Shown here in pieces: positions 1-64,000 of a stretch of 64,000 bases of DNA. The stretch is from Phycisphaerae bacterium (GTDB taxonomy: Bacteria > Planctomycetota > Phycisphaerae > Phycisphaerales > Phycisphaeraceae): positions 1-64,000 of the forward strand of contig JAUHYI010000014.1 in assembly GCA_030426385.1 (NCBI GenBank). The letters are read 5' to 3'. Both the position numbers and the translations under genes were made by a program. Numbering within the stretch: position 1 is the stretch's first letter; each line of letters opens with the position of its first letter. Under the pieces are notes generated by a model. The model had not been told where the DNA came from. It saw only the letters and a list, made by a program, of their open reading frames with translations, and did not search any database.

Positions 1-1543
1 GCATGCCATCGAATGTTTCCAAGCCCAACTGATGCAAGATCGTCGGTGCCAGGTCGATGATGTGTGCGTCTTCAATCGTGGTGCCAGGTGTGATATGTGG
101 GGCTTTGGCCATGATCCAACCCGTGGGGTTATGGTGACCACTTCGGCCGTCGCCGAATTTATCCGTGGTTTCCCACACGATTTTTCCGTATTGCTCAGAC
201 ACCATGACCTGCGAATCCATCACAGGGATATTGGCCCAACGCACAATTAAGTCCGGCATTGAAGGGCTACGATTGCTCGTAACTTCGGGCCAAACTTCAT
301 CGCCACGCAATACCGCACTCACTAACGGCTGCCCGGTTTTTTCATCTTTCCATGACAGGAACCCGTCGGTAATTTTTTGCAGCAATGCGTCAAGTTCACT
401 GGGCTCGACGATGCCTTCCGGTTCACGGCCTTTGAGGTTGATTCGCACATAGCCTTCCAAATCACCCAATGGCACAAACGCTTTGATCTGAGACCAATCT
501 TTGGCTTTGCCGCGACCGGACCAGAAACGCATGAGTTTGTCTTGCACGGGTTTGGGTAATTGCCGTTTTACATAAGATCGCCATTCGTTAGGAATCGCTT
601 GACGCACGCGTTTCAACAATCCCGGATTCGATTTGGGAAAATCTTCCGGGAACAGTTTTTTGTCATGCACGATGCGATCCAACATGTCTGCCGTTAGCGG
701 GTATCGACTTTGCGATCGTTGCATGCCGTGTGAAGCCATGCAAATGACCGTCACGTCGTCGCCGACTTCTGACAGCATCTTGCCGACTTGTTTGTCCGCA
801 CAGACATACAGATCACGAATGGCATTGTCATATTTTTCCAACATGGCTGGCGATACATCGGCAGGATTTTCTTTGAAACTCGATCGATCCCACAGGTCAT
901 GACCGCCACGGTGCGTTGCCCCCAGGCCGACGATGAACATGTCCCACTCGTCATTGCGTAACAGATCACGGCAGGCATCGCCTACTTTTTCTGTGCCTTC
1001 GATCAAACGTTTACGCGTACGCAACTGGGCTTTGATCGATTGCAATTCGCCTGCTTCGGGAGGAATCGGCAACTTGTGGTATTTCGATTTGAGATGTTCG
1101 CCAAATTCAGGCGGATACGAATCAAGATCGCACAGTTTGTCATAGCTTCCCCATGACACAATTTCCTTGCCGTCGATCGGCGTGGTCGGAAATGACATCG
1201 GCACATCTATGGCAATCACTTTTTTGCCCAGTGGTCCCAACTGTCGGTAGAACGGCTTGAGATCCAACCAATCCGGTGTCGGCCGGACGTCGTCCATTTG
1301 CTCGGGCACCCATTGCATCCAACAGATATAGCCGTGTTCCACAGGCCATTTGCCCGTGACGATGGTCGGCCAGGGTGTGGCGATCAATGTATCGGCTGTC
1401 GATTTGATTGGGCCATAGGCGCTCGAATCGCGCAGCTTTTTCAGGTTGGGCAAATAGCCTTCTTCACACCACTGTTCGATGCGCGATTTGTCTGCACAGT
1501 CAACGACGATCCAGATCACTTTATTGTTTGAAGTCTCATGCAT
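1..1543 (-). CDS. AlkP-superfamily (type I phosphodiesterase-like) phosphohydrolase, C-terminus beyond window
   Basis: The reading frame is open from an ATG at 1543 to the left edge, so the C-terminus is missing. It starts MHETSNNKVIWIVVD. Asp15 sits where the first metal ligand of the alkaline-phosphatase superfamily lies, and the later segment TPWPTIVTG fits the nucleophile Thr region. GATHRGGHDLW, ASHGMQ and GHHNPTGW match the later metal-site blocks, although the usual DHG is SHG here. There is no signal peptide, so it is probably cytoplasmic. The start overlaps the preceding oxidoreductase gene by 8 bp, and an AGGAG lies just upstream inside that gene, so the two are translationally coupled. 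A phosphohydrolase or phosphotransferase acting on a glycan or nucleotide-sugar intermediate is inferred. The substrate cannot be told. Confidence 0.8.
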   Translation of the reverse strand, partial: MHETSNNKVIWIVVDCADKSRIEQWCEEGYLPNLKKLRDSSAYGPIKSTADTLIATPWPTIVTGKWPVEHGYICWMQWVPEQMDDVRPTPDWLDLKPFYRQLGPLGKKVIAIDVPMSFPTTPIDGKEIVSWGSYDKLCDLDSYPPEFGEHLKSKYHKLPIPPEAGELQSIKAQLRTRKRLIEGTEKVGDACRDLLRNDEWDMFIVGLGATHRGGHDLWDRSSFKENPADVSPAMLEKYDNAIRDLYVCADKQVGKMLSEVGDDVTVICMASHGMQRSQSRYPLTADMLDRIVHDKKLFPEDFPKSNPGLLKRVRQAIPNEWRSYVKRQLPKPVQDKLMRFWSGRGKAKDWSQIKAFVPLGDLEGYVRINLKGREPEGIVEPSELDALLQKITDGFLSWKDEKTGQPLVSAVLRGDEVWPEVTSNRSPSMPDLIVRWANIPVMDSQVMVSEQYGKIVWETTDKFGDGRSGHHNPTGWIMAKAPHITPGTTIEDAHIIDLAPTILHQLGLETFDGM

Positions 1544-2519
1544 CGATAAAAATCTCCTTGCCGCTTTGCTCTGCTGAAGTTCGCGCCGCTTCTACCGCGT
1601 GAATGACTGCGATGCCGTCATGAATACTGGGTTGGGGCGTTTGTTGGTTCGTGATAAATTGGAAGAAATTTTCAAACTGCACGACATAGGATCGACCCAG
1701 TGTCCACTTTTTCCCGGTCAGTCGGCCTTTGATCTTATCGCTGAAATCCATTGCTTGTCGCATCGCGCCGCCTGTGGGCAAAATGCGTTGCGATCCCATG
1801 CGTGCTGCATAGGTTTTGCCTTGCGTTTTTACAATTAAATGTTCCTGCGTGCGATCGCATTGGGCATGACTGCATGTGGCTTCAATGCCATCGGTCATTT
1901 TAACTTGCAGGCGAATCGTGCGTTCATCAGGACGCTGGGCCTGAACGCTGACGATATTGGCGTCAAATATATAACGCAACAAATCCAGATGATGCGATGC
2001 CAGATCGTCAAGTGGATCCACGATGCCGGTTAATGGGTTCCAGCCTTTTACGTTGTTATCGAATACGGTTTCGACTTGAATTGGTTGTGAGCGATCTCGT
2101 TTTTCCATCGCTTTGCGAAGAAGCACAATTGGTTGCCAATGTCTTCGGTTATAGCCAACCATCACACGCTGCACTGCGGCGTCGCCCATCGCAAGCAATT
2201 CGTTGGCATCGTCGAGCGTGGGAGCCAATGGTTTTTCTACCAGCACCGCAGGTCCAGCGTTTAGCACCTGTTTGACCATCGGGATGTGCATTTTGGGAGG
2301 GGTTGCGACGATCACGCCATCGAGCTTGGCCTGTTCCAGCATGGCTTCGATTGATGGGTATGTTTGGCAATCTGAAAATGATGACGCAATCAGGTCACGC
2401 CGCTCGGCCAATGGATCGGTCACGGCTACCAATGTGCCGCCGGATACCATTTGCAAGGCAGGCACATACAAATGTTCTGCAGCTCGGCCACAACCGATTA
2501 ATCCTAAACGAAATCCCAT
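1536..2519 (-). CDS. Gfo/Idh/MocA-family NAD(P)-dependent oxidoreductase
   Basis: This 327-residue protein has the family layout. An N-terminal Rossmann fold opens with GLIGCGRAAEHLY (residues 5-17), the catalytic-lysine motif VEKPLAP lies near residue 94, and an alpha/beta C-terminal domain follows. Such enzymes oxidise or reduce a hydroxyl or keto group on sugars, often nucleotide sugars. AAGGA lies about 9 nt before the ATG. The stop overlaps the start of the downstream AlkP-like gene. It sits at the far end of the polysaccharide cluster, so a role in making or modifying a precursor sugar is likely, but the substrate is not visible from sequence. Confidence 0.88.
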   Translation of the reverse strand: MGFRLGLIGCGRAAEHLYVPALQMVSGGTLVAVTDPLAERRDLIASSFSDCQTYPSIEAMLEQAKLDGVIVATPPKMHIPMVKQVLNAGPAVLVEKPLAPTLDDANELLAMGDAAVQRVMVGYNRRHWQPIVLLRKAMEKRDRSQPIQVETVFDNNVKGWNPLTGIVDPLDDLASHHLDLLRYIFDANIVSVQAQRPDERTIRLQVKMTDGIEATCSHAQCDRTQEHLIVKTQGKTYAARMGSQRILPTGGAMRQAMDFSDKIKGRLTGKKWTLGRSYVVQFENFFQFITNQQTPQPSIHDGIAVIHAVEAARTSAEQSGKEIFIDA

Positions 2520-2574
2520 GACTCTTAGTCCTTATAAACGACGCGCGGTCGTATCAATATCCTGGTTCTGTTAT

Positions 2575-3561
2575 CTATTTAGCTACATCGTACAGTTGGC
2601 TGTACGGCTGAATCGGTTCTCGGCAAGCACGCCGAAATCCTGATGCCCACCAGAACATACCCAGCAGCACCAACGGACTCAGTAGTAATAATTTTGGCAA
2701 CGCTCGTTTGTGCAAACGCAGGGTTTGTCCCAGCATGTATTTCAAACGTTTCGCCACGAGCGGTATGGCGACCAGCCGATATCGCCCGAGCTTTCGATGT
2801 TTATGCGTCATTTTCAAGCCGACCGAGCCACGGCAATATCCAAAAAACGCTTGGTGTTTTAGAAAACCCGACAATGTGGTACGACCGATATGTCGAATGC
2901 GCATCGCGGCATCAAATCGAATGGCGTCAGGCTGATTGGGATATCGATCTGCCATGGCGAAACATAACAAAGTGTCTTCACCCGCGGGCATTTTGGTGTC
3001 GGGGAAACCACCAATGGCCAGAAAGTCATCGCGACTCATAGCCATATTGCAGCCGGGGAAATATTCAGCCTGTCCGCTGGGGCGCGTTGGGGGAAAATCG
3101 GCGAATTGCGAATAATTGTCTGCGACTGCAAATGGATTCCATGGCCGAGCATCGAGCACTGGACCGCCCACCATTTTGGCACCTGCGTCCAACGCACGAA
3201 CCGCTGCCGAAACAAACGTGGGGTCGGCCACACAATCGGCATCCAGAAATATCACATAGTCGGCGCTGGTTTGTTCGCTGCCGATGTTGCGACCAATGCA
3301 TTGCAACAAATTATCGTGTGACCGAATCAATTTAACACGGGGATAACGGTTCGCCACAGCTGCCACCGCGTCGTCATGCCAGCCATCGATCACGATGACA
3401 TCGAACGCACCGTCATAGTCCTGTTGTTCCAACGAATCCAAGCATGGCGGCAAATATTCTGCGCCCTTGACTGGAATGATCACTGACGCCCGCAGTGATT
3501 GTGCCGAACTTGCATCGGGCGATTGGGAAGGTTCGGTGGTTTGAGTGTGGTGAGTCGTCAT
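2575..3561 (-). CDS. glycosyltransferase family 2
   Basis: A GT-A glycosyltransferase of about 328 residues. The nucleotide-sugar-binding start SVIIPVKG is at residues 26-33, the DxD metal motif FLDADC at 105-110, and an acceptor-loop GEDTLL further on. A C-terminal hydrophobic stretch (LLLLSPLVLLGMFWW) suggests membrane attachment. The open frame extends 42 codons upstream, but that part is low-complexity and reaches towards the preceding gene, so I chose the ATG at 3561. It would add one sugar to a lipid-linked repeat unit at the inner face of the membrane. The donor sugar is unknown. Confidence 0.87.
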   Translation of the reverse strand: MTTHHTQTTEPSQSPDASSAQSLRASVIIPVKGAEYLPPCLDSLEQQDYDGAFDVIVIDGWHDDAVAAVANRYPRVKLIRSHDNLLQCIGRNIGSEQTSADYVIFLDADCVADPTFVSAAVRALDAGAKMVGGPVLDARPWNPFAVADNYSQFADFPPTRPSGQAEYFPGCNMAMSRDDFLAIGGFPDTKMPAGEDTLLCFAMADRYPNQPDAIRFDAAMRIRHIGRTTLSGFLKHQAFFGYCRGSVGLKMTHKHRKLGRYRLVAIPLVAKRLKYMLGQTLRLHKRALPKLLLLSPLVLLGMFWWASGFRRACREPIQPYSQLYDVAK

Positions 3562-3631
3562 GATGACTGTCTGATGGTTTGAGTGTGCGTATGGCGTGAT
3601 GGCATGGGTGCGTAGTGTGTGTGGAAAGGTG

Positions 3632-3656
3632 GTGTGTGTGGTGGGGGGGCGGGGGG
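3632..3656 (+). repeat. GT and G-run low-complexity tract
   Basis: Between two glycosyltransferase genes lies a GTGTGTG stretch followed by runs of seven and six G. Similar (GT)nGn tracts recur at 8141-8157, 15271-15298, 22757-22777 and 25385-25425, always at gene junctions of this cluster. Confidence 0.7.
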
Positions 3657-4907
3657 TTACGCGATGATGTGCCGAGCGATTTTCCAATAGCCGTTGAAAA
3701 GTACGTTCAGCAGTGTGATCCCGAACCGGGCGATCGGGTTTTTGATGAACCCCGGTGCCAGTGGAATTGGGCCGCCGCTGAGAACCTGACGGTCTGGCGT
3801 TTTACGGTTATTTTGTACGCGTTTACGCTTGGACAAGATCAGCGATACGTTCGTCAGATTCCACCACCATGCGCGTACCCATTGCCAACCGAACCCACGC
3901 AACACCGCGATTCCCAGGCTTGCCAATTCATACAATGCCAGGGCGGGTAGCAGGACTAACAATGTCCATATCCGGTAATGGATGAACATGTTGAGCAAGC
4001 GATGTCGCATTGACAGGTACATGCGGCGCTTGGGATATTTCTTTTCTTTGCCACGAAACGATAGGCCTGGCGTTCCCGCACCGCGCTCGTGCCACACGAC
4101 CGCTTTGGGTTCACAGAACACGTGGTATCCCATGCCTCGCATGCGCATGGAAAATTCCAGATCCTCAAAATAGAAGAAGAAGGTTTCGTCGAAAGCACCC
4201 GCAGCCATCACTCGGGGAAGATCCACCAGATAGCACGCACCGATGCAGCCTCCCACTTCGACCGCATTCATGTTCGGCAATTGATCCACGGGCGTATAGG
4301 CATGGCGTAGTGTCATCGTTCCCAGGAAATGACATTCAGCGCCCTCGGCTTGTACCGTATCTCGCTCAGGAATTAAACGAATGCGTGGACAAACAATCAC
4401 AGGCTTATCGTTGTTTTGATAGGCCTTGACCATGCATTCGATCGTGTCGTCCTGCATATAGATATCGTTGTCGACCAGCAAAGCCAGTTCGGGGATCACA
4501 GGGTTTGTTTGGCTATCGTGTGTGCTATTTGTGGGTACCGTACCATCAAGCAACATTTGCAAACCTGTGTTGCGGGCCTGGGGTAAGCCTTCGTTGCATC
4601 CCATGTCGTGGACATGCACGGGGATGGATGCATCGGCAAATTGCGCGCGTATTTTTTCTGGCGTGCCATCGGTCGAATCATTGTCGATCAATAAAATCTG
4701 CGTCAAAGGATACGGCTGATTTACCAACGCTTCGATCGTGTTGATGATGCGCTGGCCGCCGTTGTAATTGATGACTACCGCACTGACCGTCGTGGGTGGC
4801 CCCGCGTTCTGTTTGGTGTCGCTTGTGTCGCCATCGGGCAGTGATGCATGCGATGACTGCTGCGACGTTGAATTAGGCGATGCCGTTTGTTCCATCAGAT
4901 CATCCAT
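3657..4907 (-). CDS. glycosyltransferase family 2, rhamnosyltransferase-like
   Basis: A 416-residue protein with about 40 polar, disordered N-terminal residues before the GT-A fold (SAVVINYNG, residues 42-50; LLIDNDSTDGT, 72-82). LVDNDIYMQD carries the DxD-like metal site, and FEDLEFSMRMRGMGYH resembles the EDxDxxxRxxxxGY block typical of WbbL-type rhamnosyltransferases. A hydrophobic stretch near residue 335 (LLVLLPALALYELASLG) suggests membrane association. The start at 4907 has no clear Shine-Dalgarno sequence, and Met5 is an alternative. It may begin its own transcript, because a promoter-like pair lies about 110 bp upstream. Confidence 0.85.
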   Translation of the reverse strand: MDDLMEQTASPNSTSQQSSHASLPDGDTSDTKQNAGPPTTVSAVVINYNGGQRIINTIEALVNQPYPLTQILLIDNDSTDGTPEKIRAQFADASIPVHVHDMGCNEGLPQARNTGLQMLLDGTVPTNSTHDSQTNPVIPELALLVDNDIYMQDDTIECMVKAYQNNDKPVIVCPRIRLIPERDTVQAEGAECHFLGTMTLRHAYTPVDQLPNMNAVEVGGCIGACYLVDLPRVMAAGAFDETFFFYFEDLEFSMRMRGMGYHVFCEPKAVVWHERGAGTPGLSFRGKEKKYPKRRMYLSMRHRLLNMFIHYRIWTLLVLLPALALYELASLGIAVLRGFGWQWVRAWWWNLTNVSLILSKRKRVQNNRKTPDRQVLSGGPIPLAPGFIKNPIARFGITLLNVLFNGYWKIARHIIA

Positions 4908-5016
4908 GATGCGTTATTGGTGTGGCTGGTGATAAAATTGATAAAACCCCAAGTCGGCTTGGAGTTGTGCGGGCGAACACGTTTGCTAATGGGTTTAGCG
5001 TGTGTGATTTGCCTGC

Positions 5017-5045
5017 GTTATCTATCGTCAATATGACAGTGTCAA
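5017..5045 (-). promoter_or_regulatory. candidate sigma-70 promoter for the 4907 glycosyltransferase
   Basis: On the minus strand TTGACA (5045-5040) is followed by 17 nt and GATAAC (5022-5017). The palindrome TGACAGTGTCA (5034-5044) overlaps the -35 and could be an operator. The -10 is imperfect. Confidence 0.4.
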
Positions 5046-5188
5046 TTCGATTTATATGACGTATGGGAGAACACTAACCTTCGAGTCCGAGGCGTAAATC
5101 GTGGAGGTGCGATAATACAAGGCTTATAAGCTGCTTGGCACCGATAATCCCTCAATCTTTATGTCATCGGAATACACGAAAAGCTCGG

Positions 5189-5230
5189 CATCATTTCAGT
5201 TCAATGAGTTGTAAGAACATCGAAATGATG
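5189..5230 (-). terminator. inverted repeat after glycosyltransferase stop
   Basis: CATCATTTC (5189-5197) and GAAATGATG (5222-5230) are perfect inverted repeats around a 24-nt loop, 20 bp beyond the stop codon at 5251. No T-run follows, so termination is only a possibility. Confidence 0.3.
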
Positions 5231-5250
5231 AAAGCAAAAGTGATTTATGG

Positions 5251-6501
5251 TCATGCGCCGCGACACAACTGTTGGTAGATGTGTTCGCATTTTTCTGCCA
5301 CACGATCCCAGCTTAAATGTGCGGTAGCGTAGGCTTTGGCTTCAACACCCAATTGTTCTGCCTGTTGGCGATGGTTGAGCAAGTGATCGATAGCATCAGC
5401 CAATGCCTGGGTATCATCATCAGGAACGATCCATCCGGATTTTTCGTGTTCGATGAGTTTGGCTGTGCCCGCAAATGAAATGACTGGAATGCCTGCGGCC
5501 ATGTAGTTGAGTAGTTTCATGGCAATGCCGTCACCCTCAACGCGCGGGTTCAGGGCCAGATCGCATTCGATCATATGGTTGGGCAGTTCGGCAAACCCCC
5601 CGGGCAGAATGTCGATCGCATCACGAATACCCAAATCGCGCGCCTGGTTTTCGTAGTCATCGAATGATGAGCCAGTCACGATGCGTAGACGCACGTCTTG
5701 ACGCTTGGCTCGCAATTTGGCAAACCCCTCCAGCATCAGTCCCACCCCTTGATACGCCGCCAAATTGCCTGTAAACAGCAATGTTCGCGGCGAGCCTAAC
5801 TCGGCTGAATCAGACCCGTGTACCGCGCGGGGATGATCAAAGTGTTCGATTTCCACACCGTTAACCAGGGCCGTCACGTTGTCAGGTGATAGGTCGTGGA
5901 TCTGAATTAGCTTGTCGCGAATTTCATCGGTGACGGTGACCACATGTTGGGCCCGTTTCGGTAATCCTCGGTCAAACATGCGCGCGATTTTCTGTTTGAA
6001 CGATTTAATCATGCCCATGCCGTAGTAATGCAGTTCAGCGGTAAGCAACACGTGGGCGTCAAACACGATCGGGATACGTCGCGCTGACGGGGCCAACAGA
6101 GGTGCGGCCAATGCCGCCAACAGTCCCTCGTAATGATGGGCATGAACCACGTCAATATTGTGCTTGCGATAAACCTGTGCCAGTTTGGCCACGAGCATCG
6201 GATCGCATACCAGGAGTTTTTGCCAACTGGGTCCCGCTTCGGTACGCGTGTAGGAGGGAACCTTGGCGATGCGATGCGTGGTGAAGGGTTGGTCGTCAGC
6301 GTTATCACCAAGGTGGTACGTGGCCACATGCACATCGTGGCCTCGCTTCGCCAGCGCTTCGGCCATGCGATGAATACGCACCGGCGTGCCTCGTGGATAG
6401 GGGAACGGGCATGCGGCTACGACGGCGATGCGCATGGGTTGCGAAGGTTGTGGTGTATGGTCTGTCATGGGGAGTGCGGGTTGGGCAATGGGGTCGGTCA
6501 T
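5251..6501 (-). CDS. glycosyltransferase family 4
   Basis: A 416-residue retaining GT-B glycosyltransferase. The N-terminal domain begins MRIAVVAACPFPYPRGTP (residue 23 on) with the glycine loop of GT4 enzymes. The C-terminal nucleotide-sugar site includes LLFTGNLAAYQGV and the ExxxxxxxE-like region EGDGIAMKLLNYMAAG. The ATG overlaps the stop of the flippase gene in an ATGA (6498-6501), so the pair is translationally coupled; Met12 and Met23 are alternative starts. It would transfer a sugar to the growing lipid-linked oligosaccharide. The donor is unknown. Confidence 0.88.
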   Translation of the reverse strand: MTDPIAQPALPMTDHTPQPSQPMRIAVVAACPFPYPRGTPVRIHRMAEALAKRGHDVHVATYHLGDNADDQPFTTHRIAKVPSYTRTEAGPSWQKLLVCDPMLVAKLAQVYRKHNIDVVHAHHYEGLLAALAAPLLAPSARRIPIVFDAHVLLTAELHYYGMGMIKSFKQKIARMFDRGLPKRAQHVVTVTDEIRDKLIQIHDLSPDNVTALVNGVEIEHFDHPRAVHGSDSAELGSPRTLLFTGNLAAYQGVGLMLEGFAKLRAKRQDVRLRIVTGSSFDDYENQARDLGIRDAIDILPGGFAELPNHMIECDLALNPRVEGDGIAMKLLNYMAAGIPVISFAGTAKLIEHEKSGWIVPDDDTQALADAIDHLLNHRQQAEQLGVEAKAYATAHLSWDRVAEKCEHIYQQLCRGA

Positions 6502-7850
6502 GGTGTGTCGTCGATAGGTGTGGCGTCTCGGCCTGCACGGATTTGGTGGCGGACGTAAAGAAGAATGATTGTCGTCAGGCTTATAGCCATGAGCGATTCA
6601 GAAGCCAACGTGGCCCACGCGGCACCCAGAGCGCCGTAGCGTGGTATGGCCACCGTGTTGAGTATCACATTGAATATCAGGCAAGCGACGGTGACCCAGA
6701 CCGTGATACGTTCCTGACGGGTTGCATTGGATAAAAACATGGCTACAAAATTTACAAACATCAGTGGTGTGGTCAGAAACAATACTCGTAGGATGACAAT
6801 GGAATCCTGATAGGCTTCGCCGAACATCAACACAATGATATAGTCAGCCAGGAGTAATACCGGGACGCTCATTACGGTGCCGCCGACCAGTGCCAGTCCG
6901 AACAGTCCACGGATTTTGCCGCGTAATTTAAGCCATAATCCCTGGGCGACCAAGGCCGCGGTGATCGGCAAAAAGACCTGCAGGAATGGTCGAGCCATGA
7001 ACCGTGAAGCTTCGAACAATTTGTAAGCGGTTTCGTAGCGTGCTACTTCCTGCGAAGGGGTGTTGCCTGTGGCTGTCTGCATGTACCCGAGCATGATGGT
7101 GTCGATCTTGAACTGAATCATTTGCAGAAACCCAAGAATGAACAGCGGGAACGATGCGATGGCAATCAGGCGAATGGCACCCATCGGGGCTTTCCATTGA
7201 ATAGCGCCAAAGGCTCGGCGTACGATCAGCCATGCCAGTGCTAACGTGATGCAGTTGGCGACGACATAGCAGATCAATAGCTCGCGCAGGTCCCAATGAA
7301 AATACACCATCAACCCTACGCTCAGCAGCATCAATATCTGGCCACACATGCTTACCAACACGCGTGTTCCCAACCAACGATGTCCGATCAGAAACGAGCT
7401 GAACGCGTAAAACATTCCCATGACCAACGTGTAAAACGCGGTCAAGCAGGTTATTTCCAACAGGCGTGGGTTCGTCAGGGCAATGAACCCCACCAGACCG
7501 ATGTACCCGATGATCGATAGGCCTAATCGTAGTGTGAATACTGCGGATAATTCGTTGAGTCCATAGTCGCGTTCGCCAGAGGGGTGGTCTGGATTGTCGG
7601 ATTGCGCACCCGATTTGTTTTTTGTGGGCTTGTCCTTGTTCGCAATCGTGCGGACCAGATGGGTATTGGTGCCCAGGTCAGCGATTAGGGAAACGAGCAG
7701 TGATAACGCCATGGCCAGGAAATAATCCCCGACCGTTTCCTTGGTCATGTAGCGAGTCAGCACCATCAGGATCAGATACCCGATGATTTTTTCCATGAAT
7801 TGTGAGCCTGTGGCGATCAGCAGATCAGATTTTGTTTTGCTCAATGCCAT
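6498..7850 (-). CDS. Wzx-type polysaccharide flippase (MOP superfamily)
   Basis: About 450 residues with a dozen or so hydrophobic segments spread over the whole length, beginning SDLLIATGSQFMEKIIGYLILMV written here in two parts: SDLLIATGSQFMEK then IIGYLILMV. This is the pattern of the polysaccharide-transporter branch of the MOP superfamily, which moves undecaprenyl-linked repeat units across the inner membrane. A polar loop (DKPTKNKSGAQSDNPDHP) separates early helices. The open frame reaches 52 codons further upstream, but that stretch is basic and non-membranous, so the ATG at 7850 is preferred. It is the first of two flippases in the cluster and overlaps the next GT4 gene. Confidence 0.87.
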   Translation of the reverse strand: MALSKTKSDLLIATGSQFMEKIIGYLILMVLTRYMTKETVGDYFLAMALSLLVSLIADLGTNTHLVRTIANKDKPTKNKSGAQSDNPDHPSGERDYGLNELSAVFTLRLGLSIIGYIGLVGFIALTNPRLLEITCLTAFYTLVMGMFYAFSSFLIGHRWLGTRVLVSMCGQILMLLSVGLMVYFHWDLRELLICYVVANCITLALAWLIVRRAFGAIQWKAPMGAIRLIAIASFPLFILGFLQMIQFKIDTIMLGYMQTATGNTPSQEVARYETAYKLFEASRFMARPFLQVFLPITAALVAQGLWLKLRGKIRGLFGLALVGGTVMSVPVLLLADYIIVLMFGEAYQDSIVILRVLFLTTPLMFVNFVAMFLSNATRQERITVWVTVACLIFNVILNTVAIPRYGALGAAWATLASESLMAISLTTIILLYVRHQIRAGRDATPIDDTP

Positions 7851-8010
7851 ATTGAAATTCGTGGAAGCCAAAGTGTGACGATCGCGGCGGTCGGCCGAGC
7901 CGGAGCCCAAATACGGAACGAAATTTCTCGCGTGTGATTCCCTGTTAGCTTTCGTTCGTGGGCGGCGCGAGTGTCGAGGGTTTGTTGGCCGTGACGCGCT
8001 GCTCAAGAGT

Positions 8011-8047
8011 GGCGGCTAACGCACGAGTTCAAAACGGGATGGGTATA
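8011..8047 (+). repeat. GGCGGCTAACG family repeat, partial copy
   Basis: Starts GGCGGCTAACGCACGAG and ends CGGGATGGGTAT, matching the right half of the copies at 57868-57933 and, inverted, at 62492-62546. The GCCGCCATAAA half is missing here. Confidence 0.6.
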
Positions 8048-8168
8048 ACTGGGCCCGAAGGTGGGATAGATGCAGCCATCGCGCCTCGCGCTGGGTGCGA
8101 AATTTTTTACAGCGATCGTGGTACAGGTTGGGGCGGTGGGGGGTGGGTGTGTGGGGGGGTAATGATAA

Positions 8169-8189
8169 CCCCGGGCCATTGACCCGGGG
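8169..8189. terminator. GC-rich hairpin downstream of SGNH gene
   Basis: CCCCGGG and CCCGGGG form a 7-bp stem with a 7-nt loop (CCATTGA), about 180 bp past the esterase stop. There is no T-run on either side, so the role is uncertain. Confidence 0.3.
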
Positions 8190-8369
8190 ACGGTGTGATT
8201 GTAGATGGGCCGGGGTGTTGATGGGCAGGCATGCCCAACGGTTGGCCGATCTCGCTATCGTTCGTTTTTTATCTTTTTTATCGTTTTATATCGTGGCTTT
8301 GACAGCGGGCTCGAATCGTTTGCGTTCGCGATTGCGTTGTAGCTGGCTTGGCTCACGTTATTCTGGTGG

Positions 8370-9458
8370 TTATCTCGGTGATCGAGCTGATGCCACCATG
8401 TTTTTCCGTGATCGTGAGCCCATCAGACCTGCACTGATGACGAGCATGGCCAGCACACTCGGTTCTGGAATAGCTTGCGTGATCTGGTCTGCCAGGGTTT
8501 GGCCGATGAATTCGTACGTACCATCGGCGAAATGTAGTTCGTCTACATAATAGGGATCGGTTCCCGGATTCAGGGCCAGGTATTGATCGAGTAACGCATT
8601 CGTGTCGAACAGTTCCACGTTGGCGTAATTTTTCGCATTGAACCCACTGAGCAAGCTGCTGTTGAAGGCATCAATTGCGGCGTTGAGTCCAACCGCGTCG
8701 CCGTTGTATGGGCCGGACAAGCTGTAATCGTCGCCTACCGCAGCCAGGTTCATCAGAATCAGGTTGGAGTCGGAAGGCAGTAAGCTCACGGCCAGATCGA
8801 CGAGATTGAGCAAACGTGTTGGGGCGGAGGCCGCATCTTCGCCGTTCTTCACGTCGTTAATGCCGATCCACAAAATAACCATATCGACATCGCTGGGATC
8901 GTGACCCGGACCGCTAGCGTTGAGCATGGTCGGCAGGTGTTCGAAAATGCCGCGTGCGGTGGCTTGCCCGCCGTCGGGTTGATTCGGCCCGAAGTTTTCG
9001 GGAATCGTGCCTTCGGTATATTTGAAGGAAACCATATCGCCGCCGTGGTCCACGACATTGCTGGCCGTGTGCAGCTGTGATGTTCCAGCCACGTTCGTGA
9101 GATCATACGTTCCGCCGATGCGCCAACTGGAATGGCCTTCGTGGTATTTATTCAGATCACTGGTGCCATCCTGATAGACCGTGCCACCCGCCCCGGTGCC
9201 ATTGCTATCGGTTTGGAACTGCGAGCCAACCATTTCGATATCAAATCCCTGGCTGGTCAGTTCGTTGAACATTGGCACGCGGTAGCCGTAAGGTGCGCTG
9301 GGCACAGGAAACGTGTTGATCCCATGTGTCAGCGAGTCGCCAATGGACATGATTTTGTATGGATCTGCTTGCGCGGTGCTCGCTGCGGCCAAGCCGATGA
9401 GACCACACAGTCCAAATGCCGTGACATTGCTAATTGAATAGACGCTTCTCCCGTCCAT
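8370..9458 (-). CDS. secreted SGNH/GDSL hydrolase with PEP-CTERM anchor
   Basis: About 362 residues. The start at 9458 is chosen for GGAG about 10 nt upstream and a following signal peptide (hydrophobic core AFGLCGLIGLAAAS, then AQA-DP); the frame is open further upstream but that part is not signal-like. Block I IMSIGDSLTHG supplies the nucleophile Ser, WIGIND is block III, and DELHFADGTY carries the Asp and His of block V. The C-terminus IPEPSVLAMLVISAGL then Arg/Lys-rich tail is a PEP-CTERM sorting signal, so the enzyme should be exported and processed by an exosortase. It is probably an esterase, perhaps removing acetyl groups from the surface polysaccharide made by its neighbours. Confidence 0.9.
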   Translation of the reverse strand: MDGRSVYSISNVTAFGLCGLIGLAAASTAQADPYKIMSIGDSLTHGINTFPVPSAPYGYRVPMFNELTSQGFDIEMVGSQFQTDSNGTGAGGTVYQDGTSDLNKYHEGHSSWRIGGTYDLTNVAGTSQLHTASNVVDHGGDMVSFKYTEGTIPENFGPNQPDGGQATARGIFEHLPTMLNASGPGHDPSDVDMVILWIGINDVKNGEDAASAPTRLLNLVDLAVSLLPSDSNLILMNLAAVGDDYSLSGPYNGDAVGLNAAIDAFNSSLLSGFNAKNYANVELFDTNALLDQYLALNPGTDPYYVDELHFADGTYEFIGQTLADQITQAIPEPSVLAMLVISAGLMGSRSRKNMVASARSPR

Positions 9459-9909
9459 ATGCTTTCTTCTCCAGAATCGTTTGCTCGATGCGTTGGCTCG
9501 CATCGAGTCGTTGTTAGTCAGTTCTCTCCGGAAACCCAACCGGTAAATTTGGTGTTTTAGCTTGCGCTCATTGAAACGCTGTGAAGGTTGGCAGCGTTTA
9601 TCCCACACATTCGGCCGAATAGCCCCGGCGCTATGGTATGTGCAGTAGTGTGATTTTCCCTGTGAAATATAGCTTGTGTGTACCCTGTCTGCAAGCATTA
9701 TCGGACTAAATATCGCGTGTCTTTGGCGGTATTTATAATTTTCTTCGCTCGTGAGTTTGTTTGTATAGTTTGGATAATTTAGCGAATTTAGTGTGAATTC
9801 AACCCGGCTCGAAGGAATTCGCCACGGGAACACACCACGGTATCGCGTCACAAGGGCTCAAAACGCCGGTTTTGAGGCCGGCCGGGCGGACGAGGACCGG
9901 CAGGAGGGG
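9459..9909. other. 451-bp intergenic region, AT-rich leader of the SGNH gene
   Basis: No coding sequence is supported. The part near the SGNH start holds a perfect inverted repeat (9484-9507). The central part is AT-rich and is the probable promoter region. The part nearest 9910 is the 3' flank of a glycosyltransferase gene. Confidence 0.5.
9484..9507. promoter_or_regulatory. perfect inverted repeat upstream of SGNH PEP-CTERM gene
   Basis: CTCGATGCG (9484-9492) and CGCATCGAG (9499-9507) are separated by 6 nt, starting 26 bp before the start codon. It could be an operator or a 5'-UTR hairpin close to the ribosome-binding site. Confidence 0.45.
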
Positions 9910-10998
9910 TTAATTGTTGGGGGCTGTCGGCGTGGGGGAGGGGGTGGTACCGGGCTGATCGTGGCCGTTGAGCCGATATCGAATTTTGTAGGGCATGCGG
10001 CTCTGGCTTTCGTGGTAAATGCGAACCATCAATTCGCTGAGCACGCCCATCATGATGAACAGCACGCCCATGAGGAACGTCATCATGGAAAACAACAGCA
10101 ACACGTTATTGTTCATTTTGATCTGGTAGTCACCGCCGGTCATGATGCCGTAGCGCTGCAGGATGGCCACGAACAACGACAGGAACGAAACCGCCAACAC
10201 GATCATGGTCAGTTTGCCGAAAAAATAGATCGGCTTGGTGAGATAGTCCCCGAGGAATTTTACGGTTAGCAGATCCAGCAACACCTTGAACGTGCGTTTG
10301 AGGCCGTATTTGGAATGGCCGAATTCGCGAGCGCGATGGTTGACCACCTGTTCGGTGACCCGGGCCCCACGCCATTTGCAGATCGCCGGTAGGAATCGAT
10401 GCATCTCGCCATAGATCGTGACATCTTCGAGTACCTGTCGGCGATAGGCTTTCAGTGAACAACCGAAGTCGTGGATCTCTGTGGTCCAGGTCAGTTTCTT
10501 AATGAGGCGATTGGCAATTTTCGAAGGCAGCTTTCGTACCAGCGCATTGTCCTTGCGATCTTTACGCCAGCCACTGACGATGTCCCACTTGCCCGGCTCG
10601 GCACCGTTTTCATCAAGCTTGGCGACCAGCTTGGGAATGTCTGCCGGATCGTTTTGCAAATCGCCATCCATCGGTACGATCACGGCGCCACGTGCTGCAT
10701 CAAACCCTGCGGCCATCGCAGCCGTTTGGCCGAAATTTCGCATCAGTTCGATGATCGTCACGCGCTCGTCGCCTGCGGTGACTTCCCGCAAACGTGCTAC
10801 GCTGTTATCCCACGAGCCATCGCTGACGAAAATGGCTTCGTAGTTATAGATGCCATCGTCCATCACTTTGCGAATTTCTTCGTACAGTTTGGGGATGCCT
10901 TCTTCTTCATTGAAGATCGGCACGCAGATGGATACGTCGATCGTAGGATCGTACGCCGATTTGGTGGTGGGCAAGTGGTTGTGAATGGGCTTAGCCAT
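9910..10998 (-). CDS. GT2 polyprenyl-phosphate sugar transferase (DPM1/GtrB-like)
   Basis: About 362 residues. VSICVPIFNEEEG opens the GT-A domain, and PMDGDLQNDP matches the DxDLQ(D/N)P block that separates dolichol/undecaprenyl-phosphate sugar synthases (DPM1, GtrB, ArnC) from other GT2 enzymes. Two C-terminal hydrophobic hairpins (YFFGKLTMIVLAVSF and LLLFSMMTFLMGVLF) match the membrane anchor of that family. The start at 10998 has GGAG upstream and overlaps the previous gene by 8 bp. It probably makes a polyprenyl-phosphate sugar used outside the membrane. No partner GtrA or GT-C enzyme is seen next to it. Confidence 0.88.
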   Translation of the reverse strand: MAKPIHNHLPTTKSAYDPTIDVSICVPIFNEEEGIPKLYEEIRKVMDDGIYNYEAIFVSDGSWDNSVARLREVTAGDERVTIIELMRNFGQTAAMAAGFDAARGAVIVPMDGDLQNDPADIPKLVAKLDENGAEPGKWDIVSGWRKDRKDNALVRKLPSKIANRLIKKLTWTTEIHDFGCSLKAYRRQVLEDVTIYGEMHRFLPAICKWRGARVTEQVVNHRAREFGHSKYGLKRTFKVLLDLLTVKFLGDYLTKPIYFFGKLTMIVLAVSFLSLFVAILQRYGIMTGGDYQIKMNNNVLLLFSMMTFLMGVLFIMMGVLSELMVRIYHESQSRMPYKIRYRLNGHDQPGTTPSPTPTAPNN

Positions 10999-11968
10999 GT
11001 GAGTTCTCCGTCGGTGCGGTCGCGTTTGGATTAAATCGGGAAGCGCATTGGTCATTGAGTTGTTGTGTGGCGGCGCTTTTGCCATGCAACAAACAGTTTC
11101 GTTGATACCGTCGTAAAAATTTGCGAAATGCCAGGTCGTCGTAGCGTGGGGCGCGTGTGATCATCGATCGCACATAACCCCACCACATAGCCAGGCCACC
11201 GAGTAATATCGGCGGACGCGTCATGCGGAATAACGCGCTGGCGGTCATGTAGGACAAACTTGTTCCCATAAACCATTGGCCAAAACCGTGACGCATTCGG
11301 CCCGTGAAAATGCCCTTGTGGCTCGACCCCATCGGTCGCAGGTGAATGAAACGCAATTCCGGATCGTCCCACGCACATGCTTTCCAGCCCAGCATGCGAC
11401 AGCGATGCGAATCGATGCCATCCCACATCACTTGCCGCACAAATCCGCCGATCTGTTGGAAGCATCGCGTTTGGTAAAACTTGATCATGCCCACCGACAT
11501 CTCGTCACCGCAGGCTTCGCTGATCAATTCCCCCTCAAAATTTTTGCCGGCATTGGTGGGCCCAGGGAAATACGGCTTGCCACTGCACGTGCCGATGCGC
11601 GGGTCCTCTTCCATGCGCTCCATCAATGTTTCGAAATAACGCAGCGGCAAATCCAGATCCACATCAATTTTGCATACGTAATCAAACTCGTTTGGATCAA
11701 TCGTGTCATAGCCCGCATAAAACGCTTCGATCACGCCGGGGCCTACCTTCCGCTTACCGCGGTTCGGCTTAGGCACCACGCGAATGCAATCATGCTTCGC
11801 CGCATACTCGGCAAGAATTTCCGGCGTCTCATCCGTTGAGCCATCATCCACAATCACCCAACGCGCCGGTGGCACGGTTTGCCCCAACACGCTATCCAAC
11901 GTGCGCCGCAAAAATTCCGCTTCATCACGACACGGACTGATCAAACAATAACGACGGTTTTCACTCAT
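10991..11968 (-). CDS. glycosyltransferase family 2
   Basis: About 325 residues. CLISPCRDEAEFL and WVIVDDGSTDETPEI are the GT-A nucleotide-binding blocks, and CKIDVDLDLP carries the metal-binding acidic motif. A mid-protein region with Trp-Asp and Cys-Arg motifs is the likely acceptor site, and a basic, aromatic C-terminus may lie on the membrane. I chose the ATG at 11968 over 11992 because the GT fold starts immediately after it; neither has a convincing Shine-Dalgarno sequence. The stop overlaps the next gene by 8 bp. Confidence 0.85.
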   Translation of the reverse strand: MSENRRYCLISPCRDEAEFLRRTLDSVLGQTVPPARWVIVDDGSTDETPEILAEYAAKHDCIRVVPKPNRGKRKVGPGVIEAFYAGYDTIDPNEFDYVCKIDVDLDLPLRYFETLMERMEEDPRIGTCSGKPYFPGPTNAGKNFEGELISEACGDEMSVGMIKFYQTRCFQQIGGFVRQVMWDGIDSHRCRMLGWKACAWDDPELRFIHLRPMGSSHKGIFTGRMRHGFGQWFMGTSLSYMTASALFRMTRPPILLGGLAMWWGYVRSMITRAPRYDDLAFRKFLRRYQRNCLLHGKSAATQQLNDQCASRFNPNATAPTENSHG

Positions 11969-12075
11969 GATGCTGTGTTCTACTCGTAACATTCATCGCC
12001 ACGCCCGCACTTGCCGGCATCGATTTGATTTGATGGCCAATAATATTGCGCCCGGATTTTTAACAACGTCGGCAT

Positions 12076-12672
12076 TCACGCCGAATTGGATTGCGCTGCG
12101 ATTTTCTGACGTAACGTGTGGGCCACGATATGCCCCACGGATAATTGCACATCCTCAATCAGGCCGTAGTGATGACTGGGAATATGCATATGCACATCGG
12201 CCAAGGCCCCGATTTTTCCCCCGGTCATCCCCGTGATCGCGGCCGTTTTAATGCCATGGGCTGCGGCAAATTCAATGGCCCGCACGACGTTTGCCGAATT
12301 CCCCGAACAACTGATCGCTACCGCGATATCGCCCGGCCGACCATAGCTTTCCAACGGATGTCGAAACACATCATCGTAACTATCGTCATTGCTGATTGCC
12401 GTGAGCATTTCAACATTGTCGCACAGCGAATAGGCTCGCAGACGGCGTTGGCCTGTCACCTGCGAGGTCTTCACATAATCCGCCACATGATGGCCCGCAC
12501 ACGACGCGCTGCCGCCGTTGCCAAATAGATACACGCAGCGATCCTCTTGCCATGCGTCGAACAACATGTCGACATAATCATCGATAGGCTGAGGATCGAC
12601 CTGCTCCAGCAACGCACGTAATGCGGTCATGTAGTTCGCTGCGTTATTGATGTTGTCCGGTGATGTTTTCAT
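12076..12672 (-). CDS. SIS-domain sugar-phosphate isomerase, GmhA-like
   Basis: 198 residues covering one complete SIS domain, the usual length for sedoheptulose-7-phosphate isomerase. FGNGGSASCAGHHVADYVK matches the substrate-binding loop, ISCSGNSANV the second phosphate-binding loop, and EDVQLSVGHIVAH the C-terminal helix with catalytic Glu and His. GmhA makes D-glycero-heptose-7-phosphate for heptose-containing envelope glycans, so this gene suggests heptose in the product. No gmhB, hldE or hldD is seen in the window, and another phosphosugar substrate is possible. Confidence 0.83.
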   Translation of the reverse strand: MKTSPDNINNAANYMTALRALLEQVDPQPIDDYVDMLFDAWQEDRCVYLFGNGGSASCAGHHVADYVKTSQVTGQRRLRAYSLCDNVEMLTAISNDDSYDDVFRHPLESYGRPGDIAVAISCSGNSANVVRAIEFAAAHGIKTAAITGMTGGKIGALADVHMHIPSHHYGLIEDVQLSVGHIVAHTLRQKIAAQSNSA

Positions 12673-12723
12673 GCGACAGATGAAGGGGCCCTGAATGTTC
12701 GATTCGTCTTGAACCGTTCCCTA

Positions 12724-14103
12724 TTATGACAGGTTTCCCGCTTGCGAAAATGCAGCGGTCAACCGATCCAGATTCCCCTCCAATGAAAATTCCCGAGCGA
12801 TCTGCGCCCGACCTGCTTGCCCCAGTTGGTCACGTCGGTTTTTGTCCGTCATCAAGCTTACTAATGTCTGGGCCAATTCCTCGGCTTGCCCCGCGTTGAC
12901 CATCACGCCGCTTTTATCATGTTCGATCAATTCGCGAATGGCAGGGAGGTCGCCGCTGATCGCGCATTTACTCGCGGCCATGGCTTCCATGAGTACCACG
13001 GGTATGCCATCGCGATCGCCGTCTTGCGCAGGTTGGCAATTCAAAATAAACATGTCGCATTGGGCCATGTGTTGCCGAACGCAATCGTTGTTCTGTGCCC
13101 CCAGAAACGACACGTGTTCATCAATCCCCAACGACGTGGCCAGTTCTCGCAACGATTTTTCTTCGGGGCCATCGCCGACGATTACCAGTCGCCAACGTCC
13201 GTCATCTGTGTGCAATTGCCCGCGTTCCGACAACTTCGCCCAGGCTTGTAACAACGGCCCGACACCTTTTTTGGGCACCAGTCGGCCAACGGTCAGTAAT
13301 GTCAGCTCGCTGGTGGTTTTTCCCGTCGTGGTATGCGTCGCTTCCGCGCCATCTCCGTCACTGGGCACACCACAACGCACCACCGGCAACCTCCCACCCC
13401 CCGCCCCCCCCACATTTCCCCCCGCATTCCCCCCCACATCCCCCCCCGCATTCCTGCCCATACTTCCCTCGGGTTTATCTTCAAGATTGATCCCCGCATC
13501 GCGCAGCGCTTCGCGATAAAACTCGCGATGCCAATAGCTGATGCAACTGACAAAGGCTGCGCGTTGCAATTTGGTCACCAGCAACTGTCGATCACGAAAT
13601 AAATCGGCTGCATGCCCTGTAAAACTAAACGGCACACCCAGGCCTGCTGCCGCATACATCGCGATCGTTGTGGGCACGTGGGCCATGTGGGCATGCACAT
13701 GCGTGACAGCGACATTCGCTCCGCGCAATCGTCGGGCTAACGATAATCCGCCCAGGCCTTGCGCGATGATTTTCAATCGCCCACTTATTCCTCGCACATC
13801 GTGACGGCCCAACGCATCGCCTAGCATGCGCCATAACAGCCGTGGATTTTTCAAGCATTCGATCAAACCCTGCCACCACCAGCCACCCTGATAAACCACC
13901 ACGGCTTGGGCTGCCAGTTCATCCAGTGCGGCTGTTCCCAAATTCGTTTCAGGGCTGCGTACGGATGCGGCGGTCACCTGATACCCGCGTTGACGCAATC
14001 CCAAGACCTCGCGATATACGAACGTTTCTGATCGCTTGGGCAATTGTGCGGCGACGTACAACAACGCCGGACGCGGGCTCTCGGAATTCAAACTGGTACT
14101 CAT
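12724..14103 (-). CDS. glycosyltransferase family 4 with internal Gly/Asn repeat
   Basis: About 459 residues. LLYVAAQLPKRSETFVYREV is the N-terminal signature of WcaL/AmsK-like colanic-acid glycosyltransferases. LLTVGRLVPKKGVGPLLQAW and GIPVVLMEAMAA form the C-terminal donor site. Between the two Rossmann domains sits GRNAGGDVGGNAGGNVGG, a Gly/Asn repeat coded by runs of seven or eight cytosines on the plus strand (13392-13462); this is not part of the family fold. The start at 14103 follows the previous stop by 16 bp. The frame is open 82 codons further upstream but overlaps the preceding gene. Confidence 0.86.
   Translation of the reverse strand: MSTSLNSESPRPALLYVAAQLPKRSETFVYREVLGLRQRGYQVTAASVRSPETNLGTAALDELAAQAVVVYQGGWWWQGLIECLKNPRLLWRMLGDALGRHDVRGISGRLKIIAQGLGGLSLARRLRGANVAVTHVHAHMAHVPTTIAMYAAAGLGVPFSFTGHAADLFRDRQLLVTKLQRAAFVSCISYWHREFYREALRDAGINLEDKPEGSMGRNAGGDVGGNAGGNVGGAGGGRLPVVRCGVPSDGDGAEATHTTTGKTTSELTLLTVGRLVPKKGVGPLLQAWAKLSERGQLHTDDGRWRLVIVGDGPEEKSLRELATSLGIDEHVSFLGAQNNDCVRQHMAQCDMFILNCQPAQDGDRDGIPVVLMEAMAASKCAISGDLPAIRELIEHDKSGVMVNAGQAEELAQTLVSLMTDKNRRDQLGQAGRAQIAREFSLEGNLDRLTAAFSQAGNLS
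13392..13462. repeat. C-run minisatellite inside a glycosyltransferase gene
   Basis: Units of about 12 nt, such as CCCCCCGCATTC and CCCCCCACATCC, repeat in frame and encode the Gly/Asn-rich insert. Length changes in multiples of 3 would keep the frame. Slippage within the C-runs would break it. Confidence 0.7.
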
Positions 14104-14119
14104 CGTGTGCGTAATTCGT

Positions 14120-15301
14120 TCAGGCCTGCTGCCTGGATGAGGCATGGGTTTGCGCTTGCGCGGCGGATGACGTGGCGTTGGACGCCTGGTATTCGATAAT
14201 GTTGGAACGCGATCCCGATAGCTGTCCCCAGAAAAACCGCAACACGCCACGGCCGCCGTAGGGTTTCGATGCCACCGTGCATAAGGCGTAGGCCATAGCC
14301 AATCCGCGATCCACATTGCGACCGCGACACCATTGGTATGTTCGGCCACCCCACCACAAAAACGGCAACATCAATATCCCGGCGATAACCAATCCCCACG
14401 CGCCGAGCCACGCACTACTGACCAGGGCCGCGACGATCATCAGGGGTAATACGATGCCCTGCAAAAACATGCCGCGGGCTCGCTTCCACCATTTTTTGCC
14501 GTGGCCATGTCGGTGTCGCCAACCCACTTCCGCATACGCATGGCCCGATCGCAGATACCGTCGAGCAAACGCGCCGAAGGAATAAATTTGAATGTCATGC
14601 CCCGCCATCGTGACGTCCAATCGATGCATCTTCCAACCTGCCTGGCCCAGTCGAAAACACAATTCCGGCTCTTCGCCAGCGATCAAATCAACGGACCACC
14701 CGCCCACGCTGCGTATCGCTGACGCGCGCACAAATGAATCGCCACCAAAATAATCCACAGGACCGGCTGGTGTATTCCATTCGATGTCTGTCATGCGATG
14801 ATAAATCGAACCGGCTAAATCTTCTTCGAAACGTCGGCCCGAAACACCTGCGATTTTTGCGTCACTTTGCAAACATGTTTCCGCATGTTCGAACCATTGC
14901 GTGTCAACAATGCAATCGCCATCAACAAACTGAATCCATTCGAGATCAGGATGATGTTCTTTAAACCAATCCAGTCCTGTTTGTCGCCCACGTGCTGCGG
15001 TCAGCTTGCCCTCTTTTAATTCAATCGCCACGGCACCGGCTGCCCGCGCATTGGCCACGCTGTCATCGCTCGATTGTGAATCGACATACACCACGCGCGT
15101 GTCCGGCCTCGTCACACTCTTGATACACGCAATCAATCGCGCGCCTTCATTGCGACCGATCACAATTACGCCTATACGCGGGTTGCCCGTGTGATCCGGT
15201 GCGCCATGGCCGACCGATGACTTGGTGGATTCATGGTCCGTTGGCGAGTGTGAGCGTGAGGGTGTGGGAGTGGGCGTGAGTGGGGGGGTGGGTGGGGTCA
15301 T
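14120..15301 (-). CDS. glycosyltransferase family 2
   Basis: About 393 residues. A Pro/Thr/Ser-rich N-terminus (PPTPPLTPTPTPS) precedes the GT-A blocks GVIVIGRNEGARL and VVYVDSQSSDDSV; FVDGDCIVD carries the DxD motif and GEEPELCFRL the acceptor region. Two hydrophobic stretches near the C-terminus (IVLPLMIVAALVSSAWLGAW and LVIAGILMLPFLWW) suggest a membrane hairpin. The start at 15301 overlaps the sulfotransferase stop in an ATGA, which fixes the start and argues for coupled translation. The proline-rich N-terminus is encoded by a G-rich tract like those in nearby spacers. Confidence 0.86.
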   Translation of the reverse strand: MTPPTPPLTPTPTPSRSHSPTDHESTKSSVGHGAPDHTGNPRIGVIVIGRNEGARLIACIKSVTRPDTRVVYVDSQSSDDSVANARAAGAVAIELKEGKLTAARGRQTGLDWFKEHHPDLEWIQFVDGDCIVDTQWFEHAETCLQSDAKIAGVSGRRFEEDLAGSIYHRMTDIEWNTPAGPVDYFGGDSFVRASAIRSVGGWSVDLIAGEEPELCFRLGQAGWKMHRLDVTMAGHDIQIYSFGAFARRYLRSGHAYAEVGWRHRHGHGKKWWKRARGMFLQGIVLPLMIVAALVSSAWLGAWGLVIAGILMLPFLWWGGRTYQWCRGRNVDRGLAMAYALCTVASKPYGGRGVLRFFWGQLSGSRSNIIEYQASNATSSAAQAQTHASSRQQA

Positions 15302-16227
15302 GCGACGGATTCCTGTCGCGGCGTAATTCGGGTGGAGCTGTATTGCTGTTGCACCGCCTGCGCCCATTGCGGGTTCGCTGTACTTGTGCCGATTTCTACA
15401 AAATTATCGCATCGCAAGGGCAAGCCTAACATTTGGCCGAGTTCAGCCAAGTCTTCGTTGAAAATTTCGGTCAACTCAGCGATTGAGGCTTTGCTCAATT
15501 TCGGGCGTTTGTTAATCGTCCATAGACGTTTGACCGTATCCCGCCAGGATTGCGGCACCAAATGCAAACGTATCCAACGCAATCCCGGAAAACTTAATAT
15601 CCAATCACGGATCGGATTCGTCCGCAATTTTTTACTCGATACGTTTTGTTGATCCATATCAAAGCGCCACACCGGTTTGCCCGGATAGCCGAGGAATTGA
15701 CATACGCGTTCGAGTTCCTGTTGCGGATGATCACGCAGATTTTCAAAAAACACGGGCAACACCCGGTCGCAGCCGAATCGCTCTATAAATGGTTTCAACT
15801 GACGGGCATACTGGCTGTAAGCTATCAGCGGTTCAAAGCGATGGATGGCCTTGTTGATTTTTTTGGTCACTAGCCGTTTGGTCCATTCGTGCATGTGTTG
15901 CGAAACCAACCGATCGATTGGATGCCGCATCACATAAATGAATTTTGCATCAGGCACATGTTCGGCCAATCGGTTGACCGTTTCAGGATACGTCGGCAAT
16001 TTGGTGTAGTGTGTGCTCGACTCGCCACAGAATTCCGCATCGTTGTGGTTGCTAAATAGTTGGTGATACCAATCCATGCCCTTGGCATAGACTTCATCAT
16101 CAGAGAAAAAATTTGGTTCCTTGGGCGTCGACATAAAAACACCTGGCTGCTGTGCCAGTTGTTCATGCAAGGTGCTCGTGGCGCATTTCATGGCACCGAT
16201 GATGATGAAATCAGGTAGTCGTGGCAT
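15298..16227 (-). CDS. PAPS-dependent carbohydrate sulfotransferase
   Basis: 309 residues. FIIIGAMKCATSTLHEQL is the 5'-phosphosulfate-binding loop, with the Lys of the GxxKxxTTxL pattern. VMRHPIDRLVSQHMHEW is the 3'-phosphate-binding block with the conserved Arg and Ser. This matches the NodH/heparan-sulfotransferase-like family that transfers sulfate from PAPS to sugar hydroxyls. It overlaps the following GT2 gene by 4 bp (ATGA), so sulfation and sugar addition are encoded together. There is no signal peptide, which suggests cytoplasmic sulfation of the lipid-linked unit. Confidence 0.88.
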   Translation of the reverse strand: MPRLPDFIIIGAMKCATSTLHEQLAQQPGVFMSTPKEPNFFSDDEVYAKGMDWYHQLFSNHNDAEFCGESSTHYTKLPTYPETVNRLAEHVPDAKFIYVMRHPIDRLVSQHMHEWTKRLVTKKINKAIHRFEPLIAYSQYARQLKPFIERFGCDRVLPVFFENLRDHPQQELERVCQFLGYPGKPVWRFDMDQQNVSSKKLRTNPIRDWILSFPGLRWIRLHLVPQSWRDTVKRLWTINKRPKLSKASIAELTEIFNEDLAELGQMLGLPLRCDNFVEIGTSTANPQWAQAVQQQYSSTRITPRQESVA

Positions 16228-16318
16228 GATATCAACCGATCCAATAGACCCTGTAAATTCAGTGTGATTGTCGCGTCGCAGGTGGTCTAAGCCTGTGGTC
16301 TTTTAACGCGACATGCGT

Positions 16319-16341
16319 TGTCATGCGTGGGCGGCATGACA
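16319..16341. terminator. hairpin between GT2 and sulfotransferase genes
   Basis: TGTCATGC (16319-16326) and GCATGACA (16334-16341) pair perfectly around a 7-nt loop, 25 bp past the GT2 stop at 16366. There is no strong T-run, so it is a weak terminator or RNA-end stabiliser candidate. Confidence 0.35.
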
Positions 16342-16365
16342 TGGTTTAGCGTGGCTTGGTATGAC

Positions 16366-17349
16366 TCATGGACGATACGGTCGCAATGGATGAATCGCAT
16401 GAGTCCAAATGTCGCGACTGGCCCGGTCACTGATATGCGTGGGACGTCCTGCCAGTTCCCGACATTTAGCAATCGCTCGTCCCAACAGCCATAATCCGTT
16501 GGTCATCCATAAACCGGGCAAGCCATACCATTTTGCAAAATACCGCGAGCGTGCTGCGTAATAGTAGGCTGGTAATCGTTTCCGTTGCGCGGCGTTTTGT
16601 TTGACGCTCGACGTGCCACCACGCAGGTGCACCACATGTGCGTTTGGCCAATACAACACGCCGTGCCCTGCTTTTTTAGCGCGACGGCAGGTATCGATGT
16701 CTTCGAAATACATGAAGTACCCTTCGTCCATCAAACCGATGTCATCGATCACTGTTTTTCGAATCAAGCAACAGGCGAAGCTGACCCATTCCGGTTCAAA
16801 CGGTTCATCACGTACGGGCATGGATGTTTCACTGCCGGAAAATAATTTGGTCAACGGCCCGGTTGCTGCTGCGCCCAGGAATTCGCTGATCGGTGTGCGG
16901 TATCGGAATGTACTGACCTGCGCCTCACCATTGGGCCACTCCAGGCGCACGCCGACGATGCCGGTTTTTGGATTATCGTGCAATGCTTGCAACATTGAAC
17001 CGATTGCGCCGGGTCGCACCAACGTATCGCTGTTAAGTAACAGATACGCCTCCGCGTCGCCGGTCTCGCGCAGGTGTTTCATGCCCACGTTGTTCCCTGA
17101 TGAGAACCCTCCATTCACCGGCGATCGCAATAGTTCGCACCAATCCGACCAACCGCGCTGGGCGATCGCCTGTTCGATAATGTCGGGCGAATCATCGCCG
17201 CTCAAATTATCCACGATCACCACGCGCACGTTGGTATGACGTTCGATTTCGATCGCTAAGGTATCCAGGCAATCAATCGTCATCGCCGCAGTGCGGTAGT
17301 TGATGATGACAATGCCCAGCGGCGCAGGTTTTTTTTGAGTCTCATTCAT
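16366..17349 (-). CDS. glycosyltransferase family 2, rhamnosyltransferase-like
   Basis: 327 residues. IVIINYRTAAMT and VVIVDNLSGDDSPD form the donor site, LLLNSDTLVRPGA holds the metal-binding Asp, and FEDIDTCRRAKKAGHGV is the EDxDxxxRxxxxG block of the WbbL-type family. The protein begins almost directly with the fold, so the 17349 start is sound. It lies between the two sulfotransferases, which suggests that its sugar or the neighbouring one is sulfated. The donor is unknown. Confidence 0.87.
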   Translation of the reverse strand: MNETQKKPAPLGIVIINYRTAAMTIDCLDTLAIEIERHTNVRVVIVDNLSGDDSPDIIEQAIAQRGWSDWCELLRSPVNGGFSSGNNVGMKHLRETGDAEAYLLLNSDTLVRPGAIGSMLQALHDNPKTGIVGVRLEWPNGEAQVSTFRYRTPISEFLGAAATGPLTKLFSGSETSMPVRDEPFEPEWVSFACCLIRKTVIDDIGLMDEGYFMYFEDIDTCRRAKKAGHGVLYWPNAHVVHLRGGTSSVKQNAAQRKRLPAYYYAARSRYFAKWYGLPGLWMTNGLWLLGRAIAKCRELAGRPTHISDRASRDIWTHAIHPLRPYRP

Positions 17350-17434
17350 ACTTCATTGCGAAAACAATTGACAAATTCAGCACTTATATAGTTAGCGCTT
17401 CGCACACAGGGTTCATCGCAGACCACATCATCGC

Positions 17435-18373
17435 TTAGCGCAAATGCGTGGTGTCGATTGCGCCCTTTTTGAGTAGCACGGATTTACGCCACGCATGTGG
17501 GCCGAACCGCAGTGATAGCGAGTCGGCAATGCTTAGCCACAGCCCGTACCGTTTGATTCGGAACATCAGTCGGCCGAACCGATCATGCAATTTGAACCAG
17601 ATTCGTCGCATCGGCCCAATGGTAATCCGTGGGTGGCCTGACAATTCGTAGCCTTGCTCAGCGAGTCGATCGCCGATGCGCGACTCGAGAATCTGCAATT
17701 GCGATTTGCTGAGTTTGCGTTTCCATTGGGAGATCAGTTTAGGATCGGGTTTTTTGTAGGTCGTCGTCTGATCATAATCCAGCATCCGCTCGTCGTAGCC
17801 GGGTCCTATGAAATCAGCCAACTGCGCCAACACCGCAGGCGGGTCACTGATCAGTTTTTCATAGGACGTTTCGGTATACCGATCATCCGGCAAGGAATTT
17901 TTCAGGTTGTCCCACGCTTCTTCGGCGATGATCCAACGTGATACGCCGGTGTAGACATTGCCATCCCAGCCCATCTGGATGCACGAACGAGCCACGTCCC
18001 GACCGTCGCGATGCAGGAAAATAAATTTAGCATTGGGCCACAGTTTTAACAGCCGGTGATAGTAGCGATGGCAGGTGGCTCCGATGATCGGTTTGTTTTC
18101 TGCCTGGCGTCTTTGTTCCAGGAACCCGTTTACATTTTCCAGATAGGTTTGGTTCGGATCAATCGTAAAACCTGTCGCGCGAAAAATACGATGGGCCGAC
18201 AGCGACTCGATGTAATCAGCCACCGCAGGTGTGGAGCCATCATCGCCGACGTGATCGACGCTGTATTCAAATTCATTGCACCAGGCAATCTGCGGATGGC
18301 TCGACAGCATCAGTCGCAGCAACGTGGTGCCTGAACGTTCAGAACCGATTAAAAATATTGGGGCGTCAATCAT
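17435..18373 (-). CDS. PAPS-dependent sulfotransferase
   Basis: 312 residues. IFLIGSERSGTTLLRLML is the 5'-phosphosulfate loop in the GxxRSGTT form, and FIFLHRDGRDVARSCIQMGW is the 3'-phosphate block. It differs in loop type from the sulfotransferase at 15298-16227 (Arg-Ser-Gly-Thr instead of Lys-Cys-Ala-Thr), so the two belong to different subfamilies and probably sulfate different positions or sugars. The C-terminal third is basic and aromatic. There is no signal peptide. Confidence 0.88.
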   Translation of the reverse strand: MIDAPIFLIGSERSGTTLLRLMLSSHPQIAWCNEFEYSVDHVGDDGSTPAVADYIESLSAHRIFRATGFTIDPNQTYLENVNGFLEQRRQAENKPIIGATCHRYYHRLLKLWPNAKFIFLHRDGRDVARSCIQMGWDGNVYTGVSRWIIAEEAWDNLKNSLPDDRYTETSYEKLISDPPAVLAQLADFIGPGYDERMLDYDQTTTYKKPDPKLISQWKRKLSKSQLQILESRIGDRLAEQGYELSGHPRITIGPMRRIWFKLHDRFGRLMFRIKRYGLWLSIADSLSLRFGPHAWRKSVLLKKGAIDTTHLR

Positions 18374-18447
18374 AGTTAGCGTGATTTTTTAGGTTGAATG
18401 GAATGGGACAGATCTGTGGGAAACACCTGGGGTTTTATGGCGTTCGT

Positions 18448-19881
18448 TTAACCGAAGTGATACCACAGCGACAAGGATGCCACGACGATAGCCATGCCGA
18501 TCACGGGTAGGTCCAGTTCGGGCTGCCACAGTTTTTCGCGTCTCATGGTGATCGCATACGCGGGATACAAAAGCCATTGCGCCAAGACCAGGCCGAGAAT
18601 TAAGCCATGATGTTCGAAGTAGATTTCACCGAGAATCATGAACGTAAATTGCAGGATAATCTGCGTGCCCTGCAACAACATCAGGTTGAATGTTTTGCCG
18701 CGGGCCAGCAACGCATCACTGTAGGTGGCTGACAAAATGCCGACCAACGTACTCAGTGGCAGGAGTTGGAGCATCCATCCCGCGTCCTGGTAGCGGTCGT
18801 CATACATGAAATCGATCAACCAGTAGCCGGTGACGATCAAGAACAGTGACGCGGCCCAACTGACCCCGGTCATGGCCATGCGACTTTTTCGCAGGTTGTG
18901 ATATAGCCGTTCCGGTTTGTCACGGACCAGTCGCGAATACGAGGGGAACAGCACCTGTCCGCCCAACATTTTGATGCCTTGCAAAGCCGTGCGATCGAGC
19001 ATGACGGCGATGGAATAAAACGCAAGGAATTCGATGCCTGCGATTTTGCCCAGTACCAGTCGGTCGGATTGTCCCGCGATGAAGGTGAGCATCGTGCTCA
19101 GGAAAATCCATCGGCCGAAGTTGATCAATTCACGAGCACTGGCACCATCCCATGCGATTCGATCGCGGCGGTCGTCCAACCCATTGGGCAATTTCTTCGG
19201 CAGGTAGACATGGCCCATCACCAAGGCCACGGCCTGTCCGATCAAAGCTCCGAACACCAGAGCATAAACCGTGGGTTGGAAGTAAGCCCAGACGATCATG
19301 GTCACCAGACTGACCACAGACTGCACGATGCCCATGATTGTGAGGCGATCCTGACGCATGTGTCGGCGACAGGTGAAAAACGCAGTGGATTGAAAGCCGT
19401 TGAGCAAAACCGCCAGAGCGGCTACGGGAACGAGTTGGGCCAGGATCGGCTCATGCAAGGAATGACCGGTTTCATAAAACGCGGCAAATGGATAGGCCAA
19501 TGCACAGGCTGCGGCGAATAACACAAACCCACGAATGACCTGAATGGAAAACGCAGTGTTGAGGAACTTGGATTCGTCGCCTCGTGGATTCTGGATGATC
19601 GCCGGTCCGATGCCGACATCGGAAAACATTTTCAAACCTGCCATCGTGACGTTGATCAAAGCCATAATCCCGAACACCTCGGGAAACAACAATCGCGTCA
19701 GAATCAGATTGTTGGCCAGGCGCAAAATCTGGCCGAACCCGTAGCCACCGAGCGACCACATCGAACCGCGGATGACCATGGCCTTGAGCGAACGCTTGGG
19801 CGCAGGCGCAGGTGCGGTGGCTTCTGGCGCTGGGGCACCAGTTGGCGGATCATTTTGAGGTAGGGCGTCGGCCTGGGTCAT
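18448..19881 (-). CDS. Wzx/WzxC-like polysaccharide flippase
   Basis: 477 residues. A Pro/Ala-rich N-terminal tail (GAPAPEATAPAPAPK) is followed by SMWSLGGYGFGQILRLANNL and LILTRLLFPEVFGIMALI, the characteristic first two helices of the WzxC/RfbX-type branch of the MOP superfamily. About twelve hydrophobic segments follow. It would move lipid-linked repeat units across the inner membrane. Having this as well as the flippase at 6498-7850 suggests either two products or two stages. I see no priming transferase or chain-length regulator in the window. Confidence 0.88.
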   Translation of the reverse strand: MTQADALPQNDPPTGAPAPEATAPAPAPKRSLKAMVIRGSMWSLGGYGFGQILRLANNLILTRLLFPEVFGIMALINVTMAGLKMFSDVGIGPAIIQNPRGDESKFLNTAFSIQVIRGFVLFAAACALAYPFAAFYETGHSLHEPILAQLVPVAALAVLLNGFQSTAFFTCRRHMRQDRLTIMGIVQSVVSLVTMIVWAYFQPTVYALVFGALIGQAVALVMGHVYLPKKLPNGLDDRRDRIAWDGASARELINFGRWIFLSTMLTFIAGQSDRLVLGKIAGIEFLAFYSIAVMLDRTALQGIKMLGGQVLFPSYSRLVRDKPERLYHNLRKSRMAMTGVSWAASLFLIVTGYWLIDFMYDDRYQDAGWMLQLLPLSTLVGILSATYSDALLARGKTFNLMLLQGTQIILQFTFMILGEIYFEHHGLILGLVLAQWLLYPAYAITMRREKLWQPELDLPVIGMAIVVASLSLWYHFG

Positions 19882-19971
19882 GAGGTGATATCAAATCTTG
19901 CGAAGTTTGACGAAGCTTGACGAACCTTGCATGCCGTACCGCCGTGTGCGGTAACAGGCACGCATCGCGCA

Positions 19972-21336
19972 TCAGGACTCGGTGTTTTGCTGTTCTTCGT
20001 ATAGCGGCATGGCCACCGCTTTGCGTTTGGGTCGGTAGTACAACGTACGTGTGGCATACGCGGCTACCGCACCGCCGCACATCATATAGACGGGGTTTTC
20101 CATGCCGTTGGGTAGGTTGTCGATCATGAAAATGATCATCACCATTCCCAACGCGATCGTCGGCGCGTATTCCTGCTTTACCCAGTCCGTGGCCGGTCGT
20201 TGCAATGCCAACACTGCAGGCACCAGAATCGTGCCCAGCAATGCGATCAAGCCGAACATTCCGCGTTGGCCCAAGGCAATGATCCACAACCCATCGGTCA
20301 CGCTGATAATTTTGCCATCATCATCGCGAACGGCCATGCGGTTCTGTCCGCCCCAGCCGAAGATTGGTCTTTCCATCGCACGATCCATCAGCATCATTTC
20401 ATTGTCGAATCGAAATTGCAACGAGAGCACCCGATCCGGCGCGATCATCTGCGTCATTGTGATCGCGGCGTCGCCGCCCCACGAGCCAGTGATGCGCACC
20501 ACGCAATAGATCGGGGCCGCAGCGACCAACGCGATCGCCAGAATTCGCATCGGAATATATTTCGACAGGATCAGCGTGGCACTACCGGCAATCATCAACA
20601 ACAACGAATTCATGCTCTTGCCCAGCGCTGTTGTCAGCACCAACACCGGCACGGCATATTGCATGGGAATGTGCCAGATTTTTTTCACGATCCCCGTCAC
20701 CCATAACCATATCCCCACCAACGACGCGCTGGCCATCCACAATGACACCATCAACCCATGTTCCATAAACACAGTCGGACGAAATCCGTCGCCGCGCTTG
20801 GTCTGGGCAAATGAGTGGGCGTGATAGCCATACACTTTGTTGTGCAGTTGTGGACTGAAACGCATTTCAAACCAACACAACGGCATGTAAATTAATCCGC
20901 CCACAAACAACGCAATGGCCAGATCGCGCACACCTTGTCGATCATTGAAATACTGGCGACCAATGAAATACGGCACGGCCCACAACAGCGTCGATCGCAA
21001 TGCTTCGGAAAGGCCGTCATACAGACCCAATCCGTTTAACACCGAGGCTGCAATCGGAGCCGCCAGACACCATGCCAATACTGGCACGTCGAACCAGCGA
21101 AACTGGTACGCGCTCATTCGCGAGAAATCACGCCAACACACACCCAGCAAAACACCGATGGCCGTCACCGACATCTTCGTCAGGTCGGGCAAGCCCGGCA
21201 TCGCGATCATCGCCTGCGGCAGAAACATCCACCCCGTCAGGTACGAAATCAAGATCGCCCGGCGCACCGCGAACTGGCTGAATATCACCAGCGTGATCGG
21301 CACCCATAGCCATAACATCCATGTGGCTGGAATCAT
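19972..21336 (-). CDS. O-antigen ligase/polymerase-like membrane protein
   Basis: 454 residues with about ten or more hydrophobic segments, starting WMLWLWVPITLVIFSQFAV. The long polar loop between late helices contains RPIFGWGGQNR, which resembles the (R)P(x)FGxG(x)xxxF region of O-antigen ligase (WaaL) and Wzy-type proteins. Such proteins join finished chains or repeat units in the periplasm. Ligase and polymerase cannot be told apart by sequence alone. Its start overlaps the stop of the upstream GT4 gene in an ATGA (21333-21336). Confidence 0.8.
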   Translation of the reverse strand: MIPATWMLWLWVPITLVIFSQFAVRRAILISYLTGWMFLPQAMIAMPGLPDLTKMSVTAIGVLLGVCWRDFSRMSAYQFRWFDVPVLAWCLAAPIAASVLNGLGLYDGLSEALRSTLLWAVPYFIGRQYFNDRQGVRDLAIALFVGGLIYMPLCWFEMRFSPQLHNKVYGYHAHSFAQTKRGDGFRPTVFMEHGLMVSLWMASASLVGIWLWVTGIVKKIWHIPMQYAVPVLVLTTALGKSMNSLLLMIAGSATLILSKYIPMRILAIALVAAAPIYCVVRITGSWGGDAAITMTQMIAPDRVLSLQFRFDNEMMLMDRAMERPIFGWGGQNRMAVRDDDGKIISVTDGLWIIALGQRGMFGLIALLGTILVPAVLALQRPATDWVKQEYAPTIALGMVMIIFMIDNLPNGMENPVYMMCGGAVAAYATRTLYYRPKRKAVAMPLYEEQQNTES

Positions 21337-22706
21337 GAGTTAACAGCCCCCGTCATGTGCATTTCTACATTCACTGTTTCTTCCGGATCAGGTACCGGCA
21401 TCGGCAACATCGGCTTCTTGCCGCGTCCCAACACCCATTCGTAAATCCCACGCACCACCTGCGCTTTAGCATCCCATGAAAAACAACCGAACGCTCGCCG
21501 ACGCGCTGCGATCGACATCGCTTCCAGTTTTTCGCGGTTGTCCGCCAGGTCTTGCAACGCTTCGCGGAACCCCGCCACCAACACGGGCTGTTCGCCCATG
21601 GTCACAGCAATGCCGGTTTTCGGCGTGACCAATTCCGCGGGCCCGCCATAGTTGGCCACGACCGGCACCACTCCGATTGCCATGGCTTCGAGAACCACGC
21701 CGCCGCCGAATTCGCGAATGCTGGGCGATGCCAATACATCCGTTTTGGCCAGCAAATGCTGCACCTGATCGTGCTCGACCCAACCATGCATCGTCACCGC
21801 ATCATCTACGCCATGTTCAGCGATCGTCGCATTCAATTCATCACGCATCGGCCCATCGCCCACAATCTCCAACGTCATCTTGCCTTCTCGCAACAACGGC
21901 AACGCTGCATCCAGCAACATATCCGCGCCTTTGTAAGCAACCAATCGTCCGAGATAAACCGCACGCAATGGGCCATCGGTATTCGCCTGGCGCACCTGTG
22001 AAAAGCGCGCGGGATCAATGCCGTTTTCCGGCACATAGAACGTCCGATCCTCGCAGCCCGTTGGCAATTGCTCCCGCGTATGACCTGATGCCACCAGAAT
22101 TGCTGATGCATGTTTGCGTGTTGATTTGTAATACGGCAACAATTTATACGCGCTGCGCACATAGCTGAGCCATTCGCGTTCCTTGTTGCGACGATCATTG
22201 AAATAGCGGGGCCAAGGCACGCCACCATTCAATGGTCCCAACACAAACGGCACTCCGATTTTTTTGCATCGCTTGGCCAACAAGCTCGGCGAAGTCGGCG
22301 TCAACGGTGTCAATCGATGCACCACGTCATACTCACCGCGCTTCAACGCTGCGCCAAACTGTCGCCAGACCTGATGTTCAAAATAGTAATACGGCAACGC
22401 CCCCAGCGCGGTGACCGTGGTCCAGCCTTTGCCTTTTCCGCCACGCAGTAATGTGGCCATTTTGTAAATCGGTTTGGCCACCGGTTCACTGTCTATGGCT
22501 GTGAAATTACCACCGTCGCCCGGTAAACCTTCGACCATGCCGGCACGTAAAAATGCATCACGATTACGCACCTGCGTCACCCGATGCACCTGCGCCACCT
22601 GGGCCAATGCCTGGCCATGCGACCAGCCCACCAGAGGCACACTGACCCATTCCGGATTTGCCGCTTCAGCAATCAATAACACACGAATTTTATTAGTCGA
22701 TGCCAT
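21333..22706 (-). CDS. glycosyltransferase family 4
   Basis: About 457 residues. The start at 22706 puts KIRVLLIAEAANPEWVSVPL at the N-terminus. LRAVYLGRLVAYKGADMLL and FGGGVVLEAMAIGVVPVV carry the donor-site motif with the two glutamates of GT4. LLAKTDVLASPSIREF also fits the family. An extra basic region around WPRYFNDRRNKERE lies in the N-terminal domain. It adds one sugar to the repeat unit and is coupled to the ligase-like gene through a 4-bp overlap. The donor is unknown. Confidence 0.88.
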   Translation of the reverse strand: MASTNKIRVLLIAEAANPEWVSVPLVGWSHGQALAQVAQVHRVTQVRNRDAFLRAGMVEGLPGDGGNFTAIDSEPVAKPIYKMATLLRGGKGKGWTTVTALGALPYYYFEHQVWRQFGAALKRGEYDVVHRLTPLTPTSPSLLAKRCKKIGVPFVLGPLNGGVPWPRYFNDRRNKEREWLSYVRSAYKLLPYYKSTRKHASAILVASGHTREQLPTGCEDRTFYVPENGIDPARFSQVRQANTDGPLRAVYLGRLVAYKGADMLLDAALPLLREGKMTLEIVGDGPMRDELNATIAEHGVDDAVTMHGWVEHDQVQHLLAKTDVLASPSIREFGGGVVLEAMAIGVVPVVANYGGPAELVTPKTGIAVTMGEQPVLVAGFREALQDLADNREKLEAMSIAARRRAFGCFSWDAKAQVVRGIYEWVLGRGKKPMLPMPVPDPEETVNVEMHMTGAVNS

Positions 22707-22728
22707 AACAATAATTTCAGTCACAAAC

Positions 22729-22754
22729 GTTTAGCGGGCGACGCGCAGCGTCCC
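22729..22754. repeat. 26-bp intergenic repeat, GTTTAGCGGG family, copy 1
   Basis: GTTTAGCGGGCGACGC then GCAGCGTCCC. The same 26-nt sequence recurs at 24127 and 30703 with one to three changes. The core GGGCGACGC/GCGTCCC is an imperfect inverted repeat. A C-run followed by CACACACA comes immediately after it. Confidence 0.75.
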
Positions 22755-22800
22755 ATTCTCCCCCCCCACACACACATCACGCATCACGCATCACAGCCCA

Positions 22801-24072
22801 CTATAACCCCGGCGCCCGCTTCCCGGTGAGTCGTTCGTATAAGGTCGCTGCGCCAAATCGCGCGTCGAATTTTTCCACGATGGTTTGACGACCGCATTGC
22901 GCCAATCGTGTGCGTTCTGCCGGATCGTCAATCAGTTGCCCGATCGCCATAGCCAGCGCGTCGGCATTGTCAGGTTCGACAAGTATCCCATCGTGACCGG
23001 TGGTTATAATTTCGCCGACCCCGCCTGCGTTGGTGCCGATCGTCGCCACGCCCATGGCCATCGCTTCCATATACACCACGCCCAACGGTTCGGCATATGA
23101 CGCAAGGATGAACATGTCCGCGTTCGGCATTAGTTCGATGATGCGATCTTCGCTGACCGAACCGGTGAACGTGACGCGATCGGAAATTTCCAATCGTTTA
23201 ACCTGCGCTTCCAATTCATCACGCTGGGGACCATCGCCCACCATCGTCAATTGAATATCACGCCCGTCATCAATCAGCCGACCTACCGCTGCCAGCAACA
23301 CATGATGGCCCTTGCTCTCATGCATACGCCCGACCGTGATCAATCGCGTGGGCCGATCATGATTGGATTCTACTGATCCGGCCTCCAGATCGCGTACCTC
23401 ATCACCTGTGGAATTATGTGGGGTGGTGGGGGGGTGCCATTTTTGGCAATCGACGCCGATTCGGCCGAGGATGGCCTGGTCATCGCGCAGTTGCGGATAG
23501 TCGCGTTTGATTTGTGCGAGCAGCCACTCGGTGATCGCGATGGTGAATGCTGATTCGCCGAATTTCTGAGCCATCGCACCACCCCACCAATCGATGTTGG
23601 CGTTGAGCGTTAACGAATAGGGCAATCCGATCAATCGTTTGGTCATCATGCCCAGCAGCGCTCCGCCCGCACAGGTGTGGCAATGCAAATGATCGAGCCG
23701 TTCGCGGTTTGCGTGTCGTGCCAATGCGATGGCCGACGGAATCAATGGCCAGGTTTTTTTCAAGCGTGACAGTCGCGAGCCATTCAAAGGCAATGTGAAA
23801 CCCATGCCGATGCAGCGCAACAATCCGATCGGATGACAGCACAACGCCCAGAGCAATCCCCCGATGATCGTACCGATTGACAATGGCCACAGGTATTGCG
23901 TGCGCTTCGCCGCATCCTCGGCAAACGCATGTCGAGCCCGATCGCGATCGCCTGGGCGACGCGTTGATATCAACGACAGATGTTCGACCCACTGTTGCAT
24001 GTGGACGATTTCTCGCCACATCCAGATATGGGTTTGACCGGGGAATTCTGGGATTAGATAACCAATACGCAT
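22801..24072 (-). CDS. glycosyltransferase family 4
   Basis: About 423 residues. MRIGYLIPEFPGQTHIWMWR is typical of WcaL/colanic-acid-like GT4 enzymes, so I start at 24072 and not at the earlier in-frame Met. LDHLHCHTCAGGALLG belongs to the acceptor domain. LITVGRMHESKGHHVLLAA and EPLGVVYMEAMAMGVATIG form the donor site with both glutamates. A C-run on the minus strand encodes a small PPTTP linker between domains. It lies upstream of the GT4 at 21333-22706, with a repeat-filled gap between. Confidence 0.88.
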   Translation of the reverse strand: MRIGYLIPEFPGQTHIWMWREIVHMQQWVEHLSLISTRRPGDRDRARHAFAEDAAKRTQYLWPLSIGTIIGGLLWALCCHPIGLLRCIGMGFTLPLNGSRLSRLKKTWPLIPSAIALARHANRERLDHLHCHTCAGGALLGMMTKRLIGLPYSLTLNANIDWWGGAMAQKFGESAFTIAITEWLLAQIKRDYPQLRDDQAILGRIGVDCQKWHPPTTPHNSTGDEVRDLEAGSVESNHDRPTRLITVGRMHESKGHHVLLAAVGRLIDDGRDIQLTMVGDGPQRDELEAQVKRLEISDRVTFTGSVSEDRIIELMPNADMFILASYAEPLGVVYMEAMAMGVATIGTNAGGVGEIITTGHDGILVEPDNADALAMAIGQLIDDPAERTRLAQCGRQTIVEKFDARFGAATLYERLTGKRAPGL

Positions 24073-24126
24073 AACACGTGATGTCTCACTGATGGATGAT
24101 GTTTGTGGCGTTAGCCGTGGCCCCAT

Positions 24127-24152
24127 GTTTAGCGGGCGATGCGCCGCGTCCC
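24127..24152. repeat. 26-bp intergenic repeat, GTTTAGCGGG family, copy 2
   Basis: GTTTAGCGGGCGATGC then GCCGCGTCCC. It differs from the copy at 22729 at two positions. It lies 55 bp upstream of the GT4 start. Confidence 0.72.
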
Positions 24153-24216
24153 GTGGTTGCGGTTAATGCTCAACAATGAACACGCCTGCAAACGCGACAC
24201 CCGGATTGGATACGCT

Positions 24217-25284
24217 CTAGCCGCGTTGGGCGATGAGTTGTTTTTGGTAGTCGGGGTACCATGCTCGCAATTGCGCTTCGTCCATGGCAAACACGCGCTT
24301 GAGTTGTCGTAGTGCGAACCAGATGCCTTTAGCCTGTGGCAATGACCATTGTTTGGATTGCAGGTCTTTCAAGAGCGCGATGATCAGTCGCCGTCGCAAC
24401 ATGGAGCGTGATCGTTTTTTCGAGCGGGCCAGGTCCGTGCTGTAAATGCGATGCAACACCAAAGGCCCCAGGGCACAGAGCGCTTCACGCGAGAATCGGC
24501 TGAACCGACCACCGGGCGAACCCACATGGTGCAACGACGAATCAAACACCGTCACCAGGGCGCCATGCCGTGATACGCGATAGCTCATGTCCGAATCTTC
24601 AGGCCCACGGTCTTTGAGGATTTCATCAAACCGTTCCGCTGCCGCGTATTTTCGACGCACCGTCATCGTCATGCCTGCCATCAAACTGCGTCGGCCCACG
24701 CCTAACGCTTTGATCTTTTCCGGGATCGGCTTGTCGGGAAACCCATCGTCATAGGGCACAAAAATATCGTCCGCACCCAACAGGCCACGTATCGTTTTCA
24801 CGATCGGGTTGTATTTCTTACGGCCCACCGGTGGAATGGGCACCTCATCCGATGGTCCATCGTCGTGGCCATCATCACCCAATGTCGGGGCCACCGGTAT
24901 ATCCATCGGACTGGCCCCCGCAATCGCACCTTCAGTATCCATGTCGTACACCTGCATGAGGCGTTCGGCACAGCGTGGATACATCAACGAGTCATCGTCA
25001 AACAAAAACAGCACATCCGACTCGCACGATTCGATGCACTGGTTGCGTTGCGAGGCAGCGGACGCGACGCGGGCTTTGTCGTATCGCCATTGGATGTCCG
25101 GATAGCGCGGGGCTAACTCGTTCATCACCTTGTCGCGAATCGCGGTGAACCCGGGCTCGGGCGTGGCATCGATCACCACAATTTCTTGCGGCGGCCGAGT
25201 CTGCCGTGCTGCCAATTCCAAACAGGTCGGCAAAATGTCTTCCCGTTTGTACGTCGCGATCGCTAAGGCCCAGGTCGTGGTCAT
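24217..25284 (-). CDS. glycosyltransferase family 2
   Basis: About 355 residues. WALAIATYKREDIL and EIVVIDATPEPGF form the donor site, and LFLFDDDSLMYPRC is the metal-binding block. DRGPEDSDMSYRVSRHGALV matches the acceptor-side EDxDxxxR motif. The frame is open 66 codons further upstream, but that part translates the G-run leader into VWGGGGGGL and is not protein-like, so the ATG at 25284 is preferred. It is the first glycosyltransferase after the NusG-like gene, separated from it by a 383-bp leader. Confidence 0.84.
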   Translation of the reverse strand: MTTTWALAIATYKREDILPTCLELAARQTRPPQEIVVIDATPEPGFTAIRDKVMNELAPRYPDIQWRYDKARVASAASQRNQCIESCESDVLFLFDDDSLMYPRCAERLMQVYDMDTEGAIAGASPMDIPVAPTLGDDGHDDGPSDEVPIPPVGRKKYNPIVKTIRGLLGADDIFVPYDDGFPDKPIPEKIKALGVGRRSLMAGMTMTVRRKYAAAERFDEILKDRGPEDSDMSYRVSRHGALVTVFDSSLHHVGSPGGRFSRFSREALCALGPLVLHRIYSTDLARSKKRSRSMLRRRLIIALLKDLQSKQWSLPQAKGIWFALRQLKRVFAMDEAQLRAWYPDYQKQLIAQRG

Positions 25285-25445
25285 GGTGTTAATTTCGTGT
25301 TGATTGCTGATCCATATGGAACGCGGGTTTCTAAAACTAGAGCAACTGGCGTGATTGATTTTTACGTTTGGGGTGGTCTGGCGGGTGGCCTTAAGTCCAC
25401 CCCCTCCCCCCCCCCACACACATACCCACAAAAACGTTCGGCCAC

Positions 25446-25467
25446 GCAGGGAAAACGTGGGGGGGGG
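25446..25467 (+). repeat. GGGAAACGTGGGGG repeat, copy 1
   Basis: Reads GCAGGGAAAACGTGGGG followed by more G. Other copies are at 25573-25592 (inverted), 28558-28580 and 29441-29463. Confidence 0.7.
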
Positions 25468-25546
25468 CGTAAATTTGGGCAAGGCTCCGCCCCCGTCGAC
25501 TGCGCTATTTCAAAGCGCACCCAACCTGCCATCCTTCCAATTCTCT

Positions 25547-25562
25547 CCGGTCCCCTGACCGG
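25547..25562. terminator. perfect hairpin in the leader
   Basis: CCGGTC and GACCGG pair with a 4-nt loop. On the minus strand it is preceded by G-runs and has no T-run after it, so it is more likely a pause or structural element than a terminator. Confidence 0.35.
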
Positions 25563-25572
25563 CCCCCCCCCA

Positions 25573-25592
25573 CCCCCCCACGTTTCCCCTGC
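25573..25592 (-). repeat. GGGAAACGTGGGGG repeat, copy 2 (inverted)
   Basis: On the minus strand it reads GCAGGGGAAACGTGGGGGGG. It faces copy 1 at 25446-25467, so the two can form the arms of a large stem. Confidence 0.7.
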
Positions 25593-25667
25593 ATTGCTTG
25601 GGCGTTGCGGGGGGGTGATCTACATCATCTGAAATCCGATATTTGAAATCAGAAATCAGAAATTTAT

Positions 25668-26150
25668 TCAGGCCACGGGATCCAGGAGCGATCCTTCGAT
25701 TTCCAGGCTCGATGCCTGGCCTATCATTTCAACTTGCAACACCAGACGATTTTGGTTGGTGCGTTTTTCGATTTTGCCCCGCGTGCCCCGTAGCGGCCCG
25801 GACCGGACTTCCACTTCCATCCCTTCGGCCAAAAACGGATACGGTTCGAGTGTGATCTTTTGATTTAGCACCCGGCGAATCTGGTCGAGTTCCTGTTCCA
25901 GTTTGTCCTGATCGCTCACCGGCAGGATGTTGGCCACCCGTCGCGTCCGGTCGGCTTGATATGCCTGATCGATCTGGCCTTTCATGAACACGTACCCCGG
26001 GAACAGTGGCAGATTCACCCGCGCTTTACGTTTGCCGTAGTAACGCACCTGTTCCACCATGGGCAGGAAATAATCAATATCCAGTGCAGCCAGGTCACTT
26101 GTGAGCGCTTTTTCCTGTCGGCTCTTAGTATGTAGGACGTGCCAGGTCAC
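25668..26150 (-). CDS. specialised NusG-family antitermination factor (RfaH/UpxY/LoaP-like)
   Basis: 160 residues. The NGN domain begins MTWHVLHTKSRQEKAL and includes LPLFPGYVFMKG, the conserved (P)LFPGYVF core that contacts RNA polymerase. The C-terminal KOW domain spans GMEVEVRSGPLRGTRGKIEK. Housekeeping NusG normally sits between secE and rplK; this gene instead sits at the head of a 25-kb polysaccharide cluster, as RfaH-, UpxY- and LoaP-type paralogues do. By analogy it would travel with RNA polymerase and help it read through the long operon and its structured leader. That role is inferred from family and position, and no ops-type element was identified. Confidence 0.85.
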   Translation of the reverse strand: MTWHVLHTKSRQEKALTSDLAALDIDYFLPMVEQVRYYGKRKARVNLPLFPGYVFMKGQIDQAYQADRTRRVANILPVSDQDKLEQELDQIRRVLNQKITLEPYPFLAEGMEVEVRSGPLRGTRGKIEKRTNQNRLVLQVEMIGQASSLEIEGSLLDPVA

Positions 26151-26525
26151 GGTGATTGCGTTGCCTCATGCGGGGTGGTGGGGAGGGTGGTGGTGCGTTG
26201 GTTCCTAACGTGCGGGATGAACCTGCGTAGACGTTGGGAAACACATGTGTGGGTTGGTGGGAGTTATTAGGACGTTATATTAGCTTACCTATATTGACAT
26301 TTGGTGCCTTAACGATATCGGCCATCCGGGTCGATGGCGCTAAATGCCGTCGTCTATCCGGTCATTCGGCTAGCAAGACTCTCATCTTGATTGGCGTACC
26401 CCAGTGCAGGCGTATTCCCCGCAGCGTTGACTCAAATGTGCGTTATCCGGACGCGATAGGCCGGCGCGATTTATCGGACATGACCCTGCGTAGCTAGTTC
26501 GTACAGATTCCATATAATCCCCCAC
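26151..26525. other. divergent promoter region between NusG-like and aminotransferase genes
   Basis: 375 bp without a supported gene. The half near the NusG-like gene is G-rich; the middle is AT-rich (TTATATTAGCTTACC) and suits promoters. A plus-strand TATAAT lies at 26513-26518. No terminator is visible. Confidence 0.55.
26513..26518 (+). promoter_or_regulatory. -10 box giving a probably leaderless transcript
   Basis: A perfect TATAAT ends 7 nt before the ATG at 26526, so transcription would start at or next to the start codon. There is no Shine-Dalgarno sequence, which agrees with a leaderless mRNA. No good -35 is seen. Confidence 0.55.
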
Positions 26526-27707
26526 ATGACGATTTCCCCCAATACCGAACTCAAGCAACGCCTGCTCACCCCCGGCCCAACTGCGGTGCCCGATGCGGTG
26601 CTTCAGGAAATGGCTCAGCCGATCATCCACCATCGCACCAAACAGTTTCAGGCCATCTATGCCGAACTGTCGCAGCGCTTGCAACGCGTGTTCCGCACGG
26701 CCGGCCCGGTGCTGTCGATCGCGGGCAGTGGCACCACCGCATATGAGGCATCCCAGATTTCGCTGATCAAGCCTGGCAGCAAAGCCATCACCATCGCCAG
26801 CGGCAAATTCGGCGAGCGCTGGCAGGATGTATATGACCAATATGCCACGACATTGGGCGTGGAACAGATTCGCGTCAATGTCCCATGGGGCGAGGCGGTT
26901 GATCCAGCCCAGATTCAGACATTGCTCAGCGAAAACCCTGATGTGAGTATCGTGACCGTGGTGCATTCGGAAACATCCACCGCGACTGTGTGTGATGTAA
27001 AGGCGTTGGCCACTGTGGTATCCCAAACCGATGCGCTGCTGTTGGTCGATGGCATCACCTCGGTCGGAGCGATGGAAGTCGAGATGGATGCGTGGGGCAT
27101 CGATGCGCTGGTGACCGGCTCGCAGAAAGCCCTGATGCTGCCCCCCGGCCTGGGTTATGTCGGCCTGGGTGAGCGAGCGGTGCAACGTTTGAGCGAAGTT
27201 AAACCGCAAGGGTATTACAACCTGGACCTGCGGCGATGGTTGGCCAGTTGGAAGAAAAACGATGTCCCGTTCACGCCGCCTGTGAGTTTGATTCGCGGGC
27301 AGCGAGTGGCCTTGGAAATGATCGAAAACGTCGGGTTGGATGCGACGATCGCACGCACCCGGCAATTGGCCGACGCCGGTCGCGCCGCGTTCAAAGCCAT
27401 GGGGTTAACCTTGATCAGCAAGTCGCCTAGCGATTCAGTGACCGGTGCGTACTATCCCGAAGGCGTGGATGATTCCAAATTCCGCGGGGCCGTGCGTGAC
27501 AACTTTGGCGTCCACATTGCCGGCGGTCAGGATGGTCGCGGTGCGAAATGGAAAGGGAAAATTTTCCGCATTTCGCACATGGGCTATGTCGATGCCGAAG
27601 ACACCATGGTGTGTCTCGGCGCGATCGAAGCGGAACTGATCGCCGCAGGCGTGGCCATCGAACCCGGAACGGCACAATCGGCCGTGGCACCAATGCTCAA
27701 CGAATAA
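26526..27707 (+). CDS. class V aminotransferase, alanine-glyoxylate/serine-pyruvate type
   Basis: 393 residues, normal for the AGT/SPT/PucG subgroup of fold-type I PLP enzymes. RLLTPGPTAVPDAVLQEMAQ is the N-terminal signature, HSETSTATVCDVK and LLVDGITSVGAMEVEMDAWG carry the PLP-binding Asp, and GSQKALMLPPGLGYV holds the Schiff-base Lys. GKIFRISHMGYVDAED is the C-terminal substrate-binding Arg region. It moves an amino group between serine or alanine and glyoxylate or pyruvate, linking C2 and C3 metabolism. It has its own promoter and diverges from the polysaccharide cluster. Confidence 0.9.
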   Translation: MTISPNTELKQRLLTPGPTAVPDAVLQEMAQPIIHHRTKQFQAIYAELSQRLQRVFRTAGPVLSIAGSGTTAYEASQISLIKPGSKAITIASGKFGERWQDVYDQYATTLGVEQIRVNVPWGEAVDPAQIQTLLSENPDVSIVTVVHSETSTATVCDVKALATVVSQTDALLLVDGITSVGAMEVEMDAWGIDALVTGSQKALMLPPGLGYVGLGERAVQRLSEVKPQGYYNLDLRRWLASWKKNDVPFTPPVSLIRGQRVALEMIENVGLDATIARTRQLADAGRAAFKAMGLTLISKSPSDSVTGAYYPEGVDDSKFRGAVRDNFGVHIAGGQDGRGAKWKGKIFRISHMGYVDAEDTMVCLGAIEAELIAAGVAIEPGTAQSAVAPMLNE

Positions 27708-27715
27708 TGCTGAGC

Positions 27716-27910
27716 TTTGTCCACAGATTTTCACAGATGGCCACAGATTTAAAAAAGCAAAAGACGATAACGAGGAATGCAGGAAGACAGGAATCGTTTG
27801 TTGTTTGTTGCGTGAAATTTTGTCGAATCAACGTGAGTCTCACATTCCTGTATTCCTGATTTCCTCGTTAAAGAACAATCTGTGTCCATCTGTGAAAATC
27901 TGTGGACAAA
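27716..27910. repeat. 195-bp palindromic repeat element with CACAGAT units
   Basis: Outer arms 27716-27749 and 27877-27910 (34 nt each, starting TTTGTCCACAGATTTTCACA) match inverted at 33 of 34 positions. Inner arms 27771-27794 and 27844-27867 match inverted at 21 of 24. The arms contain repeated CACAGATT/G units. It begins 9 bp after the aminotransferase stop, so it could fold into a long hairpin at the 3' end of that mRNA. No flanking duplication was seen. Confidence 0.85.
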
Positions 27911-27957
27911 AACATTCGTGTAAAAACCAGGAACAGAATTACGAGGGTATTGTGGGG

Positions 27958-28470
27958 TTAGTAGGGAGGCGGGGAGGCGGGGGGAGCAGGGGGAGCAGGG
28001 GGAGCAGGGGGAGTGGGGGGGGGGGGGGGGGTGCCGATGTCTTCGTGCCAGAGGTCGGGGTGGTCTTGGATGAATTGGCGCATCATGTCGAGGCAGGTGG
28101 TGCTGTGGAGGTTGATGAGTTCGACGTTGTGATCGGCGAAGAGGTGTTCCGCCCCGAGGAAGTTTTCGTTTTCGCCGATGACGATGCGTGGTATGCGATA
28201 GAGCAGGGCGGTTCCGGTGCACATGATGCAGGGGCTGAGCGTGCTGGCCAGTGTGAGTTGTGGCCAATCGCGTCGACGTCCAGCATTGCGAATGCAGGCC
28301 ACTTCTGCGTGAGCGGTGGGATCGCCGGTCTGAACGCGGAGGTTGTGCCCGCGTGCGACGATTTCGCCGGTGTCGAGATTAGCCAGGGCTGAGCCGATGG
28401 GTAGACCGCCTTCGCGCAGTCCAGCTTGCGCTTCTTCGATGGCGATGTCGAGCAGGTCGTGATCGTTCAT
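27958..28470 (-). CDS. cytosine/nucleoside deaminase with repeat-encoded proline tail
   Basis: 170 residues of the CDA fold. THAEVACI supplies the zinc-binding His and the proton-shuttling Glu, and SPCIMCTG the two zinc-binding Cys. GLPIGSALAN and the end FIQDHPDLWHEDIG follow yeast-type cytosine deaminase, whose family ends close to W-x-EDIGE. In this gene the frame runs on for about 25 residues of Pro/Ala (TPPPPPTPPAPPAPP) encoded by the G-run repeat at 27962-28031, and stops at 27958. The enzyme would deaminate cytosine or a related base for salvage. The tail looks like an accident of repeat expansion at the original stop. Confidence 0.85.
   Translation of the reverse strand: MNDHDLLDIAIEEAQAGLREGGLPIGSALANLDTGEIVARGHNLRVQTGDPTAHAEVACIRNAGRRRDWPQLTLASTLSPCIMCTGTALLYRIPRIVIGENENFLGAEHLFADHNVELINLHSTTCLDMMRQFIQDHPDLWHEDIGTPPPPPTPPAPPAPPAPPASPPPY
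27962..28031. repeat. G-rich minisatellite and 17-G homopolymer in a coding end
   Basis: GGGGGAGCA units of 9 nt repeat three to four times and are followed by 17 consecutive G (28015-28031). The units keep the deaminase frame, but the homopolymer is expected to slip and change the C-terminus. Confidence 0.85.
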
Positions 28471-28480
28471 GGTGGGGGCT

Positions 28481-28548
28481 AGTTAAAAGTAAAAAGTTAA
28501 AAGTTAAAAGTTAAAAGTTAAAAGTTAAGAGTTAACAGTAAAAAGTAC
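28481..28548. repeat. AGTTAAA heptamer tandem array
   Basis: AGTTAAA units repeat about seven to nine times with small changes at the ends, just upstream of the deaminase start. The array is AT-rich and of simple-sequence type. It might help open a promoter, but no clear -35/-10 pair was assigned. Confidence 0.85.
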
Positions 28549-28557
28549 AGATTAAGC

Positions 28558-28580
28558 ATGCAAGGGAAACGTGGGGGGGG
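28558..28580 (+). repeat. GGGAAACGTGGGGG repeat, copy 3
   Basis: ATGCAAGGGAAACGTGGGG and further G. It lies between the divergent deaminase and hydrolase genes. Confidence 0.7.
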
Positions 28581-28674
28581 TGATATTGTACGTTGCGTGG
28601 TGAAAACTAGCGGGCCTGCCTCGAGTTGATGAAGATCAGGGGAAAGTGGGGGATGTTTTCGTTATGGTGTGCGG

Positions 28675-29709
28675 ATGTTGATTTTGTTTGGCATCGCGGC
28701 GGGCGTGTTGGTTGTCTTGACGGCAGTGGCGGTGGCGCATCGCATGACCCATCCGGATCGGCGGACGTATGGATCCGCCTTGGCGCGTGGAATTGCCTGT
28801 GAGCCCAGCGAGTTGGGGTTGGTCAGCGAAACGCGTGAATTTCAATTGACAGATGGCACGAGCACATCCGCGTGGGTGATCGAGGGTGGCAGTCCAAATG
28901 GGCCGACCGTAATCCTGACGCATGGCTGGAGCAGCAGTCGTTACTGGTCGTTGACTAAAGCCCCGCGTTTTGCGCCCTATGCGGCGCGGGTGGTGGTGTA
29001 CGACATGCGTGGGCATGGCGATGCGACCGGGCCGATCAGCACGTTGGGCGTGAAAGAGCCAGGCGATCTGATTCAGATCATGAACGAGTTGGATCGTGAC
29101 GCGAATGTGGAGCTGGAAAATGTGGAACTGGAAACGGATTCCAGGACGGCTTCCCGGACGGGTTCAGAATCGGCTTCCGAGCGAGCGCGTTTTGTGTTGC
29201 AGGGTTCATCGATGGGCGCGGGGATCACGTTGCAGGCGGCCGTGTCAGATTTTGCCGCCGGTCGCAATCGCATTCAATCGGTGATGGTGGAGGGCCCATA
29301 CCGACACGCGATGGGCCCGGTGGCGTTGCATCTGAAACGACTGGGTTGGCCTGCGCAGCCGGCGACATGGCTGGCCCATCTGATCGTGTATTTCACGCTA
29401 GGTGCGGGAAGTGTAAAAGGTCAGGACGGGGCAGGCCAAACAGGGGCAAACGTGGGGGGGGGGTATGATCGGGTGGGGTTGGCCAGTCGGTTGCGATGTC
29501 CGTTGTTTGTATTGCATGGCACGGACGATCCGATTTGTCCCGTGTCGGGGGGACGAGAGATTGCCGAAGCTGCTGAGGTGGGGCATTTTGTAGAATTTCC
29601 CGGCGGCGGGCATGGTGGATTGTTCCACCTTGATCCGGCGCGTTACGATGCGGCGCTGATCGGTGCGATGACCGGGCGTTATACGGAGTCGGTGGTGAAT
29701 CCTGCGTGA
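28675..29709 (+). CDS. membrane-anchored alpha/beta hydrolase
   Basis: About 344 residues. The N-terminus MLILFGIAAGVLVVLTAVAV is a signal anchor. TVILTHGWSSSRYW carries the oxyanion HG, QGSSMGAGITLQ the nucleophile elbow G-S-S-M-G, LFVLHGTDDPICP the acid Asp and GGGHGGLF the catalytic His. An extra Glu/Ser-rich stretch (ELENVELETDSRTASR) lies before the nucleophile. The segment TGANVGGGYD is encoded by a copy of the dispersed GGGAAACGTGGGGG repeat, a sign that the repeat tolerates coding positions. I prefer the ATG at 28675 to the GTG at 28669. Esterase or lipase activity is inferred. Confidence 0.82.
   Translation: MLILFGIAAGVLVVLTAVAVAHRMTHPDRRTYGSALARGIACEPSELGLVSETREFQLTDGTSTSAWVIEGGSPNGPTVILTHGWSSSRYWSLTKAPRFAPYAARVVVYDMRGHGDATGPISTLGVKEPGDLIQIMNELDRDANVELENVELETDSRTASRTGSESASERARFVLQGSSMGAGITLQAAVSDFAAGRNRIQSVMVEGPYRHAMGPVALHLKRLGWPAQPATWLAHLIVYFTLGAGSVKGQDGAGQTGANVGGGYDRVGLASRLRCPLFVLHGTDDPICPVSGGREIAEAAEVGHFVEFPGGGHGGLFHLDPARYDAALIGAMTGRYTESVVNPA
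29441..29463 (+). repeat. GGGAAACGTGGGGG repeat, copy 4, inside a CDS
   Basis: CAGGGGCAAACGTGGGG plus more G, in frame within the alpha/beta hydrolase gene and encoding a short Gly insert. Confidence 0.65.
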
Positions 29710-29750
29710 GCTTGATCGCGTGTTCGCGTATTTTTCCATGCATGGCCCGC

Positions 29751-29824
29751 GAAGACCCGCGAAGACCTGCGAAGATCTGCTTTGGCCCGCAAGGTTTTGC
29801 AGATTCACAGATTCACAGATTCGC
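29751..29824. repeat. two short tandem arrays upstream of deoC
   Basis: A decamer GAAGACCCGC repeats three times (29751-29780) and an octamer AGATTCAC three times (29801-29824), both with single-base variants. The octamer resembles the CACAGATT units of the element at 27716-27910. Confidence 0.75.
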
Positions 29825-29902
29825 ACCACCTTGCCGCCTTTCGCATCTGAACATACCCGTGTGCCCAAGCTTAGAACCACCACGAATCAGGAACCCCTTG
29901 CC

Positions 29903-30628
29903 ATGAATACTGCCGAACTTGCCGCGACGATTGACCATACGATTTTGAAAGCTGAAGCGATGCCTGCGGACGTGGATCAGATCGTGGCCGAGGCGATGGA
30001 ACATGGTTTTGCGTCGGTGTGCGTGAATGGTATTTTTGCCGCAGGCGTGGTGCATCAATTGGCGGACAAGGCGAAGAATCCCAAAGGCGTTAAGGCCTGT
30101 GCGGTGGCTGGTTTTCCCTTGGGAGCGATGAAGCCCACCATGCAAGCGATCGAAGCGACAGGACTGGCCAAGGACGGCGTGGATGAAATTGATTTCGTCG
30201 CACACCTGCCGCACTTGATCGACAAAGACCTGCCGATGGCCAAAGCGGAATACACCGAACTGGTCAAGGCCGCGCGCAGTGTGAATCCCAAAATCATTAT
30301 CAAGGTCATCGTCGAAAGCGCCGCACTGATGAACGGTGTGAGCGAAGCCGAAGCCGAAGCACGCATCGCGCTGGCCTGTCAAGCGGTGCGCGAATCGGGT
30401 TGTGATTTCATCAAAACGTCCACCGGTTTTCATCCGGCTGGTGGGGCGAGTGTGCAAGCCGTCACCCTGATGAAAAAGCATGGCCAAGGTATCAAAGTCA
30501 AAGCCTCCGGCGGAATTCGCAGCTATGACGATGCCATGAAAATGCTCGACGCGGGCGCTGATCGCCTGGGATGTTCAGCGGGTATCGCGATCGTGAGCGG
30601 TGCTAAAGCGGCCAGCGATGGGTATTGA
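29903..30628 (+). CDS. deoC: deoxyribose-phosphate aldolase
   Basis: 241 residues, class I aldolase TIM barrel. IDHTILKAEA is the N-terminal signature, EIDFVAHLPHL holds the active-site Asp, FIKTSTGFHPAGGAS the Schiff-base Lys and KVKASGGIRSYDDA the second Lys. It splits 2-deoxyribose-5-phosphate into acetaldehyde and glyceraldehyde-3-phosphate. The frame is open upstream, but the repeats at 29751-29824 occupy that stretch; the ATG at 29903 has AGGA in front and starts the family's N-terminus. With the deaminase nearby it fits nucleoside salvage. Confidence 0.94.
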   Translation: MNTAELAATIDHTILKAEAMPADVDQIVAEAMEHGFASVCVNGIFAAGVVHQLADKAKNPKGVKACAVAGFPLGAMKPTMQAIEATGLAKDGVDEIDFVAHLPHLIDKDLPMAKAEYTELVKAARSVNPKIIIKVIVESAALMNGVSEAEAEARIALACQAVRESGCDFIKTSTGFHPAGGASVQAVTLMKKHGQGIKVKASGGIRSYDDAMKMLDAGADRLGCSAGIAIVSGAKAASDGY

Positions 30629-30702
30629 TCGAATGAAAAACAACCATCAATTCTATGTCTATCTTTTGGCCTGTCTACCGTCTACTTGTCTGCCGTCTAC
30701 CT

Positions 30703-30728
30703 GTTTAGCGGGTGACGCGCAGCGTCCC
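30703..30728. repeat. 26-bp intergenic repeat, GTTTAGCGGG family, copy 3
   Basis: GTTTAGCGGGTGACGC then GCAGCGTCCC, one change from the copy at 22729. It is preceded by near-repeats of GTCTACC (30676-30702) and followed by T-runs, so it could act as a terminator after deoC. Confidence 0.75.
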
Positions 30729-30796
30729 GTTTTTCCCCGTTTTTTTCCATGCAACCACCAGTTATAGCGGTAGCCGATCGCAGTAATTCATAAGAA

Positions 30797-30802
30797 TATA
30801 AT
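30797..30802 (+). promoter_or_regulatory. -10 box upstream of kdsA
   Basis: TATAAT in an AT-rich stretch, 35 bp before the ATG. No convincing -35 lies at the right distance. Confidence 0.45.
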
Positions 30803-30837
30803 TTATAACCAATCGCCGATTAGAGATAAAAAATCCC

Positions 30838-31677
30838 ATGCATACCACGACCATTCAACAGATCAAGATCGGCCCGGGACAACCGTTGGCGATTATCGCG
30901 GGGCCTTGCTCAGCCGAATCGCGTGACCAGTGTTTGCAAATCGGCGAAGCGCTGCGCGATCGTTGTGCCAAGCTGGGCTTGAGCTACATTTTCAAAGCCA
31001 GTTTCGACAAAGCCAATCGCAGTTCCATCGGTTCCAAACGCGGGCTGGGTTCGGATGAAGGATTGGCGATGTTGCAATCGGTTGGCAAAACCCTGGGCGT
31101 GCCGGTGACGACGGACATCCACGAACCTGAGCAAGCAGCCGCCGCAGCCCAGGCGGTGGACCTGTTGCAGATCCCCGCGTTTTTATGTCGGCAAACAGAC
31201 TTGCTGGTGGCCGCTGCCGCAACGGGTAAGCCGGTGAACGCGAAGAAGGGGCAGTTCCTGTCGCCTGCGGAGATGGCCCATGTCGTGACCAAGTTGGAGC
31301 AGGGCTACGAGCAAGCGGGCCATTCGCCGAACATCATGCTGACCGAGCGCGGCACATTTTTCGGCTATCACCGATTGGTCAACGATTTCGGCGGGTTCGT
31401 CGATATGGCGGACCACGGCTGGCCGGTGTGTTTCGACGCAACGCATAGCACCCAAAAACCCGGCGAGACCAACACCAGCGGCGGTCGGCCGGAATTGGCG
31501 CCTGCCTTGGCTCGCTGTGCGATCGTGGCTGGGGCCCATGCGATTTTCATGGAAGCCCACCCCGATCCCGCGTCGGCATTATCCGATGGGGCCACGATGC
31601 TGAAATTGCCGAACGCTGTGAAATTACTCGACGAATTGGCGGCATTGCACGCGACAATGGCCCAAATCTCAGGCTGA
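30838..31677 (+). CDS. kdsA: 3-deoxy-8-phosphooctulonate (Kdo-8-phosphate) synthase
   Basis: 279 residues, the usual length. LAIIAGPCSAESRDQCLQIG, FKASFDKANRSSIGSKRG and TDIHEPEQA are class-I DAHP/Kdo8P synthase signatures, with Lys and Arg residues for phosphoenolpyruvate and arabinose-5-phosphate. DATHSTQKPG is the C-terminal conserved block. It condenses arabinose-5-phosphate and PEP into Kdo-8-phosphate, the first committed step to Kdo, so the organism should have a Kdo-containing lipid A or related glycan. It has its own promoter and sits next to a tRNA gene. Confidence 0.95.
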   Translation: MHTTTIQQIKIGPGQPLAIIAGPCSAESRDQCLQIGEALRDRCAKLGLSYIFKASFDKANRSSIGSKRGLGSDEGLAMLQSVGKTLGVPVTTDIHEPEQAAAAAQAVDLLQIPAFLCRQTDLLVAAAATGKPVNAKKGQFLSPAEMAHVVTKLEQGYEQAGHSPNIMLTERGTFFGYHRLVNDFGGFVDMADHGWPVCFDATHSTQKPGETNTSGGRPELAPALARCAIVAGAHAIFMEAHPDPASALSDGATMLKLPNAVKLLDELAALHATMAQISG

Positions 31678-31800
31678 CGATTTATACGCATGAGAATAAT
31701 CGCAGGCGAGCCAAATAGGCAAAAACCCGCGGTAACAGGCCGGGTCACGGCCGACGTGAAGTCCAGACCATCGCCGGGATAAAAATGATTGCCCCCCAGC

Positions 31801-31829
31801 TTGACCATCACGCAAGCCCCGACCATAAT
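31801..31829 (+). promoter_or_regulatory. candidate promoter for tRNA-Ile
   Basis: TTGACC (31801-31806), 17-nt spacer, CATAAT (31824-31829), about 60 bp before the tRNA 5' end. Confidence 0.5.
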
Positions 31830-31888
31830 GTGTGGCTCGCGGTGCTGGTCCATGGCCAAAGCGTCGTTTGCTTCGTGTGTATCGTTTC

Positions 31889-31962
<74 letters not shown>

Positions 31963-32256
31963 TTTCCCGTGGAGAGGTGTGTGGGGTAATCCCCGCCGAT
32001 TCCGCCACCTGGGGAGGGCTGGCCGCGTCGGACAGTGCGGTTCCGAAGCACCAACCAAAATAGAGACAAATCAGTTGCTCTAGCACAGCGGATATGAGCT
32101 GCGTATGTCATGCCTGCGCGCATCCCGCCACGGTACACGCTACTTCGGTGCAGGCCATGTTCGTTAAGCGGCATTTAAACATGTTGGTGACGTGCGATTT
32201 CTTCTGTAAGAGCTCGGTATGCCGTCTGAATTCTTTACTGCGATTCGCAAGCGCTG

Positions 32257-33576
32257 CTAACTCATCTCGCCGTTTGCCGCAGCCCAGGCAACTTTGGCAT
32301 AAGCCGCTGCGTACCGCTCGATGCGATCAAGCCAGTCGTGCTTAAACCATGGCACGCCAAACGTGATCCGTTCGATCCGTTCAGAAATCGGAAGTGATCC
32401 CAGGCTTTGTCGCACGTCACGCTGTCCGAAAGCAATGGCGGTGGGCTGACCTTGATGGAACAGGTCGGCTTCGTGAAATACGGGATGCGTGTGCAACGCC
32501 ACGTTCGCACCCGCTTCACACATCGCAACGCCCTCGGCCCGCACCGCTTCACAGAAGCGTTCGCAACACAATCCGCCGAGCTCGTCTTCGCAATAGAGCC
32601 CGTGTGGGTAGTACCAACCGCCGCAATGTGAATCGGCCCAGCCCGGACGATGCGCCCGCAAGCCCGGTACGCCTGCAAGCAGATTCCAGAAACGTGATAT
32701 CGCTCGGCGAATCTCCGCAGTGCGTGATTCGTAATAGCGAAGTTGCACGCGACCCATCGCGGCACATGTCTGATTCATGCGATGCTTGTGGCCGCCGATC
32801 GGCACGCCACTGAATCGTGCAAGCTCACCGTGCGTTTGCGCCGACGAAGTCGCATAGCGCGAAGGCCCGCCGGTCAGTTCGTAGTGACCCAATGCGATTG
32901 CACGCTCGTATATCTCACGATGCTCTGTGAGCAACATGCCTGCCTCGCCCGCCGCCAGGCTCTTGCCCGCCATCAGACTCACGCCTGCGACATCGCCCAT
33001 CGTGCCACACATTCGCCCCTTGTACCGCGCGCCCTGCGCGTGACTCACATCTTCAATGACCTTGATTTTATGCCGCCCTGCAATCGCAAGAATTTCGTCC
33101 ATATCGGCCGGATGGCCACAGTAATGAACGACCATAATCGCCTTGGTCCGTGGCCCGATGCGATGCTCGATATCGCCCGGATCGATGCAGAGCGTTTGCG
33201 GATCAATGTCGGCAAAATTCACCGTCGCACCGAGCGAAAGCGCCTGGGCACAGCTCGCCCAGTATGTCACACTCGGGCAAATGATCTCATCACCCGCGCC
33301 GACGCCGCATGCCCACATCGCCGCCAGTAGTGACGACGTGCCGTTGCAATACCCCAGCGCGAACCGGCTTCCCGTCCACTGGGCGAACTCGCGTTCAAAC
33401 TGCCGGGTGATGTCCGTGCCGCTCATCGTTCCGGCTCTAAGGACTGCCAGCACAGCCTGCTCGTCTTCTTCGGTCACGATTGGCCAGTGGAAAAGCTCAC
33501 GATCTCGATCATCCGTCTCGACTGCGCGAGCACCGCCGTGAATCGCCAGTTGTGATGATGTTTCTGGTGTCGTCAT
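32257..33576 (-). CDS. DegT/DnrJ/EryC1/StrS-family aminotransferase
   Basis: About 439 residues of fold-type I PLP enzyme. FALGYCNGTSSLLAAMWACG binds the cofactor phosphate, VIEDVSHAQGARYKGR has the Asp that pairs with the pyridine nitrogen, and SLMAGKSLAAGEAGML the Schiff-base Lys. The start is the ATG at 33576; a TTG four codons earlier is possible but lies right on the AAGGCG. These enzymes aminate keto-sugars, and in planctomycetes members occur in degradation loci, where they may work in reverse on amino sugars. It follows two ceramidase-like genes with a gap of only about 24 bp, so it is probably in their operon. Confidence 0.87.
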   Translation of the reverse strand: MTTPETSSQLAIHGGARAVETDDRDRELFHWPIVTEEDEQAVLAVLRAGTMSGTDITRQFEREFAQWTGSRFALGYCNGTSSLLAAMWACGVGAGDEIICPSVTYWASCAQALSLGATVNFADIDPQTLCIDPGDIEHRIGPRTKAIMVVHYCGHPADMDEILAIAGRHKIKVIEDVSHAQGARYKGRMCGTMGDVAGVSLMAGKSLAAGEAGMLLTEHREIYERAIALGHYELTGGPSRYATSSAQTHGELARFSGVPIGGHKHRMNQTCAAMGRVQLRYYESRTAEIRRAISRFWNLLAGVPGLRAHRPGWADSHCGGWYYPHGLYCEDELGGLCCERFCEAVRAEGVAMCEAGANVALHTHPVFHEADLFHQGQPTAIAFGQRDVRQSLGSLPISERIERITFGVPWFKHDWLDRIERYAAAYAKVAWAAANGEMS

Positions 33577-33600
33577 ATTAATCGTCAACGCCTTACGGCT

Positions 33601-35100
33601 TTACCTTGTCGACGCCATCGGGACATACAATCGCTCAAGCAGCGACTGAACCGTCGATTCAAAAATGGCCTGCCAGCCCGGACCGACAAAACATTCGGTC
33701 ACCTCATATCCACCACCGTCATAGTCGTCCGCCGCCGGTCCGTAATGCAGATACCCGTTCGAAAACGCTGCGATGATTGTGTGCTCAAAGGGCGACGCTG
33801 CCTGAACATTCATCGCCACTTGGGAGAGGACCTCGATCGGCGCAAAGACGATCGCGCATGTGCCGATACGGACGCAGTGAAGTTCCGCTTCGACATCGCA
33901 CTGGTGCGATTCATCGATGATCGCCTGATGCCGTTCGAGTGTCGCAATCTTATCTTCGATGCGTGCGAGCTTTTCCATCGCGTTGATGTTTTCCAGATAT
34001 TTGTCGATGTTCAACCGGTTTTCAGTATCCATCGCTCGCAACATGTGTGAATCGTTGGCTGACTGCAGATAGCGATACGCATAGTCGCCTGGATGGTCGG
34101 GACTCATGAGATGCTTGAGATAAAGCGGCATGAACGACTTGAAGTTCAGGCTCGTGAAGCGAAGCGAGGCAAGCAATTCGCGTTGTTCGCGGTGAAGTTC
34201 GGCAAGGCGATCCGGAATGTCTGTGCGATGAGGGAAGCGAACGGTTTGCGATTCAATGGCGAGTTCCCCGTTTTGGACGGTGATGTTTTGCCACGCGTCG
34301 AGCGTGCTGCATCCGAGCATTTCACCGATGGGCTTGCTGTCGCGAGGGCGGTTGGTGTCTTTGTAGTCGCGCTCAGTGATGTCGCCAGCCGCGCCCTGAA
34401 GGAAGATCGCTATCGCATCATCGCCGAGCCGCGTCTCGATTGCGTGCGAAGCAAAGCCTGGATAATTGGCCGTCACCGCACCGCCTGGCACGCCGATGAG
34501 CGGGTGACATGCGAAGTTGTAGACCACCGCAAGCAGCGAATTGTTGGACCCGTTGGTGGTATCGCATTTATCAAATCGGAGCACGCCGATGCGCGGATCG
34601 ATCGGGCCAAGTGATTCGACCGCATCGTCATTCGGACAAGGATTGGTCTGACGGATTGTCCAGTGTCGACCGTCTTTGAGGCGGAGTGTGCGATTGATCG
34701 CGATACGCTCTTCGCGTCCCCATCCGAAGCCGACACGCACGGGCGTGAGATTCCGCTGCGCGCGACGGACCGCGTCTAGTGTGCGCTCGACCTGCTGATC
34801 GTCGTCGCAGAGCAGGCGACCGGGTGGATGGGTGTGAGTCGCGTGAACCATCACGTGTTGGCCGGGAATGCCGAGCTGGTCTTCGATTCGTGTGCGAAGT
34901 CGCAACAGGAAATCATCGGGGATGTCACAGATTCCGCCGATCGCCACCGCATCCATCGAGACGATCGCAAGCCGCGTCGTCTGGTCGTCGAGCACGATGG
35001 CCTTCGCATACAATCGATCGTGAATGGCGGCGTTGGGATCATCTGTCGTGATGTCGCTTTGTGCGACGCCAGCATGAAGGGTTGGAGCGGTGTCATTCAT
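33601..35100 (-). CDS. neutral/alkaline ceramidase-like hydrolase, paralogue 1
   Basis: 499 residues. GVAQSDITTDD, HATHTHPPGR, YNFACHPLIG and QGAAGDITERDY match the zinc-binding and nucleophile-region blocks of the neutral ceramidase N-terminal domain. The C-terminal immunoglobulin-like domain of true ceramidases appears short or missing, as in many planctomycete members. There is no signal peptide, so it would act in the cytoplasm on an imported amide or ester. It is paralogous to the next gene upstream (35153-36553). Its substrate is not known; ceramide is doubtful. Confidence 0.84.
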   Translation of the reverse strand: MNDTAPTLHAGVAQSDITTDDPNAAIHDRLYAKAIVLDDQTTRLAIVSMDAVAIGGICDIPDDFLLRLRTRIEDQLGIPGQHVMVHATHTHPPGRLLCDDDQQVERTLDAVRRAQRNLTPVRVGFGWGREERIAINRTLRLKDGRHWTIRQTNPCPNDDAVESLGPIDPRIGVLRFDKCDTTNGSNNSLLAVVYNFACHPLIGVPGGAVTANYPGFASHAIETRLGDDAIAIFLQGAAGDITERDYKDTNRPRDSKPIGEMLGCSTLDAWQNITVQNGELAIESQTVRFPHRTDIPDRLAELHREQRELLASLRFTSLNFKSFMPLYLKHLMSPDHPGDYAYRYLQSANDSHMLRAMDTENRLNIDKYLENINAMEKLARIEDKIATLERHQAIIDESHQCDVEAELHCVRIGTCAIVFAPIEVLSQVAMNVQAASPFEHTIIAAFSNGYLHYGPAADDYDGGGYEVTECFVGPGWQAIFESTVQSLLERLYVPMASTR

Positions 35101-35152
35101 GGATGGTGTCTGCGGAGATGCTTTTGATGTGAAGCGAAAAGGCTCATGCTGG

Positions 35153-36553
35153 TCATGCGGTTACGAACGGCGCAAGCGAGCGCGTAACCACGTCGACAAT
35201 TTGGTCCTCAGTCGATTCGACGTAGGGCCCGGTGCGCTGGTGGTACATATTGGCATCGACAACCTCGTATCCGCCTTCGGGGATTTGCCGTCGCGCGGGC
35301 ACGTAACCAACGATCGCGTTGGTATATGCCACTGGTAGCACATGGCGGAATTGCTCCGCCAGTTCGGATTTGAGACGAAGCGCATAATCGACGCTCATCT
35401 CGCCAGCCATCGTTACGATTGCGAGCGCCTGTCCGATTCGGATTGTCTGTATCTCAAAAGGCACCGTGTTGCTGATCGGTTTGCCGCAGTGAAGCGCGTC
35501 GAGCTGGTGATTAGCCCAGTTTCGCTTGTATTCAAATTCCCGGGGATCGTCACGGAATTTTGAGGCCAGGGCAAAATCGACCGGCTCGGTCTCCAGCTCC
35601 ACCACCTGTCGTGTCGCCGTGATCTCACCATCAATCTTATTCAGAGCCGATTTATCCAGAACCGAGCGTGACGCCTGTGATGATGACTCATCTTGATGGC
35701 TGTCTCTTTTACCGATGATGTTCAACACCGACGCCGCGAGTTCGACGCCGAGCGCTCGCACATCATCCACGTTGCGCGTGCCAAACCTGTCGTCCATCGG
35801 ATCGATCGGGCGTGGCTTTTGATCACCGCCGCATCCTTGAAGGAAACATGGGATAACGCCGGGATGCTTGGCCTCAATCTCATCGAGTGCGAACCCGACG
35901 AAATCGCCGCCGATCTCGAGGCTAAATAGCGAGGTCGGGTGACATGCGTAGCTGAAGATAACGCCACGAAGTTTTCCTTCGAGCGATTCCACGGTGATCA
36001 TGGGCACGTCGTGGTCGGATCGGCCATCGCGGTGGGGCATCATCGTTCGGAACACGCGAGGCGGATGGGCCGGGTCGGGCTTTCGTCGGCAGCACGCAAT
36101 CTCACATTGTCCAACGCCCGCTCGAAGCACCGCAGCCTCTCGCGATTCCCATGCGCGTCCGGCCATCTGTGCCATGCGATCGATAGCTGTGGTCAAGTAA
36201 TCGTGATCGAGCTGACCATGACGTTGCTCGTCGATCTTACGGAATGCCGGACCGCCATGCGTGTGCGTGCCGGCAACAACGATCTGTGGGATCGGAATCC
36301 CCGTCGTCTCGGCGATGCGTTGGCGAACCCATTCAGTGCGGTCATAAAAGCCAAGCCACTCGGCCGAGAGGATCAGGATTGGTGTCGCGCCGTCATCAAT
36401 GGCGACGGCCACCGCTCGCAACGGGTGATACACACCGGTCGATGGCTCATCGCGTCCGGCAAATCCTGCGAGCTTGGTGCCAACGGGCGGCGTGATATCG
36501 CACTGGGCCAGGCCGACCAGGAGGTGTTGGTTCGATTTTATAGACATGGGCAT
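35153..36553 (-). CDS. neutral/alkaline ceramidase-like hydrolase, paralogue 2
   Basis: 466 residues. GLAQCDITPPVGTKLAGFAG, VVAGTHTHGGPAF, FSYACHPTSLFSLEIGGDF and FLQGCGGDQKPRP follow the zinc-site order of the family more closely than paralogue 1 does. There is no signal peptide. It precedes paralogue 1 by about 50 bp and would be transcribed with it and the DegT gene. Two divergent copies side by side suggest different steps, or two chains of a heteromer. The substrate is unknown. Confidence 0.86.
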   Translation of the reverse strand: MPMSIKSNQHLLVGLAQCDITPPVGTKLAGFAGRDEPSTGVYHPLRAVAVAIDDGATPILILSAEWLGFYDRTEWVRQRIAETTGIPIPQIVVAGTHTHGGPAFRKIDEQRHGQLDHDYLTTAIDRMAQMAGRAWESREAAVLRAGVGQCEIACCRRKPDPAHPPRVFRTMMPHRDGRSDHDVPMITVESLEGKLRGVIFSYACHPTSLFSLEIGGDFVGFALDEIEAKHPGVIPCFLQGCGGDQKPRPIDPMDDRFGTRNVDDVRALGVELAASVLNIIGKRDSHQDESSSQASRSVLDKSALNKIDGEITATRQVVELETEPVDFALASKFRDDPREFEYKRNWANHQLDALHCGKPISNTVPFEIQTIRIGQALAIVTMAGEMSVDYALRLKSELAEQFRHVLPVAYTNAIVGYVPARRQIPEGGYEVVDANMYHQRTGPYVESTEDQIVDVVTRSLAPFVTA

Positions 36554-36598
36554 TCACTACCGCCGGTGTCGAAAGCAAAGGTAAAAATAATGGCCAAC

Positions 36599-37459
36599 TC
36601 AACGAGCACGATGGCGAAGTACGGTCATCCCGCCAAGCAAAATCATGCCAAGGCCGCTCGGTTCGGGGATCCCTAGTAATTCAGATTCATCGAGCACGCC
36701 CGTTGAGTATCTAACTTCGTCCAGGAGTCCGGACCATCGATTGGATGCGCCATTGGCGAGTGTGCCGATCTCCATCACGCCGCTGCCGCCGGTATACATG
36801 AGAAGCGGTGTGTTCACGACGACTGTCTCGAGCACGGAGTTTGGTTCGCTGAGGTTTCGATAGTGAAAGGTGACAACGCTGTCGCTGACGCCGTCGCCGA
36901 GTTCATGAGACACAGCGATGTAGTAGTCGGAGCCGGTGTTGATTGTGATGTTGGGATCGATGAACTGCGGGTTGGTGCCATCCGTGCTGATGATAAACAT
37001 CAGCTTGTTGTCACCGTTGTTCACGCGAAGGCCCCACATGCGTGAGCCTGGCGAGGTGTACTTGCTTATGAGATAGAAGTTGCCCGCCTGTGCGGAGGGC
37101 GCAAGATGAGCGAATGTCTCAACCGTGAAATCGGTGCTCAGGTAAGCTGTGCTGGTGGTTTGATAGTGCTCGGCTTTGTCGCCCAGATTGGCGGCCTGTT
37201 CGTTGGGGAGATCGGCATCGGTCACGATATCAAAGAAACGGTCGCCCGGGTCGCCGCTGGTGGTGGCGGTAAGGTCGTACGCCGTAGGCACGGTCGTGAG
37301 GTTATTGCTGTTGCCGGACGCATCAATGTTGGTTCCGTTTTCTTCGAATCGCCAGTATCCCACCGTGTCAGCCGAAGCGGTGAGTGGAATTGCCGCGAAC
37401 AAGCCAAGCGATAGGGCTGCAGCCAGAGCCGTGCGAATTGTGAGGTTGCTGGGTTTCAT
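36599..37459 (-). CDS. LamG-like PEP-CTERM surface protein
   Basis: 286 residues. GGAGG precedes the ATG at 37459. The signal peptide runs IRTALAAALSLGLFAAIPL to TASA. VGYWRFEENGTNIDASGNSN and LDEVRYSTGVLDESEL are the first and last parts of a LamG/concanavalin-like jelly-roll domain. IPEPSGLGMILLGGMTVLRH with a short basic end is a PEP-CTERM signal. It should be an exported, exosortase-processed carbohydrate-binding protein. It heads the minus arm of the locus, diverging from the regulator gene. Confidence 0.9.
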   Translation of the reverse strand: MKPSNLTIRTALAAALSLGLFAAIPLTASADTVGYWRFEENGTNIDASGNSNNLTTVPTAYDLTATTSGDPGDRFFDIVTDADLPNEQAANLGDKAEHYQTTSTAYLSTDFTVETFAHLAPSAQAGNFYLISKYTSPGSRMWGLRVNNGDNKLMFIISTDGTNPQFIDPNITINTGSDYYIAVSHELGDGVSDSVVTFHYRNLSEPNSVLETVVVNTPLLMYTGGSGVMEIGTLANGASNRWSGLLDEVRYSTGVLDESELLGIPEPSGLGMILLGGMTVLRHRAR

Positions 37460-37617
37460 GAGATTCCTCCTGTTTGGGTGATGCAGAGCCGATGAATCGA
37501 GAGTGCAGTCATCTGGGCGACACAAAAGACGAGGCAGCCATTGGCACGGAGTTTGAAGCACGAGAAGTTGGATCAAACGGCGTGACACGCGGGGGCGCGT
37601 ATGCCAGACTGGTGGCT

Positions 37618-37640
37618 GCAAAGCTTTCTTCCGGCTTTGC
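37618..37640. promoter_or_regulatory. inverted repeat between LamG and regulator genes
   Basis: GCAAAGC (37618-37624) and GCTTTGC (37634-37640), 9-nt spacer, lying just upstream of the -35 of the regulator promoter. A candidate operator. Confidence 0.4.
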
Positions 37641-37658
37641 TTCCTGCCTGGCTGCTGC

Positions 37659-37687
37659 TTGACTAGCGTACCGGGTTCGTTTAGAAT
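37659..37687 (+). promoter_or_regulatory. sigma-70 promoter of the GntR-LacI regulator
   Basis: TTGACT (37659-37664), exactly 17 nt, then TAGAAT (37682-37687). Transcription would start near 37694, giving a leader of about 23 nt to the ATG at 37717. Confidence 0.75.
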
Positions 37688-37691
37688 TGTC

Positions 37692-37702
37692 AACCAATGG
37701 TT
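37692..37702. promoter_or_regulatory. candidate autoregulatory operator at the transcription start
   Basis: AACCA-A-TGGTT is a near-perfect palindrome that covers the predicted start site of the regulator gene. Its place suits repression by the encoded protein. Confidence 0.45.
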
Positions 37703-37716
37703 TTGAGATAAGTTCA

Positions 37717-38802
37717 ATGGATGATAAACAAGCCGTCAACATCGCACGAAAACCCGGTCCACGCCCGCAGGTCGTCGATCGCGTCAGTCGCGAGCTTCGT
37801 TCCAGGCTCGCTCGCGGCGACTATCCGGCCGACAGCTACCTACCATCGGAACGCCAGCTTTCTTCAGAGCTTAACGTCGGCCGAGCTTCCGTCGCCGCCG
37901 CAATCCAGTCGCTTGCCAATCTGGGTTTGGTCGATCGGCATCAAGGTCGTGGCAGCTATATCAAGCCAAAATCCGGGAAGACGGTGGCCATTATCCATAC
38001 CTTGTATCCGGGTTCGAATCCGATCTGGAATGAAGCCATCTGCCTGCTTCAGGGCGTTCGTTCGGCGCTCGAGGAAAGCAGCATGGATGTCCAGGAAGTG
38101 AGCCGGTCCGACTGGTGCAAAGACCCGAAAGGGGCGATCGGCGATTCGGTGGCGGTCCTGATGATTAAACTTGACGACAATATGGTACCAATGGTTCTTG
38201 ATCTGCTGAACCGTGACGTGCCATGTGTGATTGCCAATCTCGAGCAGAACTATCCCGACCTCGCTGCCAGCTATGTTGATCATCGGGCTGTGACCGGTAA
38301 GGCAACGCAGATGCTCATCGATATGGGCCATCGGCGGATCGGGTACGTCGGCAACGAACCAGAGCATTGGTTTTACGCCAGCGCGATCGCGGGATACGAA
38401 ACAGCGCTTCGTGAAAATAATATGCCTGTCGAACCTGCCTTGATTGAGCAGCGCACCGATTCGATGGCACTAGCCGGCTATCTGGGCACTCGCGCGATGC
38501 TCGAACGTGACAACCCGCCAACGGCGATCGTGGCCGCACGCGACGGGTATGCCGAAGGGGTTTGCAAAGCGGCCAATGAGCTTGGGCGCAACATCTCCGT
38601 ATTTGGTTATGACGATCTGACTTGGCCGCGCGAGCCGGACTTTATGACCACCTTCAAACACCCCGGCGTCGAACTCGGTCGCGCCGCGGCTGACATGTTG
38701 CTCGATTGGATCCACACCGGCCGCCGTCCGGACAATCGCAAGATCGAAGCGCCGCTTGTCATGCGGCGAAGCGTTAGCCCGTTACCCGTTTCCCCTTTTT
38801 GA
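37717..38802 (+). CDS. GntR-type DNA-binding/LacI-type sensor transcriptional regulator
   Basis: 361 residues. An N-terminal winged helix of GntR type (YLPSERQLSSELNVGRASVA, about residues 40-60) is joined to a LacI/periplasmic-binding-protein-like sugar-sensing domain (VAIIHTLYPGS to the end, including RRIGYVGNE and ISVFGYDDLTWPREPDFMTT). This is the AraR-like hybrid layout. It probably senses a sugar from the lyase or ceramidase-like reactions and controls both arms of the locus. The TTG at 37687 lies inside the -10 box, so the ATG at 37717 must be the start. Confidence 0.9.
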   Translation: MDDKQAVNIARKPGPRPQVVDRVSRELRSRLARGDYPADSYLPSERQLSSELNVGRASVAAAIQSLANLGLVDRHQGRGSYIKPKSGKTVAIIHTLYPGSNPIWNEAICLLQGVRSALEESSMDVQEVSRSDWCKDPKGAIGDSVAVLMIKLDDNMVPMVLDLLNRDVPCVIANLEQNYPDLAASYVDHRAVTGKATQMLIDMGHRRIGYVGNEPEHWFYASAIAGYETALRENNMPVEPALIEQRTDSMALAGYLGTRAMLERDNPPTAIVAARDGYAEGVCKAANELGRNISVFGYDDLTWPREPDFMTTFKHPGVELGRAAADMLLDWIHTGRRPDNRKIEAPLVMRRSVSPLPVSPF

Positions 38803-38878
38803 TAGCACTCGTCGTGCCACGTTTGTTTCGTCAATACCTCTCCTCAGTCACACCACGCGACAGCAGAGAACATCAACG

Positions 38879-39679
38879 ATGGCCATCAACAATTTTCGTC
38901 ATACTTCACAGCGTGATTTTTCTCGAATCTATAACCCTCCACATGGGTTTACACTTATCGAGCTGCTGGTCGTCATCAGCATCGTCACACTGCTGATCGC
39001 GATTCTCCTGCCGGCGCTGGGCAACGCGCGACAAGCGGCCAGGCAGATGATCTGTCTTAGCAACCATCGCTCGGTCAACTTAGCACTGATCATGTATCGC
39101 GGTGATAACGATGGCTACTTTCCCTTCCGTAGCGATCAGCGTTTTGATACGCCCGATGGCCTCGACAATTGGCGATGGTATTACGCGCTCGCCTATTACC
39201 TCGGCTCCCAGCCCAGGCGTGAGGTGCTCATTGAAAATGACACATGGTTCTGCCCGGCCATGGATGATGCGCCCGGCGATTGGGCCGCCGCCGGAAGCCC
39301 GGGTGGGATGTATGGCCCAAACACCAACCTCATGCCGATCATGCAGGCCGACGGTACGACGCTCAATCCGTATCACTACTGGCCCCTTGCCGATCAATAC
39401 ATCAATGAACGCGAGGTCGAATTTCCTTCACAACTCATCACCACCTTTGACCAGATGCGTCCGCTCGCCTGGGCACAACACACCTCGCTTAACATCCACG
39501 CCAATACGCAGGCGATGGCACCCCATTTCACACCACAGCGTCCTTACAACACGCTGTCCAATCCGTTCGGCAGCGGTGCCATGGTGGCCGGTTTCGTTGA
39601 TGGCCACGCCGAGTCCCTTCGCGAAGACGACTTCAATTACGAAACAAGCTGGAACAGCTATCGCATCATCGGTCCTTAA
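38879..39679 (+). CDS. pseudopilin-like protein (prepilin leader, H-X9-DG type)
   Basis: 266 residues. After a polar N-terminus comes GFTLIELLVVISIVTLLIAI, the type IV prepilin leader with Gly at the cleavage site and Glu at mature +5. The C-terminus holds FVDGHAES, the DG motif that marks the large planctomycete pseudopilin family. It should be cut by prepilin peptidase and sit in the inner membrane with a periplasmic domain. Its place between a sugar regulator and glycan-degrading enzymes suggests a part in uptake or surface handling of the polymer. That is inference. Confidence 0.88.
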   Translation: MAINNFRHTSQRDFSRIYNPPHGFTLIELLVVISIVTLLIAILLPALGNARQAARQMICLSNHRSVNLALIMYRGDNDGYFPFRSDQRFDTPDGLDNWRWYYALAYYLGSQPRREVLIENDTWFCPAMDDAPGDWAAAGSPGGMYGPNTNLMPIMQADGTTLNPYHYWPLADQYINEREVEFPSQLITTFDQMRPLAWAQHTSLNIHANTQAMAPHFTPQRPYNTLSNPFGSGAMVAGFVDGHAESLREDDFNYETSWNSYRIIGP

Positions 39680-39682
39680 CAC

Positions 39683-40501
39683 ATGAACTTGCGCATCCGT
39701 CCTCGATACGTTCATCTGGATGTCGAGCCCGGCCAACAATTGACCGAGCGAAACTTCAAGCATGCGACACTCGATTGGTCTATCCCCATCGAGCAGGCGG
39801 CTATCGTCTGCGTTGATGTCTGGGCGTGGCACTATGCCGACGAATGCCGCGAACGCATCAATCAGATATGCCACGGCCCCATCGCTCGACTCGTCGAAGC
39901 CTCTCGCAAGCACGGCCTCAAGATCATCCACGCGCCAGCGTCACCAGTCGCTGAAAAATCATCCGGCTGGGTCGGTCGCGCGTGGGCCGAGAATGAACCA
40001 AAGCATCCCACGCCCCAAAGCAACGATTGGCCACCCGCATCCTTCAAGAACAAAGTCGGAGAATACGCCTCGTTCGCACGACCACGCGGTCCGCACCGCG
40101 ACATGATTGACGCCCACCGCGAAAGCGATCGCTGGTATCACCCCTGCTGCACGCCTGTCGATGGCGAACCTGTCATTCGGAACGGCGACGAGCTTCATCG
40201 GCTCTGCAAGCAATCGCGCATCCTCCATCTCTTCTATATCGGTTTCAACACCAACGCATGCCTTGTCCTCCGAGACTATGGCATCCCAGCCATGGCCGAA
40301 CGCGGCTACCACACGCTGCTCCTTCGTGACGCCACCACCGGTATGGAAACCGCCGACACCCTCCCCGACATGGCCTGCACACGCGGCGCGATCGCTTCGT
40401 TCGAACAGTTCGGCTCATACACACTCACCACCGATGAGCTTATCCAGTCTCTCGAACAGGCCAACCAGGTCAACCATTCCAGCCCGGAGCTTGACGCGTG
40501 A
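39683..40501 (+). CDS. isochorismatase-fold cysteine hydrolase
   Basis: 272 residues. AAIVCVDVWAWHYAD gives the catalytic Asp, and FYIGFNTNACLVLRDYGI the cis-peptide and nucleophile Cys region of the isochorismatase-like fold. GYHTLLLRDATTGME follows as in the family. The catalytic Lys is probably in the central part but I could not assign it with certainty. Members cleave amide or ether bonds in small molecules such as nicotinamide, N-carbamoyl compounds and ureidoacrylate. It starts 3 bp after the pseudopilin stop and overlaps the lyase start by 4 bp, so all three are one operon. Confidence 0.8.
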   Translation: MNLRIRPRYVHLDVEPGQQLTERNFKHATLDWSIPIEQAAIVCVDVWAWHYADECRERINQICHGPIARLVEASRKHGLKIIHAPASPVAEKSSGWVGRAWAENEPKHPTPQSNDWPPASFKNKVGEYASFARPRGPHRDMIDAHRESDRWYHPCCTPVDGEPVIRNGDELHRLCKQSRILHLFYIGFNTNACLVLRDYGIPAMAERGYHTLLLRDATTGMETADTLPDMACTRGAIASFEQFGSYTLTTDELIQSLEQANQVNHSSPELDA

Positions 40502-43500
40502 CTAGCATACGTCTTTCAATGCATTTCATCGGCGCATCGCAGGCCACGATGGCCGTTGCTCTTATGCTCTCACTGATCTGTGTATCGTCCTTCGCGGTGG
40601 CTGAACAATCTCGTCTGTACTTCACGCCCGAACGTGTTGAGATCGCCAGGCAAAACATCGAGCAACACGAATGGGCAAAGCAAGTCTTCAACCGCATTCT
40701 TCATGGCCCCGCGCTCGATCCACATCAATCCATCGTCGCTGATGCATACATCAGTGCCGACCGTCTCGCGAATAAAACCAACGATGAGGTTTTTGCGCTG
40801 ATGCCTCCAATCGCCGTGCAACGCGATGATTCGGGCACGAAACGTCTTTGCCCGGTGCATGGTGAAGACGTCCGTAAGATCAGCGGCTATCGTCCGTGGA
40901 AGCTCGATTTCGAGAATCATCCGTGGAAGGTCATCTGTCCCGTAGGCGGTGAGATGTATCCTTCCAATGACTTCGCTGCTGGAGATATGACCAGCGGGGA
41001 TTTTCCTGATGACGGCAACGGAATCGTCGTAAACGGCCAGCGATTTCAGGTCATTCGGTACTACGCCCATATGGCTTTTCTCCATCATGTTTATCCTGCC
41101 ATCCGTTCGCTCGCGGCGGCCTATGTCCTCACCGACGAACCGCGATACGCCGAAAAATGTGCCGTCCTTCTCGCAGCGCTTGCGCAGAACTATCCCGGCC
41201 CGACCTACAACTCGGCTCATTGTTTCAAAGGCAGCTATCGTCCCCACGCCGGCCTCGTCACGGATTCCATCTGGAGTTGCATCACCGTCCCAGAAATCGC
41301 AAAAGCCTACGACGCAATCCGTCCTATTTATGAGCAGTCGTCCGAGTTGATTGCTTATCTCCATGAAAAAGGTCTCCACGGCGAATCACCCGAATCCGCG
41401 CAATCGTTTGTCGAAGATCGCATCATGCGACAGGCCATGCAGTCCTTGATCGATCAGGCCATCAGTGGCAACCCCGGCTTTCATCAACTCGCTGCAATCA
41501 CGCTCGCACTCGTCATAGATGACTTCAAACCACAAAATCATCCGAACAGCCTCGACATGGTTCGCTTCACCTTCGACGCCGGCTACGCACCTGCCCGCTG
41601 GGTGATGAGCAACTACGTCACGCGCGATGGCGGTGGCTTTGAAGGGCTCGCCTATGATCGTTTTAAGTTCAATTACTTTGAAGTTGCCCGCCGCATGGAA
41701 GAGCTCCGCGCTTGTCATCCCGATACTTTGACGCTTGAACAATTCCCGCGAATCCTTGACGAACCCAAGGCCCGCGCGATGTTTGATTTCTATATCGACG
41801 CGACGGCCATGCAAGCCACACTCCCTGAAATAGGCGATACCGGCGGTGGACGACTCGACCCCGACGCGCTCATGCCGCAGGCTTATTTCACCCGTTTCCC
41901 CGATTTCTATGCCGAGGGATTTCGCATCTATCGCGATCCCCGTTACGCGCGTGCGATGCTCGGCCTCGACCTCGCCATGCCGCAAAAGGCAGATATTTTT
42001 GAGCCGTCTATCGAGCAACCCGCACTCGATGCGCTCGACTCCCTCGACTCCACCATCGCGCCCAACACTCGCCTGCTTGATCACTACGGCCTGGCCTATC
42101 TCCGCGGCGGCAACGGAAAGAACGCGCGCGAGCTTGTCGTCAACTACTCTGCCCTCAAAGGCCACTATCAAAACGACTTCCTCTCGCTGTATCTTTACGC
42201 CCATGAGCTTTCGATGCTACCCGACCTCGGTTACCCCTTCACCTGGGAGTATCGCTGGACCTGGGATGCCAACAGCTACACGCATAACACCGTCACCATC
42301 GATGGCACCCAGCCCGTGGCTCCTCCAAACGTCACACAGGGTTGGGTCTCGCTCATTGGCGACCGCGACGACGTGCAGGTCTCCCTCATCGCGCACGACG
42401 CTTACAACATGGCATTTCGAACGCGCGACACGACCGCGCCCGACGTCAAGCGATATGAACGCATCAACGTGATGATCGGCGAAGACGAAACAAATGCCTA
42501 CACGCTTGATCTCTTTGTCGTCGAGGGTGGCAAGCGGCACGACCAAAGCTGGCACAGCACGCTCAGGCCGCCGACACTTCCCGACCTCAACTGGGCAAGC
42601 CAGCCTATAGGCACCGCAGCCGGCCCCGACATTGCCCATGGCACGTCATACACCAACACGCTCGGCAAGTCCGTGACCGACGGCCTCAGCTATGTGACGA
42701 ACGTGCAGCGCGCCTCGATCGACAAGCCCGCCATGTTCGCGTGGCAATACAATGTCGGCGACTCGATCGGCATGCGCATGCACATCGTGCCGGTCGATCA
42801 TCCCGTCGAATTGATTTACGGCACCGGTCGGTCTCCGGCACGCCCCGCCGAGTGGCAGCTCCCGATGCTTTTCGTTCGGCACGAAAACGACTCACAACAA
42901 ACCTCCAGATTCCTCACTGTTCTAGAACCGCACGCATCAGATTCTGGCTCGCGTATCAAACAAATCGAAGTCGATAGCGAGCGCGAGGAATCATCATGGC
43001 CGCTCACGATCACCGTCCAGCGTCAGGACAATCAAAACAAGATCTCGCGGGACGTGATCACCATCAATGCGCCATCAAATTCATCTGCCGACTCCTCTGT
43101 ACTCGATCGAGGTCGTGCACGCAATGCGTCGATTCGAGTGATGACCCATCAAGAAGGGCATATGACCCGTGATGTCGTGTTTAGAACATCAGGTCCGACA
43201 AGCGGCGTGCATCAGGACGAGAAAGAAACACGTATCGTCAACGTGGACCGTCGTGCAAACGCCATCACCATCAATGTGTCCGCGTCAATACTGCGCGAAG
43301 CCGAGCCGTGGATTCGTATCTTCAGTCCGGGCCGTTCGTCGATTTATCGCATCACGAAAATCGTCGAAGTCGACGAAACACACGCGATGCTCACGCTTAA
43401 AGAATCATCCCTGCTCGGCCGCGTCCTCCCGACGGGATTCGACAAGGGCATCATTCGCAACAGCGCACCGCTTCCGTTCGCAATCGGTCGCGTCGATCCA

Positions 43501-43755
43501 TCCGACCCGACAAAGATATCGCTTTGCCGCTTCACCGGCGCACGCGTGGAAAGGTCCGGCCGCGAAGCATCGTGGCGGCTCCAGGGCGTCGACAGCAGCC
43601 CCGGCATTCAGGGCAAGACCGGCCACGACCTCTATCTTGCTGACCCCATAGACCTCCGTGATATCGAAGCGACCTTTGGTCCGATCGACAATCACTCGTC
43701 GCTAGAAATCCACGACTATGGTCCCGGCGATTATGTGCAGTTCATGCTCCACTGA
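40498..43755 (+). CDS. large secreted heparinase II/III-like polysaccharide lyase
   Basis: 1085 residues, much longer than typical heparinase II/III enzymes. The signal peptide core is MAVALMLSLICVSSFAVA. The first half is an (alpha/alpha) toroid; GHYQNDFLSLYLYAHELSML and ANSYTHNTVTIDG follow the beta-sandwich start of the heparinase II/III fold with its His and Tyr/Asn residues. The last 300 residues form extra beta-rich domains. It would cleave uronic-acid polysaccharides by beta-elimination outside the cytoplasm. The GTG at 40498 has GGAG 8 nt upstream and overlaps the previous stop; the ATG at 40519 is the alternative. Confidence 0.82.
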   Translation: MTSIRLSMHFIGASQATMAVALMLSLICVSSFAVAEQSRLYFTPERVEIARQNIEQHEWAKQVFNRILHGPALDPHQSIVADAYISADRLANKTNDEVFALMPPIAVQRDDSGTKRLCPVHGEDVRKISGYRPWKLDFENHPWKVICPVGGEMYPSNDFAAGDMTSGDFPDDGNGIVVNGQRFQVIRYYAHMAFLHHVYPAIRSLAAAYVLTDEPRYAEKCAVLLAALAQNYPGPTYNSAHCFKGSYRPHAGLVTDSIWSCITVPEIAKAYDAIRPIYEQSSELIAYLHEKGLHGESPESAQSFVEDRIMRQAMQSLIDQAISGNPGFHQLAAITLALVIDDFKPQNHPNSLDMVRFTFDAGYAPARWVMSNYVTRDGGGFEGLAYDRFKFNYFEVARRMEELRACHPDTLTLEQFPRILDEPKARAMFDFYIDATAMQATLPEIGDTGGGRLDPDALMPQAYFTRFPDFYAEGFRIYRDPRYARAMLGLDLAMPQKADIFEPSIEQPALDALDSLDSTIAPNTRLLDHYGLAYLRGGNGKNARELVVNYSALKGHYQNDFLSLYLYAHELSMLPDLGYPFTWEYRWTWDANSYTHNTVTIDGTQPVAPPNVTQGWVSLIGDRDDVQVSLIAHDAYNMAFRTRDTTAPDVKRYERINVMIGEDETNAYTLDLFVVEGGKRHDQSWHSTLRPPTLPDLNWASQPIGTAAGPDIAHGTSYTNTLGKSVTDGLSYVTNVQRASIDKPAMFAWQYNVGDSIGMRMHIVPVDHPVELIYGTGRSPARPAEWQLPMLFVRHENDSQQTSRFLTVLEPHASDSGSRIKQIEVDSEREESSWPLTITVQRQDNQNKISRDVITINAPSNSSADSSVLDRGRARNASIRVMTHQEGHMTRDVVFRTSGPTSGVHQDEKETRIVNVDRRANAITINVSASILREAEPWIRIFSPGRSSIYRITKIVEVDETHAMLTLKESSLLGRVLPTGFDKGIIRNSAPLPFAIGRVDPSDPTKISLCRFTGARVERSGREASWRLQGVDSSPGIQGKTGHDLYLADPIDLRDIEATFGPIDNHSSLEIHDYGPGDYVQFMLH

Positions 43756-44185
43756 TTTGCACGACCGGCGTGCACTCGTCTCGGGTTAATTGCAGTACGA
43801 GGTGCGGACGAGCCAGATGCGAGATTTCTGTGTCACATTTTCAACCACTCGGCCGTCTGTCCAGTAGCGTGCGGTGAGCAGTTCAAATGCCTGACCCCCG
43901 TCGTCACCATGTCCGTGAAACGGGACAGGCGCAGGGTGCCCATGTCCTTGCGGTTGTGATGATGTGCATGGCGACAACTTTCCCGCCTCTCCTTCTCTTC
44001 CTCGTGTTGCCTCTTGCGTCCGGCTTCTCGGGTGCGGTTAACTTGCAGGATTTGGGGGGCGTTGATGCCTCTCACCTTCTGCATGGGGGCATGTCATTTC
44101 GTGCAAAGGGTTTTGCTTTCGATTCTCTGGAGGCCTTTGTTATTCCGCTAAAAAAACATAATTGAAAAGCAAAGTTCCGGTTGAT
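43756..44185. other. 430-bp spacer between the two degradation loci
   Basis: A short hairpin follows the lyase stop. Reading frames on both strands in the rest do not look like complete genes; a minus-strand fragment with GQAFELLTARYWTDGRVV has some protein-like character and may be a decayed gene end. No terminator T-run was seen. Confidence 0.5.
43758..43774 (+). terminator. hairpin right after the lyase stop
   Basis: TGCACG and CGTGCA pair around a 5-nt loop, 3 bp after the stop codon. There is no T-run. Confidence 0.35.
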
Positions 44186-45037
44186 ATGATCGAGGGCATG
44201 TCAATTTTGTCGCGACGTGCGCATCACCAAATTGCAGCGACAACCGTTGCTGGTCTGGTGTTAGATGAGTGGTATGCTGTCAATGAAACCGTTGAGGCGG
44301 GGGCAGCCTTTGTGATTCCTGATGGCCAAGGGCTCATTATTTCACTGGCGGAACAGGGATGTTGTCAGTTAAGCGATGCTGCCCAGCAGGTGCAGTTTAA
44401 GCAGAATGACATGCTTTTCATTAAACCACGAACTGGATTCGAAGAACAAATTGCCGCAGATACCAACTGGAGTGCGAGCTATCTCATTTTTCACGGCCAG
44501 TTCTCTGAACGATTTGCAGAATCATTCTGGCCCAATCATAGCAGTGGTTTGCGAGTTATTTCGAATGCGCCTTCATCGTGGCGGCAAGGCACCCGCGAAT
44601 TGATCCGCTTGTCATTCAACCAGCCTCTCGACTGGGACTGGCGTTTTCTTAAAACCTTAACGCAGTTGTTCGAGGACTTGGTGCATCACTCATCGGAGTT
44701 GGCGCAATGCGAGAGTCTTGCTGCTCGGGCCAAATCTACGGTCTATCGGGATATCCAGCATCCGTGGTCCATCGATGAACTTGCGAATAGGCTTGGTACC
44801 AGCACGAGTCAGTTCGCCCACAAATTTCGCATCGAGGCAGGCGTTGGTCCCGGGCAATGGATCCGCGAAGCTCGGCTGAATCATGCACGTAATTTGTTGC
44901 GACAAGGCTTGACCATTTCTCGTGTTGCTCAGGACATGGGATATGCCAATCCCTTCAATTTTACTAGAACCTATAAGGCCACATTTGGTGTGCCGCCGTC
45001 CAGCGAATTTCCCAAGATTCCCAAAGGACTTCACTGA
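44186..45037 (+). CDS. AraC-family transcriptional regulator
   Basis: About 283 residues. The N-terminal cupin-like sensor domain (AAFVIPDGQGLIISL, NDMLFIKPRTGFEEQI) is followed by two C-terminal helix-turn-helix motifs: WSIDELANRLGTSTSQFAHK and TISRVAQDMGYANPFNFTRT, in the usual AraC/XylS order. It probably senses a glycan breakdown product and turns on the genes that follow, up to the sialidase. An earlier TTG at 44162 is possible. The ATG at 44186 is chosen; Met at 44198 is a second option. Confidence 0.88.
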   Translation: MIEGMSILSRRAHHQIAATTVAGLVLDEWYAVNETVEAGAAFVIPDGQGLIISLAEQGCCQLSDAAQQVQFKQNDMLFIKPRTGFEEQIAADTNWSASYLIFHGQFSERFAESFWPNHSSGLRVISNAPSSWRQGTRELIRLSFNQPLDWDWRFLKTLTQLFEDLVHHSSELAQCESLAARAKSTVYRDIQHPWSIDELANRLGTSTSQFAHKFRIEAGVGPGQWIREARLNHARNLLRQGLTISRVAQDMGYANPFNFTRTYKATFGVPPSSEFPKIPKGLH

Positions 45038-45733
45038 ATCCTGTGTGGGTTGTTGAGATACCAACTGCTTTGTGTCCAACAGTGCTTCGTGCCATCGCTA
45101 CGGTGTGGCGAGATTGTCGCATGGTCGATACTTCATGGCCATGCTTGTGTGAGTTCGCGTTGTGCTGGTGGCGCATCATCGAATATCAGAGTGTTTGGCA
45201 TAATTTATGGCCTAAAGATATTCATGCTGGCCTGGTCACTTAATGTGGTTCGGCCGGATTGTGAGATGGTGGCAAATTACGCAAAACGCGTTAAGTGTTC
45301 AGGCTGTGATGTGCTCGTGCATGAACAATGCTGGAGGTCTGAAGGTCTGAAGGTCTGGCGGTCTGGCGGTCTGGCGGTCTGGCGGTCGGGAAGTACGGGA
45401 AGATCAGGCAGAAGTGGTATCCGTTTTTTATCTATATCCCTTGCTGGCTTTATGGATGGCGTTATCCGTTTGCAGTTTTGCGGCAACAATATTACAGTAT
45501 TCCAATACCCGAATAAGATTTAGGCGAGTCCATGATTTATCAGTCATCGACTTGATTTTTCGGTAAGTTCGGCCTGAAAAGGCCCGGTATGTATATCGGA
45601 TTGAGGTCATTCCAACAGCGTAATTCACAGGATGAATGCTTTCTTGCGAATGTTTGCATTGGCGTGCTCGGTCCGTGTTGGATTGGATGGCTCGCGTTGG
45701 CGGCGGGGTGTGAGGTCTTTCAAGGAGCGGGCG
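45038..45733. other. 696-bp spacer with octamer array
   Basis: No gene is supported before 45734. It holds the GGTCTGGC tandem array (45336-45391) and a small hairpin with a GAAA loop (45571-45584, GGCCT/AGGCC). The promoter of the following two-gene unit should lie in the last 150 bp but was not identified. Confidence 0.5.
45336..45391. repeat. octamer tandem array GGTCTGAA/GGTCTGGC
   Basis: Two GGTCTGAA units are followed by four GGTCTGGC units and a degenerate GGTCGGGA. The head-to-tail 8-mers have no spacers, so this is a simple tandem array and not a CRISPR. Confidence 0.85.
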
Positions 45734-46267
45734 ATGGATAGATGGTGGCGGCTTGTATTGGTGTTGGTGCTAGATGTCGAGGTCCATCTGGTGTGTGGGG
45801 CATTCTTGAAAGTTGATGATTTTGTTGCTCGCGCCAATGGCGATGTGCGCGGGACAATCGTGGGTGTTGTCGGTGGTCTGATCGGTACGCGGACAGGGTC
45901 TGCGTTGATAGTGCGCCCTGATAATGATTGGCCAATGGGTGGGCTTGCGGGATGCTTGCCATTTTCGAGCAGGTGGTATCGGGCCCAGTTGCTTGATGGC
46001 GTGAAGGGCAATCGTTTGTTGAGTAGTCGAAAGCTGATTCAGGATACATGTAGCCCTTGGGGGTGGGATGCGAAAACCTGGTTCCCTGAGCGTGATAAGA
46101 CTGGCGCGATCGGCAGTACGGAGATTGATCGTGTTGCGGTGGATTTTGCTGAGGTGGTCAGTTTGCGTGACGAAGGGATAGAGCCTGGTGATAGGCTCGT
46201 GTTGTACGCGATTGACGCAGGCCTCGAGGTTGCGGTGCCGGATACATATGTGTGGCGGGCCGAGTGA
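45734..46267 (+). CDS. small protein of unknown function upstream of sialidase
   Basis: 177 residues. I do not recognise it. An AAGGAG sits 7 nt before the ATG at 45734, which fixes the start and supports real translation. It begins with a hydrophobic stretch (WWRLVLVLVLDVEVHLV) that may be a signal or membrane segment. The rest is polar and probably beta-rich, ending GDRLVLYAIDAGLEVAVPDT. It ends 37 bp before the sialidase start, so the two are probably one transcript. A glycan-binding or accessory role is only a guess. Confidence 0.6.
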   Translation: MDRWWRLVLVLVLDVEVHLVCGAFLKVDDFVARANGDVRGTIVGVVGGLIGTRTGSALIVRPDNDWPMGGLAGCLPFSSRWYRAQLLDGVKGNRLLSSRKLIQDTCSPWGWDAKTWFPERDKTGAIGSTEIDRVAVDFAEVVSLRDEGIEPGDRLVLYAIDAGLEVAVPDTYVWRAE

Positions 46268-46304
46268 TTGTTTTGTTTTTAAGTTTCAACTTCAGGAGTT
46301 TGTG

Positions 46305-48098
46305 ATGTCCAAAGATATGGGCGAAGTTTCCAAACCGATGCGCGAGGCGTGGCGTGTCGACGTGTTGGATGATACAACCGCAGGGCACGGTGTGTTTCGT
46401 GCCTATAACAGTAAGTTTACGCTTGCGAACGAATGGTCGTATGGTCACTTTGAGCCGAAGTCCTGTTTTGATTTGCCCGGCAAGCAGTTTGTCGCAAAGG
46501 CCTCGGGTGATGCTGGCTGCAACGAAGCGTTTTTAACGGCGGGGATTTCGTCGGATGATGGATCGCCGTTGTACAGCCTCGACATCATCTCGCCGGTTTA
46601 TGTGGCGTGGCGTGTTATGCCTCCAACACAAGCAGTGCCGGGGGGACGGTTTTCGTTTGTTAAACCCGACGGCGGGCCATGGCGCCTGTGGTGTGAGTTT
46701 GCAGGCGAAGGAAAAATTGATTGGGTGCTTGAGTATCGTTCTAGCGACCAATGGCAGACGCATCGCATCACATGCGCATCGGTGAAAGACAACTGGCTCG
46801 AAATGCAGTTGATCTTATCGCCGGGTTCTTTGGTGCTGGAGGTGAATCGTCATGAAGTGGCGTACCTTGAACACGATGGCTATCAGGCGGCGTTTTGCTT
46901 GAAATTCGGCAGTGTGCAGACGCAGGCGAGCGGCGGGGTGGTCGCGTCAACGTTTCGCAATGTGTATGTTGACGCGGTGCCTTATCTCTTTGAGTTTGTG
47001 GATATCCAACAAGGGCCTGAAGATATTCGTTCTGAGGATAATGCCTCCAGTACCTATGTGTGTGAGGCGACGCTGGAAAGGCCTCGCCATTCTGAAGGTG
47101 ATTTAATTGAGCTGAAAAATGGTGACTTGATGCTCGTGTGGTCGGAATTCCACACCGGCAAAGCACAGGATTGGCAGCCCTCGCGAATCTCTGCCAAGGT
47201 ATCAAATGATCTCGGCAAAACGTGGGGCCCGACTCGGGTACTCGTGGAGCGCAACCCCAAGCTCAATCATCCTACGTCCAACGTTAGCTTGATTTATGCG
47301 ACCAATGGCGATCTCTTGATGGCGCATACTGAAACGTTGTCGTCAGAGCACACCGTTTATTCCATGGTGCTTCGGCGATCGAAAGACCATGGTGAAACGT
47401 GGTCGCAACCCCTGCGGATCTCTCCCGACAACGGCAACGCTCATCACGTCAATAACGGATGCTTTCGAAAGTTGAGTACCGGTCGACTGATTCTGCCATC
47501 GCGCGAATATATTGATGGAGTGCGCTGGCCGTATGCGCTTTACTCCGATGACGACGGGTTCACCTGGCAAGCGGGTGTTCACGTGCCGGACCCTGGTTTA
47601 TCTGAAGAGCTTAAGCGTGTGCAGAATGTGAATGAGCCATGCATTGAAGAGTTGCCGGACGGAAGGTTGTTGATGACCATGAGGTCCTTCGCCGGTGGAC
47701 AATTTTTTTCTTACTCCGATGACGGCGGCCAAACCTGGACAAAGCCAAGGCTATCGCCCTTGCGTGGTATAAATTCGCCAGCCACTATTCGACGGGTTCC
47801 AGGTACCAGCGATATCCTTGCTGTCTGGAATTACAATTTCGGCGCACGGGCTCCGTTGCATTCGGCCATTTCGAGTGATGGGGGCAAGACATGGCGCCAC
47901 CTCAAACTTATTGAGGCGAGCCCGTATTACTACTGCGACTATGTCAGTGTGACCTTTGTCGGCGATCGCGTGGTGCTGACTTATGAGTCAGGTCCGCTCA
48001 TGATTGCGCTGCAAAAACTAGAGATCGATACGGACTCTGCGAGTGGCATGCGGGTAACGATCCTGCCGATTGAATGGTTTTATCGCCAAACATCTTGA
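46305..48098 (+). CDS. sialidase-fold (BNR repeat) exo-glycosidase
   Basis: 597 residues. The N-terminal 220 residues look like a lectin-type beta-sandwich. The six-blade propeller follows, with Asp-box motifs SNDLGKTWG, SKDHGETWS, SDDDGFTWQ, SDDGGQTWT and SSDGGKTWR evenly spaced. NEPCIEELPDGRLLM supplies the conserved Glu region and YYYCDYVSV the Tyr region. AGGAG is 7 nt before the ATG at 46305. No signal peptide is visible, which is odd for an exo-sialidase and suggests cytoplasmic action on imported oligosaccharides. Sialic acid is not proven as substrate. Confidence 0.87.
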   Translation: MSKDMGEVSKPMREAWRVDVLDDTTAGHGVFRAYNSKFTLANEWSYGHFEPKSCFDLPGKQFVAKASGDAGCNEAFLTAGISSDDGSPLYSLDIISPVYVAWRVMPPTQAVPGGRFSFVKPDGGPWRLWCEFAGEGKIDWVLEYRSSDQWQTHRITCASVKDNWLEMQLILSPGSLVLEVNRHEVAYLEHDGYQAAFCLKFGSVQTQASGGVVASTFRNVYVDAVPYLFEFVDIQQGPEDIRSEDNASSTYVCEATLERPRHSEGDLIELKNGDLMLVWSEFHTGKAQDWQPSRISAKVSNDLGKTWGPTRVLVERNPKLNHPTSNVSLIYATNGDLLMAHTETLSSEHTVYSMVLRRSKDHGETWSQPLRISPDNGNAHHVNNGCFRKLSTGRLILPSREYIDGVRWPYALYSDDDGFTWQAGVHVPDPGLSEELKRVQNVNEPCIEELPDGRLLMTMRSFAGGQFFSYSDDGGQTWTKPRLSPLRGINSPATIRRVPGTSDILAVWNYNFGARAPLHSAISSDGGKTWRHLKLIEASPYYYCDYVSVTFVGDRVVLTYESGPLMIALQKLEIDTDSASGMRVTILPIEWFYRQTS

Positions 48099-48121
48099 AG
48101 GAATTTTGGCAAGATTTTCTT
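48092..48121 (+). terminator. terminator-like hairpin at the sialidase stop
   Basis: ATCTTG (48092-48097) and CAAGAT (48110-48115) flank 12 nt and are followed by TTTCTT. The stem overlaps the stop codon. Short and weak. Confidence 0.4.
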
Positions 48122-48596
48122 ATACCCAGGTAATATCTGGCCAGCAATTCAAGCAATCCAATGCCCTATTTATGGGCTGTCCAGAGGGTGGGTTGTGAAG
48201 GAGGCGAGTAAGTCTTGGATATCGGTGTCCGTCGCAACTGTCGCGGTCTGATCTCAGGATCGGTATTGAAGTCGTAATGCAGGGCGGTTTAGGTAAAGCC
48301 AGTTTTTTCAGTATGTTAATCAAGGTTTTTGTGTGGTGTCACATAGAGTTGGAGGGGGCGTGATGCAGCTCGGATGGCGCGTGAACTGAAAAACGGTCTG
48401 AGATTAGTCTTCCGATGCGCCCTTGCTGAGGGGTAGTCTTAAAATTTTGCGATAATTGAGGCTTGTTTTGTGTTTTTTCCATCAGAACCAAGAAAAATCT
48501 TGACTGGTGCGGGTGGTGCAAGTAGAGTTCTTATTCAGTCATTGCATTGTCGAAATAAAGGCCGGTCAATAGGGATTTTCACTGAAAGGAGAGGTT
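48099..48596. other. 498-bp spacer with promoter of the PEP-CTERM gene
   Basis: No gene is supported. It contains small inverted repeats (GCCC-TATTTAT-GGGC near 48160) and a strong promoter pair at 48500-48528. No riboswitch type was recognised. Confidence 0.5.
48500..48528 (+). promoter_or_regulatory. sigma-70 promoter of the 48597 PEP-CTERM gene
   Basis: TTGACT (48500-48505), 17-nt spacer, TAGAGT (48523-48528). It is followed by a leader of about 60 nt ending in AAAGGAGAGG before the ATG. Confidence 0.65.
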
Positions 48597-49409
48597 ATGC
48601 GAAAAACTGGAACCATCATTACGGGCTTGGTGGCGGGCGTACTTATGGTTGGTGCAAGTATCGCTTCGGCAGCCATCACCAACCCGGAAGGCTTTGAGGG
48701 CTATTCCACCGGCGCGTGGTCACCAAGTGAGCCTGTGGAAGGGTGGACGGTCAACACACTGGCAGGCAGTCCGACATTTGATATTGATCCGGTAGATGGC
48801 TTTAGCGGTACACAAGGATTCAGAGTACATGCGAATTCTACGGGTGCCATCGGCCAGGCTGTATGGCACAATTCGGCTGACATCGGGTTATTTCCGAAGC
48901 AGACGATGCACGTTGAGTGGCAGGGGATTCTCAAGCGGACGAATGATGATTTTGGCCGTCTGATATTTAATTCCGCAAGCAATTTCGTGGAGATGCGATC
49001 TGATTCTGGAATTGTGTATTTTCGATACGACTCCGATCCTGGGGCAGGCGCTACAGCAGCAGATTTTGCGGTGCCTCAAGATGCCGTAAGTTTCTCATGG
49101 CCTCTTTCAACGTCGGTTACTCTGTGGTATGCGATAGAAATTGATTCTGATTATGACACCAATAAGACTCGCGCTCGTTTTGGGATTCGGGACGCCGGTA
49201 GCGGCGATTACACATGGAATTCTTACACGCCATGGTTGGATATGTTTAACACCTTGCAGCAAACGGATATCGTCATGAATGTTGATGGCCGAATTCATTT
49301 TGACAATCTGTCCTTAACAGCCGAGGCGGCAGAGGTGCCGGAACCTGCAACAGTTGGGTTTTTCGGTATGGGTTGTCTGATCGTGGCTTCTTCGCGGCGG
49401 CGTCGATAA
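48597..49409 (+). CDS. PEP-CTERM surface protein
   Basis: 270 residues. The signal peptide has core TGLVAGVLMVGASIASA and cleaves near SAAIT. The middle is a beta-sandwich, probably lectin-like, with FEGYSTGAWSPSEPVEGW near the start and DGRIHFDNLSL near the end. The C-terminus VPEPATVGFFGMGCLIVASS followed by four Arg is a textbook PEP-CTERM signal. AGGAG lies 6 nt before the start. It should be exported and processed by an exosortase, and may bind the glycan that the neighbouring sialidase or glycosidase attacks. Confidence 0.9.
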   Translation: MRKTGTIITGLVAGVLMVGASIASAAITNPEGFEGYSTGAWSPSEPVEGWTVNTLAGSPTFDIDPVDGFSGTQGFRVHANSTGAIGQAVWHNSADIGLFPKQTMHVEWQGILKRTNDDFGRLIFNSASNFVEMRSDSGIVYFRYDSDPGAGATAADFAVPQDAVSFSWPLSTSVTLWYAIEIDSDYDTNKTRARFGIRDAGSGDYTWNSYTPWLDMFNTLQQTDIVMNVDGRIHFDNLSLTAEAAEVPEPATVGFFGMGCLIVASSRRRR

Positions 49410-49439
49410 GGCTTCACAATTCGTCTGTGACAGAATCTG

Positions 49440-49482
49440 ACGAGAGGCGTTTCAATCGTGACGTGCACCTCGTTTTTTTTTT
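49440..49482 (+). terminator. rho-independent terminator after the PEP-CTERM gene
   Basis: ACGAG (49440-49444) pairs with CTCGT (49469-49473), extended by a further GC pair, and is followed by ten T (49473-49482). It lies between convergent genes. Confidence 0.65.
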
Positions 49483-49487
49483 GTGAT

Positions 49488-50345
49488 TTACTTTGGCACA
49501 CTAATCGATTTGATATGCGAAGGGGGAAAACCCGTTTCCGTTTTGAAGGAACGTGAAAAACTATAGGGCGAAGAATAGCCTAAATAGTCGGCGACCTGCA
49601 CCACCGACAAACCTTGTTCGAGCAGGCGTCGGGCGATCACCATGCGTTCACGGCGAACAATCGCTGCGGGCGTATGACCTGTGGTTGATTTGAAACCGTG
49701 CCAAAGCGTGCTTGGACTAATATTCATTTCTGCAGCCAGTTCGGGGACAGACCATTCGCGATTGGGAGATAGATGAACAAGCTTGCGAATACTGGCAATA
49801 CTGTTTCGAGTCGTGTTAATGGTTGGGGTGGTTTGACTCAGCAGATTCGTCATCTGGCAAAAGTTTTGCAGGAATGCCCAGTGCCAATCCGGTGGCTGAT
49901 TCAAAGCGAGAGCCACCGCATGTTGCAAACTATTGCGCAACATAGTGGGGGCTTGGGCGTGATGGAACAGTTTGCTCTGGCCGCCAAGGATCTTGTGTTC
50001 GATCATGTTCGCCCATCGTCCTTTTATCATGAGATAACACGTATCCCATTCATGGTCAGGATCGACGCGCGTTTCAAAGCGGATGCCAGAGGGCATAATG
50101 ATCAGTGAGCCGGACTTCAGTTGGAATTGATCATTACCGGAATGGGTTACAGCAGCGCCAGCCCGCGTTAGCTCAAAGGTGAGATAGTGCAATTTGCGCG
50201 GGGGAAAATGATGCGCAGGACGAAGTCGCTCCTCAACCGCCAGAACCTTGGAAAAATCATTCTCCAACGGGGTGTCTCGTGGCTTAATATGGGTCACACG
50301 GCGTCGGGTGCTCATGCAGATAATGGTATCAGATGCTGAATCCAT
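49488..50345 (-). CDS. AraC-family transcriptional regulator
   Basis: 285 residues. The N-terminal cupin-type sensor (LTFELTRAGAAVTHSGND, GSLIIMPSGIRFE) is followed by WSVPELAAEMNISPSTLWHG and SVVQVADYLGYSSPYSFSRS, the two helix-turn-helix motifs. It diverges from the six-hairpin glycosidase gene across 120 bp and probably controls it. It is only distantly similar to the AraC protein at 44186-45037. The start at 50345 has no clear Shine-Dalgarno sequence; Met at 50315 is an alternative. Confidence 0.88.
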   Translation of the reverse strand: MDSASDTIICMSTRRRVTHIKPRDTPLENDFSKVLAVEERLRPAHHFPPRKLHYLTFELTRAGAAVTHSGNDQFQLKSGSLIIMPSGIRFETRVDPDHEWDTCYLMIKGRWANMIEHKILGGQSKLFHHAQAPTMLRNSLQHAVALALNQPPDWHWAFLQNFCQMTNLLSQTTPTINTTRNSIASIRKLVHLSPNREWSVPELAAEMNISPSTLWHGFKSTTGHTPAAIVRRERMVIARRLLEQGLSVVQVADYLGYSSPYSFSRSFKTETGFPPSHIKSISVPK

Positions 50346-50468
50346 TGCTATGGTTTGGCAGCTAGTCTGACCGTTAGGATGTCTCCCAACAGTTGGTGGA
50401 AATCAAAACGACCTCAGTGGTATGACGCCTCACCTCCACACAACTAATCCATGCAATGGGAGCGAAAC

Positions 50469-52637
50469 ATGGTCGATTCCGCACAAAGCTTTGTGGATGA
50501 TGCATTGAATCACATGGACATGCCAGAAAGCGGCTGGCAAACTTATCAGTACAGCCACGAAGCCAGTCAGCCCGGACTGACTAACCATCTCGGATCGTTG
50601 CAAGTCGAAGCAGACCCAATCGCGGTCAAGCACGTCGTAATTCCGCCGATTAGTTCAGCGGAAGAGACGACGGGCATGTTAACCGTCGATGGTCAGTTAT
50701 GTGCCGCCACAGGTTTGCCAGTTCATACGCGATGGCGTCCGCATAGCATCGACCGTCGCGTGACATTGAATCATTGGTTAATCGAATCGCAAACCATCAT
50801 GCCGCCGTGCGAGCAAGCCGTTGCCATTAGCGTGACCGTGACCAATCAAACGAGCCTGGCACGTCAAGCGGATTTGCGAATCCGTTTGTCAGGTCGATGC
50901 CGAAACACTGGCAACGAAGGTTATTTGTGGTTGGTGCCTTCGATATCAACCACGGTTGCGACATTGAATCGTTCTGAGGGATTGGATGTTGTTGAGGAAT
51001 TTGATTCTGCATTGGATGCCGTCGCATTTCACAATCTCAGCGAACCATGTTGCAGCATACAAGGTGTCGTCGGAACCGCGATTCGATGGGACGGCCATCG
51101 CATTGTGATCGATTCAGAGGTCGAGCCCAAAGATTCTATGACGTTCACGATTCTGATTGTCTACGGCAGTGAATTAGAAGAAACAGGCTCACGATATGAA
51201 CGTCTTGCTAAAAACTCACGCCAACTTTTTGATACCACGCGCGACTATTGGCAAGAACAATGGCGATCATTAATCACACCATTGTGTTCGGCATTGAATC
51301 AGGGACCCAACGCAAGCGAAGCTGTTTTATCCGAAGAATTACGGGGTATTCTGCTCAACGCCACCATCACGGCTTTGTATTTACGACGTGATTATCCCAA
51401 TGTGTGCCACGAGAACCAGCTTTACCTGACGCTCTTTCCTCGTCATGGCGAAGGCTCGTTTTATCTATGGGATGCAGGGATGGCCGCTGACTACATGGGT
51501 AGGCTTGATCCACAGGCGCTGCGTGCCCAAACAGAACTTGCTGCTGCGGGCATTGATTTTTATGCCGAGCAATCCATAAACGCACTCAATGGTCAAGGGG
51601 GGGGGTGGTACTATGCGGCAAATCTGTGGGCGGTGTTTCGTATGGCGTGGGGCGTCTTGTGTGGAACAGGAGATCTGGGTTGGCTCGATGAGCCATTGCA
51701 GGGTCTTCGTAAAGGTCAGACCGTTCTGCAGATGCTTGAAGAACTATCACTGGCTTGGACCACGTGTACGCCGGGGCAGCAGCCGCTCACACAAAGGACA
51801 CATCGTGTTAATGATAAACGGACGTTACCGATATCCAATGAAAGTGGTGGGGCTGCGTTTGCGAATACAGTAGCGTTACCCACCGTTGACGCTGAATCCA
51901 GCTATCCCTTCGACCTAGCCGATACTGGCGACCGGGGCACGCACTTGGAAGCGTGTACGACATATGAGCATCAGGTTGCAGGGGCCAATGCCGGGTTCGT
52001 ATGGATGATGCGCTGTGTGGCTGATCTATATGAACATCGCAGCAATCAAGCCCGCGCCGATGAGTTGCGCCAATTGGCCACTGATTATGCTGGACGTGTG
52101 CTCAAGCTTTTTCGACCTGAGGATGGATTTTTTTCGTGTGGTAAGCCGGATGGCCGCATCCATCCCAGCCGTGTGTCACAGGATCACATCATGGTCATGC
52201 TATGTATGGCTGACGATTTGACGGTGGATATGCGTGAGAAACTGTATGAATCCTTTACGCGTGAATTACAAACGCCAGCCTGGATGCGTTGTGTCTCGCC
52301 GCAGGATCCAGATGTGGTCAGTGGGTTTCGTAGCGACACGACGTGGTGCGGATCGTATGCAGGATTTGTGGCGCTAATGGCCGAAGGCTTGTGTCGTATT
52401 GGCTATCGTGAAGCAGCAATGCAATGGCTCGAGCGCGTTTCGGTGGTCACGCGCCAAGGTCCGTTTGCACAAAGCTATTGGGCCGAAACTCATCGACCGA
52501 CCATCTTTGATGGACCGGCAAAAGCCACCGACGAATTACCACAAGGCACGCACTGGTGTGAAATGGGTGGCGTGGCTTTCGGCAGTACGATCCTGCATGG
52601 TGTGTTGGGTAAATCATGGACACCTTTCCACAAATAG
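50469..52637 (+). CDS. six-hairpin glycosidase-like protein
   Basis: About 722 residues. The first 290 are a beta-sandwich (VAISVTVTNQTSLARQADLR). The rest fit an (alpha/alpha)6 barrel as in GH63, GH65, GH78 and related families, with HGEGSFYLWDAGMAADYMG, ACTTYEHQVAGANAGFVW and DTTWCGSYAGFVALMAEG as likely active-site blocks rich in Asp/Glu and Trp. No signal peptide is seen. GGGAG lies 6-7 nt before the ATG at 50469, so the earlier ATG at 50451 is less likely. It would hydrolyse an imported oligosaccharide. The GH family could not be fixed. Confidence 0.72.
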   Translation: MVDSAQSFVDDALNHMDMPESGWQTYQYSHEASQPGLTNHLGSLQVEADPIAVKHVVIPPISSAEETTGMLTVDGQLCAATGLPVHTRWRPHSIDRRVTLNHWLIESQTIMPPCEQAVAISVTVTNQTSLARQADLRIRLSGRCRNTGNEGYLWLVPSISTTVATLNRSEGLDVVEEFDSALDAVAFHNLSEPCCSIQGVVGTAIRWDGHRIVIDSEVEPKDSMTFTILIVYGSELEETGSRYERLAKNSRQLFDTTRDYWQEQWRSLITPLCSALNQGPNASEAVLSEELRGILLNATITALYLRRDYPNVCHENQLYLTLFPRHGEGSFYLWDAGMAADYMGRLDPQALRAQTELAAAGIDFYAEQSINALNGQGGGWYYAANLWAVFRMAWGVLCGTGDLGWLDEPLQGLRKGQTVLQMLEELSLAWTTCTPGQQPLTQRTHRVNDKRTLPISNESGGAAFANTVALPTVDAESSYPFDLADTGDRGTHLEACTTYEHQVAGANAGFVWMMRCVADLYEHRSNQARADELRQLATDYAGRVLKLFRPEDGFFSCGKPDGRIHPSRVSQDHIMVMLCMADDLTVDMREKLYESFTRELQTPAWMRCVSPQDPDVVSGFRSDTTWCGSYAGFVALMAEGLCRIGYREAAMQWLERVSVVTRQGPFAQSYWAETHRPTIFDGPAKATDELPQGTHWCEMGGVAFGSTILHGVLGKSWTPFHK

Positions 52638-52648
52638 GAGCGCATGCG

Positions 52649-53410
52649 ATGGGTCAACTTGATCAGAAGGTCGCGCTTGTCACGGGCGCCAGTTCGGGCA
52701 TCGGTCGAGCAACGGCTGAGCGCTTTGCTCAGGAAGGTGCCCGTGTGATCGCCATGGCTCGTCGTGCGGATCGGCTCGCGTCATTGCATAACCAATACCC
52801 TACGATCGAACCGTTTGCGTGTAACGTTGCCGACTACGAAGCACTGCATACGTGCATCGATCAAACCATTGCCACTCACAATCGCATTGACATTCTGGTG
52901 AACAACGCCGGATTTAGTTTCTATGAACGTCATGTCGACAGCACGCTTGAACAATGGCGCAAGACCATGGCGGTGAATGTCGAAGCCATGTATGTTCTGG
53001 CCAAATTGATTGTGCCGCATATGATCGAACGGAAATACGGTCGCATTGTCAACGTCTCTTCGGTTCAGGCGATGGCGTGTGAGCCTGAGGTCGGTGCCTA
53101 CGCCGCAAGCAAAGGTGCGATCAATGCATGGACGCGATGCCTGGCTGTGGACTTGGCAGAGCATGGCATTCTGGCAAACGTCGTCGCACCGGGTTGCATT
53201 AAAACCGAGATGAGTATCATCAATGGGGCCGATGAAACAACCACCGAATCATTTCGTCAATGGTACGTTGAACAACGAAAAATTCCCCTCGCTCGGCCAG
53301 GACAATCGCATGAAATTGCCAATGCCATTCTGTTTCTGTCTGGTGATCAGTGCACCTATATGACGGGCCAAACGCTTGTGGTTGATGGCGGTTTAACGAT
53401 TACATTCTGA
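52649..53410 (+). CDS. short-chain dehydrogenase/reductase
   Basis: 253 residues, classical SDR. VALVTGASSGIGRATAERFA is the TGxxxGIG cofactor loop, VNNAG the structural motif, VNVSSVQAM the catalytic Ser, and YAASKGA the Tyr and Lys. FLSGDQCTYMTGQTLVVDGG is the usual C-terminal signature. AGGAG precedes the ATG at 52649, 11 bp after the glycosidase stop. With the sugar-acid dehydratase-like gene downstream it probably oxidises a released sugar or reduces a keto acid. The exact substrate is unknown. Confidence 0.9.
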   Translation: MGQLDQKVALVTGASSGIGRATAERFAQEGARVIAMARRADRLASLHNQYPTIEPFACNVADYEALHTCIDQTIATHNRIDILVNNAGFSFYERHVDSTLEQWRKTMAVNVEAMYVLAKLIVPHMIERKYGRIVNVSSVQAMACEPEVGAYAASKGAINAWTRCLAVDLAEHGILANVVAPGCIKTEMSIINGADETTTESFRQWYVEQRKIPLARPGQSHEIANAILFLSGDQCTYMTGQTLVVDGGLTITF

Positions 53411-53629
53411 CGAAAATTTTATGTCACCATTCTCTCCCCCCCCCCCGCCTTTTTTTTTTGCCCCGCGCTCGACCGGCGAATTGCGGTCTGACCCGATGAA
53501 CGTCGCATTGCATAGCGGCGAACGATACATCACAAACCTCGGTGGTTGATGGCTCGCGGTAATACTCATGGATATGTGGCCGATCTAATTTGAAGCTGCA
53601 CACGCAAGCACACGAAAGAAATCAAACCC
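53411..53629. other. spacer with C11 and T10 homopolymers
   Basis: An 11-C run (53436-53446) followed by GCC and a 10-T run (53450-53459) lies 25 bp after the SDR stop. The T-run could help termination, though no stem precedes it. Confidence 0.5.
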
Positions 53630-54802
53630 ATGAAAATCACTCATATTGATTGTCACATTCTGCTGGTCAACGACTATGATGCCGACGCATGCAGCTCTGC
53701 TCAGGACGACCTGGTCGTGGTCATTCACACTGATGAAGGCATCACCGGCATTGGCGAAACGGATACCAATCCCTGGATCGCTCGTGAATGCATCCGTGCT
53801 CGAGGCACTCATTGCATGGGGCTAGGGTTGGAAGAAATGCTAATCGGCGAAGACCCCATGCAACCCCATCGCATCTGGTCCAAACTGTACAGCGGTTCAA
53901 AAATGTCGGGAAGACGTGGCGCAGTCATCTGTGCCATGGGCGCGATCGACATGGCGCTATGGGATCTCCGTGGCAAAGCATTGGGGCAACCAATCTATAA
54001 GCTACTCGGCGGTGCGGTGAAAGATTACATCACTCCCTACGCAAGCCTGTTGCCTACTGGTCGAACGTTGGAAGCATACACGCAGAGCCTGGTGCAACGT
54101 GCCATTGATGCCAAACAACGTGGGTTCCTGGCTGGCAAAATGGAGGTGTGCATCAAAGGTCCGTACGCCCACAACACTTTGAGTGAAGGCAATGATGCCA
54201 TCGTTGAAATCGTTAAAGCATGCCGTGAAGCGGTAGGGTCTGACTTTGTCATGATGGTCGACGTCGCCTATTGCTGGAGCCATGCCAAGGAAGCGCTGCA
54301 CGTACTCAAACGTCTCGAGCCGTATGACGTGTACTTCATCGAAACGCCTCTCGATATTGATGACCTTGATGGCTACGCATATCTCGCACAGCATTCGCCG
54401 ATCCGCATCGCGGCAGGTGAATGGCAAAACACGCATTGGGAGTTTCTCGATCTCGCTGATCGTGGTCGGTTGGATGTGCTTCAACCCGATATCGGCCGAG
54501 TGGGTGGTTTTACCGAAGCGGTTAAAGTCACACAGATCGCAGCAGATCGTGGCCGGCTTATCGTGCCGCATTGCTGGAAGACCGGCATCGGGATCGCAGC
54601 CAGCGCCCATCTTTGTGCAGCCACCGCCTGTTGTCCATACATTGAATATTTGCCTGCCGAATTATGTGACTCAATGTTGCGACGCGAATTGGTACGTGAC
54701 GAGTTAGTCATGACTCAGGGCCAGCTCACGCTACCCGCGAATCCTGGCCTGGGTATCGAACTGAATATGGAAGCACTTGCTCGTTTCGATACTGGCGATT
54801 GA
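53630..54802 (+). CDS. enolase-superfamily (mandelate racemase/muconate lactonizing) sugar-acid dehydratase-like enzyme
   Basis: 390 residues. The N-terminal capping domain ends before AMGAIDMALWDLRGKALGQP, the entry to the barrel. GKMEVCIKG is the catalytic Lys region, MMVDVAYCW, FIETPLDIDD and IAAGEWQNTHW give the three metal ligands Asp/Glu/Glu, and VPHCWKTGIG the catalytic His. This is the arrangement of acid-sugar dehydratases. It would remove water from an aldonic or uronic acid to give a 2-keto-3-deoxy acid. With the SDR it forms a plausible two-step sugar oxidation and dehydration route. The substrate is not determined. Confidence 0.87.
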   Translation: MKITHIDCHILLVNDYDADACSSAQDDLVVVIHTDEGITGIGETDTNPWIARECIRARGTHCMGLGLEEMLIGEDPMQPHRIWSKLYSGSKMSGRRGAVICAMGAIDMALWDLRGKALGQPIYKLLGGAVKDYITPYASLLPTGRTLEAYTQSLVQRAIDAKQRGFLAGKMEVCIKGPYAHNTLSEGNDAIVEIVKACREAVGSDFVMMVDVAYCWSHAKEALHVLKRLEPYDVYFIETPLDIDDLDGYAYLAQHSPIRIAAGEWQNTHWEFLDLADRGRLDVLQPDIGRVGGFTEAVKVTQIAADRGRLIVPHCWKTGIGIAASAHLCAATACCPYIEYLPAELCDSMLRRELVRDELVMTQGQLTLPANPGLGIELNMEALARFDTGD

Positions 54803-55324
54803 TCTCGTCTCTATTTCGAATGTAACGTACGTGGCCAAAGGCGGTGAAACGCATGATGCTGGCGTAGCTGTACACCACGCCGGTGGGCCGGACGCTTGCG
54901 TTGAGGGATGGGTTGTTGCTTCCCGTGATTACTGGCTCGACTGCACGCGGGCGTTGCTTGTCATAACGTGCGCGCATTTTCGAGATTAGTTCCGCGGTCT
55001 GGTTGTGCTACACGTGAAATAGTCCGACCAGTTGGAGCAGCTCATCGAACGCGACGCGATCACGGTAGATGATTTGACGACCATGGCTGAACACAAATTC
55101 GCGTGTGTAGTGCATCACCCGTAGTGATTCGAGGTAAGCCGACGCAAGGTTCAGGTGGAACACCTCCGGGTTGGTTTGATCATCCTGACGCACGGAATTG
55201 AACGGCTCGCCGTGATATTGCTTGGATGGGATTGAGATGGGGTAGCTGGTATCGCCTTGCCGCGATGTCATCATCGGCAATCAGGGAAATCCGTTCATAC
55301 TGGTTAACAAACTGGCCGTCCGGT
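54803..55324. other. 522-bp region of probable gene decay
   Basis: No intact gene. Two minus-strand open stretches (55280-55008 and 54977-54726) read protein-like and may be pieces of one lost gene. The first resembles the C-terminal beta-sandwich of heparinase II/III. Confidence 0.5.
55008..55280 (-). pseudogene. heparinase II/III-like C-terminal remnant
   Basis: The open stretch includes ESLRVMHYTREFVFSHGR and QIIYRDRVAFDE, a pattern like the beta-sandwich strands of heparinase II/III-family proteins. There is no catalytic barrel, no signal peptide and no good start. It lies directly upstream of the pseudopilin gene, and the lyase-pseudopilin pairing recalls the locus at 38879-43755. The assignment rests on pattern alone. 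Confidence 0.35.
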
Positions 55325-56146
55325 TTAGGGATTCGCGGGAAGATCGTCGGTGTTACGCATTTCACCATGGCCATCAAAGAAGACATAATTCCGGCCGTTG
55401 TTTTGATGCGGTGGGTTGACGAAATCGCCGCCCGCCGCTCCATCAAGCGGATAGCTTGCGCTACTGGCAGCGGTGAAGTTGAACCCATCGATATCGCACA
55501 TCATCCAGATGGCGCTCGGGCCACGGATATGTCGCAGGGTGTCGCGTCCAGTTGATTCGACTTCTTCCATTCGATTCGGATTGTAGTTTTCTTCGGTCCA
55601 GCCGTTTTCGCCTGAATAGCTTTGCCAGTAGGGACTGGCCGAGGTTTCTCCGAAAAACCGTCGTGGCCATGTGGTGGCCTGGTTGTTGAGTTTGTAAACC
55701 ATCTGTCCGCCGGTAGCGTGTTCTCTCGCGGCGAAGTTTGAGGGGCACTGCCAAATCTCGCTGTCGTGTGACAGGTAATATTGCAGGTTCCAATTGGGAT
55801 GGCTGACGAAACTGCTGAGGGTGAGTGACGCGACGGCTTCGGGATGTCGGATGCTGCTGAAAATGGGGCCGGGCAGCGATTCATAGTCCTGATCGTAAAG
55901 CGAGAATACCAAATGGAATTGTCGGACTTGGCTGAGGCATTGGATCTGGCGAGCCTTTTCGCGGGCCGATCCCAAAACGGGCAGGAGTATGGAGACCAAC
56001 AGCGAAATGATCGAGATCACCACGAGAAGTTCGATCAGGGTGAATCCGCGATTTGAGGCTGATGCTCGCCCTGGTGACAAACGTGTTGTCTCTACATGTC
56101 GACGCGATTTGTCGGTCAATGTGATTTTTCCTGCATGACAATCCAT
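55325..56146 (-). CDS. pseudopilin-like protein (prepilin leader, H-X9-DG type)
   Basis: About 273 residues. GFTLIELLVVISIISLLVSI is the prepilin leader and N-terminal helix, with Gly at the cleavage site and Glu at mature +5. QIQCLSQVRQFHLVFSLYDQ follows as in the family. VFFDGHGEMR near the end is the DG motif. The ATG at 56146 is chosen because the earlier in-frame sequence is not conserved-looking. It diverges from the sigma-54 regulator gene. It is a second member of the family also seen at 38879-39679. Confidence 0.87.
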   Translation of the reverse strand: MDCHAGKITLTDKSRRHVETTRLSPGRASASNRGFTLIELLVVISIISLLVSILLPVLGSAREKARQIQCLSQVRQFHLVFSLYDQDYESLPGPIFSSIRHPEAVASLTLSSFVSHPNWNLQYYLSHDSEIWQCPSNFAAREHATGGQMVYKLNNQATTWPRRFFGETSASPYWQSYSGENGWTEENYNPNRMEEVESTGRDTLRHIRGPSAIWMMCDIDGFNFTAASSASYPLDGAAGGDFVNPPHQNNGRNYVFFDGHGEMRNTDDLPANP

Positions 56147-56456
56147 TGGCACCTGTTTGATTTTACCCACGATTTGCTTCCAGGCGTTACATGCCTCTGG
56201 TTTTCGTTCTGGAAGATAAGAGAGCAAACACAATGCCAGACCGTCCCGCGTTTTGGGGCTAACAGGGGCTGTTCCGGGCCTCATAATTACAACATTCTTG
56301 ACTTTTGTTGTTTTTTATACATCATGATGATGCTTGTAATACAACAAGCCGATGCCAGTTTTACGTCGTTGGCGATGGCCAGAAAGCTCCAGAAAGCTCG
56401 CCGTCACGTCTTGCTCACGTCGCAACCCGACACGAACCAACGAGAAAACATTCAAC
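56147..56456. promoter_or_regulatory. divergent regulatory region of pseudopilin and sigma-54 activator
   Basis: 310 bp. AT-rich near 56290-56345, with a perfect palindrome CATCATGATG (56320-56329) and TTGTTGT (56305-56311) facing ACAACAA (56341-56347). Probably promoter and operator DNA; no canonical -24/-12 element was seen. Confidence 0.45.
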
Positions 56457-57830
56457 ATGGGTGCTCTGACAAAATCGCAGATTCTGATTGTGGATGACGT
56501 ACCGGCATTCTGCGAAGAGGTTGCCGCTCCGCTGCGATCGGCAGGGTTTGCACCTCGGATATGCTTTAATCCCAGCGATGCGGCTGAGCTAACGCGTCAA
56601 TCCTCGTTCGACCTGATCATCACAAGTCTGGTCATGCGTGAGATGAGCGGTTTCGATCTGATCCGAACCCTGCGCGGCATCGCGGTGACCACGCCGATCC
56701 TTATGATCACTGGCCAAGGAAGTCCCAGGGCAGCGATCGAAGCGGTCCGGCTTGGTGCGAGCGATTATCTGGCCAAGCCGGTCTCTTCCGAGGAATTGAT
56801 TGCCCGCGTTCAGGCCTTGCTCAACGGCTCGAGCGAAACGCAACAGCACGGGATGCGTCTGAACGAAATCGTCACGCAAGACCGCGCGATGCAAGGCATT
56901 TTTGAGATGGTCGAGACGATCGCGCCGACGCGGAGCCGTGTTTTGATACTGGGTGAAACCGGCACCGGCAAGCAATTGCTGGCGCGTGCGATTCATGCAT
57001 ACAGTGGCCGAGCCAAGCAGCCGTTCGTTGAAGTGAACTGTGCGGCGATTCCGGATTCGCTTTTGGAAAGCGAGCTTTTTGGGCACGAAAAAGGGGCATT
57101 TACCGGGGCCACCAGTCGCCGAATCGGTCGCTTTGAACAGGCGGGTGATGGCACGATTTTTCTGGATGAGATCGGCGAAATGAATGCGGGCTTGCAATCG
57201 AAACTGCTGCATGTGATTGAGGGTGGTCAGTACACCCGCGTCGGAGGAAGCAAGCTGCGCGTCAGTGGTGCGCGTGTGGTTGCGGCCACGAATCGTAATC
57301 TGAGTGAGGAAGTTGATGCGGGTCGATTCCGAGCGGATCTGTACTTCAGGCTCAATGTCATCACCATCGCCGTGCCATCGCTGCGCGAACGGGTGGACGA
57401 CATTCCGCTGCTGGCGCAACATTTTCTTGAGCGGTTTTGCGAGTCGGGTGATCAAGTCAAACGATTTGATGCCGAGGCGATTTCGGCCATGAAGCAATAC
57501 GCGTGGCCCGGCAATGTGCGCGAGCTTCAGAATCTGGCGGAGCGTCTTTCGATCCTGCATCCGACTGACGAAATTGGTGTGGCGGCGTTGTCGGCCATTG
57601 TTCGAGACGTGCCGGGTGGCGTCGTGCCGTCGGCGTCGTTGATGGGGTCAACCTACCGCGAAGCCAAGGCCGAATTCGAGCGGGCGTATCTTTCGCAGAT
57701 GATCGAGGCGACCAACGGCAATCTTGCGGAAGCGGCCAGACGCGCGGGCCTAGATCGCGCCCAGTTTTATCGCATGGCCCAGCGTCACGCGTTGACCGGC
57801 CAGCCGAAGCGCGAGGGATCGCCTGACTAG
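56457..57830 (+). CDS. sigma-54-dependent activator with degenerate receiver domain
   Basis: 457 residues in the NtrC order. The receiver (1-120) has Asp13-Asp14 (LIVDDVPAF), Thr84 and Lys107, but the phospho-acceptor position in DLIITSLVMREMSG is Ser57, not Asp. The AAA+ domain has GETGTGK (166-172), GAFTGA (213-218) for sigma-54 contact and TIFLDEIGE (233-241) as Walker B. The C-terminal Fis-type helix-turn-helix is LAEAARRAGLDRAQFYRMA. It should activate sigma-54 promoters, but without normal phosphorylation control. No sensor kinase is nearby. PEP-CTERM systems often use a related regulator (PrsR), but that link is inference. Confidence 0.9.
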   Translation: MGALTKSQILIVDDVPAFCEEVAAPLRSAGFAPRICFNPSDAAELTRQSSFDLIITSLVMREMSGFDLIRTLRGIAVTTPILMITGQGSPRAAIEAVRLGASDYLAKPVSSEELIARVQALLNGSSETQQHGMRLNEIVTQDRAMQGIFEMVETIAPTRSRVLILGETGTGKQLLARAIHAYSGRAKQPFVEVNCAAIPDSLLESELFGHEKGAFTGATSRRIGRFEQAGDGTIFLDEIGEMNAGLQSKLLHVIEGGQYTRVGGSKLRVSGARVVAATNRNLSEEVDAGRFRADLYFRLNVITIAVPSLRERVDDIPLLAQHFLERFCESGDQVKRFDAEAISAMKQYAWPGNVRELQNLAERLSILHPTDEIGVAALSAIVRDVPGGVVPSASLMGSTYREAKAEFERAYLSQMIEATNGNLAEAARRAGLDRAQFYRMAQRHALTGQPKREGSPD

Positions 57831-57867
57831 CGCGTTATGCATGACTTCGGGCCTGAAGCGCTGGTAA

Positions 57868-57933
57868 AAACACATACCATCGCGCCGCCATAAAGGCGGC
57901 GGCTAACGTGCGACATTTTATCGGGATGGGTAT
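57868..57933 (+). repeat. GGCGGCTAACG family repeat, full copy
   Basis: Centre 57881-57908 begins CGCGCCGCCATAAAGGCGGC and ends GGCTAACG, then CGGGATGGGTAT. The same 28-nt centre is found twice, inverted, at 62515-62594. The centre is itself a hairpin (GCCGCC-ATAAA-GGCGGC). Confidence 0.8.
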
Positions 57934-58059
57934 TAAATGATCCGTTCGGATTGCGATGCGGTCACGGCAGCAGCCTGGCGTTGTTTATTTGACATCGCGA
58001 GACCGGGATGGATGACAAAAAAACATCATTCGTGCGAGGGGTCATTGCCTGTATGTGGT

Positions 58060-58068
58060 GATTCGTGG
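58060..58068. repeat. left 9-bp direct repeat flanking the MITE-like element
   Basis: GATTCGTGG, identical to 58186-58194. The two copies directly border the inverted-repeat element and look like a target-site duplication. Confidence 0.8.
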
Positions 58069-58185
58069 GTAGTGGGCTAGTTTGAAAAAACAACGAGCCG
58101 CGACCGTCAGGAAGCGGGCTTGCAATACGGAAACCCGCTTCCTGACGGTCGCGGCTCGTCAGAAAATTCAGACTAGCCCACTACC
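58069..58185. mobile_element. 117-bp MITE-like element with nested inverted repeats
   Basis: Terminal arms GTAGTGGGCTAGT (58069-58081) and ACTAGCCCACTAC (58172-58184) are perfect inverted repeats. Inside, 26-nt arms 58093-58118 (ACGAGCCGCGACCGTCAGGA...) and 58134-58159 are also perfect inverted repeats around a 15-nt spacer. A 9-bp direct repeat flanks the whole. It has no coding capacity, so it would need a transposase from elsewhere. Confidence 0.85.
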
Positions 58186-58194
58186 GATTCGTGG
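58186..58194. repeat. right 9-bp direct repeat flanking the MITE-like element
   Basis: GATTCGTGG, the partner of 58060-58068. Confidence 0.8.
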
Positions 58195-58329
58195 CGTTCG
58201 CGTCGCTTTGGGGATGTGGCACAAACCTTGCATGATGCATGGCGGTTAAATATGTGTCGGCGGTGTCGCGCCGTCGTGAAACACATGTTTGAGTATTTCA
58301 TCTTTCACTAGACTTGACGGAGCACTAGC

Positions 58330-59394
58330 ATGGCCCGCATCAGAATGGCGCAATTCGGACTTGGCCCCATCGGCATCGAATCCCTCAGGCTCACCGCTGA
58401 GCGTGAGCAATTTGAAATCGTTGGCGGTGTGGATATCGATCCCTCGAAATTAGGAAAATCGATCGCGGAGGTCCTGGGCCTGGCAGGCGCTGCGGCTGCG
58501 GCATTGGGAGATGCTGTGGTCTATGCTTCATTTGATGAGCTTGTCGCGGCCAAAGGTCTGGTCGATGTGGTGCTGCACACGGCTGGTTCGGATGTGGTGC
58601 AGACCTTGAACCAGATCGAGCCGATGGTTCGCGCTGGCGTCAGCGTGGCGACGACGTGCGAGCCGATGATCTATCCATTGCTCACCGCGCCGGAACAGAC
58701 GCAGATGCTCGATCAACTTTGTCAGGCGTCCGGTGCTCGCGTGGTGGGAACGGGTGTGAATCCGGGCTTTGTGATGGAGGTGTTGCCGGTGGTGTTGACA
58801 GGGGTGAGCCGACGGGTGGATTCTGTGTATGCCGAGCGCGTGGTGAACGCCTCGACGCGGCGGATGCAACTCCAGCGCAAAATCGGAAGCGGTATGGAGC
58901 CTGACGCATTTCGTGATTTGTTCGCAGCGGGCAAAGCAGGGCACGCGGGGTTTCAGGAATCGGTGGCATTGATCGCGCACTGTCTGGGATGGCCACTGGA
59001 TCACATCGAAGAAACCTGCGAGCCGGTCGTTGCAGATCATCCGATCGAAACGGCGTACTTCACGGTGGCCCCAGGCAAGTCCTGCGGCATTCACCAGGTG
59101 GCCAAGCTGTGGGTTGATGGCCAGGCCAAAGTCACGCTCGATCTGAAAATGTATCTCGACGCGCCCAACCCACATGACATGGTTCGTATCGAAGGCGATC
59201 CGCCGCTATCGCTCGAAGCGCCGCAAGGCATCGCTGGCGATCACGCGACGGTCGCATCGTTGGTGAATGTGGCCCCGCGGTTGTTGGCTGCTCAGCCCGG
59301 TGTCCGTTTGATGACGGAACTGGGAAGCTCCGCTCCAGTGGCCGGACCAGCGGTACATTCCGACTCACCACAACCCATTACGGCTGGTATCTGA
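58330..59394 (+). CDS. dihydrodipicolinate reductase-like / 2,4-diaminopentanoate dehydrogenase-family protein
   Basis: 354 residues. AQFGLGPIGIESLRL is the Rossmann loop, VVLHTAGSDV and SVATTCEPMIYP follow, and VVGTGVNPGFVMEVLPVVL with ERVVNASTRRMQLQRKIGSG matches the 2,4-diaminopentanoate dehydrogenase group better than true DapB. GGAG lies 8 nt before the ATG. In ornithine fermentation that enzyme oxidises 2,4-diaminopentanoate; here no other genes of that route are present, so the substrate is open. It is probably a single-gene transcript. Confidence 0.83.
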   Translation: MARIRMAQFGLGPIGIESLRLTAEREQFEIVGGVDIDPSKLGKSIAEVLGLAGAAAAALGDAVVYASFDELVAAKGLVDVVLHTAGSDVVQTLNQIEPMVRAGVSVATTCEPMIYPLLTAPEQTQMLDQLCQASGARVVGTGVNPGFVMEVLPVVLTGVSRRVDSVYAERVVNASTRRMQLQRKIGSGMEPDAFRDLFAAGKAGHAGFQESVALIAHCLGWPLDHIEETCEPVVADHPIETAYFTVAPGKSCGIHQVAKLWVDGQAKVTLDLKMYLDAPNPHDMVRIEGDPPLSLEAPQGIAGDHATVASLVNVAPRLLAAQPGVRLMTELGSSAPVAGPAVHSDSPQPITAGI

Positions 59395-59511
59395 TGTTTT
59401 AGGCGTAAAATGCTTGTCAAATCGCATCATCTTGCTACATTCAATGTATTGGAAATTGCAGCTTCGGACGAGTTTTCATATCTGCTCGGAGAAACATGCA
59501 CAGGAAGGAAT

Positions 59512-60393
59512 ATGAAAGGCAATCACATGAGATCAACTAAAACACTAGGCGTAACACTATCACGCCCGGCTTCGCAGCAGTTCTCACTGGCCACGATCTT
59601 CGCGGCACTGTTAGCGATCGCAGCGTTGCCCGCAATCACATCGGCAACGATTATCTATGACACGCCCGGTGAAGTGTTCACCGAAAATTTCGACGGTCCT
59701 GCCGAAGGCGCATCGACCGTGAGTTGGGTGGATGACACCACGGTTCCCCATTGGTTTGCGTATGAGCCGGAGAACAATGCCCCGGTCGCTCAACTGCGAA
59801 CGACTTCCGCCGGTTCTTCGACCAGCGGTGGCATTCTGCAAGTGCTTTACCGATGGCGAGAAAACGCGTCGGCCACCGACTTCGCATTCGGTACCAAACC
59901 CAAAACGGATTCCGGCGCGCTGATGATTGCCATGCGACTGCAAAACAACACCGGCATCACCTTGACCGAGTTCACGCTCGGCTACACCGGCGAACAGTGG
60001 TATCACGCCACCGGCGGCAACAACCAGTTGGTGGTTTCCTATCAGATCGGTTCACCGGCCACGCTCGAAGATGGCACATGGACCCCGATCGACGACCTGG
60101 TGTTCAACAGTCCCAAAGAGGACGCCACAAGCAGCGCCGATCTCAATGGCAACGACGCGGGCAACTTTGTGGTTCTCGCGCCACAGACCGTGAACGGCAT
60201 CAGTTGGGCGCCCGGTGAATTTCTGTACATCCGTTGGTTTGATAACGACTCCAGCGGTGTCGACCAGGCGCTGGCTGTTGATGACTTGACGTTCTCAGCC
60301 AACAGTAACATTCCCGAGCCGGGTAGTGTCGTATTGTTGGGCTTGGGGACGGCCTTGATTTTTAGCAAAAGACGATCAAGCCGTAACCACTGA
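59512..60393 (+). CDS. PEP-CTERM surface protein
   Basis: About 293 residues. The hydrophobic core FSLATIFAALLAIAALPAI and TSATI give a signal peptide, longer than usual before the core. The body is a beta-sandwich with FTENFDGPAEGASTVSW near its start and FDNDSSGVDQALAVDDLTF near its end. IPEPGSVVLLGLGTALIFS with a basic end is the PEP-CTERM signal. The Met at 59512 has AAGGA very close; the Met at 59527 with AAAGG 8 nt upstream is equally possible. It is probably exported and cut by exosortase. The function is unknown. Confidence 0.87.
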   Translation: MKGNHMRSTKTLGVTLSRPASQQFSLATIFAALLAIAALPAITSATIIYDTPGEVFTENFDGPAEGASTVSWVDDTTVPHWFAYEPENNAPVAQLRTTSAGSSTSGGILQVLYRWRENASATDFAFGTKPKTDSGALMIAMRLQNNTGITLTEFTLGYTGEQWYHATGGNNQLVVSYQIGSPATLEDGTWTPIDDLVFNSPKEDATSSADLNGNDAGNFVVLAPQTVNGISWAPGEFLYIRWFDNDSSGVDQALAVDDLTFSANSNIPEPGSVVLLGLGTALIFSKRRSSRNH

Positions 60394-60647
60394 TTTTCGC
60401 GTTCGCACCTATGACGGTACCCGGATTGGTTTTCGGGTTGATCGCTTTTTCAGCATACAGGTAAGCCAGAAAAACAAACATTCCTCGACGCCTGTCACGT
60501 CCGTGTGGCTGTCGTTGTGCATTGTGACGGCGCACTGTGAAGGCGCACTGCGGCGACATGGATCAGGCGGTCCAGGGGTTTAACGGCACGCGACACCCCG
60601 TTGGCCAATCACCCCCAATTTCCCATTGACATCCATTGGAGTTCCAA

Positions 60648-62450
<1,803 letters not shown>

Positions 62451-62514
62451 CAACATCGCGGAAGTATCGCATTACCAATCACATGTCTCATACGCATCCC
62501 GTTAAGAACTCGAG

Positions 62515-62594
62515 CGTTAGCCGCCGCCTTTATGGCGGCGCGATGGCCTGTGTTTACTCGACGATTCGCGCCGCCATAAAGGCGGCGGCTAACG
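62515..62594. repeat. large inverted repeat of the GGCGGCTAACG family
   Basis: Arm 62515-62543 (CGTTAGCCGCCGCCTTTATG...) and arm 62566-62594 are perfect 29-nt inverted repeats with a 22-nt spacer. Homology to the copy at 57868-57933 continues outward to about 62492. It lies between the convergent ggt and M23 genes, so it could act as a two-way terminator. Confidence 0.85.
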
Positions 62595-62634
62595 ATAAAT
62601 CACGCGCGTGTTTTTGTGGCATGCGTCACGCATA

Positions 62635-63576
62635 TCACCGCGAGGGAAAACTGCGGCGTGTGGCATTGCCTCGGACATCAATCGCTGTGGCGATGATCTT
62701 GACATCAGCATCGCTGGCAACGCCTTGCAGCCCGGTAAAAGTCAGCGTCAGTTTGTAAACGCCACTTTTTCGATTAAACCGATCCGGCTCGATGCGAACG
62801 CCATTAAACGCTCCATCGTCAAGCTGCGCAGCCGAATACGTAGCGTTCCAGGCTTCCATGTCATAGACCTGCGTATCCAGAATCGTGCCATTGGATGCTT
62901 CGGTAATCCCCACCTCGACGCGCGTCAGATCGAGTTCTTCAGGCAACATGCTTACCGAAACGGTGACGACGGTTTGCTCGGTCGACGAGGTATCCGCGGA
63001 GACAATTTCCAGGCTCGGCCCGCAGGTATCCGGATAGTCCAAAAACCTCAGCGGATGCAATGCGTTCTTCGCATAGTTTGAACCTCGACGCATCTCGATG
63101 TGTAGATGAGGGAATCCCGATTGGCTCGCACCTGAGAGTCCGATCTGTTCGCCTTGCTTGACGACTTGTCCTTCGCTGACGGTGGCTTTATCGAGATGGG
63201 TGTAGTAGGTGTGATAGATTTGCCCGTCAAATTTATGCCGCAAAACAACAACGGGATCCGTGTACTGCTTGTATTCCCCTGCGCGAAAGACGGTCCCATC
63301 CGCGACCGCATACAGCGGCGTCCCAATCGGCACGGGGATGTCCAGGCCGCGATGAAAATCGTAACGATATTTTTCTGACGCGAGTTGGCGTGGCCCGAAC
63401 GAATCGTTGAGCGGATAGTCCGGAACATCGCTTCGAGAAACGGGCCACACGTAAGACGGGAAACGGTTCGCGTCACGGACGCGGTCCTGAGCATGGGCCG
63501 AAGTCATCCCCCATGAGCCAAGGCAAAAGCCCGCGACACACAGTAAGCACCATACCATTCGACTTGTCTGTACCAT
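62635..63576 (-). CDS. secreted M23-family metallopeptidase
   Basis: 313 residues. Signal peptide core MVWCLLCVAGFCLGSW, cut after AHA. The LytM/M23 domain covers about residues 60-170: HRGLDIPVPIGTPL gives the zinc His and Asp (HxxxD), and HLHIEMRRG the HxH motif. ADGTVFRAGEYK and QVVKQGEQIGLSGASQSG also match. The C-terminal 140 residues look like an immunoglobulin-like domain. It would cut peptide bridges of cell-wall peptidoglycan or another protein. Catalytic residues are complete, so it is likely active. Confidence 0.9.
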   Translation of the reverse strand: MVQTSRMVWCLLCVAGFCLGSWGMTSAHAQDRVRDANRFPSYVWPVSRSDVPDYPLNDSFGPRQLASEKYRYDFHRGLDIPVPIGTPLYAVADGTVFRAGEYKQYTDPVVVLRHKFDGQIYHTYYTHLDKATVSEGQVVKQGEQIGLSGASQSGFPHLHIEMRRGSNYAKNALHPLRFLDYPDTCGPSLEIVSADTSSTEQTVVTVSVSMLPEELDLTRVEVGITEASNGTILDTQVYDMEAWNATYSAAQLDDGAFNGVRIEPDRFNRKSGVYKLTLTFTGLQGVASDADVKIIATAIDVRGNATRRSFPSR

Positions 63577-63858
63577 TTAGCGTTGCCTTTATAAATTGCT
63601 TTAACCAATAGTGTGAGAAACCATGCGTAAAGTGCAATCGCCATACCACGACAGACGATCATCGCTCTGGGTCAATAACGCCACAACCGTTGGCTTGTAC
63701 ACCATAAGTTGCCAAAGCGTGATGACAAAATGACACGCTAAAATTCTTTTGGGGTTCTGGGCTGGCCACTTAAGTGGCCAGTCCGGATGACCGTGGCGAA
63801 TATTGAAGCCAGTGACGCTATCACGACATTGGCAAGCTGTTTGCATTGGATGTTATCC
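63577..63858. other. spacer with perfect 20-bp palindrome
   Basis: 282 bp without a gene. The palindrome CTGGCCACTTAAGTGGCCAG lies at 63762-63781. It separates the divergent M23 gene and the partial gene at the right edge. Confidence 0.6.
63762..63781. promoter_or_regulatory. perfect 20-bp palindrome
   Basis: CTGGCCACTTAAGTGGCCAG is fully self-complementary without a spacer, about 78 bp before the start at 63859. It could be an operator for a dimeric regulator. Confidence 0.5.
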
Positions 63859-64000
63859 ATGGAAAAAACCCAAACCCAAACTCAAATGCAAACCCACACG
63901 CAAACCGTTCTTTCACGAGTACGAGTACAAAGCTCAGGCCTGCCGCTTGTCCGATCATGTTTGCACACATTCGCCATCGTACTGGCGATCAGCCTTGCGC
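63859..64000 (+). CDS. N-terminal part of an exported protein, cut by window end
   Basis: The frame MEKTQTQTQMQTHTQTVL continues through basic residues into the hydrophobic run HTFAIVLAISLA at the window end, as in a signal peptide with a long n-region. A second frame from 63848 is also open but less protein-like. The product cannot be told. Confidence 0.4.
   Translation, partial: MEKTQTQTQMQTHTQTVLSRVRVQSSGLPLVRSCLHTFAIVLAISLA

Follow-up and report, generated by a model that had tools for sequence, protein, structure and literature searches.

The window, a stretch of 64,000 nucleotides, contains the element under study at positions 58068-58185, in the gap between two genes of the forward strand. 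The upstream gene (56352-57830, +) encodes a putative sigma-54-type response regulator and stops approximately 240 bp before the element. The downstream gene (58330-59394, +) encodes a dihydrodipicolinate-reductase-like protein and starts approximately 145 bp after it; both names come from reading the sequence only. The boundaries of the element were set by comparing copies. It is 118 bp long, has GG...CC ends and lies between two copies of an 8-bp target duplication, GATTCGTG, at 58060-58067 and 58186-58193 (both +). Its terminal inverted repeats occupy 58068-58086 (GGTAGTGGGCTAGTTTGAA, +) and 58167-58185 (GGTAGTGGGCTAGTCTGAA, -); they are perfect over 14 nt, GGTAGTGGGCTAGT, and agree at 18 of 19 end positions overall. 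The first-pass annotation had recognized these ends, with 13-nt repeats at 58069-58185 and a 9-bp duplication, figures that the copies correct. The ninth base only appeared to be duplicated: on one flank it is the element's own first G, and on the opposite flank a G that is there by chance.

Inside the ends is a second, perfect inverted pair of 26 nt, as first annotated and confirmed by direct reading, with arms at 58093-58118 (+) and 58134-58159 (-). Each arm carries one copy of a short motif, GAGCCGCGACCGTCAGGAAGCGG at 58095-58117 (+) and its inverted counterpart at 58135-58157 (-), and the spacer at 58119-58133 (+) forms the loop. As a DNA strand the element folds at -57.3 kcal/mol, against -15.8 +/- 2.6 for shuffled sequences (z -15.8); z is about -16 for DNA and RNA alike. 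No matches to the hairpin arm are expected in shuffled windows. The inverted structure of the element is far beyond chance.

The genome from which the window comes is a 5.19-Mb draft of 177 contigs that is 94% complete, and copy numbers were drawn from this draft. It contains about 33 copies with two main types of ends. About 15 copies belong to family A, which has the ends of the window element, and about 18 to family B, with the ends GGCAGTGGTACATTTTGAAATGC.../GGTAGTGGTTCACTTTA...; one further type was present. Several contigs terminate within copies, as repeats in drafts would. Both ends were present in 31 copies. An exact 8-bp duplication flanked 18 of these, and 25 had a duplication with at most one mismatch, whereas chance duplications among 31 copies, with small end shifts allowed, are estimated at less than one. 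Since the duplications differ from copy to copy and the same termini recur on other copies and on full-size transposons, the original proposal of insertion by transposition rather than a chance hairpin is upheld. The same is true of its designation as a MITE without room for a transposase: the 118 bp between the inverted ends have no coding capacity, and many copies are dispersed in the genome. A simple purpose-made codon-usage gene caller placed 29 copies between genes, 2 doubtfully within genes and 3 at locus edges; the coding share of the window is 85.5%. No plasmid copy was found in 72,556 records, and no family-A ends were found in 391 other genomes of the phylum. A candidate empty site near 45215 in the window, resembling the surroundings of two insertions with AGAAATTT duplications, proved to be diverged similar sequence that is not orthologous.

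The perfect inner palindrome is a peculiarity of the window copy, because it alone among the family-A copies read has the AAG variant in both arms, while the typical family-A stem has one A/G mismatch between the arms. Relative to the ends, the spacer occurs either way round, in 4 and 11 copies of family A and in 11 and 7 copies of family B. The AAG and GAG arm variants of family A were not swapped despite these inversions, which places the break points in the innermost few bp or indicates that each inversion occurred once and that both forms were then amplified. In six family-A copies (L010-L013, L016 and L020), the base of the inner hairpin has expanded C or G runs. Many insertions in this genome also adjoin G-rich runs such as ACGTGGGGGGGTGGGG, which are apparently repeated between genes as well.

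A full-size transposon with exactly the family-A ends, as the first-pass annotation had proposed to look for, was found outside the window's genome. When 84,980 species genomes were scanned for a pattern of the family-A end with its inner neighbour, a single locus was returned, in JACDGR010000040.1, so that the exact family-A transposon is known only from a metagenome bin labelled Actinomycetota. This transposon (1081-4951) is 3,871 bp long, with ends GGTAGTGGGCTAGTTT and an exact duplication CGAATAGG. Its DDE transposase is approximately 300 aa long and stops 9 bp short of the right end. The transposon also encodes a passenger protein (1445-2941) in which N6/N4 DNA methylase and Mrr-like domains were recognized. 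The right end of the MITE matches the right end of the transposon at 23 of the 24 terminal bp. A 449-bp stretch in a contig of a viral collection likewise has family-A ends, with the duplication TCTAATCG; by its sequence it contains a fragment of the transposase gene, and it looks like an intermediate between the full transposon and the MITE.

Further complete transposons were reached through related transposases in nine relatives and in contigs of viral collections, so that related ends are also found on full-size elements other than the one in JACDGR010000040.1. In ten of these, which lie beside related transposase genes, the ends are GGTAGTG.../GGTACTGG... and the 8-bp duplications are exact. 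Members of the IS1 family duplicate about 8-10 bp of target and have conserved GGT-type ends, and both features are present in the complete elements. The best match to the transposases was the NCBIfam IS1 model. The Pfam model DDE_Tnp_IS1 scored 44.9 bits (cut-off 24.1) with the transposase of one relative (L168) and 22.7 bits, below the cut-off, with that of JACDGR010000040.1. The partner transposase would thus be IS1-like, and the NCBIfam IS1 scores of 57-80 bits, below the cut-off of 100, point to a divergent group. It differs from the IS1 family also in being a single open frame of about 290-300 aa, and resembles it in the 8-bp duplications and GGTAGTG... ends and probably in its DDE domain; some of the transposons carry passenger genes for a methyltransferase or a MazF-like protein. 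One such passenger (L171, 2530-2880) is a MazF/PemK-type toxin gene. An IS1595 origin of the ends was discarded, since the window's genome gave no DDE_Tnp_IS1595 match. That assembly, a 94% complete draft of 177 contigs, also yielded no IS1-like transposase.

The inner hairpin belongs to a different kind of repeat. In the MITEs, both inner arms contain the 23-mer GAGCCGCGACCGTNAGGGAGCGG, in which the window copy has AAG instead of GAG near the end. Allowing up to 2 mismatches, this motif was found in 26 of the 61 genomes searched, in up to 174 copies, and a reversed-pattern control gave 0. It is thus a short, high-copy sequence with hairpin potential, and it occurs singly, in tandem with a period of approximately 40-46 bp, or in inverted pairs with genome-specific spacing. 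Units of inverted pairs were found in three genomes (G002, G013 and G027) and in the MITEs of the window's genome. A hairpin of the form CCGC-GA-CC-GTNA-GG-GA-GCGG is supported by 39 distinct variants, which were chosen by similarity to the consensus and not for compensation, with some of the most diverged left out, so that the percentage paired is somewhat flattered. Compensatory stem changes included CCAC/GTGG, CCCC/GGGG and an inner GC/GC. The covariation score was 0.227, against 0.077 +/- 0.017 after shuffling (0 of 500 as high), and the signal was lost on sliding the pairing. Sub-families with the CCAC/GTGG and CCCC/GGGG stems recur within single genomes, for example GAGCCACGACCGTAAGGGAGTGG in G014.

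The motif is also associated with RAYT-type (Y1/HUH) transposase genes. In 15 genomes that have the motif, the surroundings of 60 Y1_Tnp genes contained 35 copies against 3.6 expected from genome-wide rates, an approximately tenfold enrichment with a Poisson P of about 1e-22, which is inflated by tandem copies. Six RAYT genes, in six genera, have inverted copies on both sides. The highest-scoring Y1_Tnp loci have almost no such flanks, and the motif lies instead at weaker-scoring genes; most of the highest-scoring loci appear to represent another Y1 class. From the association and the inverted flanks we conclude that the motif is a REP and the inner hairpin a REPIN-like pair. The association holds in relatives and not in the window's own genome. 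A matching RAYT was not found in the draft assembly, where the Y1_Tnp matches were weak and 0 of them REP-flanked; the one readable Y motif among them, YVQNNP, is not of the class 3 type. The organism could still have class-3 RAYTs that the assembly lacks.

The REP family described here resembles known REPs and REPINs with RAYT/TnpA-REP in its approximately 23-nt imperfect hairpins, high copy number, inverted pairs, tandem arrays and flanking HUH tyrosine transposases (PMC3116915, PMC3733652, PMC6006769). The YV..EQ-like Y motif of its RAYTs, together with the presumed phylum, which judging by gene content is Planctomycetota-like, resembles class 3 TnpA-Y1, whose genes are described as having high-copy structures with a CnGA foot on their flanks (PMC6006769). 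That foot possibly matches the REP found here one base further out. In contrast to the two REP super-families with GTAG or CGTC as the tetranucleotide at one end (PMC3733652), this family has (A)CGAG as its foot, generally with CTGA or CGGA before it. In the literature searched, the REP sequence itself was not found in a related setting; the single match was in a rhizobium paper on another subject.

The first-pass annotation had suggested that the inner hairpin might add a function such as transcription termination, and an ordinary MITE could carry a hairpin selected as a terminator or RNA-processing site. The hairpin is very stable as RNA (-94.5 kcal/mol), and one family-A strand continues with the T-tract TTGTTTTTTC. 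However, this tract lies on one strand only and is absent from family B; the 12 family-A copies between co-directional genes are in the sense orientation in 6 cases and antisense in 6; and the gap types (24 co-directional, 4 convergent and 1 divergent) are those of the genome background. In relatives the REP motif is also found as single copies, in tandem arrays and, in frame, within genes. The element was not flagged by a terminator scan, although the loop limit of that scan would miss such a hairpin anyway. Selection as a terminator or processing site is therefore very unlikely to account for the hairpin.

It could also be supposed that the MITE ends and the REP motif have a common ancestry, the inner palindrome being degenerate transposon ends and not captured REPs. 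GGTCGCGGCTCGT resembles GGTAGTGGGCTAGT at about 10 of 13 positions with one gap, as aligned by eye. In addition, two identical 39-bp half copies, GGCAGTGGTACATTTTGAAATGCTTAACGAGCCGCGACC, were found in the window's genome (C46:38980 and C133:73550), flanked by the exact 8-bp repeats GAAATTTA and AACGTGGG; they end exactly at ...GCCGCGACC, as would be expected had the internal GGTCGCGG been used as an end. These half copies can be explained by such a cryptic end or else by slippage deletion at ACC/CGACC microhomologies. Moreover, the REP motif has its own transposase association and its own hairpin covariation, and it is present in genomes and contexts without MITE ends. We regard a common origin as very improbable. 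It is also very improbable that the unit as a whole, outer GGTAGTGG ends included, is a REPIN mobilized by a RAYT and flanked by incidental 8-bp repeats. Its core is indeed an inverted REP pair of the typical layout, and in relatives RAYTs are linked to the family. However, 8-bp duplications that vary from copy to copy are a hallmark of DDE transposition, and HUH single-strand transposases (IS200/IS605 type) are not known to make target duplications. Complete IS1-like transposons have the same outer ends, and the REPs of relatives occur without these ends.

The element is thus very probably a non-autonomous MITE of an IS1-like DDE transposon group with a REPIN as its body, carried as a passenger. 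That group has ends of the type GGTAGTGGNNNANTTTGAA and 8-bp target duplications. A transposase supplied in trans would recognize the GGTAGTGG... ends and move the unit by ordinary DDE transposition, and the REP pair would be cargo, multiplied in this genome as a passenger of the MITE. In relatives the REP family goes with a RAYT/TnpA-REP of the class-3 type, an HUH single-strand transposase. In the window's genome, the exact REP motif is almost confined to the MITEs, with one free pair at C46:123895, and no matching RAYT was found in the assembly; the REPs here were therefore probably spread by the DDE transposase. We infer that the IS1-like transposase acts in trans to mobilize the MITE, that the MITE took up the REPIN and the two did not arise together, and that the REPs of this genome are no longer accompanied by a working RAYT. 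One genomic parasite appears to be riding inside another, and the REP pair may even help the MITE, for example as a foldable spacer.

Comparable arrangements were found in other genera of this bacterial family. Three IS1-type MITEs carry REPs there: one of 129 bp with the duplication GAAATCTC and one REP (L181), one of 141 bp with one mismatch in its duplication and one REP (L195), and one of 110 bp with the duplication TGCAAGTC, two REPs and degenerate ends (L102). Similar REP-in-MITE arrangements occur in G027, where no duplication was found. REP pairs also lie inside elements with TAGAGC.../...GCTCTA ends in two genomes, G035 (L107/L124) and G032 (L106/L123), and this element is probably a TA-duplicating, IS630-like MITE. 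REP families might thus outlive their own single-strand transposase by repeated capture in unrelated DDE MITEs (IS1-type here and apparently IS630-like in G032 and G035), giving chimeric elements open to two transposition systems; we consider the chances of this to be about even. The persistence and spread of REPs are usually discussed in terms of RAYTs alone. In this genome, where a matching RAYT was not detectable, a REP family has multiplied within elements that bear the marks of DDE transposition, which makes persistence by hitchhiking testable.

Like bacterial IS-derived MITEs, the element is short and noncoding, has the ends of full-size transposons and target duplications, and is intergenic and multi-copy. 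Unlike them, its body is almost wholly a REP pair from a different mobile system and, unlike in known REP systems, the REPs of this genome occur almost only inside DDE-type MITEs. No paper on a REPIN-carrying MITE was found in the literature searched. The REP family also has a clear transposase association in bacteria in which such repeats are little described.

A further observation concerns the RAYT genes of relatives. No paper on a RAYT inside a valyl-tRNA synthetase was found in the literature searched. In six genera, a REP-flanked RAYT domain lies in frame, and always at one position, within the gene for valyl-tRNA synthetase, after ...DQWYVKVTDD...ALRAM (L208, G048:C60; L219, G045:C7; L228, G032:C71; L234, G027:C4; L235, G014:C15; L260, G004:C23). 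These frames are approximately 1216-1373 aa long and the REPs are read through, for example as TSRDREGA and PLPHGRGS. In L228, Pfam assigns tRNA-synt_1, Anticodon_1 and Val_tRNA-synt_C, with Y1_Tnp in the middle.
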